This document shows positions 1 to 64,000 of a DNA stretch of 64,000 nt, in pieces. Under the pieces are notes generated by a model, which saw only the letters and a program-made list of their open reading frames with translations, was not told the origin of the DNA and made no database searches. The DNA comes from Idiomarina loihiensis (GTDB taxonomy: Bacteria > Pseudomonadota > Gammaproteobacteria > Enterobacterales > Alteromonadaceae). Each line of letters begins with the position of its first letter. Within the stretch, counting starts at the first letter, position 1. A program made the position numbers and the translations under genes. The DNA is taken from the NCBI RefSeq assembly GCF_024584785.1, contig NZ_CP074112.1, positions 372,001 to 436,000 of the forward strand, in the 5' to 3' direction.

Positions 1-1173
<1,173 letters not shown>

Positions 1174-1290
1174 TACAACACCGAAGGTGTTTAGGGCTGT
1201 AGCCAAGACATAAGTTCGAGCTTCTACTAGGCTCAACTAGAGTGGTGCATTACGGCACGACAATCAGCGAATTCATATTGTACAAGTTTA

Positions 1291-1409
1291 CGCCTGGCGG
1301 CAATAGCGAAGTGGAACCACCTGATCCATTCCGAACTCAGAAGTGAAACGCTTCCGCGCCGATGGTAGTGTAGGGTCTCCCTATGCGAGAGTAGGTCACC
1401 GCCAGGCAC
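1291..1409 (+). rRNA. rrf: 5S ribosomal RNA
   Basis: The complete 5S rRNA is about 119 nt and begins about 117 nt after the 23S end. The terminal helix GCCTGGCGG / CCGCCAGGC is visible at both ends. The core CCGAACTCAGAAGTGAAACG and the GATGGTAGTGTAGGGTCTCC segment match the gammaproteobacterial consensus as I remember it. It is the last gene of the rRNA operon and is followed at once by a strong terminator. Confidence 0.97.
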
Positions 1410-1420
1410 CAAATACGAAT

Positions 1421-1450
1421 AACCCCTAGCAGCTATGCTAGGGGTTTTTT
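1421..1450 (+). terminator. Intrinsic terminator of the rRNA operon
   Basis: The perfect 10-bp stem AACCCCTAGC / GCTAGGGGTT has a 6-nt loop and runs into a T tract (six T). It lies 11 nt after the end of 5S rRNA and ends the rrn transcript. Confidence 0.93.
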
Positions 1451-1493
1451 CGTTGCGCGCTCGCAATCACAACTCATCAATAGTTCAACACCC

Positions 1494-1615
1494 GCCAACA
1501 GCCAGTAGCAATACCAGTAGCAGTAGCCAATAACTATAGCCAACAGCCAACAGCCAACAGCCAACAGCTAATAGCTAATAGCTAATACCCAATAGCTAAA
1601 ATCCAATAACCATTA
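1494..1615 (+). repeat. Degenerate heptanucleotide tandem array
   Basis: The best part is seven units in phase from 1539 to 1587: four copies of GCCAACA followed by three copies of GCTAATA. Decayed units CCCAATA, GCTAAAA, TCCAATA and ACCATTA continue the period of 7 to 1615. Upstream, from 1494, GCCAACA, GCCAGTA and 6-nt variants (GCAATA, GCAGTA) form an older, less regular part. It fills most of the gap between the rrn terminator and the murB promoter and has no coding potential of its own. Its role is unknown; it may simply be slippage-derived DNA. Confidence 0.85.
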
Positions 1616-1642
1616 TCGACTCTAATCTATTTGCCGTATAAT
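1613..1642 (+). promoter_or_regulatory. Candidate sigma70 promoter of murB-birA-coaX
   Basis: A perfect -10 hexamer TATAAT (1637-1642) is preceded by a weak -35, TTATCG (1613-1618), 18 bp upstream. The expected transcription start, about 7 nt after the -10, falls on or next to the murB ATG at 1650. That would leave almost no 5' leader. Seen: the hexamers. Inferred: use as a promoter. Confidence 0.5.
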
Positions 1643-1649
1643 TCCGTTT

Positions 1650-2657
1650 ATGATGAATAAAATAGAACAAATTCAGTTACAACAGCTACACACCTTTCGC
1701 CTAAAGGCGATTGGGAGCTGTTGTTATATTCTAAAGAACCGTGAGCAAATAGCGGAGCTAGCAAGCCTAGATGACTATCTCGTGCTGGGTGCTGGTAGCA
1801 ATACGGTTTTTTGTGGCGATTTTGCGGGCACCCTAGTTAAGGTTGAATTGTCTGGTGTTGAATATACTGAACAAGATGATGCGTGGATAATTAAGGCTGC
1901 AGCAGGCACTCATTGGCATAGCTTGGTAGAAGCTACTTTAGCTAAGGGAATTTATGGGTTTGAAAACCTGGCCTTGATTCCAGGTACCGTAGGCGCAGCA
2001 CCGGTGCAAAATATAGGGGCGTATGGTCGCGAAGTAGCCGATTTTATCGAGTCTGTCGAAGTGTGGGATCGTTATACTAAAGTCGTGACGCACTTAACTA
2101 AGTCAGACTGTTTATTTGCTTATAGAGAGAGTATATTTAAGCAAGAACCGAATCATTGGGTGATTCTTTCGGTCACTTTTAAGTTGCCCAAACAGTGGCA
2201 GGCAATGGTGGACTATGGCGAGCTACGCGAGTTAGGTTGTGAGGCATCGGCTCAACAAATCTTTCAAAAAGTAGTTGCTGTGCGTCAACTTAAGCTTCCC
2301 GACCCAGCACAACAGCCTAACGCTGGTAGTTTCTTTAAGAATCCTGAAGTGGACTTACAGCAGATGGAGTGGTTGAGAGACAAGTTTCCTGGCATTCCTT
2401 GTTATCCAATAGCCGCAGATCGTTATAAAGTTGCAGCGGGTTGGATGATCGACCATTTGGGCTGGAAGGGACGAGGTATTGGTGGCGTCAGTGTCCATGA
2501 CCGGCAGGCTCTAGTGCTGGTTAATACTAATCAAGCAACGGGTACTGATCTTATTGAGTTAGCAAGAACAATCAAATCAGCTGTAGTTACGACCTTTAAA
2601 GTGGAATTGGAGGCGGAAGTTCGTATTTATGCGAACGGAGCATTAGTTAGCATATGA
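1650..2657 (+). CDS. murB: UDP-N-acetylenolpyruvoylglucosamine reductase MurB
   Basis: MurB is the cytoplasmic flavoenzyme that reduces UDP-GlcNAc-enolpyruvate with NADPH to UDP-MurNAc, the second committed step of peptidoglycan synthesis. The length (335 aa) is close to E. coli MurB (342). The FAD-binding part has LGAGSNT near residue 46. The catalytic tyrosine is in QNIGAYG (about 120-126), the proton-donor serine is in NAGSFFKNP (S227), and the C-terminal glutamate is in LEAEVR (about 323). Two ATG codons occur in tandem (1650 and 1653); neither has a visible Shine-Dalgarno sequence, and a TATAAT lies only 8 nt upstream, so translation may start leaderless. The stop overlaps the birA start. 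An rrn-murB-birA order also occurs in E. coli (rrnB locus). Confidence 0.96.
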   Translation: MMNKIEQIQLQQLHTFRLKAIGSCCYILKNREQIAELASLDDYLVLGAGSNTVFCGDFAGTLVKVELSGVEYTEQDDAWIIKAAAGTHWHSLVEATLAKGIYGFENLALIPGTVGAAPVQNIGAYGREVADFIESVEVWDRYTKVVTHLTKSDCLFAYRESIFKQEPNHWVILSVTFKLPKQWQAMVDYGELRELGCEASAQQIFQKVVAVRQLKLPDPAQQPNAGSFFKNPEVDLQQMEWLRDKFPGIPCYPIAADRYKVAAGWMIDHLGWKGRGIGGVSVHDRQALVLVNTNQATGTDLIELARTIKSAVVTTFKVELEAEVRIYANGALVSI

Positions 2658-3643
2658 GAAAAAAAACTCAGAATATTGCACGTGTCATCGAGATTTTAGC
2701 TGATGGTAACTTTCACTCTGGCGAAGTCTTGGGTGAAGAGTTAGGCGTTAGTCGCACAGCGGTTAGCCAGTATATGAAAGAACTAGCAAAATTCGGCTTA
2801 GACGTTTTTCGTGTTACTGGCAAAGGTTATCGTTTAGCGAAACCGCTTCAGCTGCTTGATCTAGACGCTATTAATCGCGCGTTAGCAAAAGGATCAGGTG
2901 CGGCTGCTCCAGTGGTTCACTTAGAGCGTGTCGTTAGTTCCACTAATGACCTACTTAAAGACCGGCTTACCGGTGTGATTGAAAGTGGTGCCACGGTTCT
3001 TGCAGAAGCACAGACACAGGGGCGTGGGCGCCGCGGAAAGGCGTGGTTATCGCCCTTTGGAAGTAATCTCTACATGAGTATGTATTGGCGCTTAGAACAG
3101 GGCATGGCGGCGGCTATGGGCTTAAGTATTGCTCTTGGCGCTGCGCTTGCGCAGTTGTTTGAGCAAGAAGGGATTTATGGTGTTGAATTAAAGTGGCCAA
3201 ATGACGTCTTAGTAGGTGGTAGAAAGATCGCCGGAATTCTTATTGAACTGGAAGGCCAAGCAGTTGGCCCAGCACATGCGATAGTGGGTATTGGTATTAA
3301 TCTCCAAACACCTGATTGGTTCTTAAATGAAGTAGAACAACCTTGGACTGATGTTCAGCGACTTTTAAACAAGCCGATAAATCGAAACATGTGGGCTGCG
3401 AAGTTGGTGGCATGCTGTCATAAGACTATTAAAGAATACGAACAAACAGGACTCTCCCCATTTTTAAAACGCTGGCATAAATACGATCGGTTAGCTATGC
3501 AACCGGTAAAAATTATTATGGGTGACAAAGAGATTGTGGGTATCGCCGAGGGCATTGATGAAAATGGTGCTTTATTACTTAAACGCGAAGGCAAATTAGA
3601 GCGTTATCACGCAGGTGAAGTGAGTTTAAGATATGGAATTTAA
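2654..3643 (+). CDS. birA: Biotin operon repressor / biotin-[acetyl-CoA-carboxylase] ligase BirA
   Basis: BirA activates biotin to biotinyl-5'-AMP and transfers it to the carboxyl carrier subunit of acetyl-CoA carboxylase. In the two-domain form it also represses biotin genes. Here an N-terminal winged helix (residues 1-60, with recognition-helix-like GVSRTAVSQYMKEL) precedes the ligase domain. The biotin-binding loop GRGRRG is at 123-128 and KWPNDV lies further on. The C-terminal SH3-like domain is present. At 329 aa this is the bifunctional class. The ATG overlaps the murB stop by 4 bp, so translation is likely coupled. No bio operon is in this window, so regulatory targets cannot be seen. 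Confidence 0.96.
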   Translation: MRKKTQNIARVIEILADGNFHSGEVLGEELGVSRTAVSQYMKELAKFGLDVFRVTGKGYRLAKPLQLLDLDAINRALAKGSGAAAPVVHLERVVSSTNDLLKDRLTGVIESGATVLAEAQTQGRGRRGKAWLSPFGSNLYMSMYWRLEQGMAAAMGLSIALGAALAQLFEQEGIYGVELKWPNDVLVGGRKIAGILIELEGQAVGPAHAIVGIGINLQTPDWFLNEVEQPWTDVQRLLNKPINRNMWAAKLVACCHKTIKEYEQTGLSPFLKRWHKYDRLAMQPVKIIMGDKEIVGIAEGIDENGALLLKREGKLERYHAGEVSLRYGI

Positions 3644-4370
3644 GTTATTAGTAGATGCGGGTAATACCCGTGTAAAAACGGCACTAATGGACGCAGAAGG
3701 GCATTTAGAACCTTTATTTAATGTAAGTTATAGTGATTTACCTAAACAGCAAATAGAGCATTCATTAAAAGGGATTTGGTTGGCTGAAGTGAGTGGTACT
3801 GAGCGGGCGCAACAAGTGGAAGCTTGGCTATCACAATTTGCAGCACCCATCACCACCATTCAGTCTGAACAGACAGCGTTTGGAGTGGAAAACGCTTATG
3901 AGACGCCTCAGCACCTTGGCGTCGATCGTTGGTTAGCTTTGATTGGAGCTTATAATGAGGTTCCTAAGGCGACCTTAATTATTGATGCTGGAACAGCGAT
4001 CACCGTAGATTGGTTGAATGCTGAAGGTAAGCACCTTGGTGGCTGGATTGTACCAGGTGTAGATTTAATGAAGCAGGCGGTAACAGCGCGTGCCCCCAAA
4101 GTGTTCTCGGATGCTGATACCGATTGGGGAAAGGCGCAGCAAGTGGGCCGCTCGACGCCTGAGTGTTTAGCTAATGGCTGTGTGAATGCTTTTGTTGGGG
4201 TGATTAGACAGGCGCTAGCGGTTTCTGAGACTGAGCTTGATTGGTTTGATTTTCGTGTGTTGTTTAGCGGAGGCTCAACTCCATTGCTACCGGCTGATTT
4301 AAAGCGTCGAGGCGAACTCAGAACTGAGTTAGTGCTTCAAGGTTTATCATATTACGCTAAAACTAATTAG
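3633..4370 (+). CDS. coaX: Type III pantothenate kinase CoaX
   Basis: CoaX phosphorylates pantothenate, the first step of coenzyme A synthesis. Type III enzymes belong to the ASKHA fold and are unrelated to E. coli CoaA (type I). The phosphate-1 motif DAGNTRVK is at residues 8-15. GVDRW lies in the middle, followed by the phosphate-2 motif IDAGTAITVDW and then GGWIVPG. The length (245 aa) is normal for the family. The ATG lies inside the last codons of birA (11-bp overlap), which suggests coupling. In E. coli this place after birA is taken by coaA; birA-coaX pairs are known from pseudomonads. Confidence 0.94.
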   Translation: MEFKLLVDAGNTRVKTALMDAEGHLEPLFNVSYSDLPKQQIEHSLKGIWLAEVSGTERAQQVEAWLSQFAAPITTIQSEQTAFGVENAYETPQHLGVDRWLALIGAYNEVPKATLIIDAGTAITVDWLNAEGKHLGGWIVPGVDLMKQAVTARAPKVFSDADTDWGKAQQVGRSTPECLANGCVNAFVGVIRQALAVSETELDWFDFRVLFSGGSTPLLPADLKRRGELRTELVLQGLSYYAKTN

Positions 4371-4404
4371 TGTGTTGTAGCAACTATAAGAACTTGGTGG
4401 CAGA

Positions 4405-4436
4405 TAAAAAAACAGCGTCTTGAAGACGCTGTTTTT
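4405..4436. terminator. Bidirectional terminator between coaX and nspC
   Basis: The perfect stem AACAGCGTCT / AGACGCTGTT has a short loop (about 2-3 nt). It is flanked by an A run on the left and a T run on the right, so it can stop transcripts from both converging operons. Confidence 0.92.
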
Positions 4437-4444
4437 GACTGGAT

Positions 4445-5581
4445 TTAAGAAAGCTTGTCTCGAAAATCTTCGTAAGTGAATTTTCTAATGAGTTCAAACT
4501 CACCATTGCTACGAAGAATGCCTATGCTTGGATGTTCGACACCATTAAAGAAAGTTGTTTTAACCATGGTGTAATGCATCATATCTTCAAAAATGAGGCG
4601 GTCGCCAGGCTGCAATGGTTCAGCAAAGCTATAAGCACCGATAACATCGCCAGCAAGGCATGAATTGCCACCTAGTTTGTAGGTATAAGCTAATTTACCT
4701 GCTTCGTCAGCTCCGGTAACCATGGGGCGATAAGGCATTTCTAGCACATCTGGCATGTGAGCTGTTGCAGAAATATCAAGAATAGCGATTTGCCCGTCAT
4801 TCTCAACGATATCAACCACTTCAGCTACGAGTGGACCCGTACGCCAAGCTACGGCAGAACCGGGCTCAAGAATAACCTGAAGCTTATAGGTTTCTTGTAA
4901 CCGTTTTAACTGCTTAATTAAATGCTCGACGTCGTACCCAGCACGAGTCATCAAGTGACCACCACCTAAATTAAGCCACTTCATCTGATGCAGTAAGTGA
5001 CCAAACTTGCTTTCTACAGCGGTAAGCGTTCGCTCTAATGCAAAAGAATCACATTCGCATAAGTTATGTACGTGTAGCCCTTCAATACCACTTAAATCCG
5101 CACCTTCAAGATCACATAAACGAATCCCTAAGCGCGAGCCTGGAGCGCTCGGATCATAAAGTTCGGTTTCGGCTTCTTGATGTTCTGGGTTGATGCGCAA
5201 GCCAGCAGAGACGCCTGCAGCAAGTGTTTGCTCTTTATAGCGCTGCCACTGACTTAAGCTGTTAAAGGAGATGTGATGAACCAGAGGCAACAATGCATCA
5301 ATATCAGCTGGTTTGTAAGCCGGAGCATAGGCATGCACCTCGCGTCCGAACTCTTCGGACGCTAAGCGTGCTTCCCAGACTGAACTGGCGGTGCAACCAC
5401 GTAAATAATTACGCACTACTGGAAAGGTGCTCCACATAGAGAAGCCCTTTAAGGCCAAAATAATATGGGCGCCACTTTCTTGCTGCACTCGTTGCATTAA
5501 TTCTAAGTTACGTACTAACAACGCCTCGTCACAAACGTAACAAGGCGATGGAATAGCATTATCTAAGTATGGATTCGACAT
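4445..5581 (-). CDS. nspC: Carboxynorspermidine / carboxyspermidine decarboxylase NspC
   Basis: This PLP enzyme of the alanine-racemase fold (related to diaminopimelate decarboxylase) removes the carboxyl group from carboxyspermidine or carboxynorspermidine, giving spermidine or norspermidine. Visible family signs are the PLP lysine in LALKGFSMW, HVHNLCE, the glycine-rich phosphate loop LNLGGGH, LEPGSAVAW, and the C-terminal GNSCLAGD cysteine-loop. The length is 378 aa. I chose the ATG at 5581 because it gives the family-typical start and lies 4 bp after the stop of the partner gene; the longer frame would need a TTG inside that gene. Which polyamine is made cannot be told from sequence. Confidence 0.92.
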   Translation of the reverse strand: MSNPYLDNAIPSPCYVCDEALLVRNLELMQRVQQESGAHIILALKGFSMWSTFPVVRNYLRGCTASSVWEARLASEEFGREVHAYAPAYKPADIDALLPLVHHISFNSLSQWQRYKEQTLAAGVSAGLRINPEHQEAETELYDPSAPGSRLGIRLCDLEGADLSGIEGLHVHNLCECDSFALERTLTAVESKFGHLLHQMKWLNLGGGHLMTRAGYDVEHLIKQLKRLQETYKLQVILEPGSAVAWRTGPLVAEVVDIVENDGQIAILDISATAHMPDVLEMPYRPMVTGADEAGKLAYTYKLGGNSCLAGDVIGAYSFAEPLQPGDRLIFEDMMHYTMVKTTFFNGVEHPSIGILRSNGEFELIRKFTYEDFRDKLS

Positions 5582-5585
5582 AGTC

Positions 5586-6785
5586 TTAGCGCTTAAAAGG
5601 TGATTCGCATTCAACCACTTGCCACGGTAAACCGTACTGGTTGAGGCGGTTCATAAATTCGTCAGGATCAAATTGTTCCATGTTCCAAACGCCTGGCTTC
5701 AGCCAGTGACCTTGCAGCATCATAGACGCGGCAATCATTGCTGGTACCCCAGTGGTATAAGATACTGCTTGAGCACCAACCTCAGCATTACAAGCTGCGT
5801 GGTCGCAGTTATTGTAGATGAAGATAGTTTTTTCTTGACCATCTTTAATACCGGTTACGTAGGTGCCGATACAAGTTAAGCCAGTGTAGCCTTCGGCCAG
5901 TGAACCAGGGTTAGGTAATACGGCTTTTAAGAATTCTAGTGGTACGATTTTTTGACCTTGGAATTCAATCGGTTGAATTGAGGTCATGCCAACATTTTCT
6001 AAGACCCTTAAATGAGTTAGATACTGGTCACCAAAAGTCATCCAGAAGCGCGCCCGTTTCAACGTTGGGAAGTGCTTAACCAAAGACTCTAACTCTTCAT
6101 GGAAGAGTAGATAAGATGGACGTACGCCTACGTTTGGATAATCTAAATCTTCACGGACGCTAATTGGATCTGTTTCGTGCCATTCACCATTTTCCCAGAA
6201 CTTACCACGCTGAGTAATTTCACGGATATTAATCTCAGGGTTAAAGTTGGTAGCAAAAGCTTGACCGTGATCACCGCCGTTACAGTCAACGATGTCTAGG
6301 TAGTGAATTTCGTCAAAGTAGTGTTTAGCTGCATAGGCAGTAAAGACGTTAGTTACGCCTGGATCAAAGCCTGCGCCGAGCAACGCCATAATACCTTTTT
6401 CTTTGAACTTATCTTGGTAAGCCCACTGCCAAGAGTACTCAAATTTGGCTTCGTCTTTAGGCTCATAATTAGCCGTATCCAAATAATGAACGCCTGTTTC
6501 TAAGCATGCATCCATGATTGGAAGGTCTTGATAAGGTAAGGCTACGTTAATAACCAAGCTTGGCTCAACTTGGCGGATAAGAGCAGCGACGTTATCGGCA
6601 TTGTCAGCGTCAACTTGGTAAACACCAACGACACGGTCTTTACCCGCTTCTTGTTGAAGGGTTTCACATTTTGACAGGGTGCGGCTGGCCAAGTGAATTT
6701 CAGAAAAATACTCTGGCAGCATTGCGCATTTTTTTACTACCACACCGGCAACACCGCCGGCACCAATAATTAGAACTCTAGACAT
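5586..6785 (-). CDS. Carboxynorspermidine synthase (saccharopine-dehydrogenase family)
   Basis: This NADPH-dependent enzyme condenses aspartate semialdehyde with putrescine or 1,3-diaminopropane to carboxyspermidine or carboxynorspermidine, the substrate of the next gene. The N-terminal Rossmann fold has IIGAGGVAGVVV at residues 6-17. The saccharopine-dehydrogenase family features run through to a C-terminal domain with CNHAACNAEVG-like sequence (seen as NCDHAACNAEVG). The length of 399 aa is typical. It is the first gene of the pair and nspC follows 4 bp later, so they form one operon. The diaminobutyrate aminotransferase/decarboxylase that supplies diaminopropane in Vibrio is not next to it here, so spermidine from putrescine is the more likely product. 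Confidence 0.9.
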   Translation of the reverse strand: MSRVLIIGAGGVAGVVVKKCAMLPEYFSEIHLASRTLSKCETLQQEAGKDRVVGVYQVDADNADNVAALIRQVEPSLVINVALPYQDLPIMDACLETGVHYLDTANYEPKDEAKFEYSWQWAYQDKFKEKGIMALLGAGFDPGVTNVFTAYAAKHYFDEIHYLDIVDCNGGDHGQAFATNFNPEINIREITQRGKFWENGEWHETDPISVREDLDYPNVGVRPSYLLFHEELESLVKHFPTLKRARFWMTFGDQYLTHLRVLENVGMTSIQPIEFQGQKIVPLEFLKAVLPNPGSLAEGYTGLTCIGTYVTGIKDGQEKTIFIYNNCDHAACNAEVGAQAVSYTTGVPAMIAASMMLQGHWLKPGVWNMEQFDPDEFMNRLNQYGLPWQVVECESPFKR

Positions 6786-6878
6786 GAAAATAACCCTTAT
6801 CCAGTGGGTGAATACAAAGGGAAAAAGATAGCATACTTTTACAAAAACAGCATCTGCTTGAAGCTTGAGTACGTAAAA

Positions 6879-8786
6879 TTAGCGAGAAAGTTCTAGATAT
6901 TCTCGAGCTAACGAGCGCAATTGATTTTGCATGGTTTGTTGGCTGCTGTAGCCGTACTTCTGGGTTAATTTAGCCAAATCTTCGTGGGCTTTCAGAATTT
7001 GACCTGGTAGGGTTAAGCCGGCTGCTTTCATTGAATATTTGATATCACAAACACTCCACGAAAACTGCGCTTCGGTAAAGGGTAAGTTACCAAAAGCAAA
7101 CCCCGTTAGAATATCTCTTGCAATACGATAAATAGAGTTGTTGATGGTTACAGGACGACCCTGCCGCCATTCGAGTTCAGCGTTACTAAACGCATGCAGT
7201 TGAGCAATAAATAACGCGGCCGCAGGAGTTAATCCAGTTGCTACCAAGGCATTAGGATAGCCACTGGCCATATTTAGCTTGCGCCCTAAACGGATTAACT
7301 CAAACGGGCTACTACGCCAAAAATCTAACACTTTAGGGCTAGCGCCAAAGCTTGAACCTAATGCATCGATGCCGGCTTGTTGCGCCATATCCTGCAGCTT
7401 ATCTAACAATTGACGTCCGATTCGCTGCCGTCGATAGGCCTTTACTACGGCAATTCTAGTAACCCGCCACCAACGCCAATCCAAACACTCTCCTTGCTGT
7501 AAGTAGAAAGCTACAGCTTGAGGCAAAATATTCCCGTGAAGACGGCGCCGTCCGGTTTGAATATCTAGTTGCAATCTGGCTGGCAGTGGACCTTCTTCAC
7601 TGTACCAAACAACGCCGACGATGTGTCCTTGAACACGCGCCACTAACAGGTGTTGTTGGGCGTCATCAAGCAAGAGTTTTAAATCGTTAGGACTACTTTG
7701 ATAGTGAGCTTCTAGCAACAGGCTGATGACTTCGCTCAGTTGGTGTTCAGTTAATTGGCGGGCGTTAATAGCCTCAATCTCTACTTGGCTGCTGGTTAGT
7801 ACCTTGGTGAACTCACTACTGGGTTGGTTTCTGAGTAACAGAGCTTCGTTGAGCCAAGGTTCGCAGGTATCGGCTGGGGCCCAGCGCACAGGGGTAGATA
7901 ACTGGTGTTGTTTACACATCTTGCGCACTTGTAACCAGTCTACAAAACGAACAGCAAAGCCGCGCCCACACCCTTCATAACCCTCTACTGTGGTCGCAAT
8001 AGCCCACACGGTAAAGCGCTCGCTAAGCTGCTTGAGTATATGAATTGGGATAGCTGCTGCTTCATCAATAATAAGGCGTACACTTTGATTGGGGTACTCG
8101 CTCAACAATCTATCCCAGGCAACAAATCGGACTGAGTCAGCGGCGTGCATTAACAGGGTTGCTACTGAGTTGGGTTTTGGCCCAGTGACAACTAATTCGC
8201 GCCCCCGATAACTGCGTATCCAAGCTTGGGCCGCTAAGCCTAAAGTGGTGCTTTTACCGCGACCACGGTCCGCCATGAGTAGATGACAGGTGCCGGGTAG
8301 ATCCACCATTTGCTGCACGATAAGTTGCTGCTCGCGGGTGGGAAAAGCAAGCGGTGGGGCGGGCTCTAGTGAATGCGAAAGCTGCTCAGTTAAAAGTTGC
8401 CGAAAGCTTGTGCTTGGATGCATCACGCTGACGTGGTGAAACTTGTGACTGGTGTTGATTAAGCGTTGCCGAAAGGGACTGTCTTGCGGTGGAAGTAGAA
8501 CAAAAGCAACCCCGCCGCCACTGAGTGTGCCTAGCAATGCTGCTAGCGCATCAGCATGAATAGTGGTCGTGAAATCTAGTAACAAGAAATGATGCGTGTT
8601 GCCAAGATAGTCGCGATATCTATGCATGGCGCTAGCGTCGTCATGTTTATCAGAAATATGAACGATATCTTTGATATGGGAAAGTGCCGCCCGACGATGA
8701 GCTTGCAGCCAGGGTGTGGGACCATCAAATAAAAAAACTGCCCGCACCTGGGCAGTTTTTATCGCTTTTAAATACTTCTTCAGCAT
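6879..8786 (-). CDS. tmcA: tRNA(Met) cytidine acetyltransferase TmcA
   Basis: TmcA makes N4-acetylcytidine at the wobble position of elongator tRNA-Met, using acetyl-CoA and ATP or GTP. The protein has 635 aa (E. coli 671). The N-terminal domain is followed by an RNA-helicase-like ATPase with Walker A ADRGRGKST (about 172-180) and Walker B LIIDEAAAIP. Next comes a GNAT acetyltransferase domain whose acetyl-CoA loop is RRQRIGRQLL, and then a C-terminal tRNA-binding region. The ATG at 8786 agrees with the N-terminus of E. coli TmcA: the segment around residues 13-21 aligns. The transporter gene ends 30 bp upstream on the same strand. A terminator-like hairpin sits within codons 9-19 (separate entry). 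Confidence 0.95.
   Translation of the reverse strand: MLKKYLKAIKTAQVRAVFLFDGPTPWLQAHRRAALSHIKDIVHISDKHDDASAMHRYRDYLGNTHHFLLLDFTTTIHADALAALLGTLSGGGVAFVLLPPQDSPFRQRLINTSHKFHHVSVMHPSTSFRQLLTEQLSHSLEPAPPLAFPTREQQLIVQQMVDLPGTCHLLMADRGRGKSTTLGLAAQAWIRSYRGRELVVTGPKPNSVATLLMHAADSVRFVAWDRLLSEYPNQSVRLIIDEAAAIPIHILKQLSERFTVWAIATTVEGYEGCGRGFAVRFVDWLQVRKMCKQHQLSTPVRWAPADTCEPWLNEALLLRNQPSSEFTKVLTSSQVEIEAINARQLTEHQLSEVISLLLEAHYQSSPNDLKLLLDDAQQHLLVARVQGHIVGVVWYSEEGPLPARLQLDIQTGRRRLHGNILPQAVAFYLQQGECLDWRWWRVTRIAVVKAYRRQRIGRQLLDKLQDMAQQAGIDALGSSFGASPKVLDFWRSSPFELIRLGRKLNMASGYPNALVATGLTPAAALFIAQLHAFSNAELEWRQGRPVTINNSIYRIARDILTGFAFGNLPFTEAQFSWSVCDIKYSMKAAGLTLPGQILKAHEDLAKLTQKYGYSSQQTMQNQLRSLAREYLELSR
8731..8760 (-). 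terminator. Terminator-shaped hairpin inside the 5' coding region of tmcA
   Basis: Read in the direction of tmcA there is a perfect 11-bp stem AAAAACTGCCC / GGGCAGTTTTT with a 6-nt loop, continuing into a run of seven T. The stem begins about 26 nt after the A of the ATG. It has every property of an intrinsic terminator yet lies in sense codons conserved in the family. It would end transcripts coming from the upstream transporter gene or attenuate tmcA itself. Confidence 0.7.
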
Positions 8787-8816
8787 GAGTCGCTCAATCA
8801 GTTGCTAAGTTGCTTC

Positions 8817-10235
8817 TTAGACTAATGACATTCCAAAGAACTTAGTTAGTACAGTGTTAGCAAAAACCAAAGCTAAAATAACTGGAATAAAGGTTCCTAT
8901 TGAGAAGTTAATATAACGGGCAAACCACGAGTTTGTATAGTCAGAATTACCTTCACTTAACTCGGCTGTGAGCTGACTACGACGCCAACGATAACGGACA
9001 AAGAGGCATAGAAGTAGGCCGTTTAGAGGTAAAATGGTGTCATAAAAAACGTCATAAATAACATCAAACACAGATTTGCTGCTGCCAGCATAAGAGGTAA
9101 ATTCAGTAAAGATCGGAATCAGCCCGAAGGATGTGGCCGCAACTACAGTCAGCAAAGTCAGTAATGAAGCCATAATAGCAAGCGCACGCTTACGACTCAT
9201 CTGCCGCTTCTCCATAAGTGACGAGGTTGGCACTTCAATAATCGAGACTAATGAGGTGATTGCCGCCACAAAGGCTAATAAAAAGAAGACGCTGGCAGCA
9301 ATGCTGGCGGCAACGTAACCAATTGATACAGAGAGTTCTAGGAAGATTTTAGGGAAAAACGAAAAAATCATACTGACCGATGACTCGCTGAGTGACTCAG
9401 GGTTAGTCTCTGGATAAATCGCGAAAATTGCCGGCAAGGTCATTAGGCCTGCGGTAAAAGCCACGGCGGTGTCAGTTAAAGCAACCAATTTGCCGGAAGT
9501 GACTATGTCGTCACTGCGACGGAAATAAGAGCCGTAAGTGATTAGAATGCCCATCCCCAGCGATAGTGAAAAGAACGCTTGGGCCAACGCGCCATTGATG
9601 ACACTGCCCGTGATTTTTGAGAAATCAGGAACCAAATAGAATTTTAACCCAGCCAAGGCATTATCCAAACTAAGCACAAAGCCAACCAGTAGCAGCAGCA
9701 TAATGAAGAGTGCGGGCATTAGGATTTTTGAGGCGCGCTCAATGCCTTGTCGAACACCTCCAACGAGTATCACGTTGACAACGAGGGTAACTGCAATGAG
9801 GTACCAGATAAAATTGTAGTTTTTGATGAAATCAGAGAAATAGCCATCAGCTGAAATAGTGGCAAGATTGCCGGTAACGCTTTGAAACAGGTAGCCAAAA
9901 ATCCAAACCGTGATAACCATGTAGAAAGTGGCGATCATAAAGGGCGTAATGGTTGCCAGCCAGCCGGCCAAACGCCAGCGTTTTAACCCTGCGCCTAATT
10001 CTGAGTAGGCTTTATAGGGACTATGTTGAGCGCGTCGCCCCAAGCCCATCTCGGCTAGCATTAGCGGTAAACAAATAAAGACCACAAAAGCGGCATAAAT
10101 AATCAAAAACGCGCCGCCACCATTTTTGGTCGCCGCAACAGGAAAACCGACTAAATTACCAATACCGACGGCAGATCCTGCCGCAGCTAAAATGAAACCT
10201 AATTTTGAGCTGAAATGCTCGCGAGATGTTGCCAT
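8817..10235 (-). CDS. Neurotransmitter:sodium symporter (NSS) family transporter
   Basis: This inner-membrane secondary transporter of the LeuT-fold NSS family uses the sodium gradient to import amino-acid-like solutes; the substrate is unknown. The N-terminus has the family signature around the first membrane helix: GFILAAAGSAVGIGNLVGFP, with the unwound G-containing segment that binds Na+ and substrate. The protein has 472 aa and about 11 to 12 hydrophobic segments; the sixth helix region SLSLGMGILITYGSY is also typical. It lies between cnoX (122 bp upstream) and tmcA (30 bp downstream) on the same strand. Bacterial homologues such as TnaT and MhsT take tryptophan or hydrophobic amino acids, but nothing here decides the substrate. 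Confidence 0.88.
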   Translation of the reverse strand: MATSREHFSSKLGFILAAAGSAVGIGNLVGFPVAATKNGGGAFLIIYAAFVVFICLPLMLAEMGLGRRAQHSPYKAYSELGAGLKRWRLAGWLATITPFMIATFYMVITVWIFGYLFQSVTGNLATISADGYFSDFIKNYNFIWYLIAVTLVVNVILVGGVRQGIERASKILMPALFIMLLLLVGFVLSLDNALAGLKFYLVPDFSKITGSVINGALAQAFFSLSLGMGILITYGSYFRRSDDIVTSGKLVALTDTAVAFTAGLMTLPAIFAIYPETNPESLSESSVSMIFSFFPKIFLELSVSIGYVAASIAASVFFLLAFVAAITSLVSIIEVPTSSLMEKRQMSRKRALAIMASLLTLLTVVAATSFGLIPIFTEFTSYAGSSKSVFDVIYDVFYDTILPLNGLLLCLFVRYRWRRSQLTAELSEGNSDYTNSWFARYINFSIGTFIPVILALVFANTVLTKFFGMSLV

Positions 10236-10357
10236 AGTTCAGCGCCTTTGCTTATCGTTGTTATATTATAGCTAAACAACTAATGCTAACTGATGCGAGG
10301 AACCGCAGCAAGCCGACCAGCAGCAGCGCTACTGATCGGTGGCAATAATTTGAAGGG

Positions 10358-11209
10358 TTAGTAAAGCATACTGTACAAACGCCGGCGATATTGCGCAGCC
10401 AGAGGATCGCCATTAGGCAAGCTATTGAGCATATCTAACGCTTGCTGTTTAGCATTAGCGAAGTGCAAATCAGCGATTAACACAGCAAAGACATTGTCTA
10501 ACGCTTCTTCAATACGCTGTGCGGCAAATAACTTGGCAGCAAATTCTAAGCGGAGCTGATGGTTGTCAGGTTGCTGCTGCAGTTGTTGCTCTAGTTCTCG
10601 TAGTTCAGGCGAATCGGCTGCTTGCTCGGCTAGGTGTAACTTCGCTTGAATGCTCTGGTAATAGTGATTTTGATCCGCTAACTTAATTTGATTCAAGAGC
10701 TCTTTGGTGTGCTCGATTCGACCTAATTCACAAGCCGCATCGGCAACAATTAATTTAGCATCAATATTGTTCGGATTCAGATCAAGCGCTTGCTTCGCTA
10801 AGGTGAATGCTTGGCTATAATCCTGCTCGACTACAGCTTGTTGGGCCTGGGCAAATAGTTCGTCGTCAATACTTGGTATGTGCTGGGTAATACGATTGCG
10901 AATAGCAGCTTCGCTCTCTACACCGGCAAAACCGTCGATGGCTTGGCCGTCTTTGAAAAATGCTACAGTCGGCAAACTACGAATACCAAATTGTGCGGCT
11001 AGATGCTGTTGCTCGTCGCAATTAATTTTGGCCAAAATAACTTGATTTGCATATTCGGCTGCAAGTTTTTCAAGGATTGGCATCAGTTGCTTGCAAGGCT
11101 CACACCAATCGGCCCAGAAATCGACAATAACCAATTTCTGTTCCGAGCCTTGTAAAATAACTTGCTGAAAATTCTCAGCGGTAACCTGGATAATATTATT
11201 GGAGTGCAC
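10358..11209 (-). CDS. cnoX: Chaperedoxin CnoX (YbbN): thioredoxin domain plus TPR repeats
   Basis: An N-terminal thioredoxin fold (residues 1-110) is joined to a TPR-like helical domain (about 115-283), the architecture of YbbN/CnoX. That protein protects substrates from aggregation and passes them to GroEL/ES or DnaK. The active site is a full thioredoxin-type WCEPC (C36, C39); E. coli CnoX lacks the first cysteine. The expected cis-proline segment RSLPTVAFF is present. The start is a GTG at 11209 with AGAGGT a few bases upstream. It lies 52 bp after the aldehyde dehydrogenase gene on the same strand; co-transcription is possible, not shown. Confidence 0.9.
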   Translation of the reverse strand: MHSNNIIQVTAENFQQVILQGSEQKLVIVDFWADWCEPCKQLMPILEKLAAEYANQVILAKINCDEQQHLAAQFGIRSLPTVAFFKDGQAIDGFAGVESEAAIRNRITQHIPSIDDELFAQAQQAVVEQDYSQAFTLAKQALDLNPNNIDAKLIVADAACELGRIEHTKELLNQIKLADQNHYYQSIQAKLHLAEQAADSPELRELEQQLQQQPDNHQLRLEFAAKLFAAQRIEEALDNVFAVLIADLHFANAKQQALDMLNSLPNGDPLAAQYRRRLYSMLY

Positions 11210-11261
11210 TAGAAACCTCTTTCATACGGACTCGTGTTATCTGTTGAGGCGGCTGCGCTAG

Positions 11262-12674
11262 TTAGGATAGCCAGCGCAGTAATTTTTGTTTAAACGACGT
11301 GTAGGGCGGATATCTGAAACTTGGGTCTGACCAAAATGGTCGAGTCATCACTGCTTTCATATGACTAAAAGTAGTGAACCCAAATTTACCATGATAACGG
11401 CCCATACCGCTTGGTCCCACACCACCAAAAGGCAGCTCAGGATTAAGCATAAACATAAGCGTGTCGTTATTACACTGGTTGCCGGCATGCGTATGTTCAG
11501 TAAGGTGTTGTAGCTGCCGAGCTGATTTACTGAAGCCATAAAGGGCTAATGGCTTGTCGCGCTGGCGAATAAACTGCTCAGCTTCAGCTAAATTTTTGAC
11601 GCCGATAATGGGTAAAATAGGGCCAAAGATCTCTTCCTGCATCAACGGCGTGTTGACATCCGTGACTTCAACCAAGGTTGGTTGAATATAACGTTCAGCA
11701 ACATCGACTTCGCCGCCGAAAAGGATATTGGCTGCTACTGGCTCTAGATAACCAGCGAGTCGGCGACAATGTTCACTGTTTACTATCCGACCATAATCTT
11801 CAGCTTGATCAATGGCTTCGCCAAAGAAGGCTTGAATAGCATCAAGCAGATGTTTGACCAGAGCATCTTTGACGGTTTCGTCGACCAAAATATAATCAGG
11901 TGCGATACAGGTCTGTCCGGCGTTAATCCATTTGCCCCAAGCGATACGCTTAGCAGCTACAGCTAAATCAGCATCAGCCAAGACCACCGCTGGGCTTTTT
12001 CCGCCGAGCTCTAAGGTTACAGGGGTTAAATGTTCTGCTGCGGCCCGCATCACAATACGGCCCACGCGGCCACCACCGGTATAAAAAATATGGTCCCACT
12101 GTAGCGCCAACAAATGTTGGGCGGTATCAGCTCCGCCGGTGACAATTTGTATGGCATCGGCGGCCAAATAATCAAGAAGCAAACGCTCTAATAACGCAGC
12201 TGTTTGTGGCGCTAATTCTGACGGCTTTACTAACGCACAATTACCGGCGGCAAGAGCTGCAACTAAGGGGCTTAGTAACAACTGCAAAGGGTAATTCCAC
12301 GCACCAATAATTAATACCACGCCCAAAGGCTCAGGTTGCAGCTTGCTGCGCCCAGGCCAAGCTAACAGCGGTTGCGACACCTTGGTTGGTTTGATCCATT
12401 TGGCTAAGTTCTTACACGTGTGGCGGATATCACTATGGAGAAAACCTAGCTCTGTTAACCAGCCTTCGGCGTGAGATTTACCCAAGTCTTTTTGTAGGGC
12501 TTGGAGCAACTCAGCTTCGTGCTCGCTAAGCATGGCGTCTAATTGTTTAAGTTGTTGCAGGCGCCAAGCTAGCGGCCGAGTTAGGCCGCTGTTATAGGTC
12601 GCACGCAAGCGTGTTAGCTTCTCAGCAAATGGATTCGTAGCCGCAGGTTCAGCTGAACTTTGTGAAGTATTCAT
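11262..12674 (-). CDS. Aldehyde dehydrogenase, class-3-like (coniferyl/fatty aldehyde type)
   Basis: This NAD(P)-dependent enzyme oxidises aldehydes to acids. It is of the shorter ALDH3 type (470 aa) without the long N-terminal oligomerisation region of class 1/2. The cofactor region contains GAWNYPLQL and KPSELAP. The general base is E222 in LELGGKSP, the catalytic nucleophile is C256 in NAGQTC, and PFGGVGPSGMGRYHG lies near the C-terminus. A C-terminal hydrophobic tail is not obvious. Its start overlaps the stop of gabD by 4 bp (ATGA), so the two dehydrogenases are coupled. Annotations such as coniferyl-aldehyde dehydrogenase are often given to this subfamily, but the natural substrate cannot be read from sequence. 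Confidence 0.9.
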   Translation of the reverse strand: MNTSQSSAEPAATNPFAEKLTRLRATYNSGLTRPLAWRLQQLKQLDAMLSEHEAELLQALQKDLGKSHAEGWLTELGFLHSDIRHTCKNLAKWIKPTKVSQPLLAWPGRSKLQPEPLGVVLIIGAWNYPLQLLLSPLVAALAAGNCALVKPSELAPQTAALLERLLLDYLAADAIQIVTGGADTAQHLLALQWDHIFYTGGGRVGRIVMRAAAEHLTPVTLELGGKSPAVVLADADLAVAAKRIAWGKWINAGQTCIAPDYILVDETVKDALVKHLLDAIQAFFGEAIDQAEDYGRIVNSEHCRRLAGYLEPVAANILFGGEVDVAERYIQPTLVEVTDVNTPLMQEEIFGPILPIIGVKNLAEAEQFIRQRDKPLALYGFSKSARQLQHLTEHTHAGNQCNNDTLMFMLNPELPFGGVGPSGMGRYHGKFGFTTFSHMKAVMTRPFWSDPSFRYPPYTSFKQKLLRWLS

Positions 12675-14140
12675 TTAATACCGCCTAACGTTATCGTTTT
12701 GGTCTCTTGATATTCGGCTAGGCCGTAACGCGAGCCTTCACGCCCAATACCCGACTCTTTGACACCACCAAAGGCATTATAGGCATGGGAAATCGCCCCT
12801 GCATTAACCCCTAACATGCCGCATTCAAGTTGCTCACTAACGCGGATGATGCGTGCATAATCACTCGCACAAAAATACCCAGCGAGACCAAATGGTGTGT
12901 CATTAGCTAGTCTAATGCCTTCATTTTCATCGGTAAAAGATTGAATGGCAATGACAGGGCCAAAAATTTCTTCTTGGCTAATGGCCATCATCGACGTCAC
13001 ACCGCTAAGTACCGTGGGCGCAAAAAATAGTGGCCCCAAGTTGTCCAATACCTTGCCTCCGGTAAGTAGCTTTGCTCCGGCCGCAGTAGCATCATTGAGT
13101 AATTTTTGTACTTTATCTATCGCTGCTTGATTAATGAGAGGACCATAATCGATATCAGCTTGGTCGCCAGGGCCTACTTTTAATTGGCTTACAGCCTGCT
13201 GTAATTTTTCAGTGAACTCGGGCAATACAGTATCCTGCACCAGCACACGGTTAGCACTAATACAGGTTTGTCCGGCGTTTCGAAATTTACAAGCCAGTAA
13301 TTGAGTTACGGCAAGATCTAAATCAGCATCATCAAACACAATAAAGGGAGCATTTCCGCCAAGCTCTAATGATACCTTTTTGACGCTTTCGGCTGCTTGC
13401 TGCATAAGTAGCTTACCGACGTTGGTCGAGCCAGTGAAGGAAAGCTTGCGCACTAACGGATGGCTCGTAAGAACTTGTCCTACTTCTTTTGCTTGGCTGC
13501 TTGGTACAATATTCAAAACGCCATCAGGAATTCCTACTTCGCTTGCTAGTTGTGCCAAGGCCAGCGCAGATAGGGGCGTTAATTGTGGTGGCTTAACCAC
13601 CATAGTGCAGCCAGCGGCTAAAGCTGGTGCAACTTTACGGGTAATCATGGCGTTTGGAAAATTCCATGGGGTGATGGCTGCGCACACGCCAACCCCTTGT
13701 TTGATTATCCAAGCTCGTTGGCCAGAGTTCTGCGTGGGTAACACATCGCCGTAACTGCGTTCAGCTTCACCGGCAAACCATGCTACAAAGCTGGCGCCGT
13801 ATTCTATTTCTCCAGCAGCTTCAGCTATTGGCTTGCCTTGTTCGGCACTCATCAGTTCAGCTAACGCTTGCTTATTATCTAGCATGGCTTGATACCAACG
13901 CAGCAGTAATTCAGCTCGTTGCTTAGGGGTTTTTGCACGCCAGCTAGGGAGAGCTTTATGCGCAGCGTCTATGGCACGTTCAGTGAGCGTCGCATCGGCA
14001 TCCGCCACGTCAGCAAGCACCTCGCCGGTGGCAGGGTTAAGCACTTGAAAGCGTTGTTCCAGCGGAATCCAATGTCCATCAACATAAGCATTGGTTTGTA
14101 ATAGCGAACGCATGCTGTGATGAGAATTATGATTAGCCAT
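12671..14140 (-). CDS. gabD: Succinate-semialdehyde dehydrogenase, GabD type
   Basis: The enzyme oxidises succinate semialdehyde to succinate with NAD(P)+, the last step of GABA and related amine breakdown. The length (489 aa) and sequence blocks follow E. coli GabD: TPWNFPNAMITRK, VSLELGGNAPFIVFDDADL with general base E259, and NAGQTC with C293. No GABA transaminase (gabT) is beside it; the partner is another aldehyde dehydrogenase, so glutarate semialdehyde or other semialdehydes are possible substrates. The ATG has a near-perfect Shine-Dalgarno AGGAGGAGAT directly upstream. Two inverted repeats lie in the upstream region (separate entry), which it shares divergently with deaD. Confidence 0.88.
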   Translation of the reverse strand: MANHNSHHSMRSLLQTNAYVDGHWIPLEQRFQVLNPATGEVLADVADADATLTERAIDAAHKALPSWRAKTPKQRAELLLRWYQAMLDNKQALAELMSAEQGKPIAEAAGEIEYGASFVAWFAGEAERSYGDVLPTQNSGQRAWIIKQGVGVCAAITPWNFPNAMITRKVAPALAAGCTMVVKPPQLTPLSALALAQLASEVGIPDGVLNIVPSSQAKEVGQVLTSHPLVRKLSFTGSTNVGKLLMQQAAESVKKVSLELGGNAPFIVFDDADLDLAVTQLLACKFRNAGQTCISANRVLVQDTVLPEFTEKLQQAVSQLKVGPGDQADIDYGPLINQAAIDKVQKLLNDATAAGAKLLTGGKVLDNLGPLFFAPTVLSGVTSMMAISQEEIFGPVIAIQSFTDENEGIRLANDTPFGLAGYFCASDYARIIRVSEQLECGMLGVNAGAISHAYNAFGGVKESGIGREGSRYGLAEYQETKTITLGGIK

Positions 14141-14163
14141 ATCTCCTCCTAGTTTGTTGGCGA

Positions 14164-14219
14164 CGTCTTAGATAAGAATACTAAGACGAATGACGAGTAT
14201 CATGGTTATACGCTGATAC
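14164..14219. promoter_or_regulatory. Two inverted repeats upstream of gabD (candidate operators)
   Basis: The first is a perfect 8-bp pair, CGTCTTAG (14164-14171) and CTAAGACG (14181-14188), spaced by 9 nt. The second is a perfect 6-bp pair, GTATCA (14197-14202) and TGATAC (14214-14219), spaced by 11 nt. They lie 24 to 79 bp upstream of the gabD ATG, where a promoter would be expected. The regulator is unknown and no regulator gene is adjacent. Confidence 0.45.
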
Positions 14220-14236
14220 TGCAATGATAGTTTTGC

Positions 14237-14264
14237 TTGCCTATTTTAACATTTAGCGTATAAT
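14237..14264 (+). promoter_or_regulatory. Candidate sigma70 promoter of deaD
   Basis: A -35 TTGCCT (14237-14242) and a perfect -10 TATAAT (14259-14264) are separated by 16 bp. The predicted start near 14271 gives a leader of about 150 nt before the deaD ATG. Confidence 0.6.
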
Positions 14265-14304
14265 CCACGCCCTCAGGGTCATTACCGCTATTGATGGGAG
14301 CGGC

Positions 14305-14329
14305 TTTACCCCTGATTCGCTGGGGTAAA
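14305..14329 (+). other. Stem-loop in the deaD 5' leader
   Basis: The perfect 8-bp stem TTTACCCC / GGGGTAAA closes a 9-nt loop. It sits about 35 nt into the predicted leader and about 90 nt before the start codon. Long structured leaders are a feature of cold-shock mRNAs, including deaD in enterobacteria, so a role in RNA-level control is plausible. No Rfam-type motif is recognised. Confidence 0.5.
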
Positions 14330-14421
14330 CAGCGCCTAATTCCTGCCAGAGTGTTCATCGTGTTCTGTAGCCGGGCGTATCTTCCCCCCTAAATAAGCTT
14401 TACAGAATATGTGAGAAAAAT

Positions 14422-16272
14422 ATGTCTGAAGTAATGACTGGCCAATCGTTCGCCGATTTGACCCTGCCTGCTGCTGTGCTTAAGCAGCTAGAAAAAATGA
14501 ATTTTACCACTCCAACCCCAATTCAAATCCAAGCTATTCCGGCCTTAATGGCTGGCGCTAATGTGCTGGGTGAAGCGCAAACCGGTACGGGTAAAACAGC
14601 CGCTTTTGGTTTGCCAGGTTTAAGTTTGGTGGATGCTAAACTTCGCGCTACCCAAATGCTGGTAGTTGCACCAACTCGCGAATTAGCCATGCAAGTAGCT
14701 GAAGCAGTAGCTGAGTTCGGCCAACAAATTCGTGGCCTTGAAGTTGCTACTGTTTACGGTGGTTCAGCATTCGGTCCGCAAATTAAAGCCCTTCGTGGTG
14801 GTGCCCAAGTCGTTGTGGGTACTCCAGGTCGCTTATTAGACTTGCTGAAAAAAGGCGTCTTAAATTTATCAGCTCTGCGTTTGGCAGTGCTAGATGAAGC
14901 CGATGAAATGTTAAACATGGGCTTTATTGAAGATATCGAAACTATTATGGCTGCAGTACCAAACACGTCACAACGTGCCTTGTTCTCTGCAACTATGCCA
15001 CCTGCGATTCGTAAATTGGCTAAAACCTTCTTAGTTAACGAAGCAGGTGAGCAGCCGCTAAACATTCAAATTGCTGCGCAAGAAAAAGCTAAAGCAACCA
15101 TTCGCCAACGTGCTTGGCAAGTGCGTGGCTTGAGCAAGATGCAAGCATTAACTCGCCTGTTAGAAACCTTAGAGTATCAACGTGTGCTGATCTTTGTGCG
15201 GACTCGTTCAGATACCATGGAAGTAACCGAGCAACTGCAAGCTTCAGGCTTTAAAGCATCACCTTTAAGTGGTGACTTGAACCAAGCTCAACGTGAGCAG
15301 ACCGTAAGCCAATTACGCAGTGGCCGGATTGAAATCTTAGTAGCAACCGATGTTGTTGCACGTGGTCTTGATGTACCAGAAATCACCCATGTGGTGAACT
15401 ACGATCTACCGGGTGACACTGAGTCTTATGTGCACCGGATTGGTCGTACTGGCCGAGCGGGTCGTAGTGGTGAGGCGATTTTGTTCTATCGTGCCAAAGA
15501 ACGCCACTTGTTACGCCATTACGAGCGTTTAACTAACGGTACAATCGAGTATTTTGAAGTACCAAATGCACAAGAATTAAGCTTACATCGTCAAACTAAG
15601 TTGCAAGAGCAAATCATGCACACGGTAGCTCAAGGTAAGCTTGACGAAATGACAGCTATTGTAGAAAAAATGCAAGCTGACACTGAGTTAACGGCACTGC
15701 AGATTGCTACCGCGTTATTGGCACAGCATAACCAGCAACGTCCGCTGCTTGTTGCTGAAGACCCAGCACCACGTAAATTTGCGGAACGTGCGGAGCGGGC
15801 TGATCGTAACCCGCGTGAACGTCGTGACCGCAACGAGCGTAGCGAGCGTCCAGAACGCGGTCCACGTGACCGTCGTGATGCAAACATTGAGTTTGATACC
15901 TACCGCATTCAAGTAGGTCGAGACCATGGTGCTCGTCCACAAGATATCGTTGGTGCTATCGCTAACGAAGGTGAAATTGACAGCCGCTACATTGGTCAAA
16001 TTCAATTGTTTGAAGGCCACAGCTTGGTTGAATTACCAAAAGGCTTGCCAACTGCGGTAGTTCGCATTCTGCAACGTGCCCGTGTACGTCAGCAGCAAAT
16101 GGCCATTGAACTAGCACCAGGTGAGATTATTACTCGTAGTAAGCCACCGCGTGGTGATCGTCCGCGTGGCGAGCGCCCACCATTCAAAGGCGCTCCGCGC
16201 GCTCGCGGTGCTCGTACAGAGCGTGGTGGTGAGCGTGGCTCAGAACAGCGTCGTAGCCGTCGCCCACAATAA
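14422..16272 (+). CDS. deaD: ATP-dependent RNA helicase DeaD/CsdA
   Basis: This DEAD-box RNA helicase acts in 50S ribosome assembly and mRNA unwinding, especially in the cold. The motifs appear in order: Q-motif PTPIQIQAIP, motif I AQTGTGKT (52-59), Ia PTRELA, TPGR, motif II DEAD (158-161), SAT, ARGLD and HRIGRTGRAG. After the helicase core comes a DbpA/CsdA-type RNA-binding domain (about residues 490-570; RPQDIVGAIANEGEI). A basic, Arg/Gly-rich low-complexity tail and an RD/ER-rich linker (about 450-490) flank it. The length is 616 aa (E. coli 629). It is transcribed alone, with a roughly 150-nt leader carrying a stem-loop, and ends at a terminator that overlaps the convergent lipocalin gene. 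Confidence 0.95.
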   Translation: MSEVMTGQSFADLTLPAAVLKQLEKMNFTTPTPIQIQAIPALMAGANVLGEAQTGTGKTAAFGLPGLSLVDAKLRATQMLVVAPTRELAMQVAEAVAEFGQQIRGLEVATVYGGSAFGPQIKALRGGAQVVVGTPGRLLDLLKKGVLNLSALRLAVLDEADEMLNMGFIEDIETIMAAVPNTSQRALFSATMPPAIRKLAKTFLVNEAGEQPLNIQIAAQEKAKATIRQRAWQVRGLSKMQALTRLLETLEYQRVLIFVRTRSDTMEVTEQLQASGFKASPLSGDLNQAQREQTVSQLRSGRIEILVATDVVARGLDVPEITHVVNYDLPGDTESYVHRIGRTGRAGRSGEAILFYRAKERHLLRHYERLTNGTIEYFEVPNAQELSLHRQTKLQEQIMHTVAQGKLDEMTAIVEKMQADTELTALQIATALLAQHNQQRPLLVAEDPAPRKFAERAERADRNPRERRDRNERSERPERGPRDRRDANIEFDTYRIQVGRDHGARPQDIVGAIANEGEIDSRYIGQIQLFEGHSLVELPKGLPTAVVRILQRARVRQQQMAIELAPGEIITRSKPPRGDRPRGERPPFKGAPRARGARTERGGERGSEQRRSRRPQ

Positions 16273-16288
16273 ACGTTAGTGATTTATA

Positions 16289-16831
16289 TTAATCAGCCGG
16301 GTGGTCTACCAAGATCATCCGGCTTTTTTTATAGCCCCAACTTTCAGCTTGCTCAAGAACCTCGTCTATCAGGTTATCAGGTACTTGGGGTTGGCGCGAT
16401 AGCAACCAAAAATAGTCATGGCTATCACTGGTGATGACAGCGTGTAAATAGTTGCCATCGGCATCGGTATCTAACCTGCTGATGTAATATCCCCCGGCAA
16501 AAGGCCAGAAGAATGTCACTTTATACATTGCTGGAGCAACGGGTTCAGCATGGCCAATGGCTGTTTGCCATTCACCATCTGCAGTATGATAGCCGCGATT
16601 GGTTACCTCTAAGCTGCCATCAGCGTTTTGTCGGTATTCAGCGCTCACTTGCTCTAAACCTTCCTCGAAACTATGGGGTAAGCGAATAATTTCATACCAA
16701 GTACCCAGATAACCTTGTGGGTCAAAATCTTCAATGACTGGAGCCACCGGGGTTGGAGTATTGCTGCAGCCGGTTAAACCGAAGCCAGTTAAGGCAACGC
16801 CTAACAGTAACGTACGAAACCAAATCTTCAT
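16289..16831 (-). CDS. blc: Outer-membrane lipocalin (Blc family lipoprotein)
   Basis: A bacterial lipocalin anchored as a lipoprotein. The signal peptide ends in a lipobox LTGC with C22 as the lipidated residue. The mature protein carries the lipocalin signature GTWYEI (YLGTWYEIIRLPHSFE region) and ends with the usual YFWLLSR / KSRMILVD block. E. coli Blc binds lysophospholipids and fatty acids and serves in envelope maintenance. The length is 180 aa. It lies 10 bp after the photolyase gene on the same strand, so the two are probably co-transcribed; photolyase-lipocalin neighbours are, to my knowledge, recurrent in marine proteobacteria. Confidence 0.92.
   Translation of the reverse strand: MKIWFRTLLLGVALTGFGLTGCSNTPTPVAPVIEDFDPQGYLGTWYEIIRLPHSFEEGLEQVSAEYRQNADGSLEVTNRGYHTADGEWQTAIGHAEPVAPAMYKVTFFWPFAGGYYISRLDTDADGNYLHAVITSDSHDYFWLLSRQPQVPDNLIDEVLEQAESWGYKKSRMILVDHPAD
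16295..16330 (+). terminator. Intrinsic terminator of deaD
   Basis: The stem AGCCGGGTG / CATCCGGCT (with G-U pairing inside) is followed by seven T. It starts about 22 nt after the deaD stop and lies within the last codons of the convergent lipocalin gene, so the coding end of that gene doubles as a terminator arm. Confidence 0.8.
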
Positions 16832-16841
16832 CGTGTAACTC

Positions 16842-18446
16842 CTATAGTGAATTTAGTTGCTCGAGGTAGCGTTGTGCTGTTGCTAAGATGTCATTGCGCT
16901 CGCTAGGACTGCGCTGTTGCCATTGTTTGATAACGAGACTCATGCGCGGATTGTTCGCAAAAAGCTCTTGTTTTTGTTCAATGAAATGCCAGTACAAGCT
17001 GTTCAGTGGACAGGAGTTTTCGCCAGATTTTAACTTAACTTGATAATGACAGTTGCTACAGTAGCTGGACATTTTATTCACGTAATTACCGCTGGCTACA
17101 TAAGGTTTGCTTGCCACAATGCCACCATCTGCAAATTGGCTCATCCCCCGAGTATTAGGTAGTTCAACCCATTCGATAGCGTCAATATAGACCCCCAAAT
17201 ACCACTGGTCTACGGCATCGGGGTCAAGCTCAGTTAACAACGAAAAATTACCAATCACCATCAACCGTTGAATGTGATGCGCGTAGGCATAGTCTAGGGA
17301 TTGCGATAGGCTGTGCTGTAAACATCGCATTTTTGTATCGCCGGTCCAAAAGTAGTCGGGTAGTGGGCGGTGATGCTTAAAATAGTTTAACGCTTTGTAG
17401 TTCGGCATAAACTGCCAATAAATGGCACGGACAAACTCTCGCCAACCAAGGATTTGCCGCACAAAGCCTTCAATTTGAGCCAGACTAATACGCTCTTGAT
17501 GCTGTTGCCAATAATCAATGGCGCGCTCAATCACCAATTTAGGTGACAACATTTTGGTATTAAGAGAAAAAGATAAACGGGCGTGATAGACGGCCCAAGA
17601 GGATTCCGTCATAGCATCTTGATAGAGCCCAAAGTTAGGTAGTAAATATTCAAGGAAGTAATCAAGTAACTGCAATGATTGCTGTCGGTTTACCGGCCAG
17701 AGTAGCTTGTCAGGTTGGGCGCTCCCCATGGTCTTAATCCCCATGCGTTGCAACATATCAGCGAGCTCGCTGGTGTCATTGGCGAACAATAAGGGCGCGG
17801 GAACCTTATGTTTAGCTGGTAATTTGTTGCGGTTACTTTTGTCATAATTCCATTGCCCGCCAAAAGGCTGCTGGTGTTCATCTACTAAATAGCCGGTCTG
17901 TTTGCGCAAGCGACGATAAAAGGCTTCCATCAGATAACTAGGTTTATCACCAAACCACTGCTGCAGCACGTCTCGAGCACAGATAAAATGCTCGGTATCG
18001 CACCATGTAACCGATACGCTGGGCTGAACGGTGGCCCATTGCTGTAATTGTTGGTCTAGACGGTACTCGTCGGGTTGTTGCAGATGAACTGTAGTTATAC
18101 CTAACTGTGTGATTAATTGGTCTAAGTTGGCGGTAAGATTGCCACTATTAACAGCAGCATCTAGGCTAAGATAAAGGACCTGATGATCCGCTTGGTGCAG
18201 GGCCATGGCAAAGCTGCGCATAGCAGCAAAAAAAGCTAAGATTTTTTGCTGGTGGTGGGTCACATAATTAGCTTCTTGAGCCAATTCCATAAAAACGAAC
18301 AATCGCTGCGACTGCACTTGCTGAAACCAACTATGCTTGGCATTTAACTGGTCACCTAAAATGAGACAAAGGTCAGTTATCTGGCTGTTTTTATAAGGAT
18401 GCCAGTCGGTGAGTTGCGGCGGTAAATTAAAATTTGAGGTGCTCAT
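16842..18446 (-). CDS. phrB: Iron-sulfur bacterial cryptochrome/photolyase (FeS-BCP, PhrB-like (6-4) photolyase)
   Basis: The protein is a flavin photolyase of the FeS-BCP (prokaryotic (6-4)) class, which repairs UV (6-4) photoproducts or acts as a blue-light receptor. With the ATG at 18446 it has 534 aa. Four cysteines, C375, C463, C466 and C479, have spacings of 88, 3 and 13 residues. This matches the 4Fe-4S ligand spacing I recall for Agrobacterium PhrB. The N-terminal part has LILGDQLN, typical of the class, and FAD-domain features such as NTRGMSQFADGG follow. A longer frame to 18515 exists, but its extra residues do not resemble the family start. No strong ribosome binding site is visible. 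Repair versus signalling cannot be separated here. Confidence 0.92.
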   Translation of the reverse strand: MSTSNFNLPPQLTDWHPYKNSQITDLCLILGDQLNAKHSWFQQVQSQRLFVFMELAQEANYVTHHQQKILAFFAAMRSFAMALHQADHQVLYLSLDAAVNSGNLTANLDQLITQLGITTVHLQQPDEYRLDQQLQQWATVQPSVSVTWCDTEHFICARDVLQQWFGDKPSYLMEAFYRRLRKQTGYLVDEHQQPFGGQWNYDKSNRNKLPAKHKVPAPLLFANDTSELADMLQRMGIKTMGSAQPDKLLWPVNRQQSLQLLDYFLEYLLPNFGLYQDAMTESSWAVYHARLSFSLNTKMLSPKLVIERAIDYWQQHQERISLAQIEGFVRQILGWREFVRAIYWQFMPNYKALNYFKHHRPLPDYFWTGDTKMRCLQHSLSQSLDYAYAHHIQRLMVIGNFSLLTELDPDAVDQWYLGVYIDAIEWVELPNTRGMSQFADGGIVASKPYVASGNYVNKMSSYCSNCHYQVKLKSGENSCPLNSLYWHFIEQKQELFANNPRMSLVIKQWQQRSPSERNDILATAQRYLEQLNSL

Positions 18447-18566
18447 AGGTAAAACATAGGTTAAGTTGGCTATCATTGCACTCATTACGATATTTAACGT
18501 AGTCAGATCACCCAAAATTTGGCATTATGGTCACCATAGTCATTCTATTGATTGGATAACATTCTT

Positions 18567-19307
18567 ATGCAACCGGTAAACATTATTTGTATTAAATGGG
18601 GCACCAAATACGGCTCTGATTATGTCAACACACTTTATTCTATGGTTAGCCGTAATATTAGCCTGCCGTTTCGATTTGTTTGTTTGACCGATGACAACGA
18701 AGGTATTCGCGAAGAAGTAGAAGTGAAGCCTATTCCAGCTGTAGGCTTTGAGGATTTTGATCAGCGTAAGCCATGGACTTTTGGACACGGTTGGTTAAAG
18801 CTGACTTGTTTTGCGCAGCCTCTTTATGATTTAGAAGGTCCTACGTTGTTCTTGGATCTTGATATTGTGATTGTAGGTAGTCTGGATGAGTTCTTTGAAC
18901 CGGAAGGTGACTTCTTGGTGATTAAAGAATGGGATAAATCCGATGCAACCGGCAACACCTCAGTATTTCGTTTTAATATCGGCGCTCATGTTGATGCTCT
19001 AGAGCATTTAAAGAATGACCCAATTGGTTCGCGCAAAGATGTCCGTAATGAGCAAGAGTTTATTACTCAGTTTGTGGCGCGTCAGGGCAAGCTAAAGTAT
19101 TGGCCAGCAACCTGGTGCCGTAGTTTCAAACGTCATTGTTTGCGTCCATTCCCGTTAAGCTTTTTTCAAGAGCCGCGTATTCCTGAAGGTGCGAAGGTTA
19201 TTATTTTCCATGGTCGGCCGCATCCAGATGATGCTATCGCAGGACGTAGTGGTAAGTGGTACCGTAAAGTTCTGCCAACCTCATGGATTAAAGAGTACTG
19301 GCGTTAA
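18567..19307 (+). CDS. Putative glycosyltransferase next to the Kdo transferase gene
   Basis: This 246-aa cytoplasmic protein looks like a GT-A fold glycosyltransferase. The N-terminal VNIICIKWGTKYGSDYVN segment is followed by a nucleotide-sugar/metal site FLDLDIVIVG, containing the D-x-D (about residues 94-102). The C-terminal block FHGRPHPDD also recurs in such proteins. No membrane segment or signal peptide is seen. I chose the ATG at 18567; the frame could start at a TTG 15 nt earlier. The waaA-kdkA stop-start distance is only 5 bp, so it is co-transcribed with the Kdo gene and a role in lipopolysaccharide core or related glycan assembly is likely. Donor and acceptor are unknown. Confidence 0.75.
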   Translation: MQPVNIICIKWGTKYGSDYVNTLYSMVSRNISLPFRFVCLTDDNEGIREEVEVKPIPAVGFEDFDQRKPWTFGHGWLKLTCFAQPLYDLEGPTLFLDLDIVIVGSLDEFFEPEGDFLVIKEWDKSDATGNTSVFRFNIGAHVDALEHLKNDPIGSRKDVRNEQEFITQFVARQGKLKYWPATWCRSFKRHCLRPFPLSFFQEPRIPEGAKVIIFHGRPHPDDAIAGRSGKWYRKVLPTSWIKEYWR

Positions 19308-19312
19308 TAGCA

Positions 19313-21361
19313 ATGACGCTGTGGTATCGGGTACTGATTTGTATTGCAGTACCGTTCGTCTTTATTTATTTATGGCTACGTGGGCGCAAAGCGCCTGCGT
19401 ATCGTCAGCATTGGCGCCAACGTTTAGCGTTACAATCTTTCCCCATGCAAGCTCGCGACGGCATCCTAATTCACTGTGTATCAGTCGGTGAAACCATTGC
19501 AGCGCGCGGCTTTATCGAACGTATCTTGCAGCAGTATCCACAACTCCCCGTTACCTTAACATCGATGACTCCAACCGCGCGATCGCTGGCGCAGCAACTC
19601 TTTGGGGAGCGGGTCTTTCACGCCTATCTACCGCTTGATACGGCTGGTGCGATGCGGCGTTTTTTTAATAAGCTAGTACCACGTCTCGTGATTATTTTAG
19701 AAACTGAGTTGTGGCCTAATTTACTCCGAACCGCTGACCATCAGCAAATACCTGTCTTAGTAGTCAATGCTCGCTTATCTGAGCGTTCGGCAAAATCCTA
19801 TCAAAAGTATGCTTGGCTGATTGGTCCTATTTGGCAGCATATTAGTTGGATAGCAGCGCAAACAGAGCCTTCGCAGCAACGTTTTATCCATCTGGGAATG
19901 CCCGCCGATAAGGTGGCTGTTCGTGGAAATTTAAAATTTGATTTCCAAATAAGTGAGGCGCTGCAGCAGCAAGCGCAGCAATGGGGAACACAGTTGCAGC
20001 GACCTGTAGTAGTAGCTGCGAGTACCCATGAGGGTGAAGATGAGCAAATTTTAGACGCTTTTGCCCAATTATTGACGCAACAACCCGATTGCTTGCTGAT
20101 ATTGGTGCCACGGCATCCGGAACGGTTTCAAACAGTAACTCAGTTAGCGCAGCGTCAATTCAAGGTGGTTACCCGTAGTAGTCAGCAACAAGTCACCGCT
20201 CAACATCAAGTGTTAGTGGGTGATACTATGGGCGAGCTCCTGTTATGGTATCAAGTTGCTGATGTGGCTTTCGTCGGTGGAAGTTTGATAGAACGTGGTG
20301 GTCATAATCCGCTGGAGCCCGTGGCCACCTCGACTGCAGTGGTGTCTGGTCCGCATGTATTTAACTTTGCTGAAATTTTTGGCCGGCTAGAAGCCGTAGG
20401 CGCAGTCAAGCTGGTGACACATGCCGAGGCTTTAGCGCAAGCTTGGCAACAACTTATAGCTCAACCCCAATTACGTGAGCAGATGGTAGCAGCAGCGAGT
20501 GCTGAATTTGCTCGTGATCAAGGCGCGACAGCAGTGATGTTGACTGATGTTGAGGCTCATCTGCCGCCCTCCACAAGCTTAGTAAGGACCCTAACAATGA
20601 TGCAACGTCTATCTCCCAAACCTGGCCTTGAGTATTGGTACGATGCGCAGGCGCTACCTGATTTTAACGCCGAATTTTTTAGCGCAGATTACTGGGCACA
20701 GCAAAACAAGGTGAAGGGTTCAGCCACTGGTCGAGCTACTGCTTGGTTTATAGAGCATGGTGAGCAGGGGATGCTGCTGCGACACTATTATCGTGGTGGC
20801 TTGGTCGGCAAGCTAAATAAAGATCGTTTTAAACGGGAGCCAATCGAAACCAGTCGTGCGATGGCAGAATTCTCGCTGTTACTAAAATTACGCGAACTTG
20901 GTTTACCGGTGCCACAACCGCTCGCAGCAAAATTTGAACGGGCGCCTGGATGGGGCTACCGTGCTGATATTCTAGTGGCAATAATTCCTGGCGCCAAAGA
21001 TGTTTTTCAACGCTTACAGCAAGCTTCATTGACAGCACCAGAATGGTATCGGTTGGGGGCAGCAATAAAGCAGTTGCACCAACAGCAGGTTTATCATTCG
21101 GATCTAAATTGTCATAACCTGATGCTCGATAATGCCGGTAAAGCTTGGATTGTCGACTTTGACAAGTGTGAATTTCGTCAACCAGGTGAATGGCAGCAAG
21201 CTAATTTGGAACGCTTGTTACGCTCCTTCAACAAGGAGGTAAAAAAAGCAGAAGAGGCAGGTTCAGTTTTTCATTGGCAACAAGCTCGTGACTGGCCATT
21301 GTTGCTAGCTGGATACCAGCAGGATCAGGAAGATCCAGCGGTGACTGAAACGAGCGCTTAG
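19313..21361 (+). CDS. Fused Kdo transferase (WaaA) and Kdo kinase (KdkA)
   Basis: One 682-aa frame joins two enzymes of inner-core LPS synthesis. Residues 1 to about 420 are WaaA, the CMP-Kdo:lipid A Kdo transferase: an N-terminal membrane segment, GRKAPAYRQHW, SVGETIAARG, ETELWPNL, STHEGEDEQ, PRHPERF and FVGGSLIERGGHNPLEP. Residues from about 429 are KdkA, the ATP-dependent kinase that phosphorylates Kdo: the kinase-like catalytic loop HSDLNCHNLML (from 595) and the metal motif DFDKC (about 615). An ATG-ATG at the junction (20597) could allow a separate kinase to be made. In Haemophilus KdkA is a separate protein and its WaaA adds one Kdo, so a single phosphorylated Kdo is the expected product here (inference). 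Confidence 0.93.
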   Translation: MTLWYRVLICIAVPFVFIYLWLRGRKAPAYRQHWRQRLALQSFPMQARDGILIHCVSVGETIAARGFIERILQQYPQLPVTLTSMTPTARSLAQQLFGERVFHAYLPLDTAGAMRRFFNKLVPRLVIILETELWPNLLRTADHQQIPVLVVNARLSERSAKSYQKYAWLIGPIWQHISWIAAQTEPSQQRFIHLGMPADKVAVRGNLKFDFQISEALQQQAQQWGTQLQRPVVVAASTHEGEDEQILDAFAQLLTQQPDCLLILVPRHPERFQTVTQLAQRQFKVVTRSSQQQVTAQHQVLVGDTMGELLLWYQVADVAFVGGSLIERGGHNPLEPVATSTAVVSGPHVFNFAEIFGRLEAVGAVKLVTHAEALAQAWQQLIAQPQLREQMVAAASAEFARDQGATAVMLTDVEAHLPPSTSLVRTLTMMQRLSPKPGLEYWYDAQALPDFNAEFFSADYWAQQNKVKGSATGRATAWFIEHGEQGMLLRHYYRGGLVGKLNKDRFKREPIETSRAMAEFSLLLKLRELGLPVPQPLAAKFERAPGWGYRADILVAIIPGAKDVFQRLQQASLTAPEWYRLGAAIKQLHQQQVYHSDLNCHNLMLDNAGKAWIVDFDKCEFRQPGEWQQANLERLLRSFNKEVKKAEEAGSVFHWQQARDWPLLLAGYQQDQEDPAVTETSA

Positions 21362-21378
21362 GCTAAGCAGCCAGCATA

Positions 21379-21408
21379 AAAAAACCGGCCACAATAGGCC
21401 GGTTTTTT
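21379..21408. terminator. Bidirectional terminator between waaA-kdkA and proA
   Basis: The stem ACCGGCC / GGCCGGT has a 6-nt loop, with an A run before and six T after. It serves both converging operons. Confidence 0.93.
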
Positions 21409-21435
21409 GTTCACATAGTCTAAGCTGGTGCTCAT

Positions 21436-22689
21436 TTATTCGCGAATTTGACCGGTGCCGGTCACGACAAATTTCTCGGTCGTAAGCGATTGCAGGCCCA
21501 TAGGACCATAAGCGTGCAATTTACTGGTTGAAATACCAATTTCTGCGCCTAAACCAAGCTGACCACCATCACTGAAACGAGATGAAGTATTATGCATGGT
21601 TACGGCCGAATCGACTGTGCGGATAAACTGTTCAGCAGTGTCTTGGTTCTCAGTCACAATCACTTCAGTGTGACCACTGCCAAATTGCTGTATGTGCTCA
21701 ATAGCGGCAGCAAAATCAGGCACCGTACGCACGGCTAGCTCTAGTGCCAAATATTCTTGTCCAAAGGCATCATCAGCAATCACATCGGCATCAGCAAAAT
21801 AATTTGCAGAGGCTTGATCGCTGTGAATCACCACTTGTTTTTCAGCTAAAGCTGCGGCTGCCATAGGTAAGAACTTAGCGGCTACCGCTTGGTGAACGAG
21901 TAAGCCTTCTAAGGCATTACACACGCCGGTGCGTTGTGTTTTGCCGTTAAGTAATAGTGCTAGGGCCTTGTCTAGATCCGCATCTTTATCGACGTAAAGA
22001 TGACAAACTCCTTTGTAATGCTGAATGACTGGAATCTTGCTGTTGTCACTCACAAAATGAATCAGCCCTTCGCCACCACGTGGAATAACTAAATCGATGT
22101 TTTGATCCTGCTGTAACAGTTCTAACAGCAAATCGCGATCGGGGGTTGGCACCACGGTAATCACATCTTCGGGTAAGTTGCTCTCACGCAAGGCCTGATG
22201 TAAGGCAGCAGCGATGGCTTTGCTGGTTTCGATAGCTTCGCGACCACAACGCAAGATCACCGCATTGCCTGACTTGAAGCACAAAGCGCCGGCATCTGCG
22301 GTCACATTAGGGCGTGCTTCATAAATCATGCAGATTACCCCAAGCGGAATACGCATTTTCTCTACCACCATACCATTGGGCCGGGTGGTAAAGGGCAGGC
22401 GCTCACCTACCGGATCTGGCAATGCAATAATTTCTTCGATAGCAGCGGCAATGCCTTCAAGACGTTCGGGGTCCAGCTGTAATCGGTCTAACATAGCGTC
22501 AGATAGACCTTTATCGCGGCCCGCACTCATGTCTCGCTCATTTACTTCTAAAATAGTTGCTTGATTGGCTCGAATAGCATCTGCCATGCGTTGTAATACG
22601 GTGTTTTTATCGGCTTCGCTCAAAGTAGCGATAGCTCGTGCAGCAACTGCCGCACGTTGTGAAATTTGTTCTGCTAGTGGGGTACTCAT
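21436..22689 (-). CDS. proA: Gamma-glutamyl phosphate reductase ProA
   Basis: ProA reduces gamma-glutamyl phosphate with NADPH to glutamate semialdehyde, the second step of proline synthesis. The 417-aa length is standard. It belongs to the aldehyde-dehydrogenase fold: PLGVICMIYEARPNVTADA for the cofactor side, and the catalytic cysteine in QRTGVCNALE. HNTSSRFSDGGQLGLGAEIG lies near the C-terminus. Its start overlaps the proB stop by 4 bp, giving the classical proBA operon with coupled translation. Confidence 0.97.
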   Translation of the reverse strand: MSTPLAEQISQRAAVAARAIATLSEADKNTVLQRMADAIRANQATILEVNERDMSAGRDKGLSDAMLDRLQLDPERLEGIAAAIEEIIALPDPVGERLPFTTRPNGMVVEKMRIPLGVICMIYEARPNVTADAGALCFKSGNAVILRCGREAIETSKAIAAALHQALRESNLPEDVITVVPTPDRDLLLELLQQDQNIDLVIPRGGEGLIHFVSDNSKIPVIQHYKGVCHLYVDKDADLDKALALLLNGKTQRTGVCNALEGLLVHQAVAAKFLPMAAAALAEKQVVIHSDQASANYFADADVIADDAFGQEYLALELAVRTVPDFAAAIEHIQQFGSGHTEVIVTENQDTAEQFIRTVDSAVTMHNTSSRFSDGGQLGLGAEIGISTSKLHAYGPMGLQSLTTEKFVVTGTGQIRE

Positions 22690-23798
22690 GCGTCCTCCAA
22701 AATCATTAAATCGTTCGCTTCGATAACTTCAGTGATTGGGCTGTAACCATAGGTTTCAGCGATATCGCTAATCTCTTGCCCTTTTAAATGCAGTAGTTCG
22801 TGCGAGCTGTACTGACAAATGCCTTTAGCAACAGCTTCAGCGTTACCGCCATTACGGATAACTACCGCGTCACCGCGATTAAAATCACCTTGAATATCGA
22901 TAATGCCCATCGTGGTTAGGGCTGCACCATCAGTTAAAGCGTTGGCCGTTGCTTCATCAACTACCAATTCTCCTTGAGCAATCAGAGTATGGCGTAACCA
23001 ATGCTTTTTATTGCTCATAGGGTCTTGCTGGCGCTTGAATAGCGTGCCGGGATTGTCACCCCGAAGCATGTGCTCAAAGGTAGCGCCTTTACGGCCATTC
23101 ACAATATAGGTATCAATGCCATGTGAGGTTGCTTTTTCCGCCGCCTCAATTTTAGTGCGCATGCCGCCGGTGGCAATTTTATTGGTCGTGCCTCCTGCGA
23201 GAGCGAAGATCTCTTCAGTGATCTCGTTCACGACATCGATTTTTTTAGCGTCTGGCTTTACCCGTGGATCGGCATCAAATAAGCCGTCAATGTCTGAACA
23301 GATAAAGAGGGCATCAGCATCAACGAGAGTTGCAACCATGGCGGCTAGATTATCGTTATCACCCACTTTCATTTCATCGGTGGCAAGCGCATCGTTCTCA
23401 TTGACTACAGGTAATACATCGTGTTCTAACAATGTTTTTAAAGTATTTCGTACACTAACGTATCTGGCACGGTCGCGTAGGTCACCATGAGTCATTAAGA
23501 CTTGTGCACAAGGAAAGTCAAAAAAGCGAGACCAGTTTGCCATCATGTCACTTTGACCAACGGCCGCCATCGCTTTTTTAATAGTTACGGGAATGCTGTC
23601 GCCATCGTAACTAATGTGTTTACGACCAGCTGCTGCGCTACCTGAAGAAACTAAAACAATTTCTTGGCCGCGTTCACGGCACTCAATAATAAAGCGCGCA
23701 ATAGCTAACAAATATTTACTGCTCGTTCCTGTATCGTCTGGGGCTATCAACGCACTGCCTACTTTTAGTACAGCGCGTTGCCAGGAAGGCATCTTCAT
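22686..23798 (-). CDS. proB: Glutamate 5-kinase ProB with PUA domain
   Basis: ProB phosphorylates glutamate, the first and feedback-controlled step of proline synthesis; proline inhibits the amino-acid-kinase domain in the family. The N-terminal kinase domain (about 1-260) shows KVGSALI, VSSGSAAAGR, NENDA and the GTTNKIATGGMRTKI block. The C-terminal PUA domain covers about 285-365. The length is 370 aa, as in E. coli (367). proA follows with a 4-bp overlap. The 160 bp upstream, up to the yggX terminator, must hold the promoter, but I cannot pick a convincing one. Confidence 0.97.
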   Translation of the reverse strand: MKMPSWQRAVLKVGSALIAPDDTGTSSKYLLAIARFIIECRERGQEIVLVSSGSAAAGRKHISYDGDSIPVTIKKAMAAVGQSDMMANWSRFFDFPCAQVLMTHGDLRDRARYVSVRNTLKTLLEHDVLPVVNENDALATDEMKVGDNDNLAAMVATLVDADALFICSDIDGLFDADPRVKPDAKKIDVVNEITEEIFALAGGTTNKIATGGMRTKIEAAEKATSHGIDTYIVNGRKGATFEHMLRGDNPGTLFKRQQDPMSNKKHWLRHTLIAQGELVVDEATANALTDGAALTTMGIIDIQGDFNRGDAVVIRNGGNAEAVAKGICQYSSHELLHLKGQEISDIAETYGYSPITEVIEANDLMILEDA

Positions 23799-23948
23799 AG
23801 TTACTCCCTCTTTGAAAAATTCGTATGTAGTCTAACAGATTTGATGAGGTTTCTCTAGGTTTAGCTAATAAATGAGCGATATGCCCGGAATTAAGAAGGC
23901 TGCGTCAGCTAAAAGAAGCTAAGGTGGGCATCAGAGATTGTAAAAAGC

Positions 23949-23979
23949 AGGAAAAGAAAAGCCCCTAGTGGAGGGGCTT
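23949..23979 (-). terminator. Intrinsic terminator of yggX (mutY-yggX operon)
   Basis: On the minus strand a perfect stem AAGCCCC / GGGGCTT with a 7-nt loop is followed by TTTTCTTTTCC. It begins 11 nt after the yggX stop. Confidence 0.85.
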
Positions 23980-23989
23980 GTCGTAGGAG

Positions 23990-24262
23990 TTATTTGCTAG
24001 GAGGAGTGTAGCCTTCAATATCAACTTCTTTGCCTTCAAATAAGAAAGCTTGCATTTGTGTCTCGAGAAACTCTCTAGCCTTTGGATCCATCAGATTAAG
24101 ACGTTTTTCGTTAATAAGCATGGTTTGCTTTTTTTGCCACTCAGCCCACGCTTGCTTTGAAATGCTGTTGAAAATCTTCTCACCAAGCTCGCCCGGATAT
24201 AGCTGAAAATCGAGGCCTTCAGCTTCTTGCTTTAAATATTCACAGTAAACAGTACGGCTCAT
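23990..24262 (-). CDS. yggX: Probable Fe(2+)-trafficking protein YggX
   Basis: YggX is a small (90 aa) protein linked to iron handling and protection of Fe-S enzymes from oxidation; its biochemical mechanism is still uncertain. The family start [20 protein letters not shown] has the conserved cysteine (C7). [28 protein letters not shown] in the middle is diagnostic. It lies 63 bp after mutY on the same strand; the mutY-yggX order is conserved in gammaproteobacteria and makes sense because MutY carries an Fe-S cluster. Confidence 0.95.
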
Positions 24263-24325
24263 ACATTACCTCGCTTGATTTTAAGTGGTCTAAATTTTAC
24301 GTGCCCTGCCACCAATACGCAAACC

Positions 24326-25372
24326 CTATGCAGGGTTCTGTTGATGTTTGTCTAGATAGCGTTTGATCGGCGTAGGTAGCGCAATATTCTTTAGTTGCTG
24401 CCAGCTGATCAGTTCAAGTCCAGTGGATAGGGTTTCAGCCAGTTGATTCGGGTGAGCTAACTGCCAAACCTGGGCTGCTAATTTGTAGTGAGAAAAAGTA
24501 TGCTTAAAGTGGCCGTGCAGTGCGGCGTTCGGAGGCGGCTCAGTTACTTCTGGGAAACTCCATAAGCGAGGCCAGATGACATCACCACTACGCTGAGTCA
24601 GGAAGATACCCTTGGCATTGCTTATCCAAATAAAATGTCCGGGTTTGGTCGGCGTGGTTTTACGTGGCGGTTTAGTTGGCAAATCATCTACGCGTTGCTG
24701 TTGATAAGCATAACAGCTCGCTCGCAAAGGGCAGCTGATACAGTTTGGCTTACGCGGTGTACAAATTGTTGCACCAAGATCTAATAGGCCTTGTGCATAA
24801 CTGCGGTTGTCCTGCTCGGGATAATAGCTTTCTGCTAATTGCCAGATGAGTTTATCAGCTGCAGTTGAGGTAGGTACTTGTTCGATTCCAAAATAGCGAC
24901 AGAATACCCGCTTAACGTTGCCATCCACCAGCGCCGCAGGTTGGTTAAAAGCAAAGGCAGTAATGGCGCCGGCAGTGTAGGGTCCGATCCCAGGTACTTC
25001 TTGAAGCAGCTGTGGCTGAGCCGGTATTTGCCCTTGATAAGTATCCTGTAAATACTGTGCTGCCTTATGTAAGTTACGAGCTCGGCGATAAAAACCTAAG
25101 CCTTGCCATTGCGTCAAGACTTCATCCTCACTGGCACTAGCTAATGTAGCGAGCGTTGGGAAATGATGAAGCCATCGCGTAAAATAAGGGATCACGGTTG
25201 CGACTTGGGTTTGCTGTAGCATGAACTCGCTGACCAGTACATGGTAGGGGTCTTGTTCAAGCTGCCACGGGAGTTCATTACGGCCGTGTTCAGATTGCCA
25301 GCGAATCACTGTTTGATTGAACTCTGACGGGGGTAATGCCGTAGTGGAAAGGCTTTTACTAGCTTTATTCAT
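24326..25372 (-). CDS. mutY: Adenine DNA glycosylase MutY
   Basis: MutY removes adenine mispaired with 8-oxoguanine and so prevents G:C to T:A transversions. The catalytic core has the LPWQ start block and SEFMLQQTQV with the catalytic glutamate. The helix-hairpin-helix LLQEVPGIGPYTAGAI precedes the catalytic aspartate in QGLLDLGATIC. The 4Fe-4S ligands are C-x6-C-x2-C-x5-C in the CTPRKPNCISCPLRASC segment. A Nudix-like C-terminal domain recognises the oxidised guanine. I start at the ATG at 25372 (348 aa), close to E. coli MutY (350); the frame could extend 36 nt upstream. Confidence 0.95.
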   Translation of the reverse strand: MNKASKSLSTTALPPSEFNQTVIRWQSEHGRNELPWQLEQDPYHVLVSEFMLQQTQVATVIPYFTRWLHHFPTLATLASASEDEVLTQWQGLGFYRRARNLHKAAQYLQDTYQGQIPAQPQLLQEVPGIGPYTAGAITAFAFNQPAALVDGNVKRVFCRYFGIEQVPTSTAADKLIWQLAESYYPEQDNRSYAQGLLDLGATICTPRKPNCISCPLRASCYAYQQQRVDDLPTKPPRKTTPTKPGHFIWISNAKGIFLTQRSGDVIWPRLWSFPEVTEPPPNAALHGHFKHTFSHYKLAAQVWQLAHPNQLAETLSTGLELISWQQLKNIALPTPIKRYLDKHQQNPA

Positions 25373-25456
25373 TGATCGTGTCTGTATATTCGCTAAAAAC
25401 ATCTGCAAATATACCGTAAAGGACTGGCAGTGTAGGAAGTTTTTTCTAATTTAGTG

Positions 25457-25462
25457 TATACT
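25457..25462 (+). promoter_or_regulatory. Candidate -10 element of the OmpA-like gene
   Basis: TATACT lies 50 nt before the start codon, preceded by TG (extended -10-like context GTG). I do not see a good -35. The leader of about 45 nt carries AAGGAG just before the ATG. Confidence 0.4.
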
Positions 25463-25512
25463 TAGCGTCATTGGTTAGTTTGACCCTATGAGAAATATAC
25501 AAGGAGCATCTC

Positions 25513-26598
25513 ATGAAACGGTTAACATTACTATCAGTAGCTGTTGCATCAGCACTATTGTCAGCACCTGTGTTTGCTCAAGCGAGTAATGAGACAGGAC
25601 GTTTTTATGTTGGTCCACGCATTGGTATGTTTGGGACTGACTCAGACCGCGTTGCGCTAGAACGCAACCAACTACACACCTTCGGTGGTGGTTTTGACGC
25701 TGTCTTCGGCGGTTTAGAAGCTGGTTTCCAGTTCACTCCTGAGTGGGGTTATCGAGTTTACTACGATTATTTGCGTGGTGACTTAGAAACAACAGATTCA
25801 TTCGATTCTAGCGGTAACGTGCTAGGTATTGATGTGGTTTATAACTTTACCGAGAAATTCTACGGTGCCGCTGGTATCAACGCGACCGAGCTTGGCAACG
25901 TTAGCAACCAATTCTTACGGTTATCGGCCGGTTATCGTGAATACCTTACGGACGACCTAGCATTAACCGTTGAAGGTGCCTTGCAGCAAAGCGACGGCGA
26001 TTTAACCGAATTTATGTTCTTAACTAGCTTGCGTTGGTACTTCGGCGGTAACTCAGGTTACAGCAGCACGTCTTCAACTGCTGCTAGCGAACCAGCTCAA
26101 GCAGCACCGGTTGCGCCAGTTGTTGTTGCTGATTCTGACAACGATGGTGTGAATGACAACTTAGATAAGTGTCCTAACACCCAAGCGGGTTATGTGGTTG
26201 ATGCTGATGGTTGCGTGAAGTATGAGAACGAGGTGGTTAAGCGTGACTTGATCGTGAACTTCGCCATCAACTCAGCAACAATTGCAGCAGATCAGAAAGC
26301 TGATATTAAAGCAGCAGCTGATTTCTTGAAACAGTATCCACAGTTGGATATCACCGTTGAAGGCTATACTGATAGTTCTGGTCCTGCTACGTTCAACCAG
26401 CAGTTATCAGAGCGTCGCGCTAAAGCTGTTGGTGATGCCTTGATTAACGATTACGGTATTGCTGCTGAACGTGTAACCACTGTCGGTTACGGCGAAAGCA
26501 AGCCACGCTACCCGAACGACACTCGCGAGAATCGCATCAAAAACCGTCGTATCGAAGCGCACATGAAAGTGAGTAAGAAAGTTCCTGTAACTGAATAA
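25513..26598 (+). CDS. OmpA-family outer-membrane porin with TSP3-like linker
   Basis: A 361-aa outer-membrane protein. The signal peptide (residues 1-22, ending FAQA) is followed by an N-terminal beta-barrel of alternating residues (about 25-185). A Ser/Ala/Pro-rich linker and one calcium-binding thrombospondin type 3 repeat, DSDNDGVNDNLDKCPNT (about 207-223, with a cysteine pair), come next. The C-terminal OmpA peptidoglycan-binding domain has GYTDSSGPATFNQQLSERRA and NRRIEAHM. It ties the outer membrane to the cell wall. The gene stands alone: promoter upstream, strong terminator downstream. A strong ribosome binding site (AAGGAGCATCTC) suggests high expression. Confidence 0.92.
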   Translation: MKRLTLLSVAVASALLSAPVFAQASNETGRFYVGPRIGMFGTDSDRVALERNQLHTFGGGFDAVFGGLEAGFQFTPEWGYRVYYDYLRGDLETTDSFDSSGNVLGIDVVYNFTEKFYGAAGINATELGNVSNQFLRLSAGYREYLTDDLALTVEGALQQSDGDLTEFMFLTSLRWYFGGNSGYSSTSSTAASEPAQAAPVAPVVVADSDNDGVNDNLDKCPNTQAGYVVDADGCVKYENEVVKRDLIVNFAINSATIAADQKADIKAAADFLKQYPQLDITVEGYTDSSGPATFNQQLSERRAKAVGDALINDYGIAAERVTTVGYGESKPRYPNDTRENRIKNRRIEAHMKVSKKVPVTE

Positions 26599-26610
26599 GT
26601 TAGAGTGTTC

Positions 26611-26655
26611 TTAAAAAAGGCGTCTCAAACCTTGCGTTTGAGGCGCCTTTTTGCA
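26611..26655 (+). terminator. Intrinsic terminator of the OmpA-like gene
   Basis: A long stem of 14 bp, AAGGCGTCTCAAAC / GTTTGAGGCGCCTT, contains one G-U pair and a 5-nt loop, and ends in five T. It has an A run on the left side as well. Confidence 0.92.
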
Positions 26656-26740
26656 TAATTGAGCGCTGCAAAAAAGCAGCTTAATGAGTACCTTTGGTTT
26701 TTACGTGTTCGTAGTAACAGATATTTGATAAAGAGGCAGC

Positions 26741-27457
26741 ATGAGCGATAGTAATTTGGAACAAGCCCAAGCAGATGGTAAATACATTCGCACTGTGCGT
26801 AGCTTTGTTAAGCGCGAAGGGCGCTTAACCAGAGGGCAAGCTGCTGCGTTAGAGCGAAGCTGGCCAACCATGGGGCTAACTCATCAGCAGGGTCTCTTAG
26901 ATTTAACCCAAGTGTTTGGCCGCGAAGCACCTACAGTCTTAGAAATCGGCTTTGGTATGGGTAAATCATTAGTGGCTATGGCTGCAGCTGCACCAGAAAA
27001 GAACTTTATCGGAATCGAAGTGCATCGTCCTGGCGTGGGCGCTTGCTTGATGGAAGCCGAAACTGCAGGCCTCACTAATTTACGTGTTTACGAACACGAT
27101 GCGGTTGAAGTTCTACGAGATTGTATTGCCGATGGTGCATTAGACACGGTTCAAGTTTTTTTTCCCGACCCTTGGCATAAAAAGCGTCATCATAAACGGC
27201 GTCTTATTCAGCCTGCTTTTGTTGAAGCCTTACGACCTAAATTAGCGCTGGGTGGTGTTTTGCACTTAGCCACGGATTGGGAAAACTACGCCGAGCATAT
27301 GCTAGAAGTCATGTCTGGCGCTGCTAATTGGCGTAACCTAGCGGAAGACCAAGGATACATTCCGCGTCCTAGCGAACGCCCCCTTACCAAGTTTGAGCAA
27401 CGAGGCGAGCGACTAGGTCATGGCGTTTGGGATTTGAAGTTTAGCCGGATAGGTTAA
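26741..27457 (+). CDS. trmB: tRNA (guanine-N7-)-methyltransferase TrmB
   Basis: TrmB makes m7G at position 46 of the tRNA variable loop with S-adenosylmethionine. The SAM-binding motif is [13 protein letters not shown] (about 65-77), followed by [30 protein letters not shown] is the family signature with the catalytic aspartate, and the C-terminal [15 protein letters not shown] block closes the protein. The length is 238 aa (E. coli 239). The last 4 bp overlap the convergent hemW. Confidence 0.96.
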
Positions 27458-28611
27458 ACTAACTGATCTAGTAAGGAATTTAAGTAACGCCGACCAAGCG
27501 CTGTAGCTTCCCAGCTATCACCTAGGTCAGTTAACAGTGCTTGCTCTGCCGGCTTAGCTAATGCCGGCGCAAGCACGGCTTCAGCTGCAGTCAAAGCTAA
27601 TCCTGTGCGCTCGCAGAATAATTGTTTAGGGACTGCTTCGAATAAACGCAGATAATTCATGAAAAATTCAAACGGACGGTCTTCGTCCGATACCTGCCAT
27701 TCTTTATAGCGTAGCGGCTTGGTTAAATCCAAATAGCCCTGCGGATGTTTGATTTTTTCGCATCGAAGCAGCTGATTTTGCTCTGGTAGTGAAATCTTAC
27801 TATGCGCACCGCAGCCAATACCCAAGTAGTCACCAAAGGTCCAGTAGTTACGATTATGTCGGCTTTGATGACCCGGTTTCGCATAGGCACTCACTTCGTA
27901 CTGCAGATAGCCAGCTGCTAATAAACGTTGATGCCCTAACTCCTGAATTTCCCAGAGAGTATCGTCATCAGGTAACTGGGGCGGCCTGCTGGCAAAGACC
28001 GTATTTGGTTCTATGGTTAATTGGTACCATGAGATGTGCGGTGGTTGCAGTGCAATAACTTGGTCTAAGTCGGCCATGGCTGCGGCGGTTGATTGGCCGG
28101 GTAGTCCATGCATTAAATCTAGATTAAAACTGCGTAGCGGCAAACTAGCAGCATGCTTAGCAGCTACTATAGCTTGCTGTGGATTATGAACCCTTCCTAG
28201 GGCGGTTAATTGTTCAGCTTGCAAACTTTGAACACCGATAGATAGGCGGTTTACCCCAGCATCCGCAAAACCGGCGAATCGCTCTGTCTCAAAGGTGCCA
28301 GGGTTGGCCTCTAGAGTGACTTCACAATCAGGTGCTAGCGGGATAAGCTTAGCAATGCCGTCCAGTAATTGCTTAATAGCTGCAGCCGAGAGCAAGCTTG
28401 GTGTTCCGCCACCAATAAAAATGCTTTGCAGTGACCGCTGTTGAACCCAGTCTAAGTCTGCTCGCAAATCATCTAATAAACGTGCAATGTAGGCCTGTTC
28501 AGGGATCTCTTGCTTTAAACCATGGGAGTTAAAGTCGCAGTAAGGGCATTTTTGTATACACCAAGGCACATGCACATACAAACTCAGTGGTGGCAGTTGC
28601 ATCAGGCTCAT
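27454..28611 (-). CDS. hemW: Heme chaperone HemW (radical SAM, HemN-like)
   Basis: HemW is related to coproporphyrinogen III dehydrogenase HemN but acts as a heme chaperone in the family members studied. The radical-SAM cysteines are C18, C22 and C25 in [17 protein letters not shown], which helps bind SAM, comes next, and the HemW C-terminal domain follows. The length is 385 aa. The extra N-terminal cysteine that marks true HemN is absent, which supports HemW. The start overlaps the rdgB stop by 4 bp, giving the conserved rdgB-hemW operon. Confidence 0.94.
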
Positions 28612-29222
28612 TGGCTCGCCAAACTTAATTGCTGTAGCAACTGACGTAATGCTTGGCCGCGATGACTTCGGGCCTGCTTTTCGGTTTTACTTAATTGTGC
28701 TGCTGAGCACTGTAATTCATCAACCCCAAAGATTGGGTCATAGCCGAAGCCTCCACTGCCTGTTGCAGCCGATAAAATATGACCATGCCAAATGCCATGG
28801 CAAATGATAGGAGTAGGGTCCTCAGCATGCGTTAGATAAACTAAGACACAGTGAAAGCTCGCCGTACGCTGGGCCGCAGGAACCTCAGCTAATTGCTGTA
28901 ATAATTTCTCGATATTCTGTTGGTCGGATGCTTTGCCACCATGGAGGTCAGCTGCGTATCTGGCAGAATAAATACCAGGAGCTCCGTGTAGGGCATCAAC
29001 AGCTAGGCCAGAGTCATCAGCGAGAGCAGGTAATCCCGTATGTAAAGCTGCGTGACGTGCTTTTATGATGGCGTTTTCGACAAAGGTTAGCCCAGTTTCT
29101 TCGGCATCACTAAGTTGCCATTCTGATTGCGGACGAACCTGCCATGCTAACGGCGCTAATAACTCTTGCAGTTCTTTAACTTTGCCAGGGTTACCCGTAG
29201 CTAAAACAATTTCTCGCATCAT
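28608..29222 (-). CDS. rdgB: dITP/XTP pyrophosphatase RdgB
   Basis: RdgB hydrolyses dITP, ITP and XTP to monophosphates and keeps deaminated purines out of DNA and RNA. The substrate loop [11 protein letters not shown] is near the N-terminus, [12 protein letters not shown] carries the acidic metal ligands, and GGFGYDPIF and [10 protein letters not shown] follow. The length is 204 aa. Two ATG codons in tandem (29222 and 29219) are possible starts. It is the first gene of rdgB-hemW and is divergent from cvrA, with 69 bp between them. Confidence 0.95.
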
Positions 29223-29291
29223 ACTTTACCCATATGTTAATTTGCTTGGTATTATAGAGCCATACGAGTCAGCCATAAAGAGGAATGCTAA

Positions 29292-31019
29292 TTGATTGAA
29301 ATCACCGGATTGATGTTATTAATGGGGTCACTATTGCTGGTCAGTATTTTAGCCGCAGTGGTATCTAATCGGTTGGGCGCTCCATTATTATTAACCTTTC
29401 TCGTGGTTGGCATGCTTGCTGGCGAAGAGGGCGTGTTAGGTATCGAGTTTGATAATCCGGCTCTAGCATTCTTTATTGGCTCATTGGCATTGGTTATTAT
29501 TCTTTTTGATGGTGGTATGCGTACCCACAAGGAACGCTTTCGAGTAGCCTTATGGCCGGCTATCAGCTTAGCCACTGTTGGCGTTGCCCTAACTTGTGCT
29601 ATTACTGCGGCTGGGGTGGTGTGGTTATTTGATTTACCATGGCCAACAGCCTTATTAATAGGCGCTATTCTAAGTTCAACAGATGCCGCTGCCGTGTTTG
29701 GTATCTTCCAATCGCAAAACCTACGAATTAAGCAACGGGTAGCTTCCACGCTAGAGATAGAGTCGGGTACTAACGACCCGATGGCGATTATTTTAACCAT
29801 GACCCTCACCACTATGATTGCAACTGCCGCGGAGTTCTCTTGGCTAGCGATGAGCTTTGATGTGGTCAAACAATTAGTGATTGGTTTTGCGGCCGGTTGG
29901 TTAGGTGGACGCACCTTTATTTGGATGTCGCGGAAAATCTCCGTTCAGTTCACGTTTTTCCCATTATTTGCCGCAGCCTCGGCGGTGGTAGTGTTTGCGA
30001 TTACCAGTGGTTTACAAGGCAGTGGTTACTTGGCGGTTTACCTCATGGGTTACCAAATTGGTAATTCACGGTTGCCGCAGTTGGTTCATATTTTGCAAGT
30101 TCAAGACGGCTTAGCTTGGCTGAGCCAGATTATGATGTTCTTAATTCTAGGCATGTTAGTGACGCCTTCGCATTTAATCGAATATTGGCCACTTTCGCTA
30201 TCTGTTGCAGCGTTAATGATATTTATTGCGCGCCCCATTGCAGTGGTGATTAGTTTACTACCCTTCGTCTTCCCTTGGCGTGAGCAAGTGTTCATGAGTT
30301 GGGTTGGATTGCGCGGTGCCGTACCTATCATCTTGGCATTGTATCCATGGTTGTCTGGAGTGCCAGACCAAGAACTGTTCTTCGATATCGCGTTTATGGT
30401 GGTGATGGTGTCATTGATAGTGCAGGGTTGGTCGTTGGCGCCTTTGGCGCGTTGGTTGGGGTTAGAGGTACCGGCTGTTGCTGAGCCTGACCAGCGCATG
30501 CCGTTAGACCGCATAGGTAGTAAGGACCCTCTAGAAGTTCTAGCTTACAGTGTAAGTGAACGTTCACCTGCATGTGATCATTACTGGTCTGATTTAACCA
30601 TTCATGCTCCGGCAGAATTCGTCGGTTTGGTTCGGCAAGGGGAGTGGATTCAAAGTGTTGATCAGCCTCGCTTTGAAGAAGGCGATACGGTGATAGTGAT
30701 GGCAAAAGTTCAGCACATTGATGAAATTAGTAAAGTGTTAGCTGCCGGCGGTAAACCGAAAGAAATTCAAACCAGTGAATTCTTTGGTGACTTTAGTTTA
30801 CGTGGCAGTCTTAGTTTGGCTGAGGTAGCTAGCTTTTATCCGTTGGGAGAGCTCTCTGACGATTTGGCTGCGCTCACATTAAATGATTATTTTGACCGGA
30901 AATTCCACCGTCGTGTGGTGGTAGGTGACGACCTGAAGATTGGCCAAGTGCAATTAACGGTGCGCGAGTTAAATGAACATGGTGAGATCAGCCAAGTAGG
31001 GGTGAAGCTACTTGGCTAA
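29292..31019 (+). CDS. cvrA: K+/H+ antiporter CvrA (NhaP2), CPA1 family
   Basis: An inner-membrane cation/proton antiporter of 575 aa. The N-terminal domain has about 12 to 13 membrane segments, with FDGGMRTHKERFR, SSTDAAAVF, LEIESGTNDPMA (the ion-binding N-D pair) and SWVGLRGAVPIILA. The C-terminal cytosolic part (about 400-575) contains a TrkA-C/RCK-like regulatory region. Homologues NhaP2 of Vibrio and CvrA of E. coli export K+ and are linked to osmotic and volume control. The start is a TTG at 29292 with AAGAGGA about 8 nt upstream; no ATG fits the conserved N-terminus. It interrupts the otherwise minus-strand yggS-to-hemW cluster. Confidence 0.93.
   Translation: MIEITGLMLLMGSLLLVSILAAVVSNRLGAPLLLTFLVVGMLAGEEGVLGIEFDNPALAFFIGSLALVIILFDGGMRTHKERFRVALWPAISLATVGVALTCAITAAGVVWLFDLPWPTALLIGAILSSTDAAAVFGIFQSQNLRIKQRVASTLEIESGTNDPMAIILTMTLTTMIATAAEFSWLAMSFDVVKQLVIGFAAGWLGGRTFIWMSRKISVQFTFFPLFAAASAVVVFAITSGLQGSGYLAVYLMGYQIGNSRLPQLVHILQVQDGLAWLSQIMMFLILGMLVTPSHLIEYWPLSLSVAALMIFIARPIAVVISLLPFVFPWREQVFMSWVGLRGAVPIILALYPWLSGVPDQELFFDIAFMVVMVSLIVQGWSLAPLARWLGLEVPAVAEPDQRMPLDRIGSKDPLEVLAYSVSERSPACDHYWSDLTIHAPAEFVGLVRQGEWIQSVDQPRFEEGDTVIVMAKVQHIDEISKVLAAGGKPKEIQTSEFFGDFSLRGSLSLAEVASFYPLGELSDDLAALTLNDYFDRKFHRRVVVGDDLKIGQVQLTVRELNEHGEISQVGVKLLG
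30990..31017. other. Stem-loop over the 3' coding end of cvrA
   Basis: The perfect 10-bp pair AGCCAAGTAG / CTACTTGGCT has an 8-nt loop. It includes the cvrA stop region and is not followed by a T run on either strand. It may protect or end the converging transcripts. Confidence 0.55.
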
Positions 31020-31025
31020 CTTGAG

Positions 31026-31502
31026 TTAATTAGCCCAAAACTCTTTGCTAAAACGTAGCTCTTGCTGTTGGTTACCCTGCTTAATAGTAATATAAAAGCG
31101 CAGTGTTTCTAGATGTGTGAACTCAACTTGAGTTAGATAATAGACAGCATCACCCTCTATGACCTCTTGAAATTCAAGAGTTTGCTGCATGCTCAACGGG
31201 TTCATCACATAACCACTAATAGCAACTTGTTGAGCCGGCTTACCTGCAATATCAGCAGCTAAAACTGCAATATTCACGGTGCCTAGGTACTTACTGCGTT
31301 GTAAATTGTACTCTTTAGCCATTTCGGGGCGCAGTAAGGTGGAGTTAAAGGCATTATAGTGAACTTCCCACGGCCCCAGTCGTTTACTTTGCTCAGCTTG
31401 GGCTGTTGCGCTTAACAGGGCCAGTAGCCCCAACACGGCAATGCTCAGCAAACGCACCCAGGTACAAGAGCTCAAACCACGGCTGGTACGATGGTAATTC
31501 AT
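31026..31502 (-). CDS. DUF4426 family exported protein
   Basis: A small (158 aa) protein of unknown function. It has a long N-terminal signal region: a basic stretch, then a hydrophobic core ending in ATAQA about residue 36. The signal may start at an internal residue. The mature part is about 120 aa and rich in beta-strand-like sequence (GPWEVHYNAFNSTLL, VNIAVLA), with a C-terminal RFSKEFW. DUF4426 proteins are found beside yggT, proC and rdgB in Vibrio and Alteromonadales, which fits this place. No catalytic residues are evident. It is probably periplasmic. Confidence 0.75.
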   Translation of the reverse strand: MNYHRTSRGLSSCTWVRLLSIAVLGLLALLSATAQAEQSKRLGPWEVHYNAFNSTLLRPEMAKEYNLQRSKYLGTVNIAVLAADIAGKPAQQVAISGYVMNPLSMQQTLEFQEVIEGDAVYYLTQVEFTHLETLRFYITIKQGNQQQELRFSKEFWAN

Positions 31503-31544
31503 AATGCAAACCTCTCGATGATTTTTGTACAGCTAGTAATAAGC

Positions 31545-32081
31545 TTAAATCAGCATGTTACCCAGCAAAATGCGAACAAATTGAATACCTACGATGAGCA
31601 CTAAAACCGATAAATCAAGCCCGCCAATAGGTGGGATGATACGTCGAATCGGCGCTAAAAAAGGCTCAGTTAACTGCGCGAGCATGGCTGTCATTGGATG
31701 ATAACCTTGGCTAAACCAGCTCATTAAGGCACGGATCAGCGTGACCCAGAATAAGATCGACAGAAATTGAAACACCACTAAGAACAAACTCCTGATTAAT
31801 GCTGTGACCACCATAGGTAAAGGCGCATTAATCAGTATTTGTACTAGATAAATCTTGGCTACGGCCACCAGTAACGCCAAGACCACAGCGGCTAAGTCCC
31901 ACCAACCTATAGTCGGTAATACTGAGCGCAAGGGTAATACCAGCGGATTACTCACTTTGACCACAAACTGGCTCAGCGGATTGTAAAAATCGGCTCTTAC
32001 CGCTTGCATCCATACGCGAAGAATCACCACCATCAAAAATAAGTCGAAAACAAAATCAACTAAAAAGGTTACGGCATTCAT
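31545..32081 (-). CDS. yggT: YggT family membrane protein
   Basis: An inner-membrane protein of 178 aa with two copies of the YGGT unit. Each has a pair of hydrophobic segments followed by a P-rich loop: FYNPLSQFVVKVSNPLVLPL in the first half and YHPMTAMLAQLTEPFLAPIR in the second. The role is poorly defined; it has been connected with osmotic shock and with cell division or thylakoid-type processes in other lineages. It follows proC (62 bp) in the conserved yggS-proC-yggT order. Confidence 0.9.
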   Translation of the reverse strand: MNAVTFLVDFVFDLFLMVVILRVWMQAVRADFYNPLSQFVVKVSNPLVLPLRSVLPTIGWWDLAAVVLALLVAVAKIYLVQILINAPLPMVVTALIRSLFLVVFQFLSILFWVTLIRALMSWFSQGYHPMTAMLAQLTEPFLAPIRRIIPPIGGLDLSVLVLIVGIQFVRILLGNMLI

Positions 32082-32106
32082 ACTCTCAGTTTACCTTGTA
32101 TTGGTG

Positions 32107-32132
32107 AGCCGCAACGTCATCGAGCTGCGGCT
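32107..32132 (-). other. Intercistronic stem-loop between proC and yggT
   Basis: AGCCGCA and TGCGGCT pair over 7 bp around a 12-nt loop, in the 62-bp gap between the two genes. There is no T run, so this is not a clear terminator. It may set the relative mRNA stability of proC and yggT. Confidence 0.35.
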
Positions 32133-32143
32133 TTAGGGTCCGA

Positions 32144-32971
32144 TTAAAACAGTTTAGCCATTTCTTGGTTACGTTGCACTGCTGCTTTGACTGCTTGCGC
32201 TGAAATCTTGTCAATCTCAGCGGCTTGATAAACCTCGATACCTTTTGCTGTAGAGCCGCCCTTACTGGTCACTTGCTTGCGTAAATCTTCCAACGAAAGC
32301 TCGCTAGCAATGGCCATTTCAGCTGCTCCTAGTGCCGTTTGTTGCACCATCGCTCGTGCTTTGTCAGCATCAAAACCTAATGCTGCTGCTGCTTTCTGTA
32401 AGCTTGCCATAAATTCAAAGAAGTATGCAGGACCACTGCCAGCTACAGCACCTAGAATGTCTAGTTGATCTTCATCGGCAACCCATAAAGTTGCACCTAC
32501 GCCATTAAAGGCTGCAGTGATAAAGTCTTGGTCGGTTTGATCAACGCGGTCGTCAGCGACCAAGCCCGACATGCCTTGCCCTACGAGTGAAGGTGTATTA
32601 GGCATGACGCGAATCATACGAATCGAGTCACCTAAATACTGTCGATATTTTTCAATACGAATACCGGCGGCGATAGTAACAATCAGTTTGTCGCTAAGGT
32701 TAGGTACTTGCTCACGCAGCTGTTGGCAGACTTGCGCCATCAACTGCGGTTTTACCGCAAGCACAATAACATCGGCTTGCGTAGCAACCTGGATGTTATC
32801 TTGACTGGTATGAACCTTGAGTTTGTCTTGTAACAGCTGCAGCTTACCAGCGCTTGGGTTGCTAACGTAAATAAGCTCGTTGGAATACCCACTTCGGACC
32901 ATCCCGCCAACGATGCTTTGGGTCATATTACCGGCCCCAATAAAGGCGATTTTGCGTGGCGTGGTTGTCAT
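32144..32971 (-). CDS. proC: Pyrroline-5-carboxylate reductase ProC
   Basis: ProC completes proline synthesis by reducing pyrroline-5-carboxylate with NAD(P)H. The N-terminal Rossmann fold has FIGAGNMTQSIVGGM (about 9-23). VLAVKPQ and IRVMPNTPSLVGQGM follow. The C-terminal signature is VAGSGPAYFFEFMASL ... GGSTAKGIEVYQ. The length is 275 aa. It lies 14 bp after yggS on the same strand. proB and proA are about 8 kb away, so proline synthesis is split into two nearby operons. Confidence 0.96.
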   Translation of the reverse strand: MTTTPRKIAFIGAGNMTQSIVGGMVRSGYSNELIYVSNPSAGKLQLLQDKLKVHTSQDNIQVATQADVIVLAVKPQLMAQVCQQLREQVPNLSDKLIVTIAAGIRIEKYRQYLGDSIRMIRVMPNTPSLVGQGMSGLVADDRVDQTDQDFITAAFNGVGATLWVADEDQLDILGAVAGSGPAYFFEFMASLQKAAAALGFDADKARAMVQQTALGAAEMAIASELSLEDLRKQVTSKGGSTAKGIEVYQAAEIDKISAQAVKAAVQRNQEMAKLF

Positions 32972-32985
32972 CTGTGTCTCCTTGA

Positions 32986-33684
32986 TTATTTGATTGAGTT
33001 GGTTCTGGCACCAAAAATAGCGGTGCCAATACGCACCATGGTTGAGCCATGAGCGATAGCAGCCGCAAGATCATTACTCATCCCCATGGATAGTGTATCT
33101 ATCTGATCATATTGGGTCTGTAACTGTAAAAACAACCGCTGCATGGCGGCAAAGCTATGGGCTTGTTGGTCAGCACTAGCATCGGCTTGGGGAATCGTCA
33201 TCAAACCGCGCAGCTGCAACTGCGGCAAACTAGCAATCAGCTGAGCCATTTGTTCTAGTTGCGCCGGTGCGATACCCGCTTTACTGGATTCGTCGTCAAT
33301 ATTTATCTGAATCAACACTTGTAACGGCGGGAGATGCGCTGGACGCTGTTGGCTTAAACGACGTGCTATTTTTTCGCGATCAAGGCTATGTACCCAAGCA
33401 AAATGTTCAGCAATGTCTTTGGTTTTATTCGATTGAATGGGGCCGATAAAATGCCACGTAAGCGGTAAATGCTGCAACTGCGTAATCTTCTGTACGCCTT
33501 CTTGCACATAGTTTTCACCAAAGTCTACTTGGCCGGCGGCATGGGCAGCAGCAACATCAGCGGCTGGCTTAGTTTTGCTAACGGCCAGCAGTTGTACGCT
33601 ATGCGGCTGGCGCTGGGCAGCTTGAGTTGCTTGCTTTATTTGGTTGCGGACTTCTTTTATCCGTTCAGCTATGTTATTTATCAC
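32986..33684 (-). CDS. yggS: PLP homeostasis protein YggS (PLPBP)
   Basis: A PLP-binding protein with the alanine-racemase N-domain fold but no known enzyme activity; it keeps pyridoxal phosphate and amino-acid pools balanced. The PLP lysine is in LLAVSKTKP. Also present are VDFGENYVQEG, WHFIGPIQSNK and the C-terminal phosphate loop SMGMSNDLAAAI. The length is 232 aa. It is the first gene of yggS-proC-yggT and is divergent from pilT with only 31 bp between start codons, so the two promoters must overlap or lie in coding DNA. Confidence 0.95.
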   Translation of the reverse strand: MINNIAERIKEVRNQIKQATQAAQRQPHSVQLLAVSKTKPAADVAAAHAAGQVDFGENYVQEGVQKITQLQHLPLTWHFIGPIQSNKTKDIAEHFAWVHSLDREKIARRLSQQRPAHLPPLQVLIQINIDDESSKAGIAPAQLEQMAQLIASLPQLQLRGLMTIPQADASADQQAHSFAAMQRLFLQLQTQYDQIDTLSMGMSNDLAAAIAHGSTMVRIGTAIFGARTNSIK

Positions 33685-33715
33685 TTGCTAACACTCACTA
33701 TAAAGAGGCCGTTCA

Positions 33716-34750
33716 ATGGATATCACTGAGTTACTCAGCTTTGCTGTTAAACATAAATCGTCAGACTTACATTTGTCAGCAGAGTCACCTCCTATGATAC
33801 GGGTAGATGGTGACGTTCGTAAAATAAATATCCCGGCCTTATCGCACAAGCAAGTGCAAGAGCTGGTGTATGACATTATGAACGACCGCCAGCGTAAAGA
33901 GTACGAACAGAATCTAGAATGTGATTTCTCGTTTGAGGTACCGAGTCTGGCGCGCTTTCGGGTTAACGCATTTGTACAAAACCGTGGTGCTGGCGCCGTC
34001 TTTCGTACTATTCCTAGCGAGGTTCTCACACTGGAACAACTGGGTGCTCCAGAGATCTTTAAAACGATCTCCGATAACCCTCGTGGACTCGTGTTAGTGA
34101 CTGGGCCCACCGGTTCAGGTAAGTCTACGACGCTGGCGGCTATGGTGGATTACATTAATGAAAATAAATTTCATCACATTTTGACCATCGAAGATCCCAT
34201 CGAGTTTGTTCATAAGAACAAACGTAGCTTGGTTAACCAACGTGAAGTGCATCGCGACACCCACAGTTTTAACAACGCATTACGCTCGGCCCTGCGTGAA
34301 GACCCTGATGTGATTTTAGTGGGTGAGATGCGTGATTTAGAAACCATTCGGTTAGCCATGACAGCAGCTGAAACTGGACACTTAGTGTTTGGTACCTTGC
34401 ACACAACCTCGGCCCCAAAAACCATTGACCGGATTGTCGATGTGTTTCCGGGCGATGAGAAACCTATGATTCGCTCCATGTTATCTGAATCACTGCGCGC
34501 CGTGATTTCGCAAACCTTGCTGAAAAAGGTGGGGGGGGGGCGAGTTGCCGCTCATGAGATCATGATTGCGACATCTGCCATCAAGAACTTAATTCGCGAA
34601 GATAAAATTGCACAGATGTATTCGTCCATTCAAACGGGTGCTGCCCATGGCATGCAAACGCTTGACCAGTCGCTGCAAAACTTACTCAACCAAGGCACTG
34701 TAACCCGTGCTGACGCTAAAGCTAAAGCGAATCACAAGGATGCCTTCTAA
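33716..34750 (+). CDS. pilT: Type IV pilus retraction ATPase PilT
   Basis: PilT is the hexameric cytoplasmic ATPase that depolymerises type IV pili and so drives twitching motility and DNA uptake. The N-terminal PAS-like domain includes SSDLHLSAE. Walker A is GPTGSGKST (130-138), the Asp box has EDPIEFVH, Walker B is ILVGEMRD, and the His box has ETGHLVFGTLHT. The AIRNLIRE-equivalent retraction motif reads AIKNLIRE. The length of 344 aa is normal. Codons 272-275 (Val-Gly-Gly-Gly) are written GTG GGG GGG GGG, a run of ten G (separate entry). The stop overlaps the pilU ATG by 1 bp. Confidence 0.97.
   Translation: MDITELLSFAVKHKSSDLHLSAESPPMIRVDGDVRKINIPALSHKQVQELVYDIMNDRQRKEYEQNLECDFSFEVPSLARFRVNAFVQNRGAGAVFRTIPSEVLTLEQLGAPEIFKTISDNPRGLVLVTGPTGSGKSTTLAAMVDYINENKFHHILTIEDPIEFVHKNKRSLVNQREVHRDTHSFNNALRSALREDPDVILVGEMRDLETIRLAMTAAETGHLVFGTLHTTSAPKTIDRIVDVFPGDEKPMIRSMLSESLRAVISQTLLKKVGGGRVAAHEIMIATSAIKNLIREDKIAQMYSSIQTGAAHGMQTLDQSLQNLLNQGTVTRADAKAKANHKDAF
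34531..34540 (+). repeat. G10 homopolymer in the pilT reading frame
   Basis: Ten consecutive G occupy the third base of codon 272 and all of codons 273-275. The protein segment KKVGGGRVAAHE is conserved in PilT, but three GGG codons in a row are an unusual choice in a genome that mostly uses GGT and GGC. Gain or loss of one G would shift the frame and remove the last 70 residues, including the AIKNLIRE motif. Confidence 0.9.
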
Positions 34751-35865
34751 TGTCGGTGTTGGATAAGCTCTTAAAACTCATGGTGGAACGACAAAGTTCA
34801 GATTTGTTTATTTCGGCGGGGTTAGCTCCTAGTGCCAAAATTAATGGTGAGCTGCAGTCGTTAGCAGAACAGAAGTTGAGTGATAATGCGGCCTTAGCCA
34901 TCGTCAAAGAAGCTCTTGGGGAGGATCATTTAGAGCAATTTATTACCCATAAAGAAGCCAATTTCGCGATTTTCCGCGAAGGCATTGGCAGGTTTCGGGT
35001 GAGTGCATTCTGGCAACGCCAAAAAGCCGGCATGGTAGTACGCCGTATTGTTACCGAGATACCTACAGTAGAGCAGCTTAAACTTCCTAGTATTCTAACC
35101 CAACTCATTATGAGTAAGCGCGGTTTGTTGCTAGTGGTAGGGGGCACAGGTACCGGCAAGTCAACCAGTTTGGCGGCTTTGATTGGCTACCGCAACCAGC
35201 ATTCAAAGGGGCATATTCTGACCATTGAAGACCCCGTCGAATTTGTGCATGACCACGCTCAATGCATGGTCACACAGCGTGAGGTGGGGCAGGATACAGA
35301 ATCCTTTGAGGCAGCATTAAAAAGCTCGTTACGGCAAGCTCCCGATGTGATTCTAGTCGGGGAGATACGTTCTCAAGAGACTATGGAATACGCTTTAACC
35401 TTTGCTGAAACAGGTCATTTGTGTGTGGCTACGTTGCACGCTAACAATGCCAACCAAGCGATTGAGCGGATCATGCAACTGGTGCCGAAAGAGAAGATTC
35501 ACAAGCTCATGTTTGATTTATCGCTGAACCTACGTGGTATTGTGGCGCAACAGTTAGTTCCCACTACCGATGGGGGGCGTACTGCAGCCATTGAAATTCT
35601 ACTCAATAGTCCGATCATTGCGGAGAAGATAGCCACCGGTGACATGGGCGAGTTAAAGGAAATCATGGCGCGTTCGCGTGAATTAGGCATGCAAACTTTT
35701 GACCAAGCTCTTTATGATCTCTACAAGGCGGGCCGTATTACATACGATAATGCGATGCGTCATGCAGATGCACCAAATGACTTACGCTTGCGGATCAAAC
35801 TCAGTGGTGAAAATCACGGTGATGATGACAGTTCATTGAAGGGTGTTACCGTTGATCTAGACTGA
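34750..35865 (+). CDS. pilU: PilT-like ATPase PilU
   Basis: PilU is a second retraction ATPase that works with PilT and depends on it. It has SSDLFISAGLAP at the N-terminus, Walker A GGTGTGKST (about 133-141), EDPVEFVHD, ILVGEIRSQET and ETGHLCVATLHANN. The length is 371 aa, with the acidic C-terminal extension typical of PilU (HGDDDSS near the end). The gene overlaps pilT by 1 bp (TAATG), so a frameshift in pilT would also change the translational context of pilU. tsaD follows 63 bp later in the same direction. Confidence 0.95.
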   Translation: MSVLDKLLKLMVERQSSDLFISAGLAPSAKINGELQSLAEQKLSDNAALAIVKEALGEDHLEQFITHKEANFAIFREGIGRFRVSAFWQRQKAGMVVRRIVTEIPTVEQLKLPSILTQLIMSKRGLLLVVGGTGTGKSTSLAALIGYRNQHSKGHILTIEDPVEFVHDHAQCMVTQREVGQDTESFEAALKSSLRQAPDVILVGEIRSQETMEYALTFAETGHLCVATLHANNANQAIERIMQLVPKEKIHKLMFDLSLNLRGIVAQQLVPTTDGGRTAAIEILLNSPIIAEKIATGDMGELKEIMARSRELGMQTFDQALYDLYKAGRITYDNAMRHADAPNDLRLRIKLSGENHGDDDSSLKGVTVDLD

Positions 35866-35928
35866 CATCAGTTAGGCTTTAGGCTAAACTAGGCGCCTTT
35901 GGTTTGTAGTTAAAAAGGATAAGATTAG

Positions 35929-36948
35929 ATGCGCGTGCTAGGTATTGAAACCTCATGTGACGAAACCGGAATCGCCATATACGACACTGAACAAGGTCTG
36001 CTGGCTCATCAACTCTACTCGCAAGTAAAGTTGCATGCTGATTACGGTGGCGTGGTACCAGAACTAGCTTCGCGTGACCATGTAAGAAAAACCCTACCAC
36101 TTGTTCAAGCCGCATTGGCACAAGCAAATTTAACCGCAGCTGATATCGATGGGGTTGCTTATACCGCCGGACCCGGACTCGTGGGTGCATTATTAGTAGG
36201 TTCTTGTATTGGTCGCAGTTTGGCCTATGGTTGGCAGGTACCAGCGGTAGCGGTACATCACATGGAAGGCCATTTACTGGCTCCTATGTTAGAAGAAGAT
36301 GTACCTGAGTTCCCATTTGTTGCTTTATTAGTATCGGGCGGACACACCCAATTAGTTCGGGTTAATGGTATTGGTGACTACCAGCTATTAGGTGAATCCA
36401 TTGATGATGCGGCGGGTGAAGCTTTTGACAAAACAGCCAAATTGATGGGCTTGGACTATCCCGGCGGGCCACGATTAGCAAAACTGGCAACCCAAGGCCG
36501 ACCACAGCAGTATCAATTTCCGCGGCCGATGACAGATCGACCTGGGTTAGATTTTTCATTCAGTGGTTTGAAAACCTTCGCTGCCAATACTATCGCGGCG
36601 TCCGATGGCTCCGAGCAAGCCTTAGCAGATATTGCTCGAGCCTTTCAAGATGCAGTGGTTGACACTCTATTGATCAAATGTCGGCGGGCGTTAGAACAAA
36701 CCCAGCTTAAGCGTTTAGTGGTTGCTGGCGGGGTTAGCGCAAACCAACATTTACGTGAGCAACTGCAGCAATTTGCGCAGCGCATTGGTGGCAAAGTCTA
36801 TTTTCCGCGCGGTGAATTCTGTACTGACAATGGTGCCATGATAGCTTTTGCCGGGGCACAGCGCCTGATGGCTGGCGAGCACGCAGATATTGCCATCAAG
36901 ACCTTTCCACGCTGGCCATTAGAGCAACTTACGGCCATCACTCGCTAA
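35929..36948 (+). CDS. tsaD: tRNA N6-adenosine threonylcarbamoyltransferase TsaD
   Basis: TsaD transfers the threonylcarbamoyl group to A37 of ANN-decoding tRNAs, with TsaB and TsaE (not in this window). It has the ASKHA fold with IETSCDETG at the start. The metal ligands are H111 and H115 in [21 protein letters not shown] follows, and the Kae1/TsaD C-terminal [11 protein letters not shown] closes the protein. The length is 339 aa (E. coli 337). In many gammaproteobacteria tsaD is divergent from rpsU; here it follows pilU instead. Its stop abuts the convergent plsY stop with no gap (TAATTA). Confidence 0.97.
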
Positions 36949-37581
36949 TTAAGATCGGTCGTTGTTGACCTCAGCGTTGTCATCAGGTGGCTGTTGTGGC
37001 CGCCTAATGCGACGCTCTTCGCCACTTCTAATACGCATAATATTGGATTGATGCCGCCATAGTATCAACAGCGAAATCATAATGACCGGTACTGTGTATT
37101 GTGGCTTGATAAAATAAGCAAAGAACGGCGCTAGGCTCACGGTGACGAGTGCCGCCACAGATGATACCCGGCTAATTCGAAACACCAAAATCCAGGTGGC
37201 AATCAGCAAGAGAGCCATTTCCCAAGCAACGGGAAACATCGCACCAAGAGCGGTAGCTACGGCTTTACCCCCGCGAAAGTGAAAGTACAACGGAAAGATA
37301 TGGCCCAAGCAAGCGGCTACTGCAATAAGCCCCAGAAAAAAGGGCTCAATGCCGAGAAAATAAGAACCCCAGACCGGGATCATGCCTTTGAGCACATCAA
37401 ACCACAGTGTTAATACTGCGGGTAATTTGCCCCCGATTCGATAAACATTAGTAGCGCCGGGATTATGGGAGCCGGCAGTGCGAGGGTCTGGTAAGCCGAA
37501 CACGCGACATACCAAGACGGCACTACTGATAGAGCCGAATAAGTAAGCTGATAATATCGCCAGTACAATTAATGCACCCAT
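36949..37581 (-). CDS. plsY: Glycerol-3-phosphate acyltransferase PlsY
   Basis: An inner-membrane enzyme that acylates glycerol 3-phosphate from acyl-phosphate, the first step of phospholipid synthesis. It has about five membrane segments. The three cytosolic/periplasmic motifs are visible: SHNPGATNVYRIGG (active site 1), GHIFPLYFHFRGGKAVATALG (motif 2, written in parts in the protein) and the third region near SLLILWRHQSNI. The length is 210 aa with a polar C-terminal tail rich in Arg, Gln and Asp. It is divergent from folB, as in E. coli. PlsC, which adds the second acyl chain, is at 61094. Confidence 0.95.
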   Translation of the reverse strand: MGALIVLAILSAYLFGSISSAVLVCRVFGLPDPRTAGSHNPGATNVYRIGGKLPAVLTLWFDVLKGMIPVWGSYFLGIEPFFLGLIAVAACLGHIFPLYFHFRGGKAVATALGAMFPVAWEMALLLIATWILVFRISRVSSVAALVTVSLAPFFAYFIKPQYTVPVIMISLLILWRHQSNIMRIRSGEERRIRRPQQPPDDNAEVNNDRS

Positions 37582-37677
37582 GGTGATTTTTTTCCGGTCC
37601 GCTTTCCGTTACTATGCAAAGCCCATAGCATAAGCGCTTTACGCTTAAATTTCTATCAGTTACTGGTATGACAAATC

Positions 37678-38031
37678 ATGGATAAAGTATTCGTAGAAGG
37701 GTTGGTGGTTGATGCCTACATAGGAGTGTACGATTGGGAGCATGAAAGCACCCAGCCGTTGGTCTTAGATTTAACTATGGCATGGGATAATGCCAAGGCC
37801 GCACGCTCTGAAGATTTGGCCGATGCACTTGATTACGACAGCTTGAGTAAAGCTGTTACTGCGCTCATTCAGCAGCGCCCCAGAGCTCTGATTGAAACCG
37901 TTGCAGAAGAGGTGGCTGAGCTTATTTTAACGCATTTCAAGGTGCCGCAAGTGACAGTAAAAGTAGGCAAGCCTCAAGCGGTTAAAGCTGCTCGCCAAAC
38001 TGCCGTAGAGATCACTCGGAAGGCTTCGTGA
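37678..38031 (+). CDS. folB: Dihydroneopterin aldolase FolB
   Basis: FolB splits dihydroneopterin to 6-hydroxymethyl-dihydropterin in folate synthesis and can also epimerise it. The 117-aa protein has the family start MDKVFVEGLVVDAYIGVYDWEH with the substrate-binding glutamate, DYDSLSKAV, and LIETVAEEVAELIL with the binding glutamate. The catalytic lysine region is KVGKPQAV. It overlaps folK by 4 bp, so product and next enzyme are made together. Confidence 0.96.
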   Translation: MDKVFVEGLVVDAYIGVYDWEHESTQPLVLDLTMAWDNAKAARSEDLADALDYDSLSKAVTALIQQRPRALIETVAEEVAELILTHFKVPQVTVKVGKPQAVKAARQTAVEITRKAS

Positions 38032-38576
38032 GTAGAGTTTTATTAGGTATAGGTAGTAACAAGCAACGGCATCAGCATATTCAGGCTGGGGTGCTGGCGC
38101 TGTATCAACATTTTGCATCAGCAACGACGCCGATGCGAATCTCACGAGTATTTGAAAGTGCTGCAGTGGGTTTTGTGGGGCAGCCTTTTTTTAACTTAGT
38201 TGCAGAAGTTCAGACCCAGTTATCAGTAGCTGAGGTAAATCAAATCTGCAAAGAGATTGAACAGCAGTTTGGCCACAGCGCGGCAGCACCTAAATACAGT
38301 CCACGAACCTTAGATATTGATATGCTGTTGTTTGATGACCTGATAAGTCGAGAGCCAGTGCAACTGCCACGCGATGAGATTTTACATAATGCTTTTGTAC
38401 TCTGGCCTTTAGCTGAATTGGTAGGCTCCTTGCCACATCCATGTACTGGTTTAACTTTTACTCAACATTGGCAACAATACAGTAGCTCTCAACAGTTACA
38501 ACCTATATCATTTGACTTTGAGCAACTGCCTCATTTGTATCAGGTGACGCCATCAACCCTGATCACCAATAATTAA
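38028..38576 (+). CDS. folK: 6-hydroxymethyl-7,8-dihydropterin pyrophosphokinase FolK
   Basis: FolK transfers pyrophosphate from ATP to hydroxymethyl-dihydropterin, the product of FolB. Motifs are LLGIGSNKQRHQHI at the start, GQPFFNLV, and PRTLDIDMLLFDD with the two magnesium-binding aspartates. HNAFVLWPLAEL follows. The length is 182 aa, a little longer than E. coli FolK (159). The start is a GTG inside the folB stop (4-bp overlap), showing translational coupling. uppP follows 24 bp later with a GTG start. Confidence 0.95.
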   Translation: MSRVLLGIGSNKQRHQHIQAGVLALYQHFASATTPMRISRVFESAAVGFVGQPFFNLVAEVQTQLSVAEVNQICKEIEQQFGHSAAAPKYSPRTLDIDMLLFDDLISREPVQLPRDEILHNAFVLWPLAELVGSLPHPCTGLTFTQHWQQYSSSQQLQPISFDFEQLPHLYQVTPSTLITNN

Positions 38577-38600
38577 GCTATTAGCAAGGAACTAATCCCA

Positions 38601-39395
38601 GTGGATATTATTGAAGCTATTATTCTGGCCCTGGTTCAGGGGCTAACTGAATTTCTTCCGATTTCTAGTTCAGCGCACCTGATTTTGCCTTCGCAAGTTT
38701 TCGGTTGGCAAGATCAAGGTTTAGCCTTTGACGTTGCCGTGCATGTGGGAACCTTGCTGGCGGTCATCTTGTATTTTCGTCAAGAAGTAGGTCAGCTCCT
38801 GGTGGGCTGGGTAAATAGCATGCGTGGTCAACACAACGAACACAGCAGATTGGCGTGGTTAATTATTTGGGCCACTATTCCAGCTGGGTTGGCTGGCTTA
38901 CTGGGGGGGGATTTAATTGAGAACTTTGCCCGTTCAGCGCTCGTGATTGCCACCACCACTATCCTGTTTGGTTTACTGTTATGGTACGCCGATGTGAAAG
39001 CTAGCGAGCGCCAAGGGTTAGCCGGATTGACCTTGAAACAAGCTATTTTAGTTGGTTTGGCTCAAGCATTAGCGCTTATTCCAGGTACCTCACGTTCCGG
39101 TATAACCATGACCGCAGGTATGCTGATTGGCCTAACCAAAACCGATGCTGCGCGTTTTTCGTTTTTGTTATCCATTCCTGTCATTATTATGGCGGGTGGC
39201 TACCAAGGCTTGAAATTAGTGCAACAACCCGCAGCGGTTGATTGGTTAGCCGTATTGACCGGGGTCGGGGTATCTTTTGTCGCGGCTTATTTCTGTATCC
39301 ATTTCTTTTTACAGATCATTAGCCGTATGGGGATGCTGCCCTTTGTGCTTTACCGCCTAGCGTTGGGTATTATTTTGCTGCTATTTTTTATTTAA
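38601..39395 (+). CDS. uppP: Undecaprenyl-diphosphatase UppP (BacA)
   Basis: This integral membrane phosphatase recycles undecaprenyl diphosphate to the monophosphate carrier for peptidoglycan and other glycans; excess gives bacitracin resistance. The active-site block is [15 protein letters not shown] (glutamates and serines near residues 14-28), and the second block is [10 protein letters not shown]. There are about eight membrane segments in 264 aa. The start is GTG with AAGGAA upstream. A run of eight G (38903-38910) falls in the Leu-Gly-Gly-Asp codons. It converges on cca with 12 bp between stops. Confidence 0.96.
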
Positions 39396-39407
39396 CAGTA
39401 GATAACG

Positions 39408-40523
39408 TTATCCGCTGGCGAGCTGCCATTCGTTGATCACCTTCGCGTGGCGAGCTGATTGTAGCGCTGCTCCAATTTGAGGGCCTTGTAAAGCTTGGCC
39501 CTGAGCTTTGGCCGCGGCAATCACAGCAGCTGCGGATAACTTTTGAGCAGCCTCGAAACTGCGCTGAAAAGCTGCCAAGACGGGTTCCTTAATTCCGACA
39601 CATTGCCACACCTTGAGCAGGTTAGTAAGCTGTTCGGGTTGCCGCCATAAATCAAACTGTCCCATGTAAGCGAAAGCCGCGTCGGCATTCCAAGTCGAGC
39701 TAGCACTGAGTTGCGCGCGACACAACTTGAGCGCCAGTTGACGATAGCTATTGGGAACCTTCAAGCGTTCACACAACTGCTGCGCTCGTTCAGGGTTCAG
39801 CGGATACAGGCTTAGGCAAAAGGCGATGAGAGGATCTGGGGTATCCAACTGACTCAAATAATGACGAGTTAACTTGATAATTGAAGCTGGTTGCAACTCG
39901 CTGAACCAAGGAGTTAAGGCGTGGGCATCGCTTAAGACCTGCCAGAATACCGCGGGGGTTGCACTGCTGAGTGCTTTTTCAGTTTCGCGCCAAACTCGCT
40001 CAGCACTTAAAGTTGCAAGTTCACCTTGGTCGGCTATGGTTCGCATTAACGCCATAGTTTCAGGAGCAACGGTAAAGCCATCAGCAGCAAAGCGAGCGGC
40101 AAAGCGCGCCACCCGTAATACCCGTAACGGATCTTCGACAAAGGCTGGAGAGACATGACGCAGTACCCGTTGCTGTAAATCTGCACGACCATGATAGGGA
40201 TCAATCAACTCCCCGGAGTCACTTTGCGCTATGGCATTAATGGTCAGATCGCGGCGCATAAGATCTTGCTCCAAAGTCACCGACGGATCAGCTGCGATAG
40301 CGAAGCCTGTGTAGCCTTGGCCAGTTTTGCGTTCGGTTCTTGCAAGGGCATATTCGGCCTGCGTTTGCGGATGCAAAAATACTGGAAAGTCTTTGCCTAC
40401 TTGGCGATAGCCTAAAGCCAGCATTTGTTGAGGAGTAGCACCAACTACCACATAATCACGTTCATGCACGGGCTTACCGAGTAACCTATCGCGCACGGCA
40501 CCACCTACCAAATATATGTTCAT
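39408..40523 (-). CDS. cca: CCA tRNA nucleotidyltransferase without HD domain
   Basis: The enzyme adds or repairs the 3' CCA end of tRNA without a nucleic acid template. The class II motifs are clear: [12 protein letters not shown] at the N-terminus, RDYVVVG with the catalytic acid residues, [25 protein letters not shown] and [11 protein letters not shown]. With the ATG at 40523 it has 371 aa; the longer frame (to 40631) adds residues unlike the family. E. coli Cca (412 aa) has a C-terminal HD phosphohydrolase domain. I see no HD motif here, so the phosphatase/phosphodiesterase activities are probably absent. The place after uppP is conserved. Confidence 0.93.
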
Positions 40524-40699
40524 GCCATACTCCCTTAATATTCTCGGTGCATCATCGCTAATCACTGGCAGTGATGCAAGTGAGTGGTTACACTGTAGCC
40601 ATGCTCGACGCAAAACCTTACTTACAACCATCTAATTATAACAATAAGCGCAGCCGGTACGCCTTGGCTACCTTGATTTAATATAGTGATACAGACAGC

Positions 40700-42208
40700 A
40701 TGTATTTGAATTATTTTGGTTTACACACAGAGCCCTTTTCGATCGCTCCAGATCCACAGTTTCTCTATTTGAGTGAGCGTCACCAAGAGGCGCTAGCGCA
40801 TTTAAGTTATGGATTATCAGGTAGCGGTGGATTTATCTTACTCACAGGTGAAGTTGGTACCGGCAAGACGACGGTGTCACGTGCCCTGTTAGAACAATTA
40901 CCAGAGCACACACAAACGGCATTTATTCTGAATCCGATGCTGAATTCACACGAGTTACTAGCTACGTTATGTGATGAGTTTGGGTTGCAATCAGCTGCTC
41001 AGCCAAAAAGCCGCAAAGACTCAGCATCCGGCCCATTAACGGACAAACAACTGACAGACTTGTTGAGTAAGTTTCTCCTGAGTGCACATCAAGCGGGTCA
41101 GCAATGTGTGGTGCTGATTGATGAAGCCCAACACCTACAACCCCAAGTATTAGAGCAACTGCGTTTATTAACCAATCTTGAAACCAATCAGCAGAAGCTA
41201 TTGCGAGTTATTTTAATTGGTCAGCCTGAATTGCAAGATCTGCTGCGCCGTCGCGAGTTACGCCAGCTAGCACAGCGGATAACGGCTCGTTATCACTTAT
41301 TACCATTACAATTAGCTGATACCGAACGCTATATTAATTACCGCTTGCAAGTTGCCGGAGCACAGCGCGGATTGTTTGAGCGCGCAGCGATACAGCGGGT
41401 TCATCAAGCAAGCGAAGGGATCCCTCGACGGCTGAATCTACTTTGTGATAGGGCGTTACTCGCTGCCTATAACGATCAAACGCAAACGGTGACGGTAAAA
41501 CATATTAAGCAGGCCGTGCTGGAATTGGATGGGGCGCCTGCAGCCACAACCAATTCTCGTAAGTGGTGGATATTGCCGGCAGCAGCAATTCTTGGTGGCG
41601 TTAGTGCTTGGCTGGCATTGTATTTAATGAACCAAGTGAACACCCGAGTGAGCACAGATGGCTTAGCAGCGACTCCCATAGAGAGCACCATGGAAGTATC
41701 AGCGCCAAGTGTGTCGACACCCGCTGATTCTGCCGCTGTTCCAGCGATTGTGGCATTAACTCAGGTCTGGCAATTACCAGCACCACCAACAGAAGCAGCC
41801 GTGTGTAACTGGGTGGAGCAGTTCCAACTGATGTGTGTTACCGGTACCGCACGTATGGACCAACTGAAACAATTAAGTTGGCCATTATTGCTGCAGTTAG
41901 ATGCTGGTCAGCACCAGTTTGTTGGCAGTATGGCAACCCAACCAGAAGCCGGCTGGAATGGTCGTTTTGTTGCCTTTATTCCGCAGCCACCGGGCTATGC
42001 TGATGAAGACTCGAGCCTGTACCAGCAATGGTTAGCGCAACAACTAAAAGAGTCTGGTAGTGCTGGTGTACAACCGCTGGTGCATCAGTTACGCCAGGTT
42101 CAAATGGCAGCAGGCTTGCCGGTTACGGGCGCGTTGGATGGTATCACTCTGGCTTGGTTAGCGGCGAACAGTCGGCTAGGCGGCCCGCGATTGCAAGAGG
42201 AGCAATAA
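40700..42208 (+). CDS. gspA: GspA/ExeA-type AAA ATPase of type II secretion
   Basis: A 502-aa inner-membrane protein. The N-terminal cytosolic AAA domain has the family start MYLNYFGLHTEPFSIAPDP, Walker A GEVGTGKTT (50-58) and Walker B VVLIDEAQHL. One membrane segment follows at about residues 288-308. The periplasmic part ends in a peptidoglycan-binding-like repeat (about 440-495, VRQVQMAAGLPVTGALDG region). In Aeromonas ExeA with ExeB binds peptidoglycan and helps the secretin GspD assemble across the wall. gspB begins at the base after the gspA stop. No other gsp gene is in the window. MshM-like pilus ATPases are similar; the GspB partner favours GspA. Confidence 0.88.
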   Translation: MYLNYFGLHTEPFSIAPDPQFLYLSERHQEALAHLSYGLSGSGGFILLTGEVGTGKTTVSRALLEQLPEHTQTAFILNPMLNSHELLATLCDEFGLQSAAQPKSRKDSASGPLTDKQLTDLLSKFLLSAHQAGQQCVVLIDEAQHLQPQVLEQLRLLTNLETNQQKLLRVILIGQPELQDLLRRRELRQLAQRITARYHLLPLQLADTERYINYRLQVAGAQRGLFERAAIQRVHQASEGIPRRLNLLCDRALLAAYNDQTQTVTVKHIKQAVLELDGAPAATTNSRKWWILPAAAILGGVSAWLALYLMNQVNTRVSTDGLAATPIESTMEVSAPSVSTPADSAAVPAIVALTQVWQLPAPPTEAAVCNWVEQFQLMCVTGTARMDQLKQLSWPLLLQLDAGQHQFVGSMATQPEAGWNGRFVAFIPQPPGYADEDSSLYQQWLAQQLKESGSAGVQPLVHQLRQVQMAAGLPVTGALDGITLAWLAANSRLGGPRLQEEQ

Positions 42209-42961
42209 ATGTCTTCAGTATTAAAAGCATTGCAGCGCCAGTCATCGCCACTGGTGCCTCAACCCAATCCCATTTGGTTAGCTAGTGCTACTCAGCCTCG
42301 AGGACCTTATACAGGCCTAGTTGCAGTAGTCTTGGCGCTGCTGCTGTTTGTATTAAGTGCAGCTGCAGTTTGGTGGTGGTTACAGGATAATCAGGCACCT
42401 ACGCAAGAAACATCAGCGCTGACGCCAATCCCCAGCTTAAACCAAGCAGCAACGCCGCCAGCAACGCCAGCGTATCGATTAGGCGAACCTTCGGCTATAC
42501 GCGTTCCGGTTTGGCCAGAGCCAGTTGCAGTCACAACAGCCGAGCCAGCAACAGTAGCTGAAACCGCTGAAGCAACTGCGCTCATAACAGCTAACGAGGC
42601 TAAAGAAAAGGTGATTTCACAAGGGCAAGGATTGGATTTAAACGCGGTATCTCCCGAATTGCTGGCGGCCTTTGAAGATGCCTTAGCAAGTGGAGAGAAT
42701 TCGGCGCAACAAAGTGTCGTTCCTACCATTTACGATTTAAACCTGAGTATGCAACGGCAAATTGGCAGTTTTAGTTACGATAGTCATCAATATTCATCTG
42801 ATGCCACCGCACGCTGGATTGTTCTCGATGGGCGACGGCTCTTTGAAGGAGATAGCTTTGGTGCGGTGACGATTCTAAAAATTTCACCAGCTCATGTGGT
42901 GATGTCAATGAACCAACAGGCTTTTCAGTTACCAGCCTTAGAAGACTGGACAAGACCCTAG
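42209..42961 (+). CDS. gspB: GspB/ExeB-type general secretion protein
   Basis: A 250-aa bitopic inner-membrane protein. It has a short cytosolic N-terminus (SSVLKALQRQ, common to GspB), a membrane helix at about 36-58 and a long Ala/Pro/Thr/Glu-rich periplasmic linker. A C-terminal GspB domain (about 170-248, IYDLNLSMQRQIGSFSYDSH and RWIVLDGRRLFEGDSFG) ends the protein. It partners GspA in placing the type II secretin. Its ATG directly follows the gspA stop, and the ribosome binding site GAGGAG lies in the last gspA codons, so translation is coupled. The linker explains the low-complexity sequence at 42420-42620. Confidence 0.87.
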   Translation: MSSVLKALQRQSSPLVPQPNPIWLASATQPRGPYTGLVAVVLALLLFVLSAAAVWWWLQDNQAPTQETSALTPIPSLNQAATPPATPAYRLGEPSAIRVPVWPEPVAVTTAEPATVAETAEATALITANEAKEKVISQGQGLDLNAVSPELLAAFEDALASGENSAQQSVVPTIYDLNLSMQRQIGSFSYDSHQYSSDATARWIVLDGRRLFEGDSFGAVTILKISPAHVVMSMNQQAFQLPALEDWTRP

Positions 42962-43036
42962 GAGATCTGATATTAAAACACCTGTTTAAATTCGTTGTTT
43001 GATTTTTTCTGCCAACTGATTGAGAGAGGTGTGGTC

Positions 43037-44812
43037 ATGGCTGATTATCGTGTACCCCGTGAAGATATGCAGTTTGTACTGCAGGATGTATTTAAAGTTC
43101 ATGAAGACTGGGCCAAAATTGAGGCCTTTGCTGACGTCGATATTGACACTGCAGTGGCTATTATTGATGAAGGCGCGAAATTGGCAGAAAGCTTGATTGC
43201 TCCTAATGCTCGGGCTGCTGATGAAGAAGGCGTGAGCTTCGATAACGGCGTGGTAACCACCCCGCAAGGCTACAAAGAAAACTTCAAGCAACTGGCTGAA
43301 GGTGGCTGGGTAGGGGTGACTGCCAATCCTGACTTTGGTGGTATGGGCCTACCAAAATCCGTATCAGCGCAATATGAAGAAATGCTCTGTGCAGCGGATA
43401 TCTCTTTCTCATTATATTCAGGCTTGACTGCTGGCGCTATCATGACCATCGATCAGCATGGCAGTGACGAGCTAAAAGCCACTTATTTAGAAAATATGAT
43501 CAGTGGTAACTGGGCAGGTTCGATGTGTCTTACCGAACCTCATGCCGGTACCGATCTCGGTATTATTCGTACCAAAGCCATTCCTAATGAAGACGGTAGT
43601 TTTGCTATCAGCGGGACCAAGATTTTTATCACCGGTGGCGAACATGACCTCACTGACAACATCATACATTTGGTGTTAGCTAAGTTGCCCGACGCACCCG
43701 CAGGTAGTAAAGGCATCAGCTTATTCTTAGTGCCGAAGTTTCTGGTAAATGCTGATGGTTCTATTGGTGAGCGCAATGGCGTGCATTGTGGTTCAACGGA
43801 ACACAAAATGGGTATTCATGCCTCTGCTACTTGTGTGATGAATTTTGATGGTGCCAAGGGTTGGCTGGTAGGTGAGCCGCACAAAGGTTTACCAGCGATG
43901 TTCACCATGATGAACTATGAGCGGTTAGGTGTAGGTATCCAAGGCCTTGGTGCTGCAGCTCGCTCTTATCAAAATGCGCTAGAGTATGCCCAAGACCGCA
44001 TTCAAGGTCGTGGCGCTAAAGCTACGCAGCAGCCCGAGAAAGAAGCCGACCCTATTATTGTGCATGGCGATGTGCGGCGCATGCTGCTTACCATGAAAGC
44101 TTTCGTTGAAGGTGGCCGAGCATTCTCAACTTATGTGGGGCAACAACTCGATTTAGCAAAATACGCAGCTGATGCAGAGACTCGCCAACGGGCCGAAGCG
44201 TTGGTGCAGTTGTTAACTCCAGTTGCCAAAGCCTTTTTAACGGACACTGGGTTTGAAGCCACTGTACTTGGTCAGCAAGTATTTGGCGGTCATGGCTTTA
44301 TTCGCGAATGGGGACAAGAGCAGTTAGTTCGTGATTGTCGGATAGCGCAAATCTATGAAGGCACTAACGGCATTCAAGCTTTAGATTTATTAGGGCGCAA
44401 AGTTGCCGGTAGTCGAGGTGAACTCCTGAAACCACTCCTTGCGGATATCCAAGCGTTATTAGCTGAACCGTTAGCAGGATTTGAAGCAGAATATCAACAG
44501 CTTGCTGATGCTACGCAATTGGTACACCAAGTTACCGTGCAAGTATTAAGCAAGGTGATGGATGATGAAAATATCATTAACAGTGTCGCGGTAGAGTACC
44601 TGAACTTAATTGGTTACGTTGCTTTTGGTTACGTGTGGTTGCGTATGGCTGCGGCTGCTGCGCCGCAAGTTGCAGAAAAGCCACATCTAGCAAGTAAACT
44701 AAAAACAGCTAAGTTCTATATGGCGCGTATTTTACCGCGTATTGAAAGCCTAGCTACCACCATCAAAGATGGTAGCCAGAGCTTGTATCTACATGACTTG
44801 GGCGATTTTTAA
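43037..44812 (+). CDS. Acyl-CoA dehydrogenase, large (DmdC-like) family
   Basis: A 591-aa FAD enzyme that forms the alpha-beta double bond of an acyl-CoA. It is of the longer ACAD group that has an extra C-terminal domain, like methylmercaptopropionyl-CoA dehydrogenase DmdC and many enzymes of unknown acyl-chain preference. Motifs are CLTEPHAGTDLG (flavin contact), GTKIFITGGEHD, KMGIHASATC, VFGGHGFIREWGQEQ and IYEGTNGIQALDLLGRK with the catalytic glutamate. I use the ATG at 43037, which has GAGAGGTG upstream and gives the family start MADYRVPREDMQF; the frame extends 42 nt further. No other beta-oxidation gene is adjacent. It converges on putA with overlapping stops. Confidence 0.9.
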   Translation: MADYRVPREDMQFVLQDVFKVHEDWAKIEAFADVDIDTAVAIIDEGAKLAESLIAPNARAADEEGVSFDNGVVTTPQGYKENFKQLAEGGWVGVTANPDFGGMGLPKSVSAQYEEMLCAADISFSLYSGLTAGAIMTIDQHGSDELKATYLENMISGNWAGSMCLTEPHAGTDLGIIRTKAIPNEDGSFAISGTKIFITGGEHDLTDNIIHLVLAKLPDAPAGSKGISLFLVPKFLVNADGSIGERNGVHCGSTEHKMGIHASATCVMNFDGAKGWLVGEPHKGLPAMFTMMNYERLGVGIQGLGAAARSYQNALEYAQDRIQGRGAKATQQPEKEADPIIVHGDVRRMLLTMKAFVEGGRAFSTYVGQQLDLAKYAADAETRQRAEALVQLLTPVAKAFLTDTGFEATVLGQQVFGGHGFIREWGQEQLVRDCRIAQIYEGTNGIQALDLLGRKVAGSRGELLKPLLADIQALLAEPLAGFEAEYQQLADATQLVHQVTVQVLSKVMDDENIINSVAVEYLNLIGYVAFGYVWLRMAAAAAPQVAEKPHLASKLKTAKFYMARILPRIESLATTIKDGSQSLYLHDLGDF

Positions 44813-44820
44813 TCGCCCAA
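44798..44820. other. Palindrome over the overlapping stop codons of two convergent genes
   Basis: TTGGGCGAT (44798-44806) and ATCGCCCAA (44812-44820) pair perfectly around a 5-nt loop. Both stop codons, of the acyl-CoA dehydrogenase and of putA, lie in this 23-bp hairpin. No T run follows on either strand. Confidence 0.6.
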
Positions 44821-47800
44821 CGATAGTAGGGTTGCATTGCCACCAACAGCAGTAATGTTGTTGGTGCGCGTTTTTTCAGTAACAAAACGGGTTAAGTAGT
44901 GTGGGCCACCAGCTTTTGGACCTGTACCTGACATACCACGGCCACCAAATGGCTGTACCCCTACCACCGCACCAATTTGGTTACGATTAATATAAACGTT
45001 ACCGACATCAATCCGGCGGGCAATGTCCGCAGCAAAGGTTTCATTGCGGCTGTGAATACCAAAGGTCAAACCAAAACCAGTACCATTAATACTATCGATA
45101 ACTTGATCTAAGCTGTCAGTGCTATAGCGAATAACGTGCAAGATCGGACCGAAGTTTTCTTTCACTAACTGATTAATAGAGTCAATTTCGATAGCCGTTG
45201 GTGCGACAAAAGTACCGCCTTGAGTGTATTCAGGCATCGGAGCACGCGCAATTAAGCGACCCGCTTGGCTAATATCGTTGATGTGCTGCTCAAGATTGTG
45301 TTTAGCTACGCCATCAATAACCGGACCTACGTCGGTTTCATGTAGCATAGGGTTGCCAACTTTTAGCTCGGCCATTGCACCTTTAAGCAGATCAATCACG
45401 CGATCGGCGATATCGTCCTGTACAAATAAGACGCGTAGGGCAGAACAACGCTGACCGGCACTCTTGAAGGCACTAGCAACGATATCGGTAACTGCTTGCT
45501 CAGGCAACGCAGTGGAATCAATAAGCATCGCGTTTTGACCACCGGTTTCGGCAACCAATGGCACTATCGCACCTGTTCGGGCGGCCAAGGCGCGGTTAAT
45601 TGCTTGAGCGGTGTAGGTTGAACCGGTAAAGCAGACGCCACCGATATCTTCTTGGGAAACTAGGAACGAACCAACCTCGGCACCGCTGCCTGGCATAAAG
45701 TGCAACACATCACCAGGAATACCGGCCTCAAGCGCCAACTGCACGGCACGGAATGCAATAAAGCCAGTTTGCTCAGCAGGTTTAGCGATAACACAGTTAC
45801 CTGTAACCAGTGCTGCAGCCACCTGCCCTAAGAAAATAGCTAGTGGGAAGTTCCACGGGCTAATACAAATAAAGGTGCCGCGGCCTTGCAAGAATAGCTC
45901 GTTCGTTTCGCCCGTCGGGCCTGGTAGCGTGGTCCCTTGACCCATGAGTTCACGCGCTTGGACAGCGTAGTAGCGGCAGAAATCGACAGCTTCGCGTACT
46001 TCATCAATACCATCTTGTAGACTCTTGCCGGCTTCTAGCGTACACAGAGCAATCAACTCGTTACGATTCGCTTCCATCAGATCAGCGAGCTTCTCTAATG
46101 CTTTGGCTCTGACTTCAACATCGGTATCGCGCCAACGTCGATAAGCAGCATTGGCACTGGTTAGTGCTTGTTCCGCAAGAGCTTTGTCGCCCCAGCAAAT
46201 GGTGCCAATAAGGCGGTCGGTTTGTTGCGGGCTATGGATCGCAACCTGATGATGGGCATCAATGACATCGCCATTAACAATCGGTCCTGCTTGCCATTGT
46301 TTGTCTTGGTATTGTTGTACTGCTGCAATAAAGTCATCTGCTTGTGAATGAATGTTCATATTCAATCCTAACGAGTTTTTCCGATCTGCAAAGATCTGCG
46401 TCGGCAAAGGAATTTTGGCATTAGCGAAATGGTCATGCTGATGCATGGTCGTTAAAGGGTGCTCAATCAAGTCGGCTACTGGAGTTTCTGGGTCCACTAA
46501 TTTGTGCACAAAAGATGTATTAGCACCATTTTCCAGTAGGCGGCGCACCAAGTAGGGTAACAAGTCTTTGTGTGCACCAACCGGAGCGTAAATTCGCACG
46601 GTGGTATTTTCATCCTGCTCTAAGATGGTGTCATAGAGATCGTCACCCATACCGTGCAAGCGCTGAAATTCTATCCGTCGCTGATACTGCTTATTGAGTT
46701 CCCGAATAGCGACAACGGTGTGTGCATTGTGGGTAGCAAACTGCGGGTAAATAGCCCCATCGGTCGCGGCACTCAATAAGTAGTGAGCACAGGCTAAGTA
46801 AGACACGTCAGTATTGGCTTTGCGGGTAAACACTGGATAACCAGTTAGACCATTCACTTGGCAAAGTTTGATTTCTGTGTCCCAATACGCACCCTTTACC
46901 AAACGCACCGGAATCTCGTCGCCACATTCGCGCGCCAGCGCGGTCACCCAACATAATGTAGGTAATGCACGTTTTGAATAGGCTTGCACCACCAAACCAA
47001 AACGTGGCCAGCCTTTACAGACGCCGCTTCGATACACTTTCTCAAATAATTCTAGCGAAAGTTCAAGCCGGTCTGCTTCTTCTGCATCAATGCTGACTCC
47101 AACATCGGCCTCTTTGGCTAGTTTAACGAGCTCAGTTAAGCTTTGTGCCAGCTCAGTCATAACGCGCTCGTGATTAGCCACCTCATAGCGCGGGTGTAGG
47201 GCTGATAATTTTATTGAAATAGTTGGGCGTGGAGCCTTCGGGTTATTGAAGTTTTCTTTGCCAACTATCTTAATCGAATTGACATAATCGGCGTGATAGC
47301 GCTGCGCATCACGCATGGTTAATGCCGCCTCGCCAAGCATATCGTAAGAGTGCGTGTAGCCTTTATCGCGATTAGCACGACTGTTTTTCAGCGCTTCTTC
47401 AATAGTACGGCCTAAGACGAACTGGGTGCCCATAATTCGCATCGCTTGATACGTTGCTTTACGAACTACCGGTGTACTTAAACGACGAGTCAGGCGCTTA
47501 AATACACCACGAGGCGTTTCCATCGGCTGGCCGGTAGGGTTTATCCGATTGTTAGCAAAGGCGATGCCCCAAGTGCCGGTATTCACTAACCAAGAGGTAC
47601 TTTGGCCCATATGTTTTTGCCAATCACCACCGGAAAGCCGATCTTGGATTAACGCATCAGCTGTTGTTGCGTCAGGAATACGTAATAAGGCTTCCGCGAG
47701 GCACATCAAAATGATGCCTTCTTTGGTATCTAAACTGTATTCTTGCAGGAACGCATCAATACCGCTGTTGTCAGCACGCTCACGAACTTTACCCACCAGT

Positions 47801-47976
47801 GCCGCAGCAGCTTGGGTAACAGCGTCAATTTGTTCAGGTTGATTCGGTACCAGTGTCATCAACTCACGCAAATAGGCATCTTCATCAACTAAATAGTTGG
47901 CGGTAATGGCCTGTTGGAGTCGACCGAGGTCGGCGCCGGAATACTGAGCCGCAAGCACTTCACTCGCTTTAAACAT
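44809..47976 (-). CDS. putA: Bifunctional proline dehydrogenase / P5C dehydrogenase PutA (no DNA-binding domain)
   Basis: PutA oxidises proline to glutamate in two steps: an FAD proline dehydrogenase barrel (about residues 150-480; SIKLSALHPRYE, RLVKGAYWDTEIK, ATHNAHT) and an NAD+ P5C dehydrogenase (about 540-1040). The latter has PWNFPLAIF, the general base in ETGGQNAML, and the catalytic cysteine in AGQRCSALRV. From the ATG at 47976 it has 1055 aa. I prefer this start because AGGAGA lies 6 nt upstream and the family N-terminus fits; the frame extends to 48120. The ribbon-helix-helix repressor domain of E. coli PutA is absent, so it does not autoregulate in that way. No putP transporter is adjacent. 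Confidence 0.95.
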   Translation of the reverse strand: MFKASEVLAAQYSGADLGRLQQAITANYLVDEDAYLRELMTLVPNQPEQIDAVTQAAAALVGKVRERADNSGIDAFLQEYSLDTKEGIILMCLAEALLRIPDATTADALIQDRLSGGDWQKHMGQSTSWLVNTGTWGIAFANNRINPTGQPMETPRGVFKRLTRRLSTPVVRKATYQAMRIMGTQFVLGRTIEEALKNSRANRDKGYTHSYDMLGEAALTMRDAQRYHADYVNSIKIVGKENFNNPKAPRPTISIKLSALHPRYEVANHERVMTELAQSLTELVKLAKEADVGVSIDAEEADRLELSLELFEKVYRSGVCKGWPRFGLVVQAYSKRALPTLCWVTALARECGDEIPVRLVKGAYWDTEIKLCQVNGLTGYPVFTRKANTDVSYLACAHYLLSAATDGAIYPQFATHNAHTVVAIRELNKQYQRRIEFQRLHGMGDDLYDTILEQDENTTVRIYAPVGAHKDLLPYLVRRLLENGANTSFVHKLVDPETPVADLIEHPLTTMHQHDHFANAKIPLPTQIFADRKNSLGLNMNIHSQADDFIAAVQQYQDKQWQAGPIVNGDVIDAHHQVAIHSPQQTDRLIGTICWGDKALAEQALTSANAAYRRWRDTDVEVRAKALEKLADLMEANRNELIALCTLEAGKSLQDGIDEVREAVDFCRYYAVQARELMGQGTTLPGPTGETNELFLQGRGTFICISPWNFPLAIFLGQVAAALVTGNCVIAKPAEQTGFIAFRAVQLALEAGIPGDVLHFMPGSGAEVGSFLVSQEDIGGVCFTGSTYTAQAINRALAARTGAIVPLVAETGGQNAMLIDSTALPEQAVTDIVASAFKSAGQRCSALRVLFVQDDIADRVIDLLKGAMAELKVGNPMLHETDVGPVIDGVAKHNLEQHINDISQAGRLIARAPMPEYTQGGTFVAPTAIEIDSINQLVKENFGPILHVIRYSTDSLDQVIDSINGTGFGLTFGIHSRNETFAADIARRIDVGNVYINRNQIGAVVGVQPFGGRGMSGTGPKAGGPHYLTRFVTEKTRTNNITAVGGNATLLSLGD

Positions 47977-48174
47977 AGATTCTCCTGTAAGACTCAGCCG
48001 ATGGCTGGCGGGGACATATTTTCGGCGCAAGTATAGGGCTTTTTGAGCGCCAGTAAAGCCCACCCGATCAGAATTTTTGTCGCTTTCTTGCGGGCGTATC
48101 AGCGCTACATTTTCGAGCACCGCCGATGGCGCCCACGTTGCATTTTTTAACCGCCAGTGTCAAGCCCTGATCAG

Positions 48175-48203
48175 TTGACCTGTAAGGAGTCTGCGAGTAC
48201 CGT
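48175..48203 (+). promoter_or_regulatory. Candidate promoter of ygiF-glnE
   Basis: A -35 TTGACC (48175-48180) with a 17-bp spacer leads to a weak -10 TACCGT (48198-48203), in the 252-bp divergent region between putA and ygiF. TGATCA, a palindrome, lies just upstream. Nothing else is recognisable in this region. Confidence 0.35.
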
Positions 48204-48228
48204 ATGAGGCCTAACTAATGATGCATAG

Positions 48229-49743
48229 ATGGAACCATTCGTGAGTCACCAACACAGCCAAGAAATAGAACTCAAACTTATCCTTGAGCCGCAGCAACGA
48301 GCAGCTGTCTTGCAACTTTGTGAGCAATTGGCCAAAGGTGCTGAGCATGACATTTTTGAACTTAACAATGCCTACTTTGATACCGATGATTTGCGTTTGC
48401 GTGAATACGATATGGGATTACGCATAAGGCAGCGTGGTGAGCACTTAGAACAAACAATTAAACTTGCCGGGCAGGTGTTAGGTGGCATGCATCAGCGGCC
48501 TGAATACAACAGGGTGATTGCCCAGCCAGTGCCTGATTTGACGTTGTTCGAAGAAGATATATGGCCGGATGACTTTCCGTTGTTTGATATTCAGCGCGAG
48601 CTAAAGGAAATTTTTCGTACCGATTTCACCCGCCATCGTTGGCGAATTCCCCAGGGCGATGGAATGATAGAACTGGTGTTCGATGAGGGTGAAATCATTG
48701 CCGCTGAGCACCGCCAACCCATCTGTGAAATTGAATTAGAAGTACAAGGTGCAGATACGGCCGCAGCGTATAAATTAGCACGCCGTTTTATTACCCGCGT
48801 GAACGCGAGAGTAGGAACCTTAAGCAAGGCAGCTCGGGGCTACTTGTTAGCTGGCAAGTCGGTATTAGAACCCTACACCCATGCTGACTTTGTCAGTCAA
48901 CAAGGCCAAGACGATGTTGGTCAAGGGTTATATCGAGCATTAACTTACGCCTTGCAATACTGGCAACACAATGATGCCTGTTTAACCCAGCAGCCGTGTG
49001 TGCAGGCAGTGGCTGGTATTACTGATGGAATTCGTTTAAGTAAAGTGGTGTTGCAACAATTGGCCTTATTCGAAATTGATGTGAGTGACCATATTTTACG
49101 GTTAGAACAGATGCTGGGGCACTTGGGTTGGCTCAGTAGGTTTGATGGTCTCAATGAGCTGATAGCTGAAGATGGAGCTTATCATCGCGCGTTAAAGCAA
49201 AATACCAAGCTGTATGAACACATTTTGGAGCAACAGCAACATGCTGTGCAACTTGAGCTGGTGGTAAATTTGAGTAAACGTGATGATTATCAACTGACCT
49301 TATTTGAGCTAGGTGAGTTGTGTGCCCAACAACCTCGCCATGAACAACTTATGCAGACCCCGTTAAAGCAATGGGCCGTGCAGCGCTTACGAGATGACTG
49401 GCAATGGGTTGCTGAACCTTTCACGCGCGCTGAAGAAATGCGTCCAGAGCAATATCTCAAACAGTTACCGCAGCTGCAAAGTTCATTGCAGCTGGGCTAT
49501 TGTGTAGGAGCGCTATTTGATCAACAAGATCGTGAGCAATTCCGGGCCCCCTGGTTAGATATGCTGCGCGGCATCCGAGAAATATTGGCGCTAAAACTAC
49601 TACGAGAAGCCATTAAAGATACGGATGATATTAACACCGAGCGTCTACTTAGTTGGCAAGAGGTACAGTTAGAGTCGTTGCTATATGCCCTGGAACGCTC
49701 TCGCCGCTCGGCTATCAAACAAGAACCTTATTGGATTTTATAA
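48229..49743 (+). CDS. ygiF: Inorganic triphosphatase YgiF (CYTH-CHAD protein)
   Basis: A 504-aa cytoplasmic protein. The N-terminal CYTH domain (about 8-210) carries the E-x-E-x-K signature EIELKL, further basic and acidic residues for metal-triphosphate binding (LRIRQRGEHLEQTIKL), and EIELEVQG. The C-terminal CHAD helical domain (about 225-495) binds polyphosphate in characterised members. E. coli YgiF hydrolyses tripolyphosphate. It precedes glnE with a 1-bp overlap (TAATG), the same pair as in E. coli. Start: the ATG at 48229 or a GTG 12 nt later; the choice does not affect the domain. Confidence 0.93.
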   Translation: MEPFVSHQHSQEIELKLILEPQQRAAVLQLCEQLAKGAEHDIFELNNAYFDTDDLRLREYDMGLRIRQRGEHLEQTIKLAGQVLGGMHQRPEYNRVIAQPVPDLTLFEEDIWPDDFPLFDIQRELKEIFRTDFTRHRWRIPQGDGMIELVFDEGEIIAAEHRQPICEIELEVQGADTAAAYKLARRFITRVNARVGTLSKAARGYLLAGKSVLEPYTHADFVSQQGQDDVGQGLYRALTYALQYWQHNDACLTQQPCVQAVAGITDGIRLSKVVLQQLALFEIDVSDHILRLEQMLGHLGWLSRFDGLNELIAEDGAYHRALKQNTKLYEHILEQQQHAVQLELVVNLSKRDDYQLTLFELGELCAQQPRHEQLMQTPLKQWAVQRLRDDWQWVAEPFTRAEEMRPEQYLKQLPQLQSSLQLGYCVGALFDQQDREQFRAPWLDMLRGIREILALKLLREAIKDTDDINTERLLSWQEVQLESLLYALERSRRSAIKQEPYWIL

Positions 49744-52514
49744 TGATAGATGCATCGGCCTTTGTCGCCTCAATCAGCCCCTTTATTGCGCGTACACTAG
49801 AGCAACAACCGCAAGCTATCGAGTGGCGACAACAGCCGGGATACCCACATCAGGTGGTGCTTCCAGCGCCAGAGAACTATTTGACCCTGGTGCAGCAAGA
49901 GTTACAGCAATGTACCGATGAGGCTAGCGCACAGCGTCAACTGCGGCAATTAAGACAACGTTGGTATGCAAGTTTGGCTGCGGCAGACCTGCTGCAGCAA
50001 ATTAGCTTGGCGGACATGTTGCGACATTTAAGCGCAACTGCCGATGCTTTTATCATCGCCGCCGTTCAATGGCTGCGACCGCGTTTAACTGAGCGCTATG
50101 GTGAATTACTGGATAGTCAGGGAGTACCGCAACAGCTGTATGTGATTGGCATGGGTAAACTAGGCGGGGGAGAATTAAACTTTTCGTCAGATATCGACCT
50201 TATTTTTTGCTATCCAGAGCAAGCCGAGACACAACATCCGCGACGTCCGCTTGAAGCCAGTGTGTTTTTTACCAAGTACGCCCAAGCTCTTTTAGCCTTG
50301 CTAGACACTCCGACTGCTGATGGTCGAGTGTTTAGGATCGATTTACGCCTGCGTCCTTTTGGCCAATCTGGCCCACTGGTAGCCAGCATGGCCGCATTAG
50401 AATATTACTACCAAGAACAAGGCCGTGATTGGGAGCGCTATGCTATGGTTAAAGCGCGTTTAATTGGTGCGAGCGAGGTTGCTCAACAGCAATTTAGTGC
50501 GCTGCTAAGGCCATTTGTTTACCGCCGTTATATTGATTTTTCAGCGATTGATGCGCTGCGTAAAATGAAGGCGTTGATCACCCAAGAAACCCGCCGTCAG
50601 GGCGTTCGGAACAACATCAAGCTTGGTGCTGGGGGTATTCGTGAAATCGAGTTTATTGCGCAAGTCTTTCAGTTGATTCGAGGTGGACAGCAACGTCAAC
50701 TACAAACCCAATCTTTGTATCAAGCTTATGCCGTGATCAAACAACAACAGTTGCTGGAACCGGCAGTGGTGGATGAGCTGCTACAAAGCTATGAGTTTTT
50801 GCGTAAGGTTGAGCATGTCTTGCAGGAACTGAATGACGAGCAAACACAGACATTGCCGGACCAAAATGATCAGCAACAGGCTATGGCGCAGGTATTTAAA
50901 GTCAGTTGGCCGGCATTGGTTGATCGAATTGATCAAGCGATGCAAAAGGTTCACCAACATTTTAGAGCCGTTATTGGCGCAACGGATGAAGACGACGAAG
51001 AAGCTGGTGAGTTACAACTGTTGTGGCAGGATATGATCGAAGACGACGCTGCCGTTGCTATTCTCATTGATGCTGGTTTGAACGCTGCCAGTGCCCAACA
51101 AATGTGGGCGCACATCAGTCAACTTCGTCAAGAGGTTCGGCGCCGTGGGAGCGGCCCTCGAGGACGCCAAGCAATGGCTCGATTAGTCCCCATCTTGATT
51201 GAGCAACTACTGGCTTATGAAGACGCTGAAGCAGTCTTAGAGCGCGTATTGCTAGTACTTCGAAAAATTATGAGCCGCACAGCTTACGTGGAGCTACTGG
51301 TTGAGAACAAAGGTGCTCGCGAGCAACTGCTGAAGCTATGTCGTGCCAGTTCATGGCTAGCGACACAGTTAGCACAGTACCCACTTTTATTAGATGAATT
51401 GATCGACCCTCAGCATCTGTATCAGTTGCCGCAACTGGCCGATTATGGCCGTCTGGTCGATGAATACTTGTTGCGGATCCCCGAGCAGGAGGCTGATTTA
51501 GAGGCGCAAATGGATGCACTGCGTCAGGCGCGTCAGGTCTTACAATTACGTATTGCCGCGGCAGATATCAGTGGCGCTCTGCCACTGATGAAAGTCAGTG
51601 ACCACTTAACTTATTTAGCTGAAGCTATCATTGCCAAAGTTGTTCGTTTAGCTTGGTATCAGATGGCTGAAAAATACGGTAACCCAGCTGGTCAAGACAG
51701 TGACAATATGGGGTTTGCAGTACTCGCCTACGGCAAGTTGGGTGGTTTAGAGTTGGGTTATGGCTCAGATTTGGATTTGGTATTTATCGCTGATGCAGAC
51801 TACGGCGGGGTGACGCAAGGCCCAAGAGAAATCGAGAATCAGCAATTCTATTTACGCCTAGCGCAACGTATTTTGCATCTGTTAACTACCCGAACTATGG
51901 TTGGGGTGTTGTATGATACGGATATGCGTTTGCGTCCATCTGGTAAGGCTGGACTACTGGTTACTCGACTAGACACTTACGCTAAATATTTAGCTGAGGA
52001 TGCGTGGACTTGGGAGTTGCAGGCCTTAGTTCGGGCGCGGCCTGTATTTGGTCGTGAGGAGATACGTCAGCAATTGATTCAGTTGCGCCTACAGCGCTTA
52101 TGCCAACAGCGCTCAGAAGATGAATTACGCGAACAAGTGGTGAGTATGCGTGAAAAAATGCGTGAGCACACCAAGCTAGCGGTAAACGAACAAGAGTTTG
52201 ATTTAAAACAGGGCTATGGCGGTATTACAGATATTGAATTTTTAGTGCAGTACCTTACCTTAAGGTATGCTCATGACTACCCAGAACTTGCAACTTACAC
52301 TGATAATATTCGAATTTTAGAAACTGCAGGCCAATTAAACTTGATGCCGACCGAGCAAGCACAACAATTAATCGAGACTTATATTAGATTACGAGAGCTG
52401 TCGCATCAATTGGCATTAGCAGAGCAAAGCAGCAAGACCCATCAAGATGTATCTGCCGCCCGAGCTGTGGTTGAAACAGCTTGGCAGCAATGGTTAGCTG
52501 CCAAGCAAGGTTAG
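49743..52514 (+). CDS. glnE: Bifunctional glutamine synthetase adenylyltransferase/deadenylase GlnE
   Basis: GlnE adds and removes AMP on glutamine synthetase in response to glutamine and the PII protein, tuning nitrogen assimilation. There are two nucleotidyltransferase domains, each with the G-x-D-x-D metal motif. The N-terminal (deadenylylating) one has GKLGGGELNFSSDIDL near residue 137, and the C-terminal (adenylylating) one has GKLGGLELGYGSDLDL near 663. A regulatory helical region lies between. The length is 923 aa (E. coli 946). The start is the ATG that overlaps the ygiF stop; a longer upstream frame lies inside ygiF and is rejected. Glutamine synthetase itself is not in the window. 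Confidence 0.96.
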   Translation: MIDASAFVASISPFIARTLEQQPQAIEWRQQPGYPHQVVLPAPENYLTLVQQELQQCTDEASAQRQLRQLRQRWYASLAAADLLQQISLADMLRHLSATADAFIIAAVQWLRPRLTERYGELLDSQGVPQQLYVIGMGKLGGGELNFSSDIDLIFCYPEQAETQHPRRPLEASVFFTKYAQALLALLDTPTADGRVFRIDLRLRPFGQSGPLVASMAALEYYYQEQGRDWERYAMVKARLIGASEVAQQQFSALLRPFVYRRYIDFSAIDALRKMKALITQETRRQGVRNNIKLGAGGIREIEFIAQVFQLIRGGQQRQLQTQSLYQAYAVIKQQQLLEPAVVDELLQSYEFLRKVEHVLQELNDEQTQTLPDQNDQQQAMAQVFKVSWPALVDRIDQAMQKVHQHFRAVIGATDEDDEEAGELQLLWQDMIEDDAAVAILIDAGLNAASAQQMWAHISQLRQEVRRRGSGPRGRQAMARLVPILIEQLLAYEDAEAVLERVLLVLRKIMSRTAYVELLVENKGAREQLLKLCRASSWLATQLAQYPLLLDELIDPQHLYQLPQLADYGRLVDEYLLRIPEQEADLEAQMDALRQARQVLQLRIAAADISGALPLMKVSDHLTYLAEAIIAKVVRLAWYQMAEKYGNPAGQDSDNMGFAVLAYGKLGGLELGYGSDLDLVFIADADYGGVTQGPREIENQQFYLRLAQRILHLLTTRTMVGVLYDTDMRLRPSGKAGLLVTRLDTYAKYLAEDAWTWELQALVRARPVFGREEIRQQLIQLRLQRLCQQRSEDELREQVVSMREKMREHTKLAVNEQEFDLKQGYGGITDIEFLVQYLTLRYAHDYPELATYTDNIRILETAGQLNLMPTEQAQQLIETYIRLRELSHQLALAEQSSKTHQDVSAARAVVETAWQQWLAAKQG

Positions 52515-52536
52515 ATGTTGAACACGCAGAATCGCG

Positions 52537-53469
52537 TTAGCGGTAGAGGTCAGGATCCGATGAATCTGGGCGTGTCTTGAAGCGTCGATGAATCCACATG
52601 TATTGCTCAGGTTTTTGCAAAATAGCATATTCAATCATACGATTAACACGCGTCACATCTGCAACTTGGTCTCCGGTTGGAAACTGCTCAAACTGCGGAT
52701 AAAACGTCATATCATAACCACTACCATCGTCGCGCCGAAAGCAGGTTACAGGCAGCACCACACAGTTAGCATTTTCGGCAAACAACAAGGTGCCGGTGGT
52801 AGTACTTGCTTGCTCTACAGCAAACAACGGGGCAAATACGGTACGCTTGCGGCCGTAATCTTGGTCCGGCAAGTAGCCAGCAATCTCACCTTGGTCTAAT
52901 GCTTGGAGCATGCTACGTACGTCAGTACGTGGGATCATGTACTTGTTGGAGCGTCCTCTACCACGGGTTTGTAAAAACTCCATAACGGCATTGTTATGAG
53001 GTCGATACAAGCCTACGGCGGGTTGCACGAACCCATGCAAGCGGGCATGAACTTCAAGACTAAGAAAGTGAAACAGCAGCAAGAGCACGCCTTTACCCTC
53101 GGCGAGCGGGGCTTGAATATGCTCAATGCCATGCAGATGAAGTTTGCGTTTTATACGCCAATCAGGCCACCACCATGCCATACCAGTCTCAAAAAAAGCG
53201 ATACCAGTATTTTCTAGGTTGCGTTTTACCAACTGCTCGATATCTTCTGCACTTTTATTCGGAAAACAAAGCTCCAGATTACGGCGGGCAGTGTGTGCCC
53301 GTTTAGGTACAAAGCGGTAAAACAGGCGGCCTAGGCCGCGACCCATGGCAAGCTGCCATTTGTATGGCAGCCATGAAATACCATATAAAAAGCCGGCGCT
53401 GAGCCACGTTAACCAATACTTAGGTGATAGAAAACGTAGCTCAAACTTAGGTTTCTCAATTATTTTCAT
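52537..53469 (-). CDS. lpxL: Lipid A lauroyl-type acyltransferase LpxL
   Basis: An inner-membrane enzyme that adds a secondary acyl chain to Kdo2-lipid A from acyl-ACP. The 310-aa protein has an N-terminal membrane segment (about 15-32). The catalytic H-x4-E is in HFLSLEVHARL, followed by VGLYRPHNN and LPDQDYG blocks, and MWIHRRFKTRP at the C-terminus is typical. LpxL and LpxM cannot be separated firmly by eye; the motif set favours LpxL. Its start lies inside the end of tolC (14-bp overlap), so the two envelope genes are co-translated. It needs Kdo-lipid A as acceptor, the product of the WaaA enzyme at 19313. Confidence 0.9.
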   Translation of the reverse strand: MKIIEKPKFELRFLSPKYWLTWLSAGFLYGISWLPYKWQLAMGRGLGRLFYRFVPKRAHTARRNLELCFPNKSAEDIEQLVKRNLENTGIAFFETGMAWWWPDWRIKRKLHLHGIEHIQAPLAEGKGVLLLLFHFLSLEVHARLHGFVQPAVGLYRPHNNAVMEFLQTRGRGRSNKYMIPRTDVRSMLQALDQGEIAGYLPDQDYGRKRTVFAPLFAVEQASTTTGTLLFAENANCVVLPVTCFRRDDGSGYDMTFYPQFEQFPTGDQVADVTRVNRMIEYAILQKPEQYMWIHRRFKTRPDSSDPDLYR

Positions 53470-54817
53470 TCACAAGACTTGCGTTAATGGCGACTAAATC
53501 TTGTTCACTGATCAAACCTGATGCCTGTTTAAGAGCAAGATACTGACGGATATAACCATAGCGCGCACTCGATAAATTACGGCGAGCATTAAAGAGGTTA
53601 CGCGTGCTGTTTAGCACGTCCACAATCGTACGGGTACCCACTTCAAAACCTGTTTGAGTAGCTTTCAAGGCACTTTCAGCAGAGATAACTGCTTGCTCAA
53701 AAGCTGTGATAGTAGAAATGGCTGCTACCACGTCATAGTACGCGCTGCGAACTTCGCGTTCGACATTACGGCGGACAAACTCTAATTGCTGACTTGAGGC
53801 TACGTAGTTTTCGCGTGCTTGCTCTGCTTGTGAGCTAGTACGGAACCCAGAAAAAATAGGTACGCGCACGTTTAGGCCAATTGAGTTGGTATCCATTCGT
53901 GGCAAATTGACAGTAATACCGCGAGTCGTTGATTCGGTATCGTTGGTGCTGTATTCACCAGACAAAGACACGGTTGGCAAATGACCGTTTTGGGCAACGT
54001 CAATTTGCTGCTCGGCAATTTCAACAGCGACTCGTTGTACCATCAACATTAAATTTTTGTCTTCGGCCGTTTTCACCCAGTTACTGGCATCTTGTGGATT
54101 AGGTGACTCGGGGCTAAATGATTGAGTATTTAACTGGGCAAGGTCGCTGTGATAACGGCCGGTTATTTCCCGTAAACTTTCTTGTGCAACTGATACAGCA
54201 TTGCGCGCTTGGATTTCCGCTGCAACGGCAGTATCAAATTGAGCTTGTGCTTCGTGCACGTCGGTAATTGCGGTTAAACCAACAGAGAAACGCTGCTTGG
54301 TTTGTTCTAGCTGGCGCTCAATTGCTTTCTTTTCTGATTCTGCGAAAGCTAAATCATCTTGCCGTTCAAGTACGGTAAAGTAAGCATTAACTACGCGCAT
54401 CATCAGCTGTTGACGCTCGCTCAAATAATTTACTTCGGCTTGATAAGCTTGTTTCTCGGAGATCTTTGCTTGATCCCAAACATTCATATCGAATAAGGTT
54501 TGGGTGAGTGATAGCCCAGCATTCCAGCCTTTGCTTTCTTGATCAAAAATAACCAAGTCGCCGCTGGTGGTGTCAAATTGTACGCGCTCGGCATCAGAAC
54601 GGCTGTAGCCTGCGCTAAAGTTTAGCTGTGGCCAAAAGCTGGCTTTGGTGATATCAACACCTTTTTGGGCCGCGCGACGCTCGGCGTCAACACGTTGCAA
54701 GGTTGGATCATTTTGCAAAGCTAGTTGAAATACTTGTGCAAGGTCGTCGGCATAGGTGACACTAGAGCTTGCAGCAAAGGTTAAACCTAATAGAGCTGAT
54801 AATACGTGCTTTTTCAT
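53456..54817 (-). CDS. tolC: Outer-membrane channel TolC
   Basis: TolC forms the trimeric outer-membrane duct used by multidrug efflux pumps and type I secretion. The signal peptide covers residues 1-23 (ending TYADD region). The mature protein has the duplicated efflux-protein repeat: long heptad helices with ALQNDPTLQRVDAERRAAQKGV in the first half and QARENYVASSQQLEFVRRNVEREVR in the second. ETGFEVGTRTIVDVLN-type sequence (TQTGFEVGTRTIVDVLN minus the first residues) lies near the end. The length is 453 aa. It is divergent from nudF, as in E. coli. A 14-bp inverted repeat lies 48 to 90 bp upstream of the start. Confidence 0.95.
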   Translation of the reverse strand: MKKHVLSALLGLTFAASSSVTYADDLAQVFQLALQNDPTLQRVDAERRAAQKGVDITKASFWPQLNFSAGYSRSDAERVQFDTTSGDLVIFDQESKGWNAGLSLTQTLFDMNVWDQAKISEKQAYQAEVNYLSERQQLMMRVVNAYFTVLERQDDLAFAESEKKAIERQLEQTKQRFSVGLTAITDVHEAQAQFDTAVAAEIQARNAVSVAQESLREITGRYHSDLAQLNTQSFSPESPNPQDASNWVKTAEDKNLMLMVQRVAVEIAEQQIDVAQNGHLPTVSLSGEYSTNDTESTTRGITVNLPRMDTNSIGLNVRVPIFSGFRTSSQAEQARENYVASSQQLEFVRRNVEREVRSAYYDVVAAISTITAFEQAVISAESALKATQTGFEVGTRTIVDVLNSTRNLFNARRNLSSARYGYIRQYLALKQASGLISEQDLVAINASLVNENN

Positions 54818-54864
54818 GTTCTGGGGTGTCCTGAATTATTTGAAAGCATCATCATGCAAGTGAT

Positions 54865-54907
54865 AACTGGCAATCATTTTACATACACTGGTGAATGATT
54901 ACCAGTT
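54865..54907. promoter_or_regulatory. 14-bp inverted repeat upstream of tolC (candidate operator)
   Basis: AACTGGCAATCATT (54865-54878) and AATGATTACCAGTT (54894-54907) are inverted copies with one mismatch, spaced by 15 nt, in the 259-bp tolC-nudF divergent region. The centre is about 70 bp upstream of the tolC ATG, where its promoter should be. It may be an operator for an envelope or drug-stress regulator, or a leader hairpin. The rest of this AT-rich region shows nothing I can assign. Confidence 0.5.
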
Positions 54908-55076
54908 TACTTTGTCTTTAACTAAATTTCATCGCAACAGTTGCAACGTTGTTGTTTCAAGTGTAACCAATTATGTGCAAAACGCTCATCTATTTACAAT
55001 CAAAACTAAGCTAAATAGCGGTTAATTGAGTACAAAGAACGGTGAATCACAAATTATTCAAAAAAGCAGGTAACAC

Positions 55077-55682
55077 GTGCAAAAGTTCTCACTTAAAGAT
55101 GTCAAAATTATCGCAAAAGAAGTCGTTAGAGAAGGATTTTTAAGTATTTATCAGTACCAGTTGCAGCACCGTCTGTTTGCTGGAGGTTGGTCGCCTACCT
55201 TTACTCGCGAGATCATGGACCGTGGCCATGCGGTGGTGGTGTTGCCTTATGATCCCAAACTCGACGCCTTGGTCGTGCTTGAGCAGTTCCGCATAGGAGC
55301 GTTAGAGGATCCCCATAGTCCATGGCTGATAGAGTTTGTAGCTGGAATGATGGACCAAGAGGATGAGCAACCCGAAGAAGTTGCCCATCGCGAACTCATG
55401 GAAGAAGCAGGTTTAACTACCGATGTGTTGCATCATGCCATCACTTATTGGTCGACTCCTGGCGGCTGCACCGAGCAAATCACCGTCTATGTGGCTGAAG
55501 TGGATAGCAGTCAGGCGAGTCGGCACGGTGGCCTAGCTAGTGAACACGAAGATATTCGTGTGCATGTGCTGCCGTTTACTGATGTGGTAAGCTTATTGGA
55601 GCAAGGTAAGATCAATAATGCAGCCAGTGTGATTGGTCTGCAGTGGATGCAGTTGCATAAACGTAAGTTTGAGCAAATCTAA
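55077..55682 (+). CDS. nudF: ADP-ribose pyrophosphatase NudF
   Basis: NudF is a Nudix hydrolase that splits ADP-ribose to AMP and ribose 5-phosphate. The Nudix helix is visible: the glycine of AGMMDQEDE followed by EEVAHRELMEEAGL. One residue more than the strict G-x5-E-x7-R-E-U-x-E-E-x-G-U pattern seems to lie between the glycine and the REL block. HAVVVLPYDPKLDALVVLEQFR and the C-terminal INNAASVIGLQWMQLH match E. coli NudF. The length is 201 aa. The start is GTG with AGGTAA upstream. It heads a plus-strand run nudF-yqiB-yqiA-parE and is divergent from tolC, as in E. coli. Confidence 0.93.
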   Translation: MQKFSLKDVKIIAKEVVREGFLSIYQYQLQHRLFAGGWSPTFTREIMDRGHAVVVLPYDPKLDALVVLEQFRIGALEDPHSPWLIEFVAGMMDQEDEQPEEVAHRELMEEAGLTTDVLHHAITYWSTPGGCTEQITVYVAEVDSSQASRHGGLASEHEDIRVHVLPFTDVVSLLEQGKINNAASVIGLQWMQLHKRKFEQI

Positions 55683-55727
55683 TGGCTTAAATAGCGACAA
55701 GACATTTGGATAAGATAAAGAAAGACG

Positions 55728-56189
55728 ATGATTAGTGATGTAAAGCGAACTCGGTATCAGTTTGATTTAGCTGCGCTACAACGCTTAGCTGCGGTTAACT
55801 ATGCCTGTTTGCAGCCGTTAGTAAAAACCGCCCATAGGGTCGGGGCTTGGGTCGTGAAGATCAGCCCGCAACTCAGTTTTGTGCTCAGCGTCTTAGAGCA
55901 GGCGCCTTACACCACGGAAATTCGGATTCAACAGCAAGCTACCGCTGCTACGGCGCGTTTACCGCGTTGGTCTGAAGTTCAGTTAGATGTGCGTTTGTAT
56001 CACGATGCACAACTGGCAGAAGTGATCCGTAGCCAAGGAGTAGAGCGGATACAAGCCCGGTATGAACAACCAAACGCAGCGATGCATCAGCGCAATGAAA
56101 AACATCAGATCAACCAGTTTTTGCAAGAGTGGTTACAGCTATTGCGACAGCAGGCGGTGGTACCACAGCCGTTACCAGGAGCGCGTTAG
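55728..56189 (+). CDS. yqiB: DUF1249 protein YqiB
   Basis: A 153-aa cytoplasmic protein of unknown function (DUF1249). It matches the family in YACLQPLV near the N-terminus, PYTTEIRIQQ, the LDVRLYHDAQLAEV block and RYEQPNAAMHQRNEKHQINQFL, which is the best-conserved part. It lies between nudF (45 bp) and yqiA (1-bp overlap). In E. coli the phosphodiesterase gene cpdA stands between yqiB and yqiA; here it is missing. Confidence 0.92.
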   Translation: MISDVKRTRYQFDLAALQRLAAVNYACLQPLVKTAHRVGAWVVKISPQLSFVLSVLEQAPYTTEIRIQQQATAATARLPRWSEVQLDVRLYHDAQLAEVIRSQGVERIQARYEQPNAAMHQRNEKHQINQFLQEWLQLLRQQAVVPQPLPGAR

Positions 56190-56761
56190 TGTTACTTTAC
56201 ATTCATGGTTTTGAAAGTTCACCAGCTTCGTTAAAAGCGCAACAATTGCAACAGTTTTTAGCCCAACACCAAGTTCCAGCAGCGTTATTGCCACAGATGC
56301 CTGCAACTATGGCAGCAGCTAAATCGATGCTGGATGAGTTTATTGAACAACAACCTATAACTGCGGTTATGGGCAGCTCTTTGGGAGGTTTCTGGAGCCA
56401 TTACGTGGCATCACGTCTAGCTCAGCAGCAACGACCTGCTCGCGCTGTATTGATAAACCCAGCAGTGGCACCGCAGCATTGGATGCCCGAGCATCCGATT
56501 CAGCGCATACATCCCTGTACCCACGAGTCTTATCAACTAGACGCTGGTGATAAACAAGTGTTACAGCAAGTGGAGCAACAACTTGATAGCGCGCTCGAAC
56601 TTTTAATTTTACTACAGCGCGGTGATGAGCAACTCGACTATCGTCAGGCACAGAACTTTTATCAATCGCAGCGCATGATTGTAGAGAGTGGAGGAGACCA
56701 TAGTTTTGTAGATTTTCCGCGTTATCTTCCAGCAGCGCTTGAGTTTCTTAGCGTCCTGTAA
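56189..56761 (+). CDS. yqiA: Esterase YqiA
   Basis: A small alpha/beta-hydrolase (190 aa) with esterase activity reported for the E. coli protein; the natural substrate is unknown. The oxyanion segment LLYIHGFESSP is at the N-terminus. The nucleophile is in GSSLGGFW (G-x-S-x-G), the catalytic aspartate is in RGDEQLDYRQA, and the histidine is in ESGGDHSF. The start is GTG at 56189, overlapping the yqiB stop by 1 bp, with AGGAG upstream; the frame upstream of it runs inside yqiB and is not used. parE follows. Confidence 0.92.
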   Translation: MLLYIHGFESSPASLKAQQLQQFLAQHQVPAALLPQMPATMAAAKSMLDEFIEQQPITAVMGSSLGGFWSHYVASRLAQQQRPARAVLINPAVAPQHWMPEHPIQRIHPCTHESYQLDAGDKQVLQQVEQQLDSALELLILLQRGDEQLDYRQAQNFYQSQRMIVESGGDHSFVDFPRYLPAALEFLSVL

Positions 56762-56848
56762 CAGTATAAGAAAATTGCATAATAATAAGAACGAACCAAG
56801 TCCTCATCCTTATCCATGGCGTTCATGAAAAGCGAGATAGAACCACGC

Positions 56849-58744
56849 ATGTCAGATTATAAAGCCGATGCCATAGAGGTCTTAAATGGCCTAGAACCGG
56901 TCCGGCGCAGGCCCGGAATGTATACCGACACCACTCGTCCTAACCACCTTGGTCAAGAGGTGATAGATAATAGTGTGGATGAAGCCTTAGCTGGCCACGC
57001 TAGAGAATTGACGGTGATATTGCACCCTGATCAATCGCTTGAGGTACAAGATGACGGGCGCGGTATGCCAGTTGATGTGCATCCGGAAGAGGGGGTGCCC
57101 GGGGTTGAGCTGATCATGACGAAGCTGCATGCCGGAGGCAAGTTCTCAAACAAGAGCTATAAGTTTTCAGGCGGTCTGCACGGGGTTGGTATCTCGGTTG
57201 TAAATGCGTTATCAACGCGAGTTAACGTTACCGTAAAGCGTGATGGTCAGGTCTATCAAATGGCTTTTGAGCATGGCGATAAAGTATCAGACCTAGAAGT
57301 TACCGGTACTGTTGGGAAACGTAACACAGGGACCAATATTCATTTTTGGCCGGACCCCAAATATTTTGATTCGGCTAAGTTTTCGGTCTTAAAGTTAACG
57401 CATTTATTGCGAGCCAAAGCAGTTCTTTGTCCGGGTTTAAAAATCAACTTTCGCAACCTTGTGGATCAAACTGAACAAACTTGGTTATACGAAGATGGCT
57501 TGCGCGATTATTTAGTAGAAGCGGTACAAGAATTACCAACGTTACCAGAAGAGCCTTTTATTGGCGCTTTTGCAGGTAACGAAGAAGCGGTTGATTGGGC
57601 CGTTACATGGTTGCCTGAGGGGGGCGAAGGTGTTACTGAAAGTTATGTAAACCTTATCCCTACGCCGCTGGGTGGTACTCACGCAAATGGCCTCCGGCAG
57701 GGCTTGCTCGAAGCTATGCGTGATTTTTGTGAGTTCCGTAATCTATTACCGCGCGGCGTACGCTTAACTCCGGAAGATATATGGGACCGCTGTGCTTATA
57801 TTTTATCGGTGAAAATGCAAGATCCGCAGTTTGCTGGACAAACCAAAGAGCGTTTGAGTTCGCGCCAATGTGCGGCGTTTGTCTCTGGCGTCGTGAAGGA
57901 TGCCTTTAGTCTCTGGCTCAATGAACACACCGAGCAAGCGGAACAACTTGCTGAGCTTTGTATTAATAATGCCCAGCGCCGCATGCGCGCTAGTAAGAAA
58001 GTGGTGCGTAAAAAAGTGACTCAGGGTCCTGCATTACCGGGTAAGTTAACCGATTGCGCAACACAGGATCCAGCTCGTGGCGAGTTATTCTTAGTGGAAG
58101 GTGACTCTGCTGGTGGCTCTGCTAAACAAGCTCGCGATCGTGACTTTCAAGCGGTCATGCCATTGCGCGGTAAAATTTTAAACACCTGGGAAGTTGAATC
58201 GGATCAAATTCTTGGGTCACAAGAAATTCATGATATTTCGGTCGCGCTAGGGGTTGATCCTAACTCAGAAGATCTGGAGCAACTTCGCTACGGCAAAATC
58301 TGTATTCTGGCGGATGCAGATTCGGATGGCTTGCACATAGCAACCCTACTTTGTGCTCTCTTCGTTAGGCACTTCCGTCCGTTAGTAGAGCAGGGGCATA
58401 TCTACGTCGCCATGCCACCACTTTACCGTATTGATGTTGGTAAGGAAGTTTTTTACGCCTTAGATGAAGGTGAAAAAAAGGGTATTTTAGACCGCATTGA
58501 AGCAGAGAAAAAGAAAGGCAAGGTAAACGTTCAACGCTTCAAAGGTTTGGGTGAAATGAATCCACTTCAGCTACGGGAAACAACCATGGATCCCAATACC
58601 CGACGTTTGGTTCAGCTTACGGTTGACGATAGCCAAGCGACAGATGAATTAATGGATATGCTGTTAGCAAAAAAACGTTCAGGCGATCGACGTGAATGGC
58701 TGGAAAGTAAAGGTAATTTAGTTGATTTAGCAGAGGTGGGCTAA
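56849..58744 (+). CDS. parE: DNA topoisomerase IV subunit B ParE
   Basis: ParE is the ATPase subunit of topoisomerase IV, which separates linked daughter chromosomes. The GHKL ATPase shows VIDNSVDEALAG, DDGRGMPVD and GGLHGVGISVVNAL. The transducer follows, then the TOPRIM domain with EGDSAGGSAKQARDR and DADSDGLHIATL. The quinolone-determining region around GDSAGGSAKQARDR-DFQ ... PLRGKILN looks wild type. From the ATG at 56849 it has 631 aa (E. coli 630); an in-frame ATG 33 nt upstream is also possible. parC follows after 49 bp, so both subunits are probably made from one message. Confidence 0.96.
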   Translation: MSDYKADAIEVLNGLEPVRRRPGMYTDTTRPNHLGQEVIDNSVDEALAGHARELTVILHPDQSLEVQDDGRGMPVDVHPEEGVPGVELIMTKLHAGGKFSNKSYKFSGGLHGVGISVVNALSTRVNVTVKRDGQVYQMAFEHGDKVSDLEVTGTVGKRNTGTNIHFWPDPKYFDSAKFSVLKLTHLLRAKAVLCPGLKINFRNLVDQTEQTWLYEDGLRDYLVEAVQELPTLPEEPFIGAFAGNEEAVDWAVTWLPEGGEGVTESYVNLIPTPLGGTHANGLRQGLLEAMRDFCEFRNLLPRGVRLTPEDIWDRCAYILSVKMQDPQFAGQTKERLSSRQCAAFVSGVVKDAFSLWLNEHTEQAEQLAELCINNAQRRMRASKKVVRKKVTQGPALPGKLTDCATQDPARGELFLVEGDSAGGSAKQARDRDFQAVMPLRGKILNTWEVESDQILGSQEIHDISVALGVDPNSEDLEQLRYGKICILADADSDGLHIATLLCALFVRHFRPLVEQGHIYVAMPPLYRIDVGKEVFYALDEGEKKGILDRIEAEKKKGKVNVQRFKGLGEMNPLQLRETTMDPNTRRLVQLTVDDSQATDELMDMLLAKKRSGDRREWLESKGNLVDLAEVG

Positions 58745-58793
58745 GCCCATCTAGAAGCCTTAATCAGCCCACGCATGTAGGAGAATAAATGCA

Positions 58794-61034
58794 ATGTCGA
58801 TGGATACTGCAGAACAAATACCGCTAAGAAAATTTACCGAGGATGCGTACCTTAACTATTCAATGTACGTCATCATGGACCGAGCCTTACCGCACATCGG
58901 CGATGGTTTGAAACCGGTGCAGCGGCGCATCATTTATGCCATGTCAGAGCTGGGCTTATCAGCATTGGCAAAATATAAAAAATCAGCTCGTACAGTGGGC
59001 GATGTTTTAGGTAAATTCCACCCGCACGGTGACAGTGCTTGTTATGAAGCCATGGTGTTGATGGCCCAACCGTTTTCTTATCGCTATCCACTGGTTGATG
59101 GACAAGGTAACTGGGGTTCTCCGGATGACCCTAAATCGTTTGCGGCTATGCGTTATACCGAGGCACGTTTGTCGCGCTTCAGTGAGGTGTTGCTAAGTGA
59201 GCTCGGACAGGGAACAACCGACTGGACGCCAAACTTTGACGGGACGATGAAAGAGCCGTTGATGCTACCGGCTCGATTACCGCACATTTTGCTGAATGGC
59301 GTGACAGGTATAGCGGTGGGCATGGCAACGGATATTCCTCCGCACAATGCTCGTGAAGTAGCGCACGCTTGCGCGTTGTTGTTAGAAAAGCCTAGTGCTA
59401 GCTTAGCTGATGTAATGGAACACATGCGTGGTCCAGATTATCCCACAGATGCTGAAGTGATCACCCCCCATGACGACATCGTAAAGATGTATGAATCGGG
59501 TCGCGGTACCATCCGGATGCGTGCTAAATTCCATCTGGAAGACGGTGAAGTGGTGGTAACCGCATTACCTCACCAAGCCTCTGGTGCAAAAATACTAGAA
59601 CAAATTGCTGGCCAGATGCAGGCAAAAAAATTGCCGATGGTTAGTGATCTGAGAGATGAGTCGGATCATGAAAATCCTACACGATTAGTGATAGTGCCGC
59701 GCTCTAATCGGATTGACATCGAACAGATGATGCAGCACTTGTTTGCGACCACCGACTTAGAAAAAAATTACCGGGTTAACTTGAACATGCTTGGGCTAGA
59801 TGGACGTCCACAAGTTAAGCCAATCTTAAGTGTGCTGAAAGAGTGGTTAGAGTTTCGTCAGATCACTGTTACCAGACGGCTTAATTATCGACTAGATAAA
59901 GTATTAGCACGGTTGCATATCCTTGAAGGTTTACTGATTGCTTACCTGAACATAGATGAAGTGATTGCTATTATTCGCTACGAAGATGAGCCCAAAGCAG
60001 AATTGATGCGGCGATTTGCACTCTCGGATACCCAAGCTGAAGCCATCTTAGAGCTTAAATTACGGCATTTGGCCAAGTTAGAAGAAACCAAACTTACCGC
60101 TGAACAAAACGAATTGGAACAAGAGCGCGACCATCTGCAATTACTGTTGAGTTCAGACCGCCGTCTTAAGACGTTAATTCGTAAAGAAATATTAGCTGAT
60201 GCTGAAAAGTATGGTGATGATCGACGTTCACCTTTAGTAGAGCGTCAAGAAGCGAAAGCCCTTAGTGAAAAAGACTTAACACCGGCTGAAGCTGTTACTG
60301 TTGTACTATCCAAAAAAGGCTGGGTAAGAGCAGCCAAAGGACATGATGTCGATGGAGCTAGCTTGACCTATAAAGCAGGTGATGAGTTTTTAGCATCTGC
60401 TCAGGGTAAGAGTAATCAACAGGTGGTGTTTATCGATAGTTCGGGCCGCAGTTTTGCCTGTGAAGCCCATTTACTGCCATCCGCCCGAACTCAGGGTGAA
60501 CCCTTAACTGGACGCTTTAGTCTGGTTGCAGGGGAAACGGTTGACCAAGTGTTAATGGCCGCTGATGAACAAAGATATTTGCTGGCCTCGGATGCGGGCT
60601 ATGGCTTTGTCTGTAAATTTGGCGACTTAGTAGGACGCAACAAAAACGGTAAAGCGGTGTTGAACTTACCAACCGGAGCTAAAATCCTTAAGCCGGTATT
60701 GGTACAAGATGTTGCCAGCGACTTACTTGCGGTTGTTTCAAACGAAGGTCGCATGCTGTTATTCCCGATCAAAGATTTACCAGAGCTAGCGAAAGGCAAA
60801 GGGAATAAGATGATAAGCATCCCGGCTTTACGTGCGCAGTCGCGCGAAGAGTATGTGGTAGCAACCGCAGTCGTACCCGCTGATGCGGCAATTACGCTCA
60901 CTGCAGGTAAACGCAAGTTAACGTTAAAGCCAGCAGATTTAGAGCATTATCGTGGTGAACGAGGGCGTCGTGGTAATAAATTACCCCGTGGTTTGCAGAG
61001 AGTTGATGCAATATCTGTCGAAAGTCAAAACTGA
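58794..61034 (+). CDS. parC: DNA topoisomerase IV subunit A ParC
   Basis: ParC is the DNA-cleaving subunit of topoisomerase IV. The winged-helix core carries the catalytic tyrosine Y121 in [10 protein letters not shown]. The quinolone-resistance-determining region reads [12 protein letters not shown], with S81 and E85 (E. coli S80 and E84) unmutated, so no target-based quinolone resistance is seen in this subunit. A coiled-coil gate region and the C-terminal beta-pinwheel (about 490-745) follow. The length is 746 aa (E. coli 752). It sits directly after parE, whereas in E. coli the two genes are several genes apart. AGGAG precedes the start at a somewhat long distance; an in-frame ATG two codons on is possible. 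Confidence 0.97.
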
Positions 61035-61061
61035 TCGGACGTTTTTTAAATGATAACAAGG

Positions 61062-61067
61062 TATAAT
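61062..61067 (+). promoter_or_regulatory. Candidate -10 element of plsC-rraB
   Basis: A perfect TATAAT is placed 27 nt before the plsC ATG, between the parC stop and plsC. The -35 region is not convincing. It would give plsC and rraB a promoter of their own besides read-through from parC. Confidence 0.45.
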
Positions 61068-61093
61068 GGCGGGCATTGAAAAAAGGAGAGAGC

Positions 61094-61819
61094 ATGCTCG
61101 CTGTTGTACGTATTTTGCTACTAGGTCTATTCGTTATTATTGGCAGCACTTTATTGCTGCTCATTTGTATTTTTCGTCCTTTTCATCCCAATAACACCCC
61201 CTTGGCAGCCCATTGGTATGGTCGTATGCATAAGCTGTTGGGAGTAAAGCTGGACATTCGAATCCCTGACGCTTTAAAAAATTCAGGCCCTTTTGTTTAC
61301 ATTGCTAATCACCAAAATAGCTATGATATCTTTACCTTAGCTCGAGCTATGCCGATGCGGTCTGTCAGTATTGGCAAAAAAAGTTTGAAATGGATTCCTT
61401 TTTTTGGCCAACTCTATTGGCTCGCCGGCAACATTTTGATTGATAGAAAGAATACTGGTCGTGCTCGCGGTACTATTGAGCAAGCAGCACTAGCTATTCG
61501 TGAAAAGCAAATAAGCGTACTATTATTTCCGGAAGGTACTCGCAGTTACGGCCGTGGCTTACTGCCATTCAAGACGGGTGCATTTAGAACGGCAATGCAA
61601 GCTGGGGTAGATATCGTGCCTATTTGTGTGTCAAATTTACATGGCAAAATAAAGCTAAACCGTTGGAACAATGGCACTGTTATTATTGAGATGCTCAATC
61701 CTGTTAGAGTTTCGAATTATACCGCAGATTCTGTGCGAGCATTGGTCGCCCATTGTCACGAATTGATGTTGAACAAAATGAGTGAGCTTGATAGCGAGCT
61801 GCAAGGACAATCCGCATGA
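61094..61819 (+). CDS. plsC: 1-acyl-sn-glycerol-3-phosphate acyltransferase PlsC
   Basis: PlsC makes phosphatidic acid by adding the second acyl chain to lysophosphatidic acid at the inner membrane. An N-terminal membrane segment (about 3-25) is followed by motif I NHQNSYD (H-x4-D), motif II around WLAGNILIDRKN, motif III FPEGTRSYG and motif IV with VPICVSN. The length is 241 aa from the ATG at 61094, which has AAGGAGAG 6 nt upstream; the longer frame starts with TTG. parC-plsC neighbours are also seen in E. coli. It overlaps rraB by 4 bp. Confidence 0.95.
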   Translation: MLAVVRILLLGLFVIIGSTLLLLICIFRPFHPNNTPLAAHWYGRMHKLLGVKLDIRIPDALKNSGPFVYIANHQNSYDIFTLARAMPMRSVSIGKKSLKWIPFFGQLYWLAGNILIDRKNTGRARGTIEQAALAIREKQISVLLFPEGTRSYGRGLLPFKTGAFRTAMQAGVDIVPICVSNLHGKIKLNRWNNGTVIIEMLNPVRVSNYTADSVRALVAHCHELMLNKMSELDSELQGQSA

Positions 61820-62178
61820 GCAATGATTTGAATGAGTTATTAGTGCAAAGTGATGAAACGGTTCAAGCATTACTTGCAGACGGTGCGCCACAAGACCAAA
61901 ACTTTGTGATTGAACATCACCTCGCAAGCGCTGATTTTACAAAGTTAGAGAAGGCCGCTGTAGAGCTCGTGAAGGCAGGCTATCATGTTGATGATGCCGA
62001 CGAATTTGAGCTTGAGGATGATAGCCGTTGGTACGCTTTTGTGGCAGTCAGTGAAGTGGTTCTAGATGCAAAAATTCTAGCATTACAAACCAAAGAAGTA
62101 GCAACAATCGCTGATTTAGCAGGGGTAGATTATGATGGTTGGGGCACTTACTTCGGTGATGATGACGAAGAAGAGTAA
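61816..62178 (+). CDS. rraB: Regulator of RNase E activity RraB
   Basis: RraB binds RNase E and inhibits it, changing the set of stable mRNAs. The 120-aa acidic protein has the family block FVIEHHLASADFTKLEKAAVEL (read in two parts), DADEFELEDDSRWYAF and the C-terminal GVDYDGWGTYFGDDDEEE, an acidic tail typical of the family. The ATG overlaps the plsC stop by 4 bp (ATGA). A strong terminator follows. The pairing with plsC is not one I know from E. coli. Confidence 0.93.
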   Translation: MSNDLNELLVQSDETVQALLADGAPQDQNFVIEHHLASADFTKLEKAAVELVKAGYHVDDADEFELEDDSRWYAFVAVSEVVLDAKILALQTKEVATIADLAGVDYDGWGTYFGDDDEEE

Positions 62179-62212
62179 TCTAGTTTTATCATCAAGTAAC
62201 TCCTATTTATAG

Positions 62213-62255
62213 AAAAGCCCCGCGTTCACCTTTGATTGGTAAGCGCGGGGCTTTT
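62213..62255. terminator. Bidirectional terminator between rraB and valS
   Basis: The 12-bp stem AAAAGCCCCGCG / CGCGGGGCTTTT has an inner loop of about 19 nt that can pair further (TTCACC and GGTAA parts). It serves both converging genes. Confidence 0.9.
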
Positions 62256-62286
62256 AGTTAGCCTTATTATAACGCTATTCTACATC

Positions 62287-64000
62287 TCATAGTGCCGCAA
62301 TTTTGTCGCGTTGATGCTGCAATTGCTCAAGAGTTTCTTGGCTTTCTTTGAGCTTCGCCTGCTCTTTCTCAATGACTGCAGCTGGCGCCTTGTCTACAAA
62401 GTTGCTGTTGCTCAGTTTACCTGCAACGCGTTGATACTCAGCCTTAGCTTTATCTATGGCCTTATCTAAACGTGCGAGCTCTGCGGCGGTATCAATTAAA
62501 CCAGCCATCGGGATATGAATCTCCATCCGCCCTACAAGCGCTGTTGCACTCGCTGGAATAGCCGCTGCATCATCAACAAACTCGATACTTGTGAGCTTGG
62601 CCAACGAACTCAACAAACTCTGGTTTTGCTGTAAACGTTGCATTGCTAAATCATCGGCTTGATAGATTATAATTGGCAATGAGGTGTTCGGAGATAAATT
62701 CATTTCACCACGAATATTCCGAATCGCCACAATAACTTGCTTTAACCATTCCATGTCATCACGAGCTCCGCTAAAACGCTCGCTCTGCACCGTTGGGTAG
62801 GCCTGTAACATGATACTGCTACCACTTACGCCAGCGAGTGGAGCAACGCGCTGCCAAATCGCTTCAGTAATAAATGGTAGTAATGGATGCAACATGCGTA
62901 ATAGCTGCTCAAGTACAGTAATGAGGGTATGTCGCGTGCCTCGCAATTGTGCCGCATTACCGTTTGAAAGAACGGGCTTAGTCAGCTCTAGATACCAATC
63001 ACAGAACTGGTTCCAGGTAAATTCATAGGCAATACTTGCAGCATGGTCGAAACGATAGTTATCCAGCGCTTGGCGGAATTGCGCCAGGGTATCGTTAAAG
63101 CGCTCGATGATCCAGCGATCAGCCAGCGATAACTCAAGCTCAGAACCATCAGTACCACAGTCTTCGTTCTCAGTATTCATGATCACGTAGCGGCTTGCAT
63201 TCCAGAGTTTGTTACAGAAATTACGGTAACCTTCTAGGCGCTTCATGTCCCAATTAATATCGCGTCCGGTTGAAGCTAATGCTGCAAGGGTGAAGCGGAG
63301 AGCATCAGTTCCATGTGCACTGATACCTTCAGGAAACTGTTTTTCAGTACGCTTAGCGATTTTAGCTTCTAATTGGGGTTGCATCATATTGGCGGTGCGT
63401 TTTCCCACCAGTTCAGACAACGAAATACCATCAATCATGTCTAGGGGATCAAGGACGTTACCCTTTGACTTAGACATTTTTTGGCCTTCTTCATCACGAA
63501 TTAGACCAGTAACGTAAACCGTTTTAAAGGGTACCTGTGGCTTACCGTTTTCATCTTTGAGGAAGTGCATGGTCATCATGATCATGCGCGCTACCCAAAA
63601 GAAGATAATATCAAACCCAGTAACTAGCACGTCAGTTGGATGAAATGTTTTAAGGTCATCCGTTTGCTCTGGCCAGCCAAGAGTCGAAAAAGTCCACAGA
63701 GCTGAGCTAAACCAGGTATCTAACACATCTTCATCTTGTCTTAATTCACGGTCACCCAGATTGTGTTGTGCACGAACTTCAGCTTCATCCCGTCCTACGA
63801 AGACGTTACCATCATTATCATACCAAGCTGGAATACGATGTCCCCACCACAATTGACGAGAAATACACCAGTCTTGGATATCACGCATCCACGCGAAATA
63901 CATATTTTCGTATTGCTTCGGCACGAACTGAATGTCACCGTTGGTAACAGCTTGTGTTGCAACCTCGGCTAATGGAGCGACCCGCACGTACCATTGATCG
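62287..64000 (-). CDS. valS: Valine-tRNA ligase ValS, C-terminal part (gene runs off the window)
   Basis: ValS charges tRNA-Val. The window holds about 571 residues of a protein that is about 950 aa in E. coli; the frame is open to the last base, so the N-terminal part with the HIGH motif and most of the editing domain is outside. Visible are [18 protein letters not shown], the second signature KMSKSKGN with its catalytic lysines, and the anticodon-binding domain. The C-terminal coiled-coil arm (about the last 65 residues, [20 protein letters not shown]) binds tRNA. holC and pepA, usual upstream neighbours in E. coli, cannot be checked. Confidence 0.96.

Follow-up and report, generated by a model that had tools for sequence, protein, structure and literature searches.

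The type IV pilus retraction gene pilT contains a run of ten consecutive G in the window (here, the whole stretch of 64 kb that was analysed; the genome is a single contig of 2,900,277 bases, and the window covers its positions 372001-436000). This tract is most probably a chance homopolymer, that is, a passive mutational warm spot and not an evolved phase-variation switch. The chance reading is favoured by the absence of the tract in the relatives examined, by a frequency of such runs close to chance, and by similar runs inside housekeeping genes. On/off switching through poly-G tracts is best known from host-adapted pathogens; Neisseria, for instance, has poly-G/poly-C contingency loci, pilC among them. 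A poly-G switch of pilT would allow a free-living marine bacterium to toggle pilus retraction, motility, DNA uptake and phage entry. The main lesson is however one of caution: a long G run is by itself no evidence of a switch, since G10 is present in 40 of 89 sampled genomes of the family, in some cases within housekeeping genes.

The tract, its gene and the outcome of a slip

The first-pass annotation had placed a G10 in the coding frame of the retraction ATPase gene, and the letters of the window confirm both the ten G and the intact frame (Table 1). No other single-base run in the window is as long. The tract is written GTG GGG GGG GGG CGA, its first G being position 3 of the Val codon, and it encodes a conserved Val-Gly-Gly-Gly. 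Among the glycine codons of the 49 ORFs of the window, GGT (43%) and GGC (35%) are favoured over GGG (11%) and GGA (10%). Because GGG is so little used, the tract cannot be put down to a constraint of the protein, as had also been proposed from the sequence: the amino acids do not require this spelling. The second-longest G or C run in the window is a G8 at 38903-38910, which lies 4.4 kb from the pilT tract, within an ORF (38601-39395) that is uppP-like by eye.

Table 1. Features of the pilT region, in positions of the window.
Feature	Position	Strand	Basis or description
pilT, type IV pilus retraction ATPase (344 aa, frame intact)	33716..34750	+	TIGR01420; alignment with 3jvu
G10 tract	34531..34540	+	Third base of GTG Val codon and three GGG Gly codons, PilT residues 272-275
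Stop TGA after a +1 or -2 slip	34555-34557	+	
Stop TGA after a -1 or +2 slip	34563-34565	+	
AIKNLIRE codons, residues 288-295	34577..34600	+	Translation, alignment with 3jvu; counterpart of PilT motif AIRNLIRE
pilU, second PilT/PilU family ATPase	34750..35865	+	TIGR01420, 412.5 bits

The assignment to PilT rests on a score of 518.1 bits against the PilT/PilU family TIGR01420 (cut-off 319.1), a full-length match, a conserved C-terminal motif and an adjoining pilU. Residues 1-340 align with the solved PilT 3jvu, AIKNLIRE included; according to PMC6762196, AIRNLIRE is a motif that PilT proteins conserve and PilU lacks. The protein shares with 3jvu, other solved PilT chains and TIGR01420 the full-length match, the conserved Gly-Gly-Gly-Arg and an AIRNLIRE-like motif; its one unusual feature is the choice of codons at Val-Gly-Gly-Gly. 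The pilT and pilU genes overlap by one base (TAATG, 34748-34752), yet pilU has its own AAGGA at 34736-34740, nine bases upstream of its start, and the effect of a pilT slip on pilU coupling is therefore uncertain. Elsewhere in the genome, a pilin-family match (genome positions 1960927-1961268) lies near a match to a PilT-like ATPase that begins at 1961992, and the bacterium therefore likely has pili on which a retraction motor could act.

Shifts of one or two bases in either direction were computed. In all four cases, native PilT would end at about residue 275 of 344, and a stop would be reached within the next 25 bases, giving products of 279-283 aa. After a one-base slip, the 69 C-terminal residues would be replaced, with AIKNLIRE among those lost, in line with the earlier estimate of a truncation by about 70 residues. 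Such a slip would likely abolish pilus retraction. In Pseudomonas aeruginosa, a pilT frameshift obtained under pilus-phage selection gave non-motile cells with recoverable pili (PMC13170266). A PilT-PilU fusion through a frameshift was also considered and is excluded, the four tried shifts stopping at 34557 or 34565, before pilU.

The tract site in relatives and the frequency of long runs

A full-length pilT match without stops is found in all 26 genomes of the genus. At the tract site, the longest G run is G6 or shorter, with mixed Gly codons, at each of the 25 other pilT loci of the genus and at each of 80 loci from named genomes, two sets that are not independent and probably have species in common. 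Most relatives keep the three glycines. The first-pass annotation had itself named mixed Gly codons and no tract in relatives, together with no length variation in culture, as speaking against a switch; the part on relatives is what was found, and it counts against the switch. Among named loci, the closest come from Pseudidiomarina and Idiomarina, with a protein identity of 95-97%, which points to Pseudidiomarina as the probable genus. The nearest relative shares only 81% of the bases of pilT, so the comparison with relatives leaves room for variation within the species.

In a class-wide sample, a match was obtained in 137 of 185 genomes, with 138 matches outside the present genome. The 109 strongest of these 138 were examined and 108 could be mapped, the remaining one (L198, a frame with a stop) being unmappable. 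One of the 108 mapped loci has a G9 (L224) and the others have G6 or less. GGG represents 45 of 317 Gly codons there, and at this usage the 108 loci should contain about 0.3 triple-GGG spellings; a single G9 is thus unremarkable. The G9 of L224 (G173) is an independent one, carried with an intact frame by an unrelated member of the class, whose pilT site reads GTC GGG GGG GGG CGA. Two other class pilT matches, G138:C22:24456-25487 and G166:C21:66418-67440, have one in-frame stop each (TAG and TAA, respectively).

Within the window, the tract is above chance; over the whole genome it is not. Four 8-G matches occur in the window for a shuffle mean of 0.58, and none of 100 shuffles reaches four. 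The all-G spelling of one Val-Gly-Gly-Gly has a probability of about 4.5e-4. When the window ORFs were redrawn synonymously, a G/C run of at least 10 appeared in 34 of 5000 redraws, with a mean of 0.0068 such coding runs per window, or 0.31 per 2.9 Mb, the window being one of about 45 in the genome. One coding run of at least 10 is observed in the genome for 0.31 expected, and about 10.3 coding runs of at least 8 are expected for 7 observed in total, coding and non-coding. These expectations apply the codon usage and protein content of this window to all genomes, which is a simplification.

In the genus, 9 of the 26 genomes contain runs of G10 or more, and 10 distinct runs were counted in all. 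Four of these runs are clearly coding, in PilT, a prepilin (PilW-like by eye), TilS and a RecB-like helicase/nuclease, and two are doubtfully so (the end of an RHS fragment and a 107-aa ORF). At the redraw rate, about 6.8 coding runs of at least 10 are expected over about 63.7 Mb (the sum of the rounded sizes of the 26 genomes), against 4-6 observed; coding G10 runs are thus no commoner in the genus than expected.

Outside the genus, a sample of 86 genomes of the family gave 58 distinct runs, of which 54 were fetched, leaving out four (G236:C38, G247:C110, G279:C665 and G282:C183). Of the 54, 41 lie in a frame of at least 120 aa and 13 in none. Thirty-nine of the 41 frames were scanned; L247, similar in appearance to L245, and the short L261 were set aside. 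Of the 39, 32 matched a Pfam family at 1e-5 or better, although such a match does not always place the run inside a true gene, some runs being at the start or end of the frame. By residue number, the run is well inside a thymidylate kinase (L287, residue 111 of 212), a dihydrofolate reductase (DHFR; L269, 113 of 180), a 2-oxoacid dehydrogenase acyltransferase (L273), a glutamate synthase (L270), a fatty-acid oxidation protein (L242), an ammonium transporter (L253), a TonB receptor (L241) and a PilY1-like protein (L256). In E. coli, tmk, folA and tilS are essential genes, and a run at such a place is therefore hard to read as a switch. In L272:1509-1518 (G261), an ABC_transp_aux family protein is split across two frames that meet at the G10 (profile positions 3-76, then 72-288), and this run has either slipped or been mis-assembled. 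L257 and L248 resemble this split-frame case.

A chance homopolymer weighed against a switch

On the chance reading, third-position choices at the conserved Val-Gly-Gly-Gly would have produced the G10 by chance in this species or strain. We infer that replication slippage at the tract would then yield rare, revertible PilT truncations, oftener than elsewhere in the gene, and that mismatch repair would hold this slippage down. The genome has one MutS match and one full MutL match, both above their cut-offs. The intragenic G:C repeats of Pseudomonas aeruginosa offer a parallel: they are long runs in ordinary genes and not evolved switches, and their insertions and deletions become more frequent as the run lengthens and when mismatch repair is lost (PMC3837008). 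The strongest effect there accompanies the loss of mismatch repair, whereas mutS and mutL are present here. Against the chance reading stand the 8-G matches of the window, more numerous than in any shuffle, and the improbability of the all-G spelling at any one site. Furthermore, a Bordetella study regarded any G/C run longer than 8 as a putative phase-variable locus, and a G10 lies in the coding sequence of bapC of Bordetella pertussis (PMC1891110); by this rule, the pilT G10 would also be a candidate.

The first-pass annotation had proposed phase-variable twitching motility. Its description of the tract, the frame, the unforced codons and the predicted outcome of a slip stands; the contingency locus itself is not supported, in view of the relatives, the near-chance rate and the runs in housekeeping genes. 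Such a selected locus, in which changes from G10 to G9 or G11 would toggle PilT and give twitching or non-retracting, pilus-phage-resistant cells, appears unlikely. The length of the tract, its in-frame position and the predicted truncation before AIKNLIRE argue for it, as do the pilus genes available for control and the phage-selected pilT frameshift of P. aeruginosa. As in Neisseria (pilC) and B. pertussis (bapC; PMC1891110), a G/C run of comparable length lies in the coding frame of a gene of the surface machinery, where a one-base change would truncate the product. In contrast with those loci, the pilT tract has no counterpart in the relatives examined, a comparison made at the species level, and the genome shows no excess of runs; moreover, the gene here encodes an internal motor ATPase. 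The absence of a genus-level excess of coding G10 runs, the mismatch repair genes and the similar runs inside housekeeping genes also weigh against selection. A literature search over titles and abstracts found no paper on a slippage tract in pilT and nothing on Pseudidiomarina twitching; for Idiomarina phase variation it gave only work on Clostridium flagella.

The tract might also have arisen by chance and now be in use, if episodes of selection, with pilus phages as one possible agent, pick PilT-off slips that later revert. The rise of G:C run mutability with length (PMC3837008) and the two frames of L272 meeting at a slipped or mis-assembled G10 in a relative are consistent with this scenario. 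It is nevertheless very unlikely, given that the 26 pilT frames of the genus are all intact and that no sign of slippage at pilT is seen in these assembled frames.

Another proposal is that pilus genes of this lineage repeatedly gain long in-frame G runs, the cases being pilT here, the prepilin gene of a sister species and, in another genus of the family, a PilY1-like gene. Slippage would then have come to control piliation independently in several species, with pilus phages perhaps as the selecting force. We consider it quite unlikely. Frames around five of the eight runs in sister genomes were scanned, four with a Pfam match, and, PilT included, five coding G10 runs of the genus could be identified, of which two are in pilus or prepilin genes, a point that also tells against the chance reading. 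Outside the genus, one of the 32 Pfam-matched runs is pilus-related, the PilY1-like L256. Pilus-related genes thus occur three times among the identified runs (PilT, prepilin, PilY1-like), a post hoc count from which no enrichment is claimed. The sister-species run (L233, G006:C1:145191-145200) is an in-frame G10 in a prepilin gene recognized by an N_methyl match; this match could also indicate a type II secretion pseudopilin.

Finally, the length of the tract might be an assembly or sequencing error, homopolymers being a weak point of some sequencing platforms. This is the least probable of the readings, since the G10 keeps both the frame and the three glycines of most relatives, whereas a miscount by one base would break both.

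Other long G or C runs of the genome

The genome is not rich in poly-G, with seven runs of G8 or longer in total. Three of these lie in coding or coding-like frames: those of pilT, of the uppP-like ORF (window position 38903, by eye) and of a glycosyltransferase-like frame (L114, by eye). Four have no convincing coding frame (L112, L113, L115 and L116), and the idea of a genome-wide poly-G repertoire was dismissed on these counts. G10 runs number two, the second being outside any ORF of at least 80 aa.

At L115:1948-1977 (G000:C1:1947947-1947976, outside the window), a C9 run is located within the 18-base spacer between TTGACA and TAAATT, hexamers that match the consensus at 10 of 12 positions and stand 77 bases before a 256-aa ORF. 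We take this to be the layout of promoter-spacer phase variation and, by layout, this C9 is a better slippage candidate than pilT. The 256-aa ORF has no Pfam or NCBIfam match. Homologues occur in 4 of the 25 other genomes of the genus, three of them having, by eye, a TTGAC-type hexamer at a similar place without the C run.

The other G10 of the genome, read as C10, lies in the stretch L112:2969-3050 (G000:C1, about 2262968-2263049), also outside the window. It abuts the first copy of an exactly repeated 16-base sequence, CCCCCACGAGCGTGGG, whose two copies are 61 bases apart. The pair resembles a two-repeat type I-E CRISPR remnant and is flanked by toxin-antitoxin genes of the AbiEi and AbiEii types.
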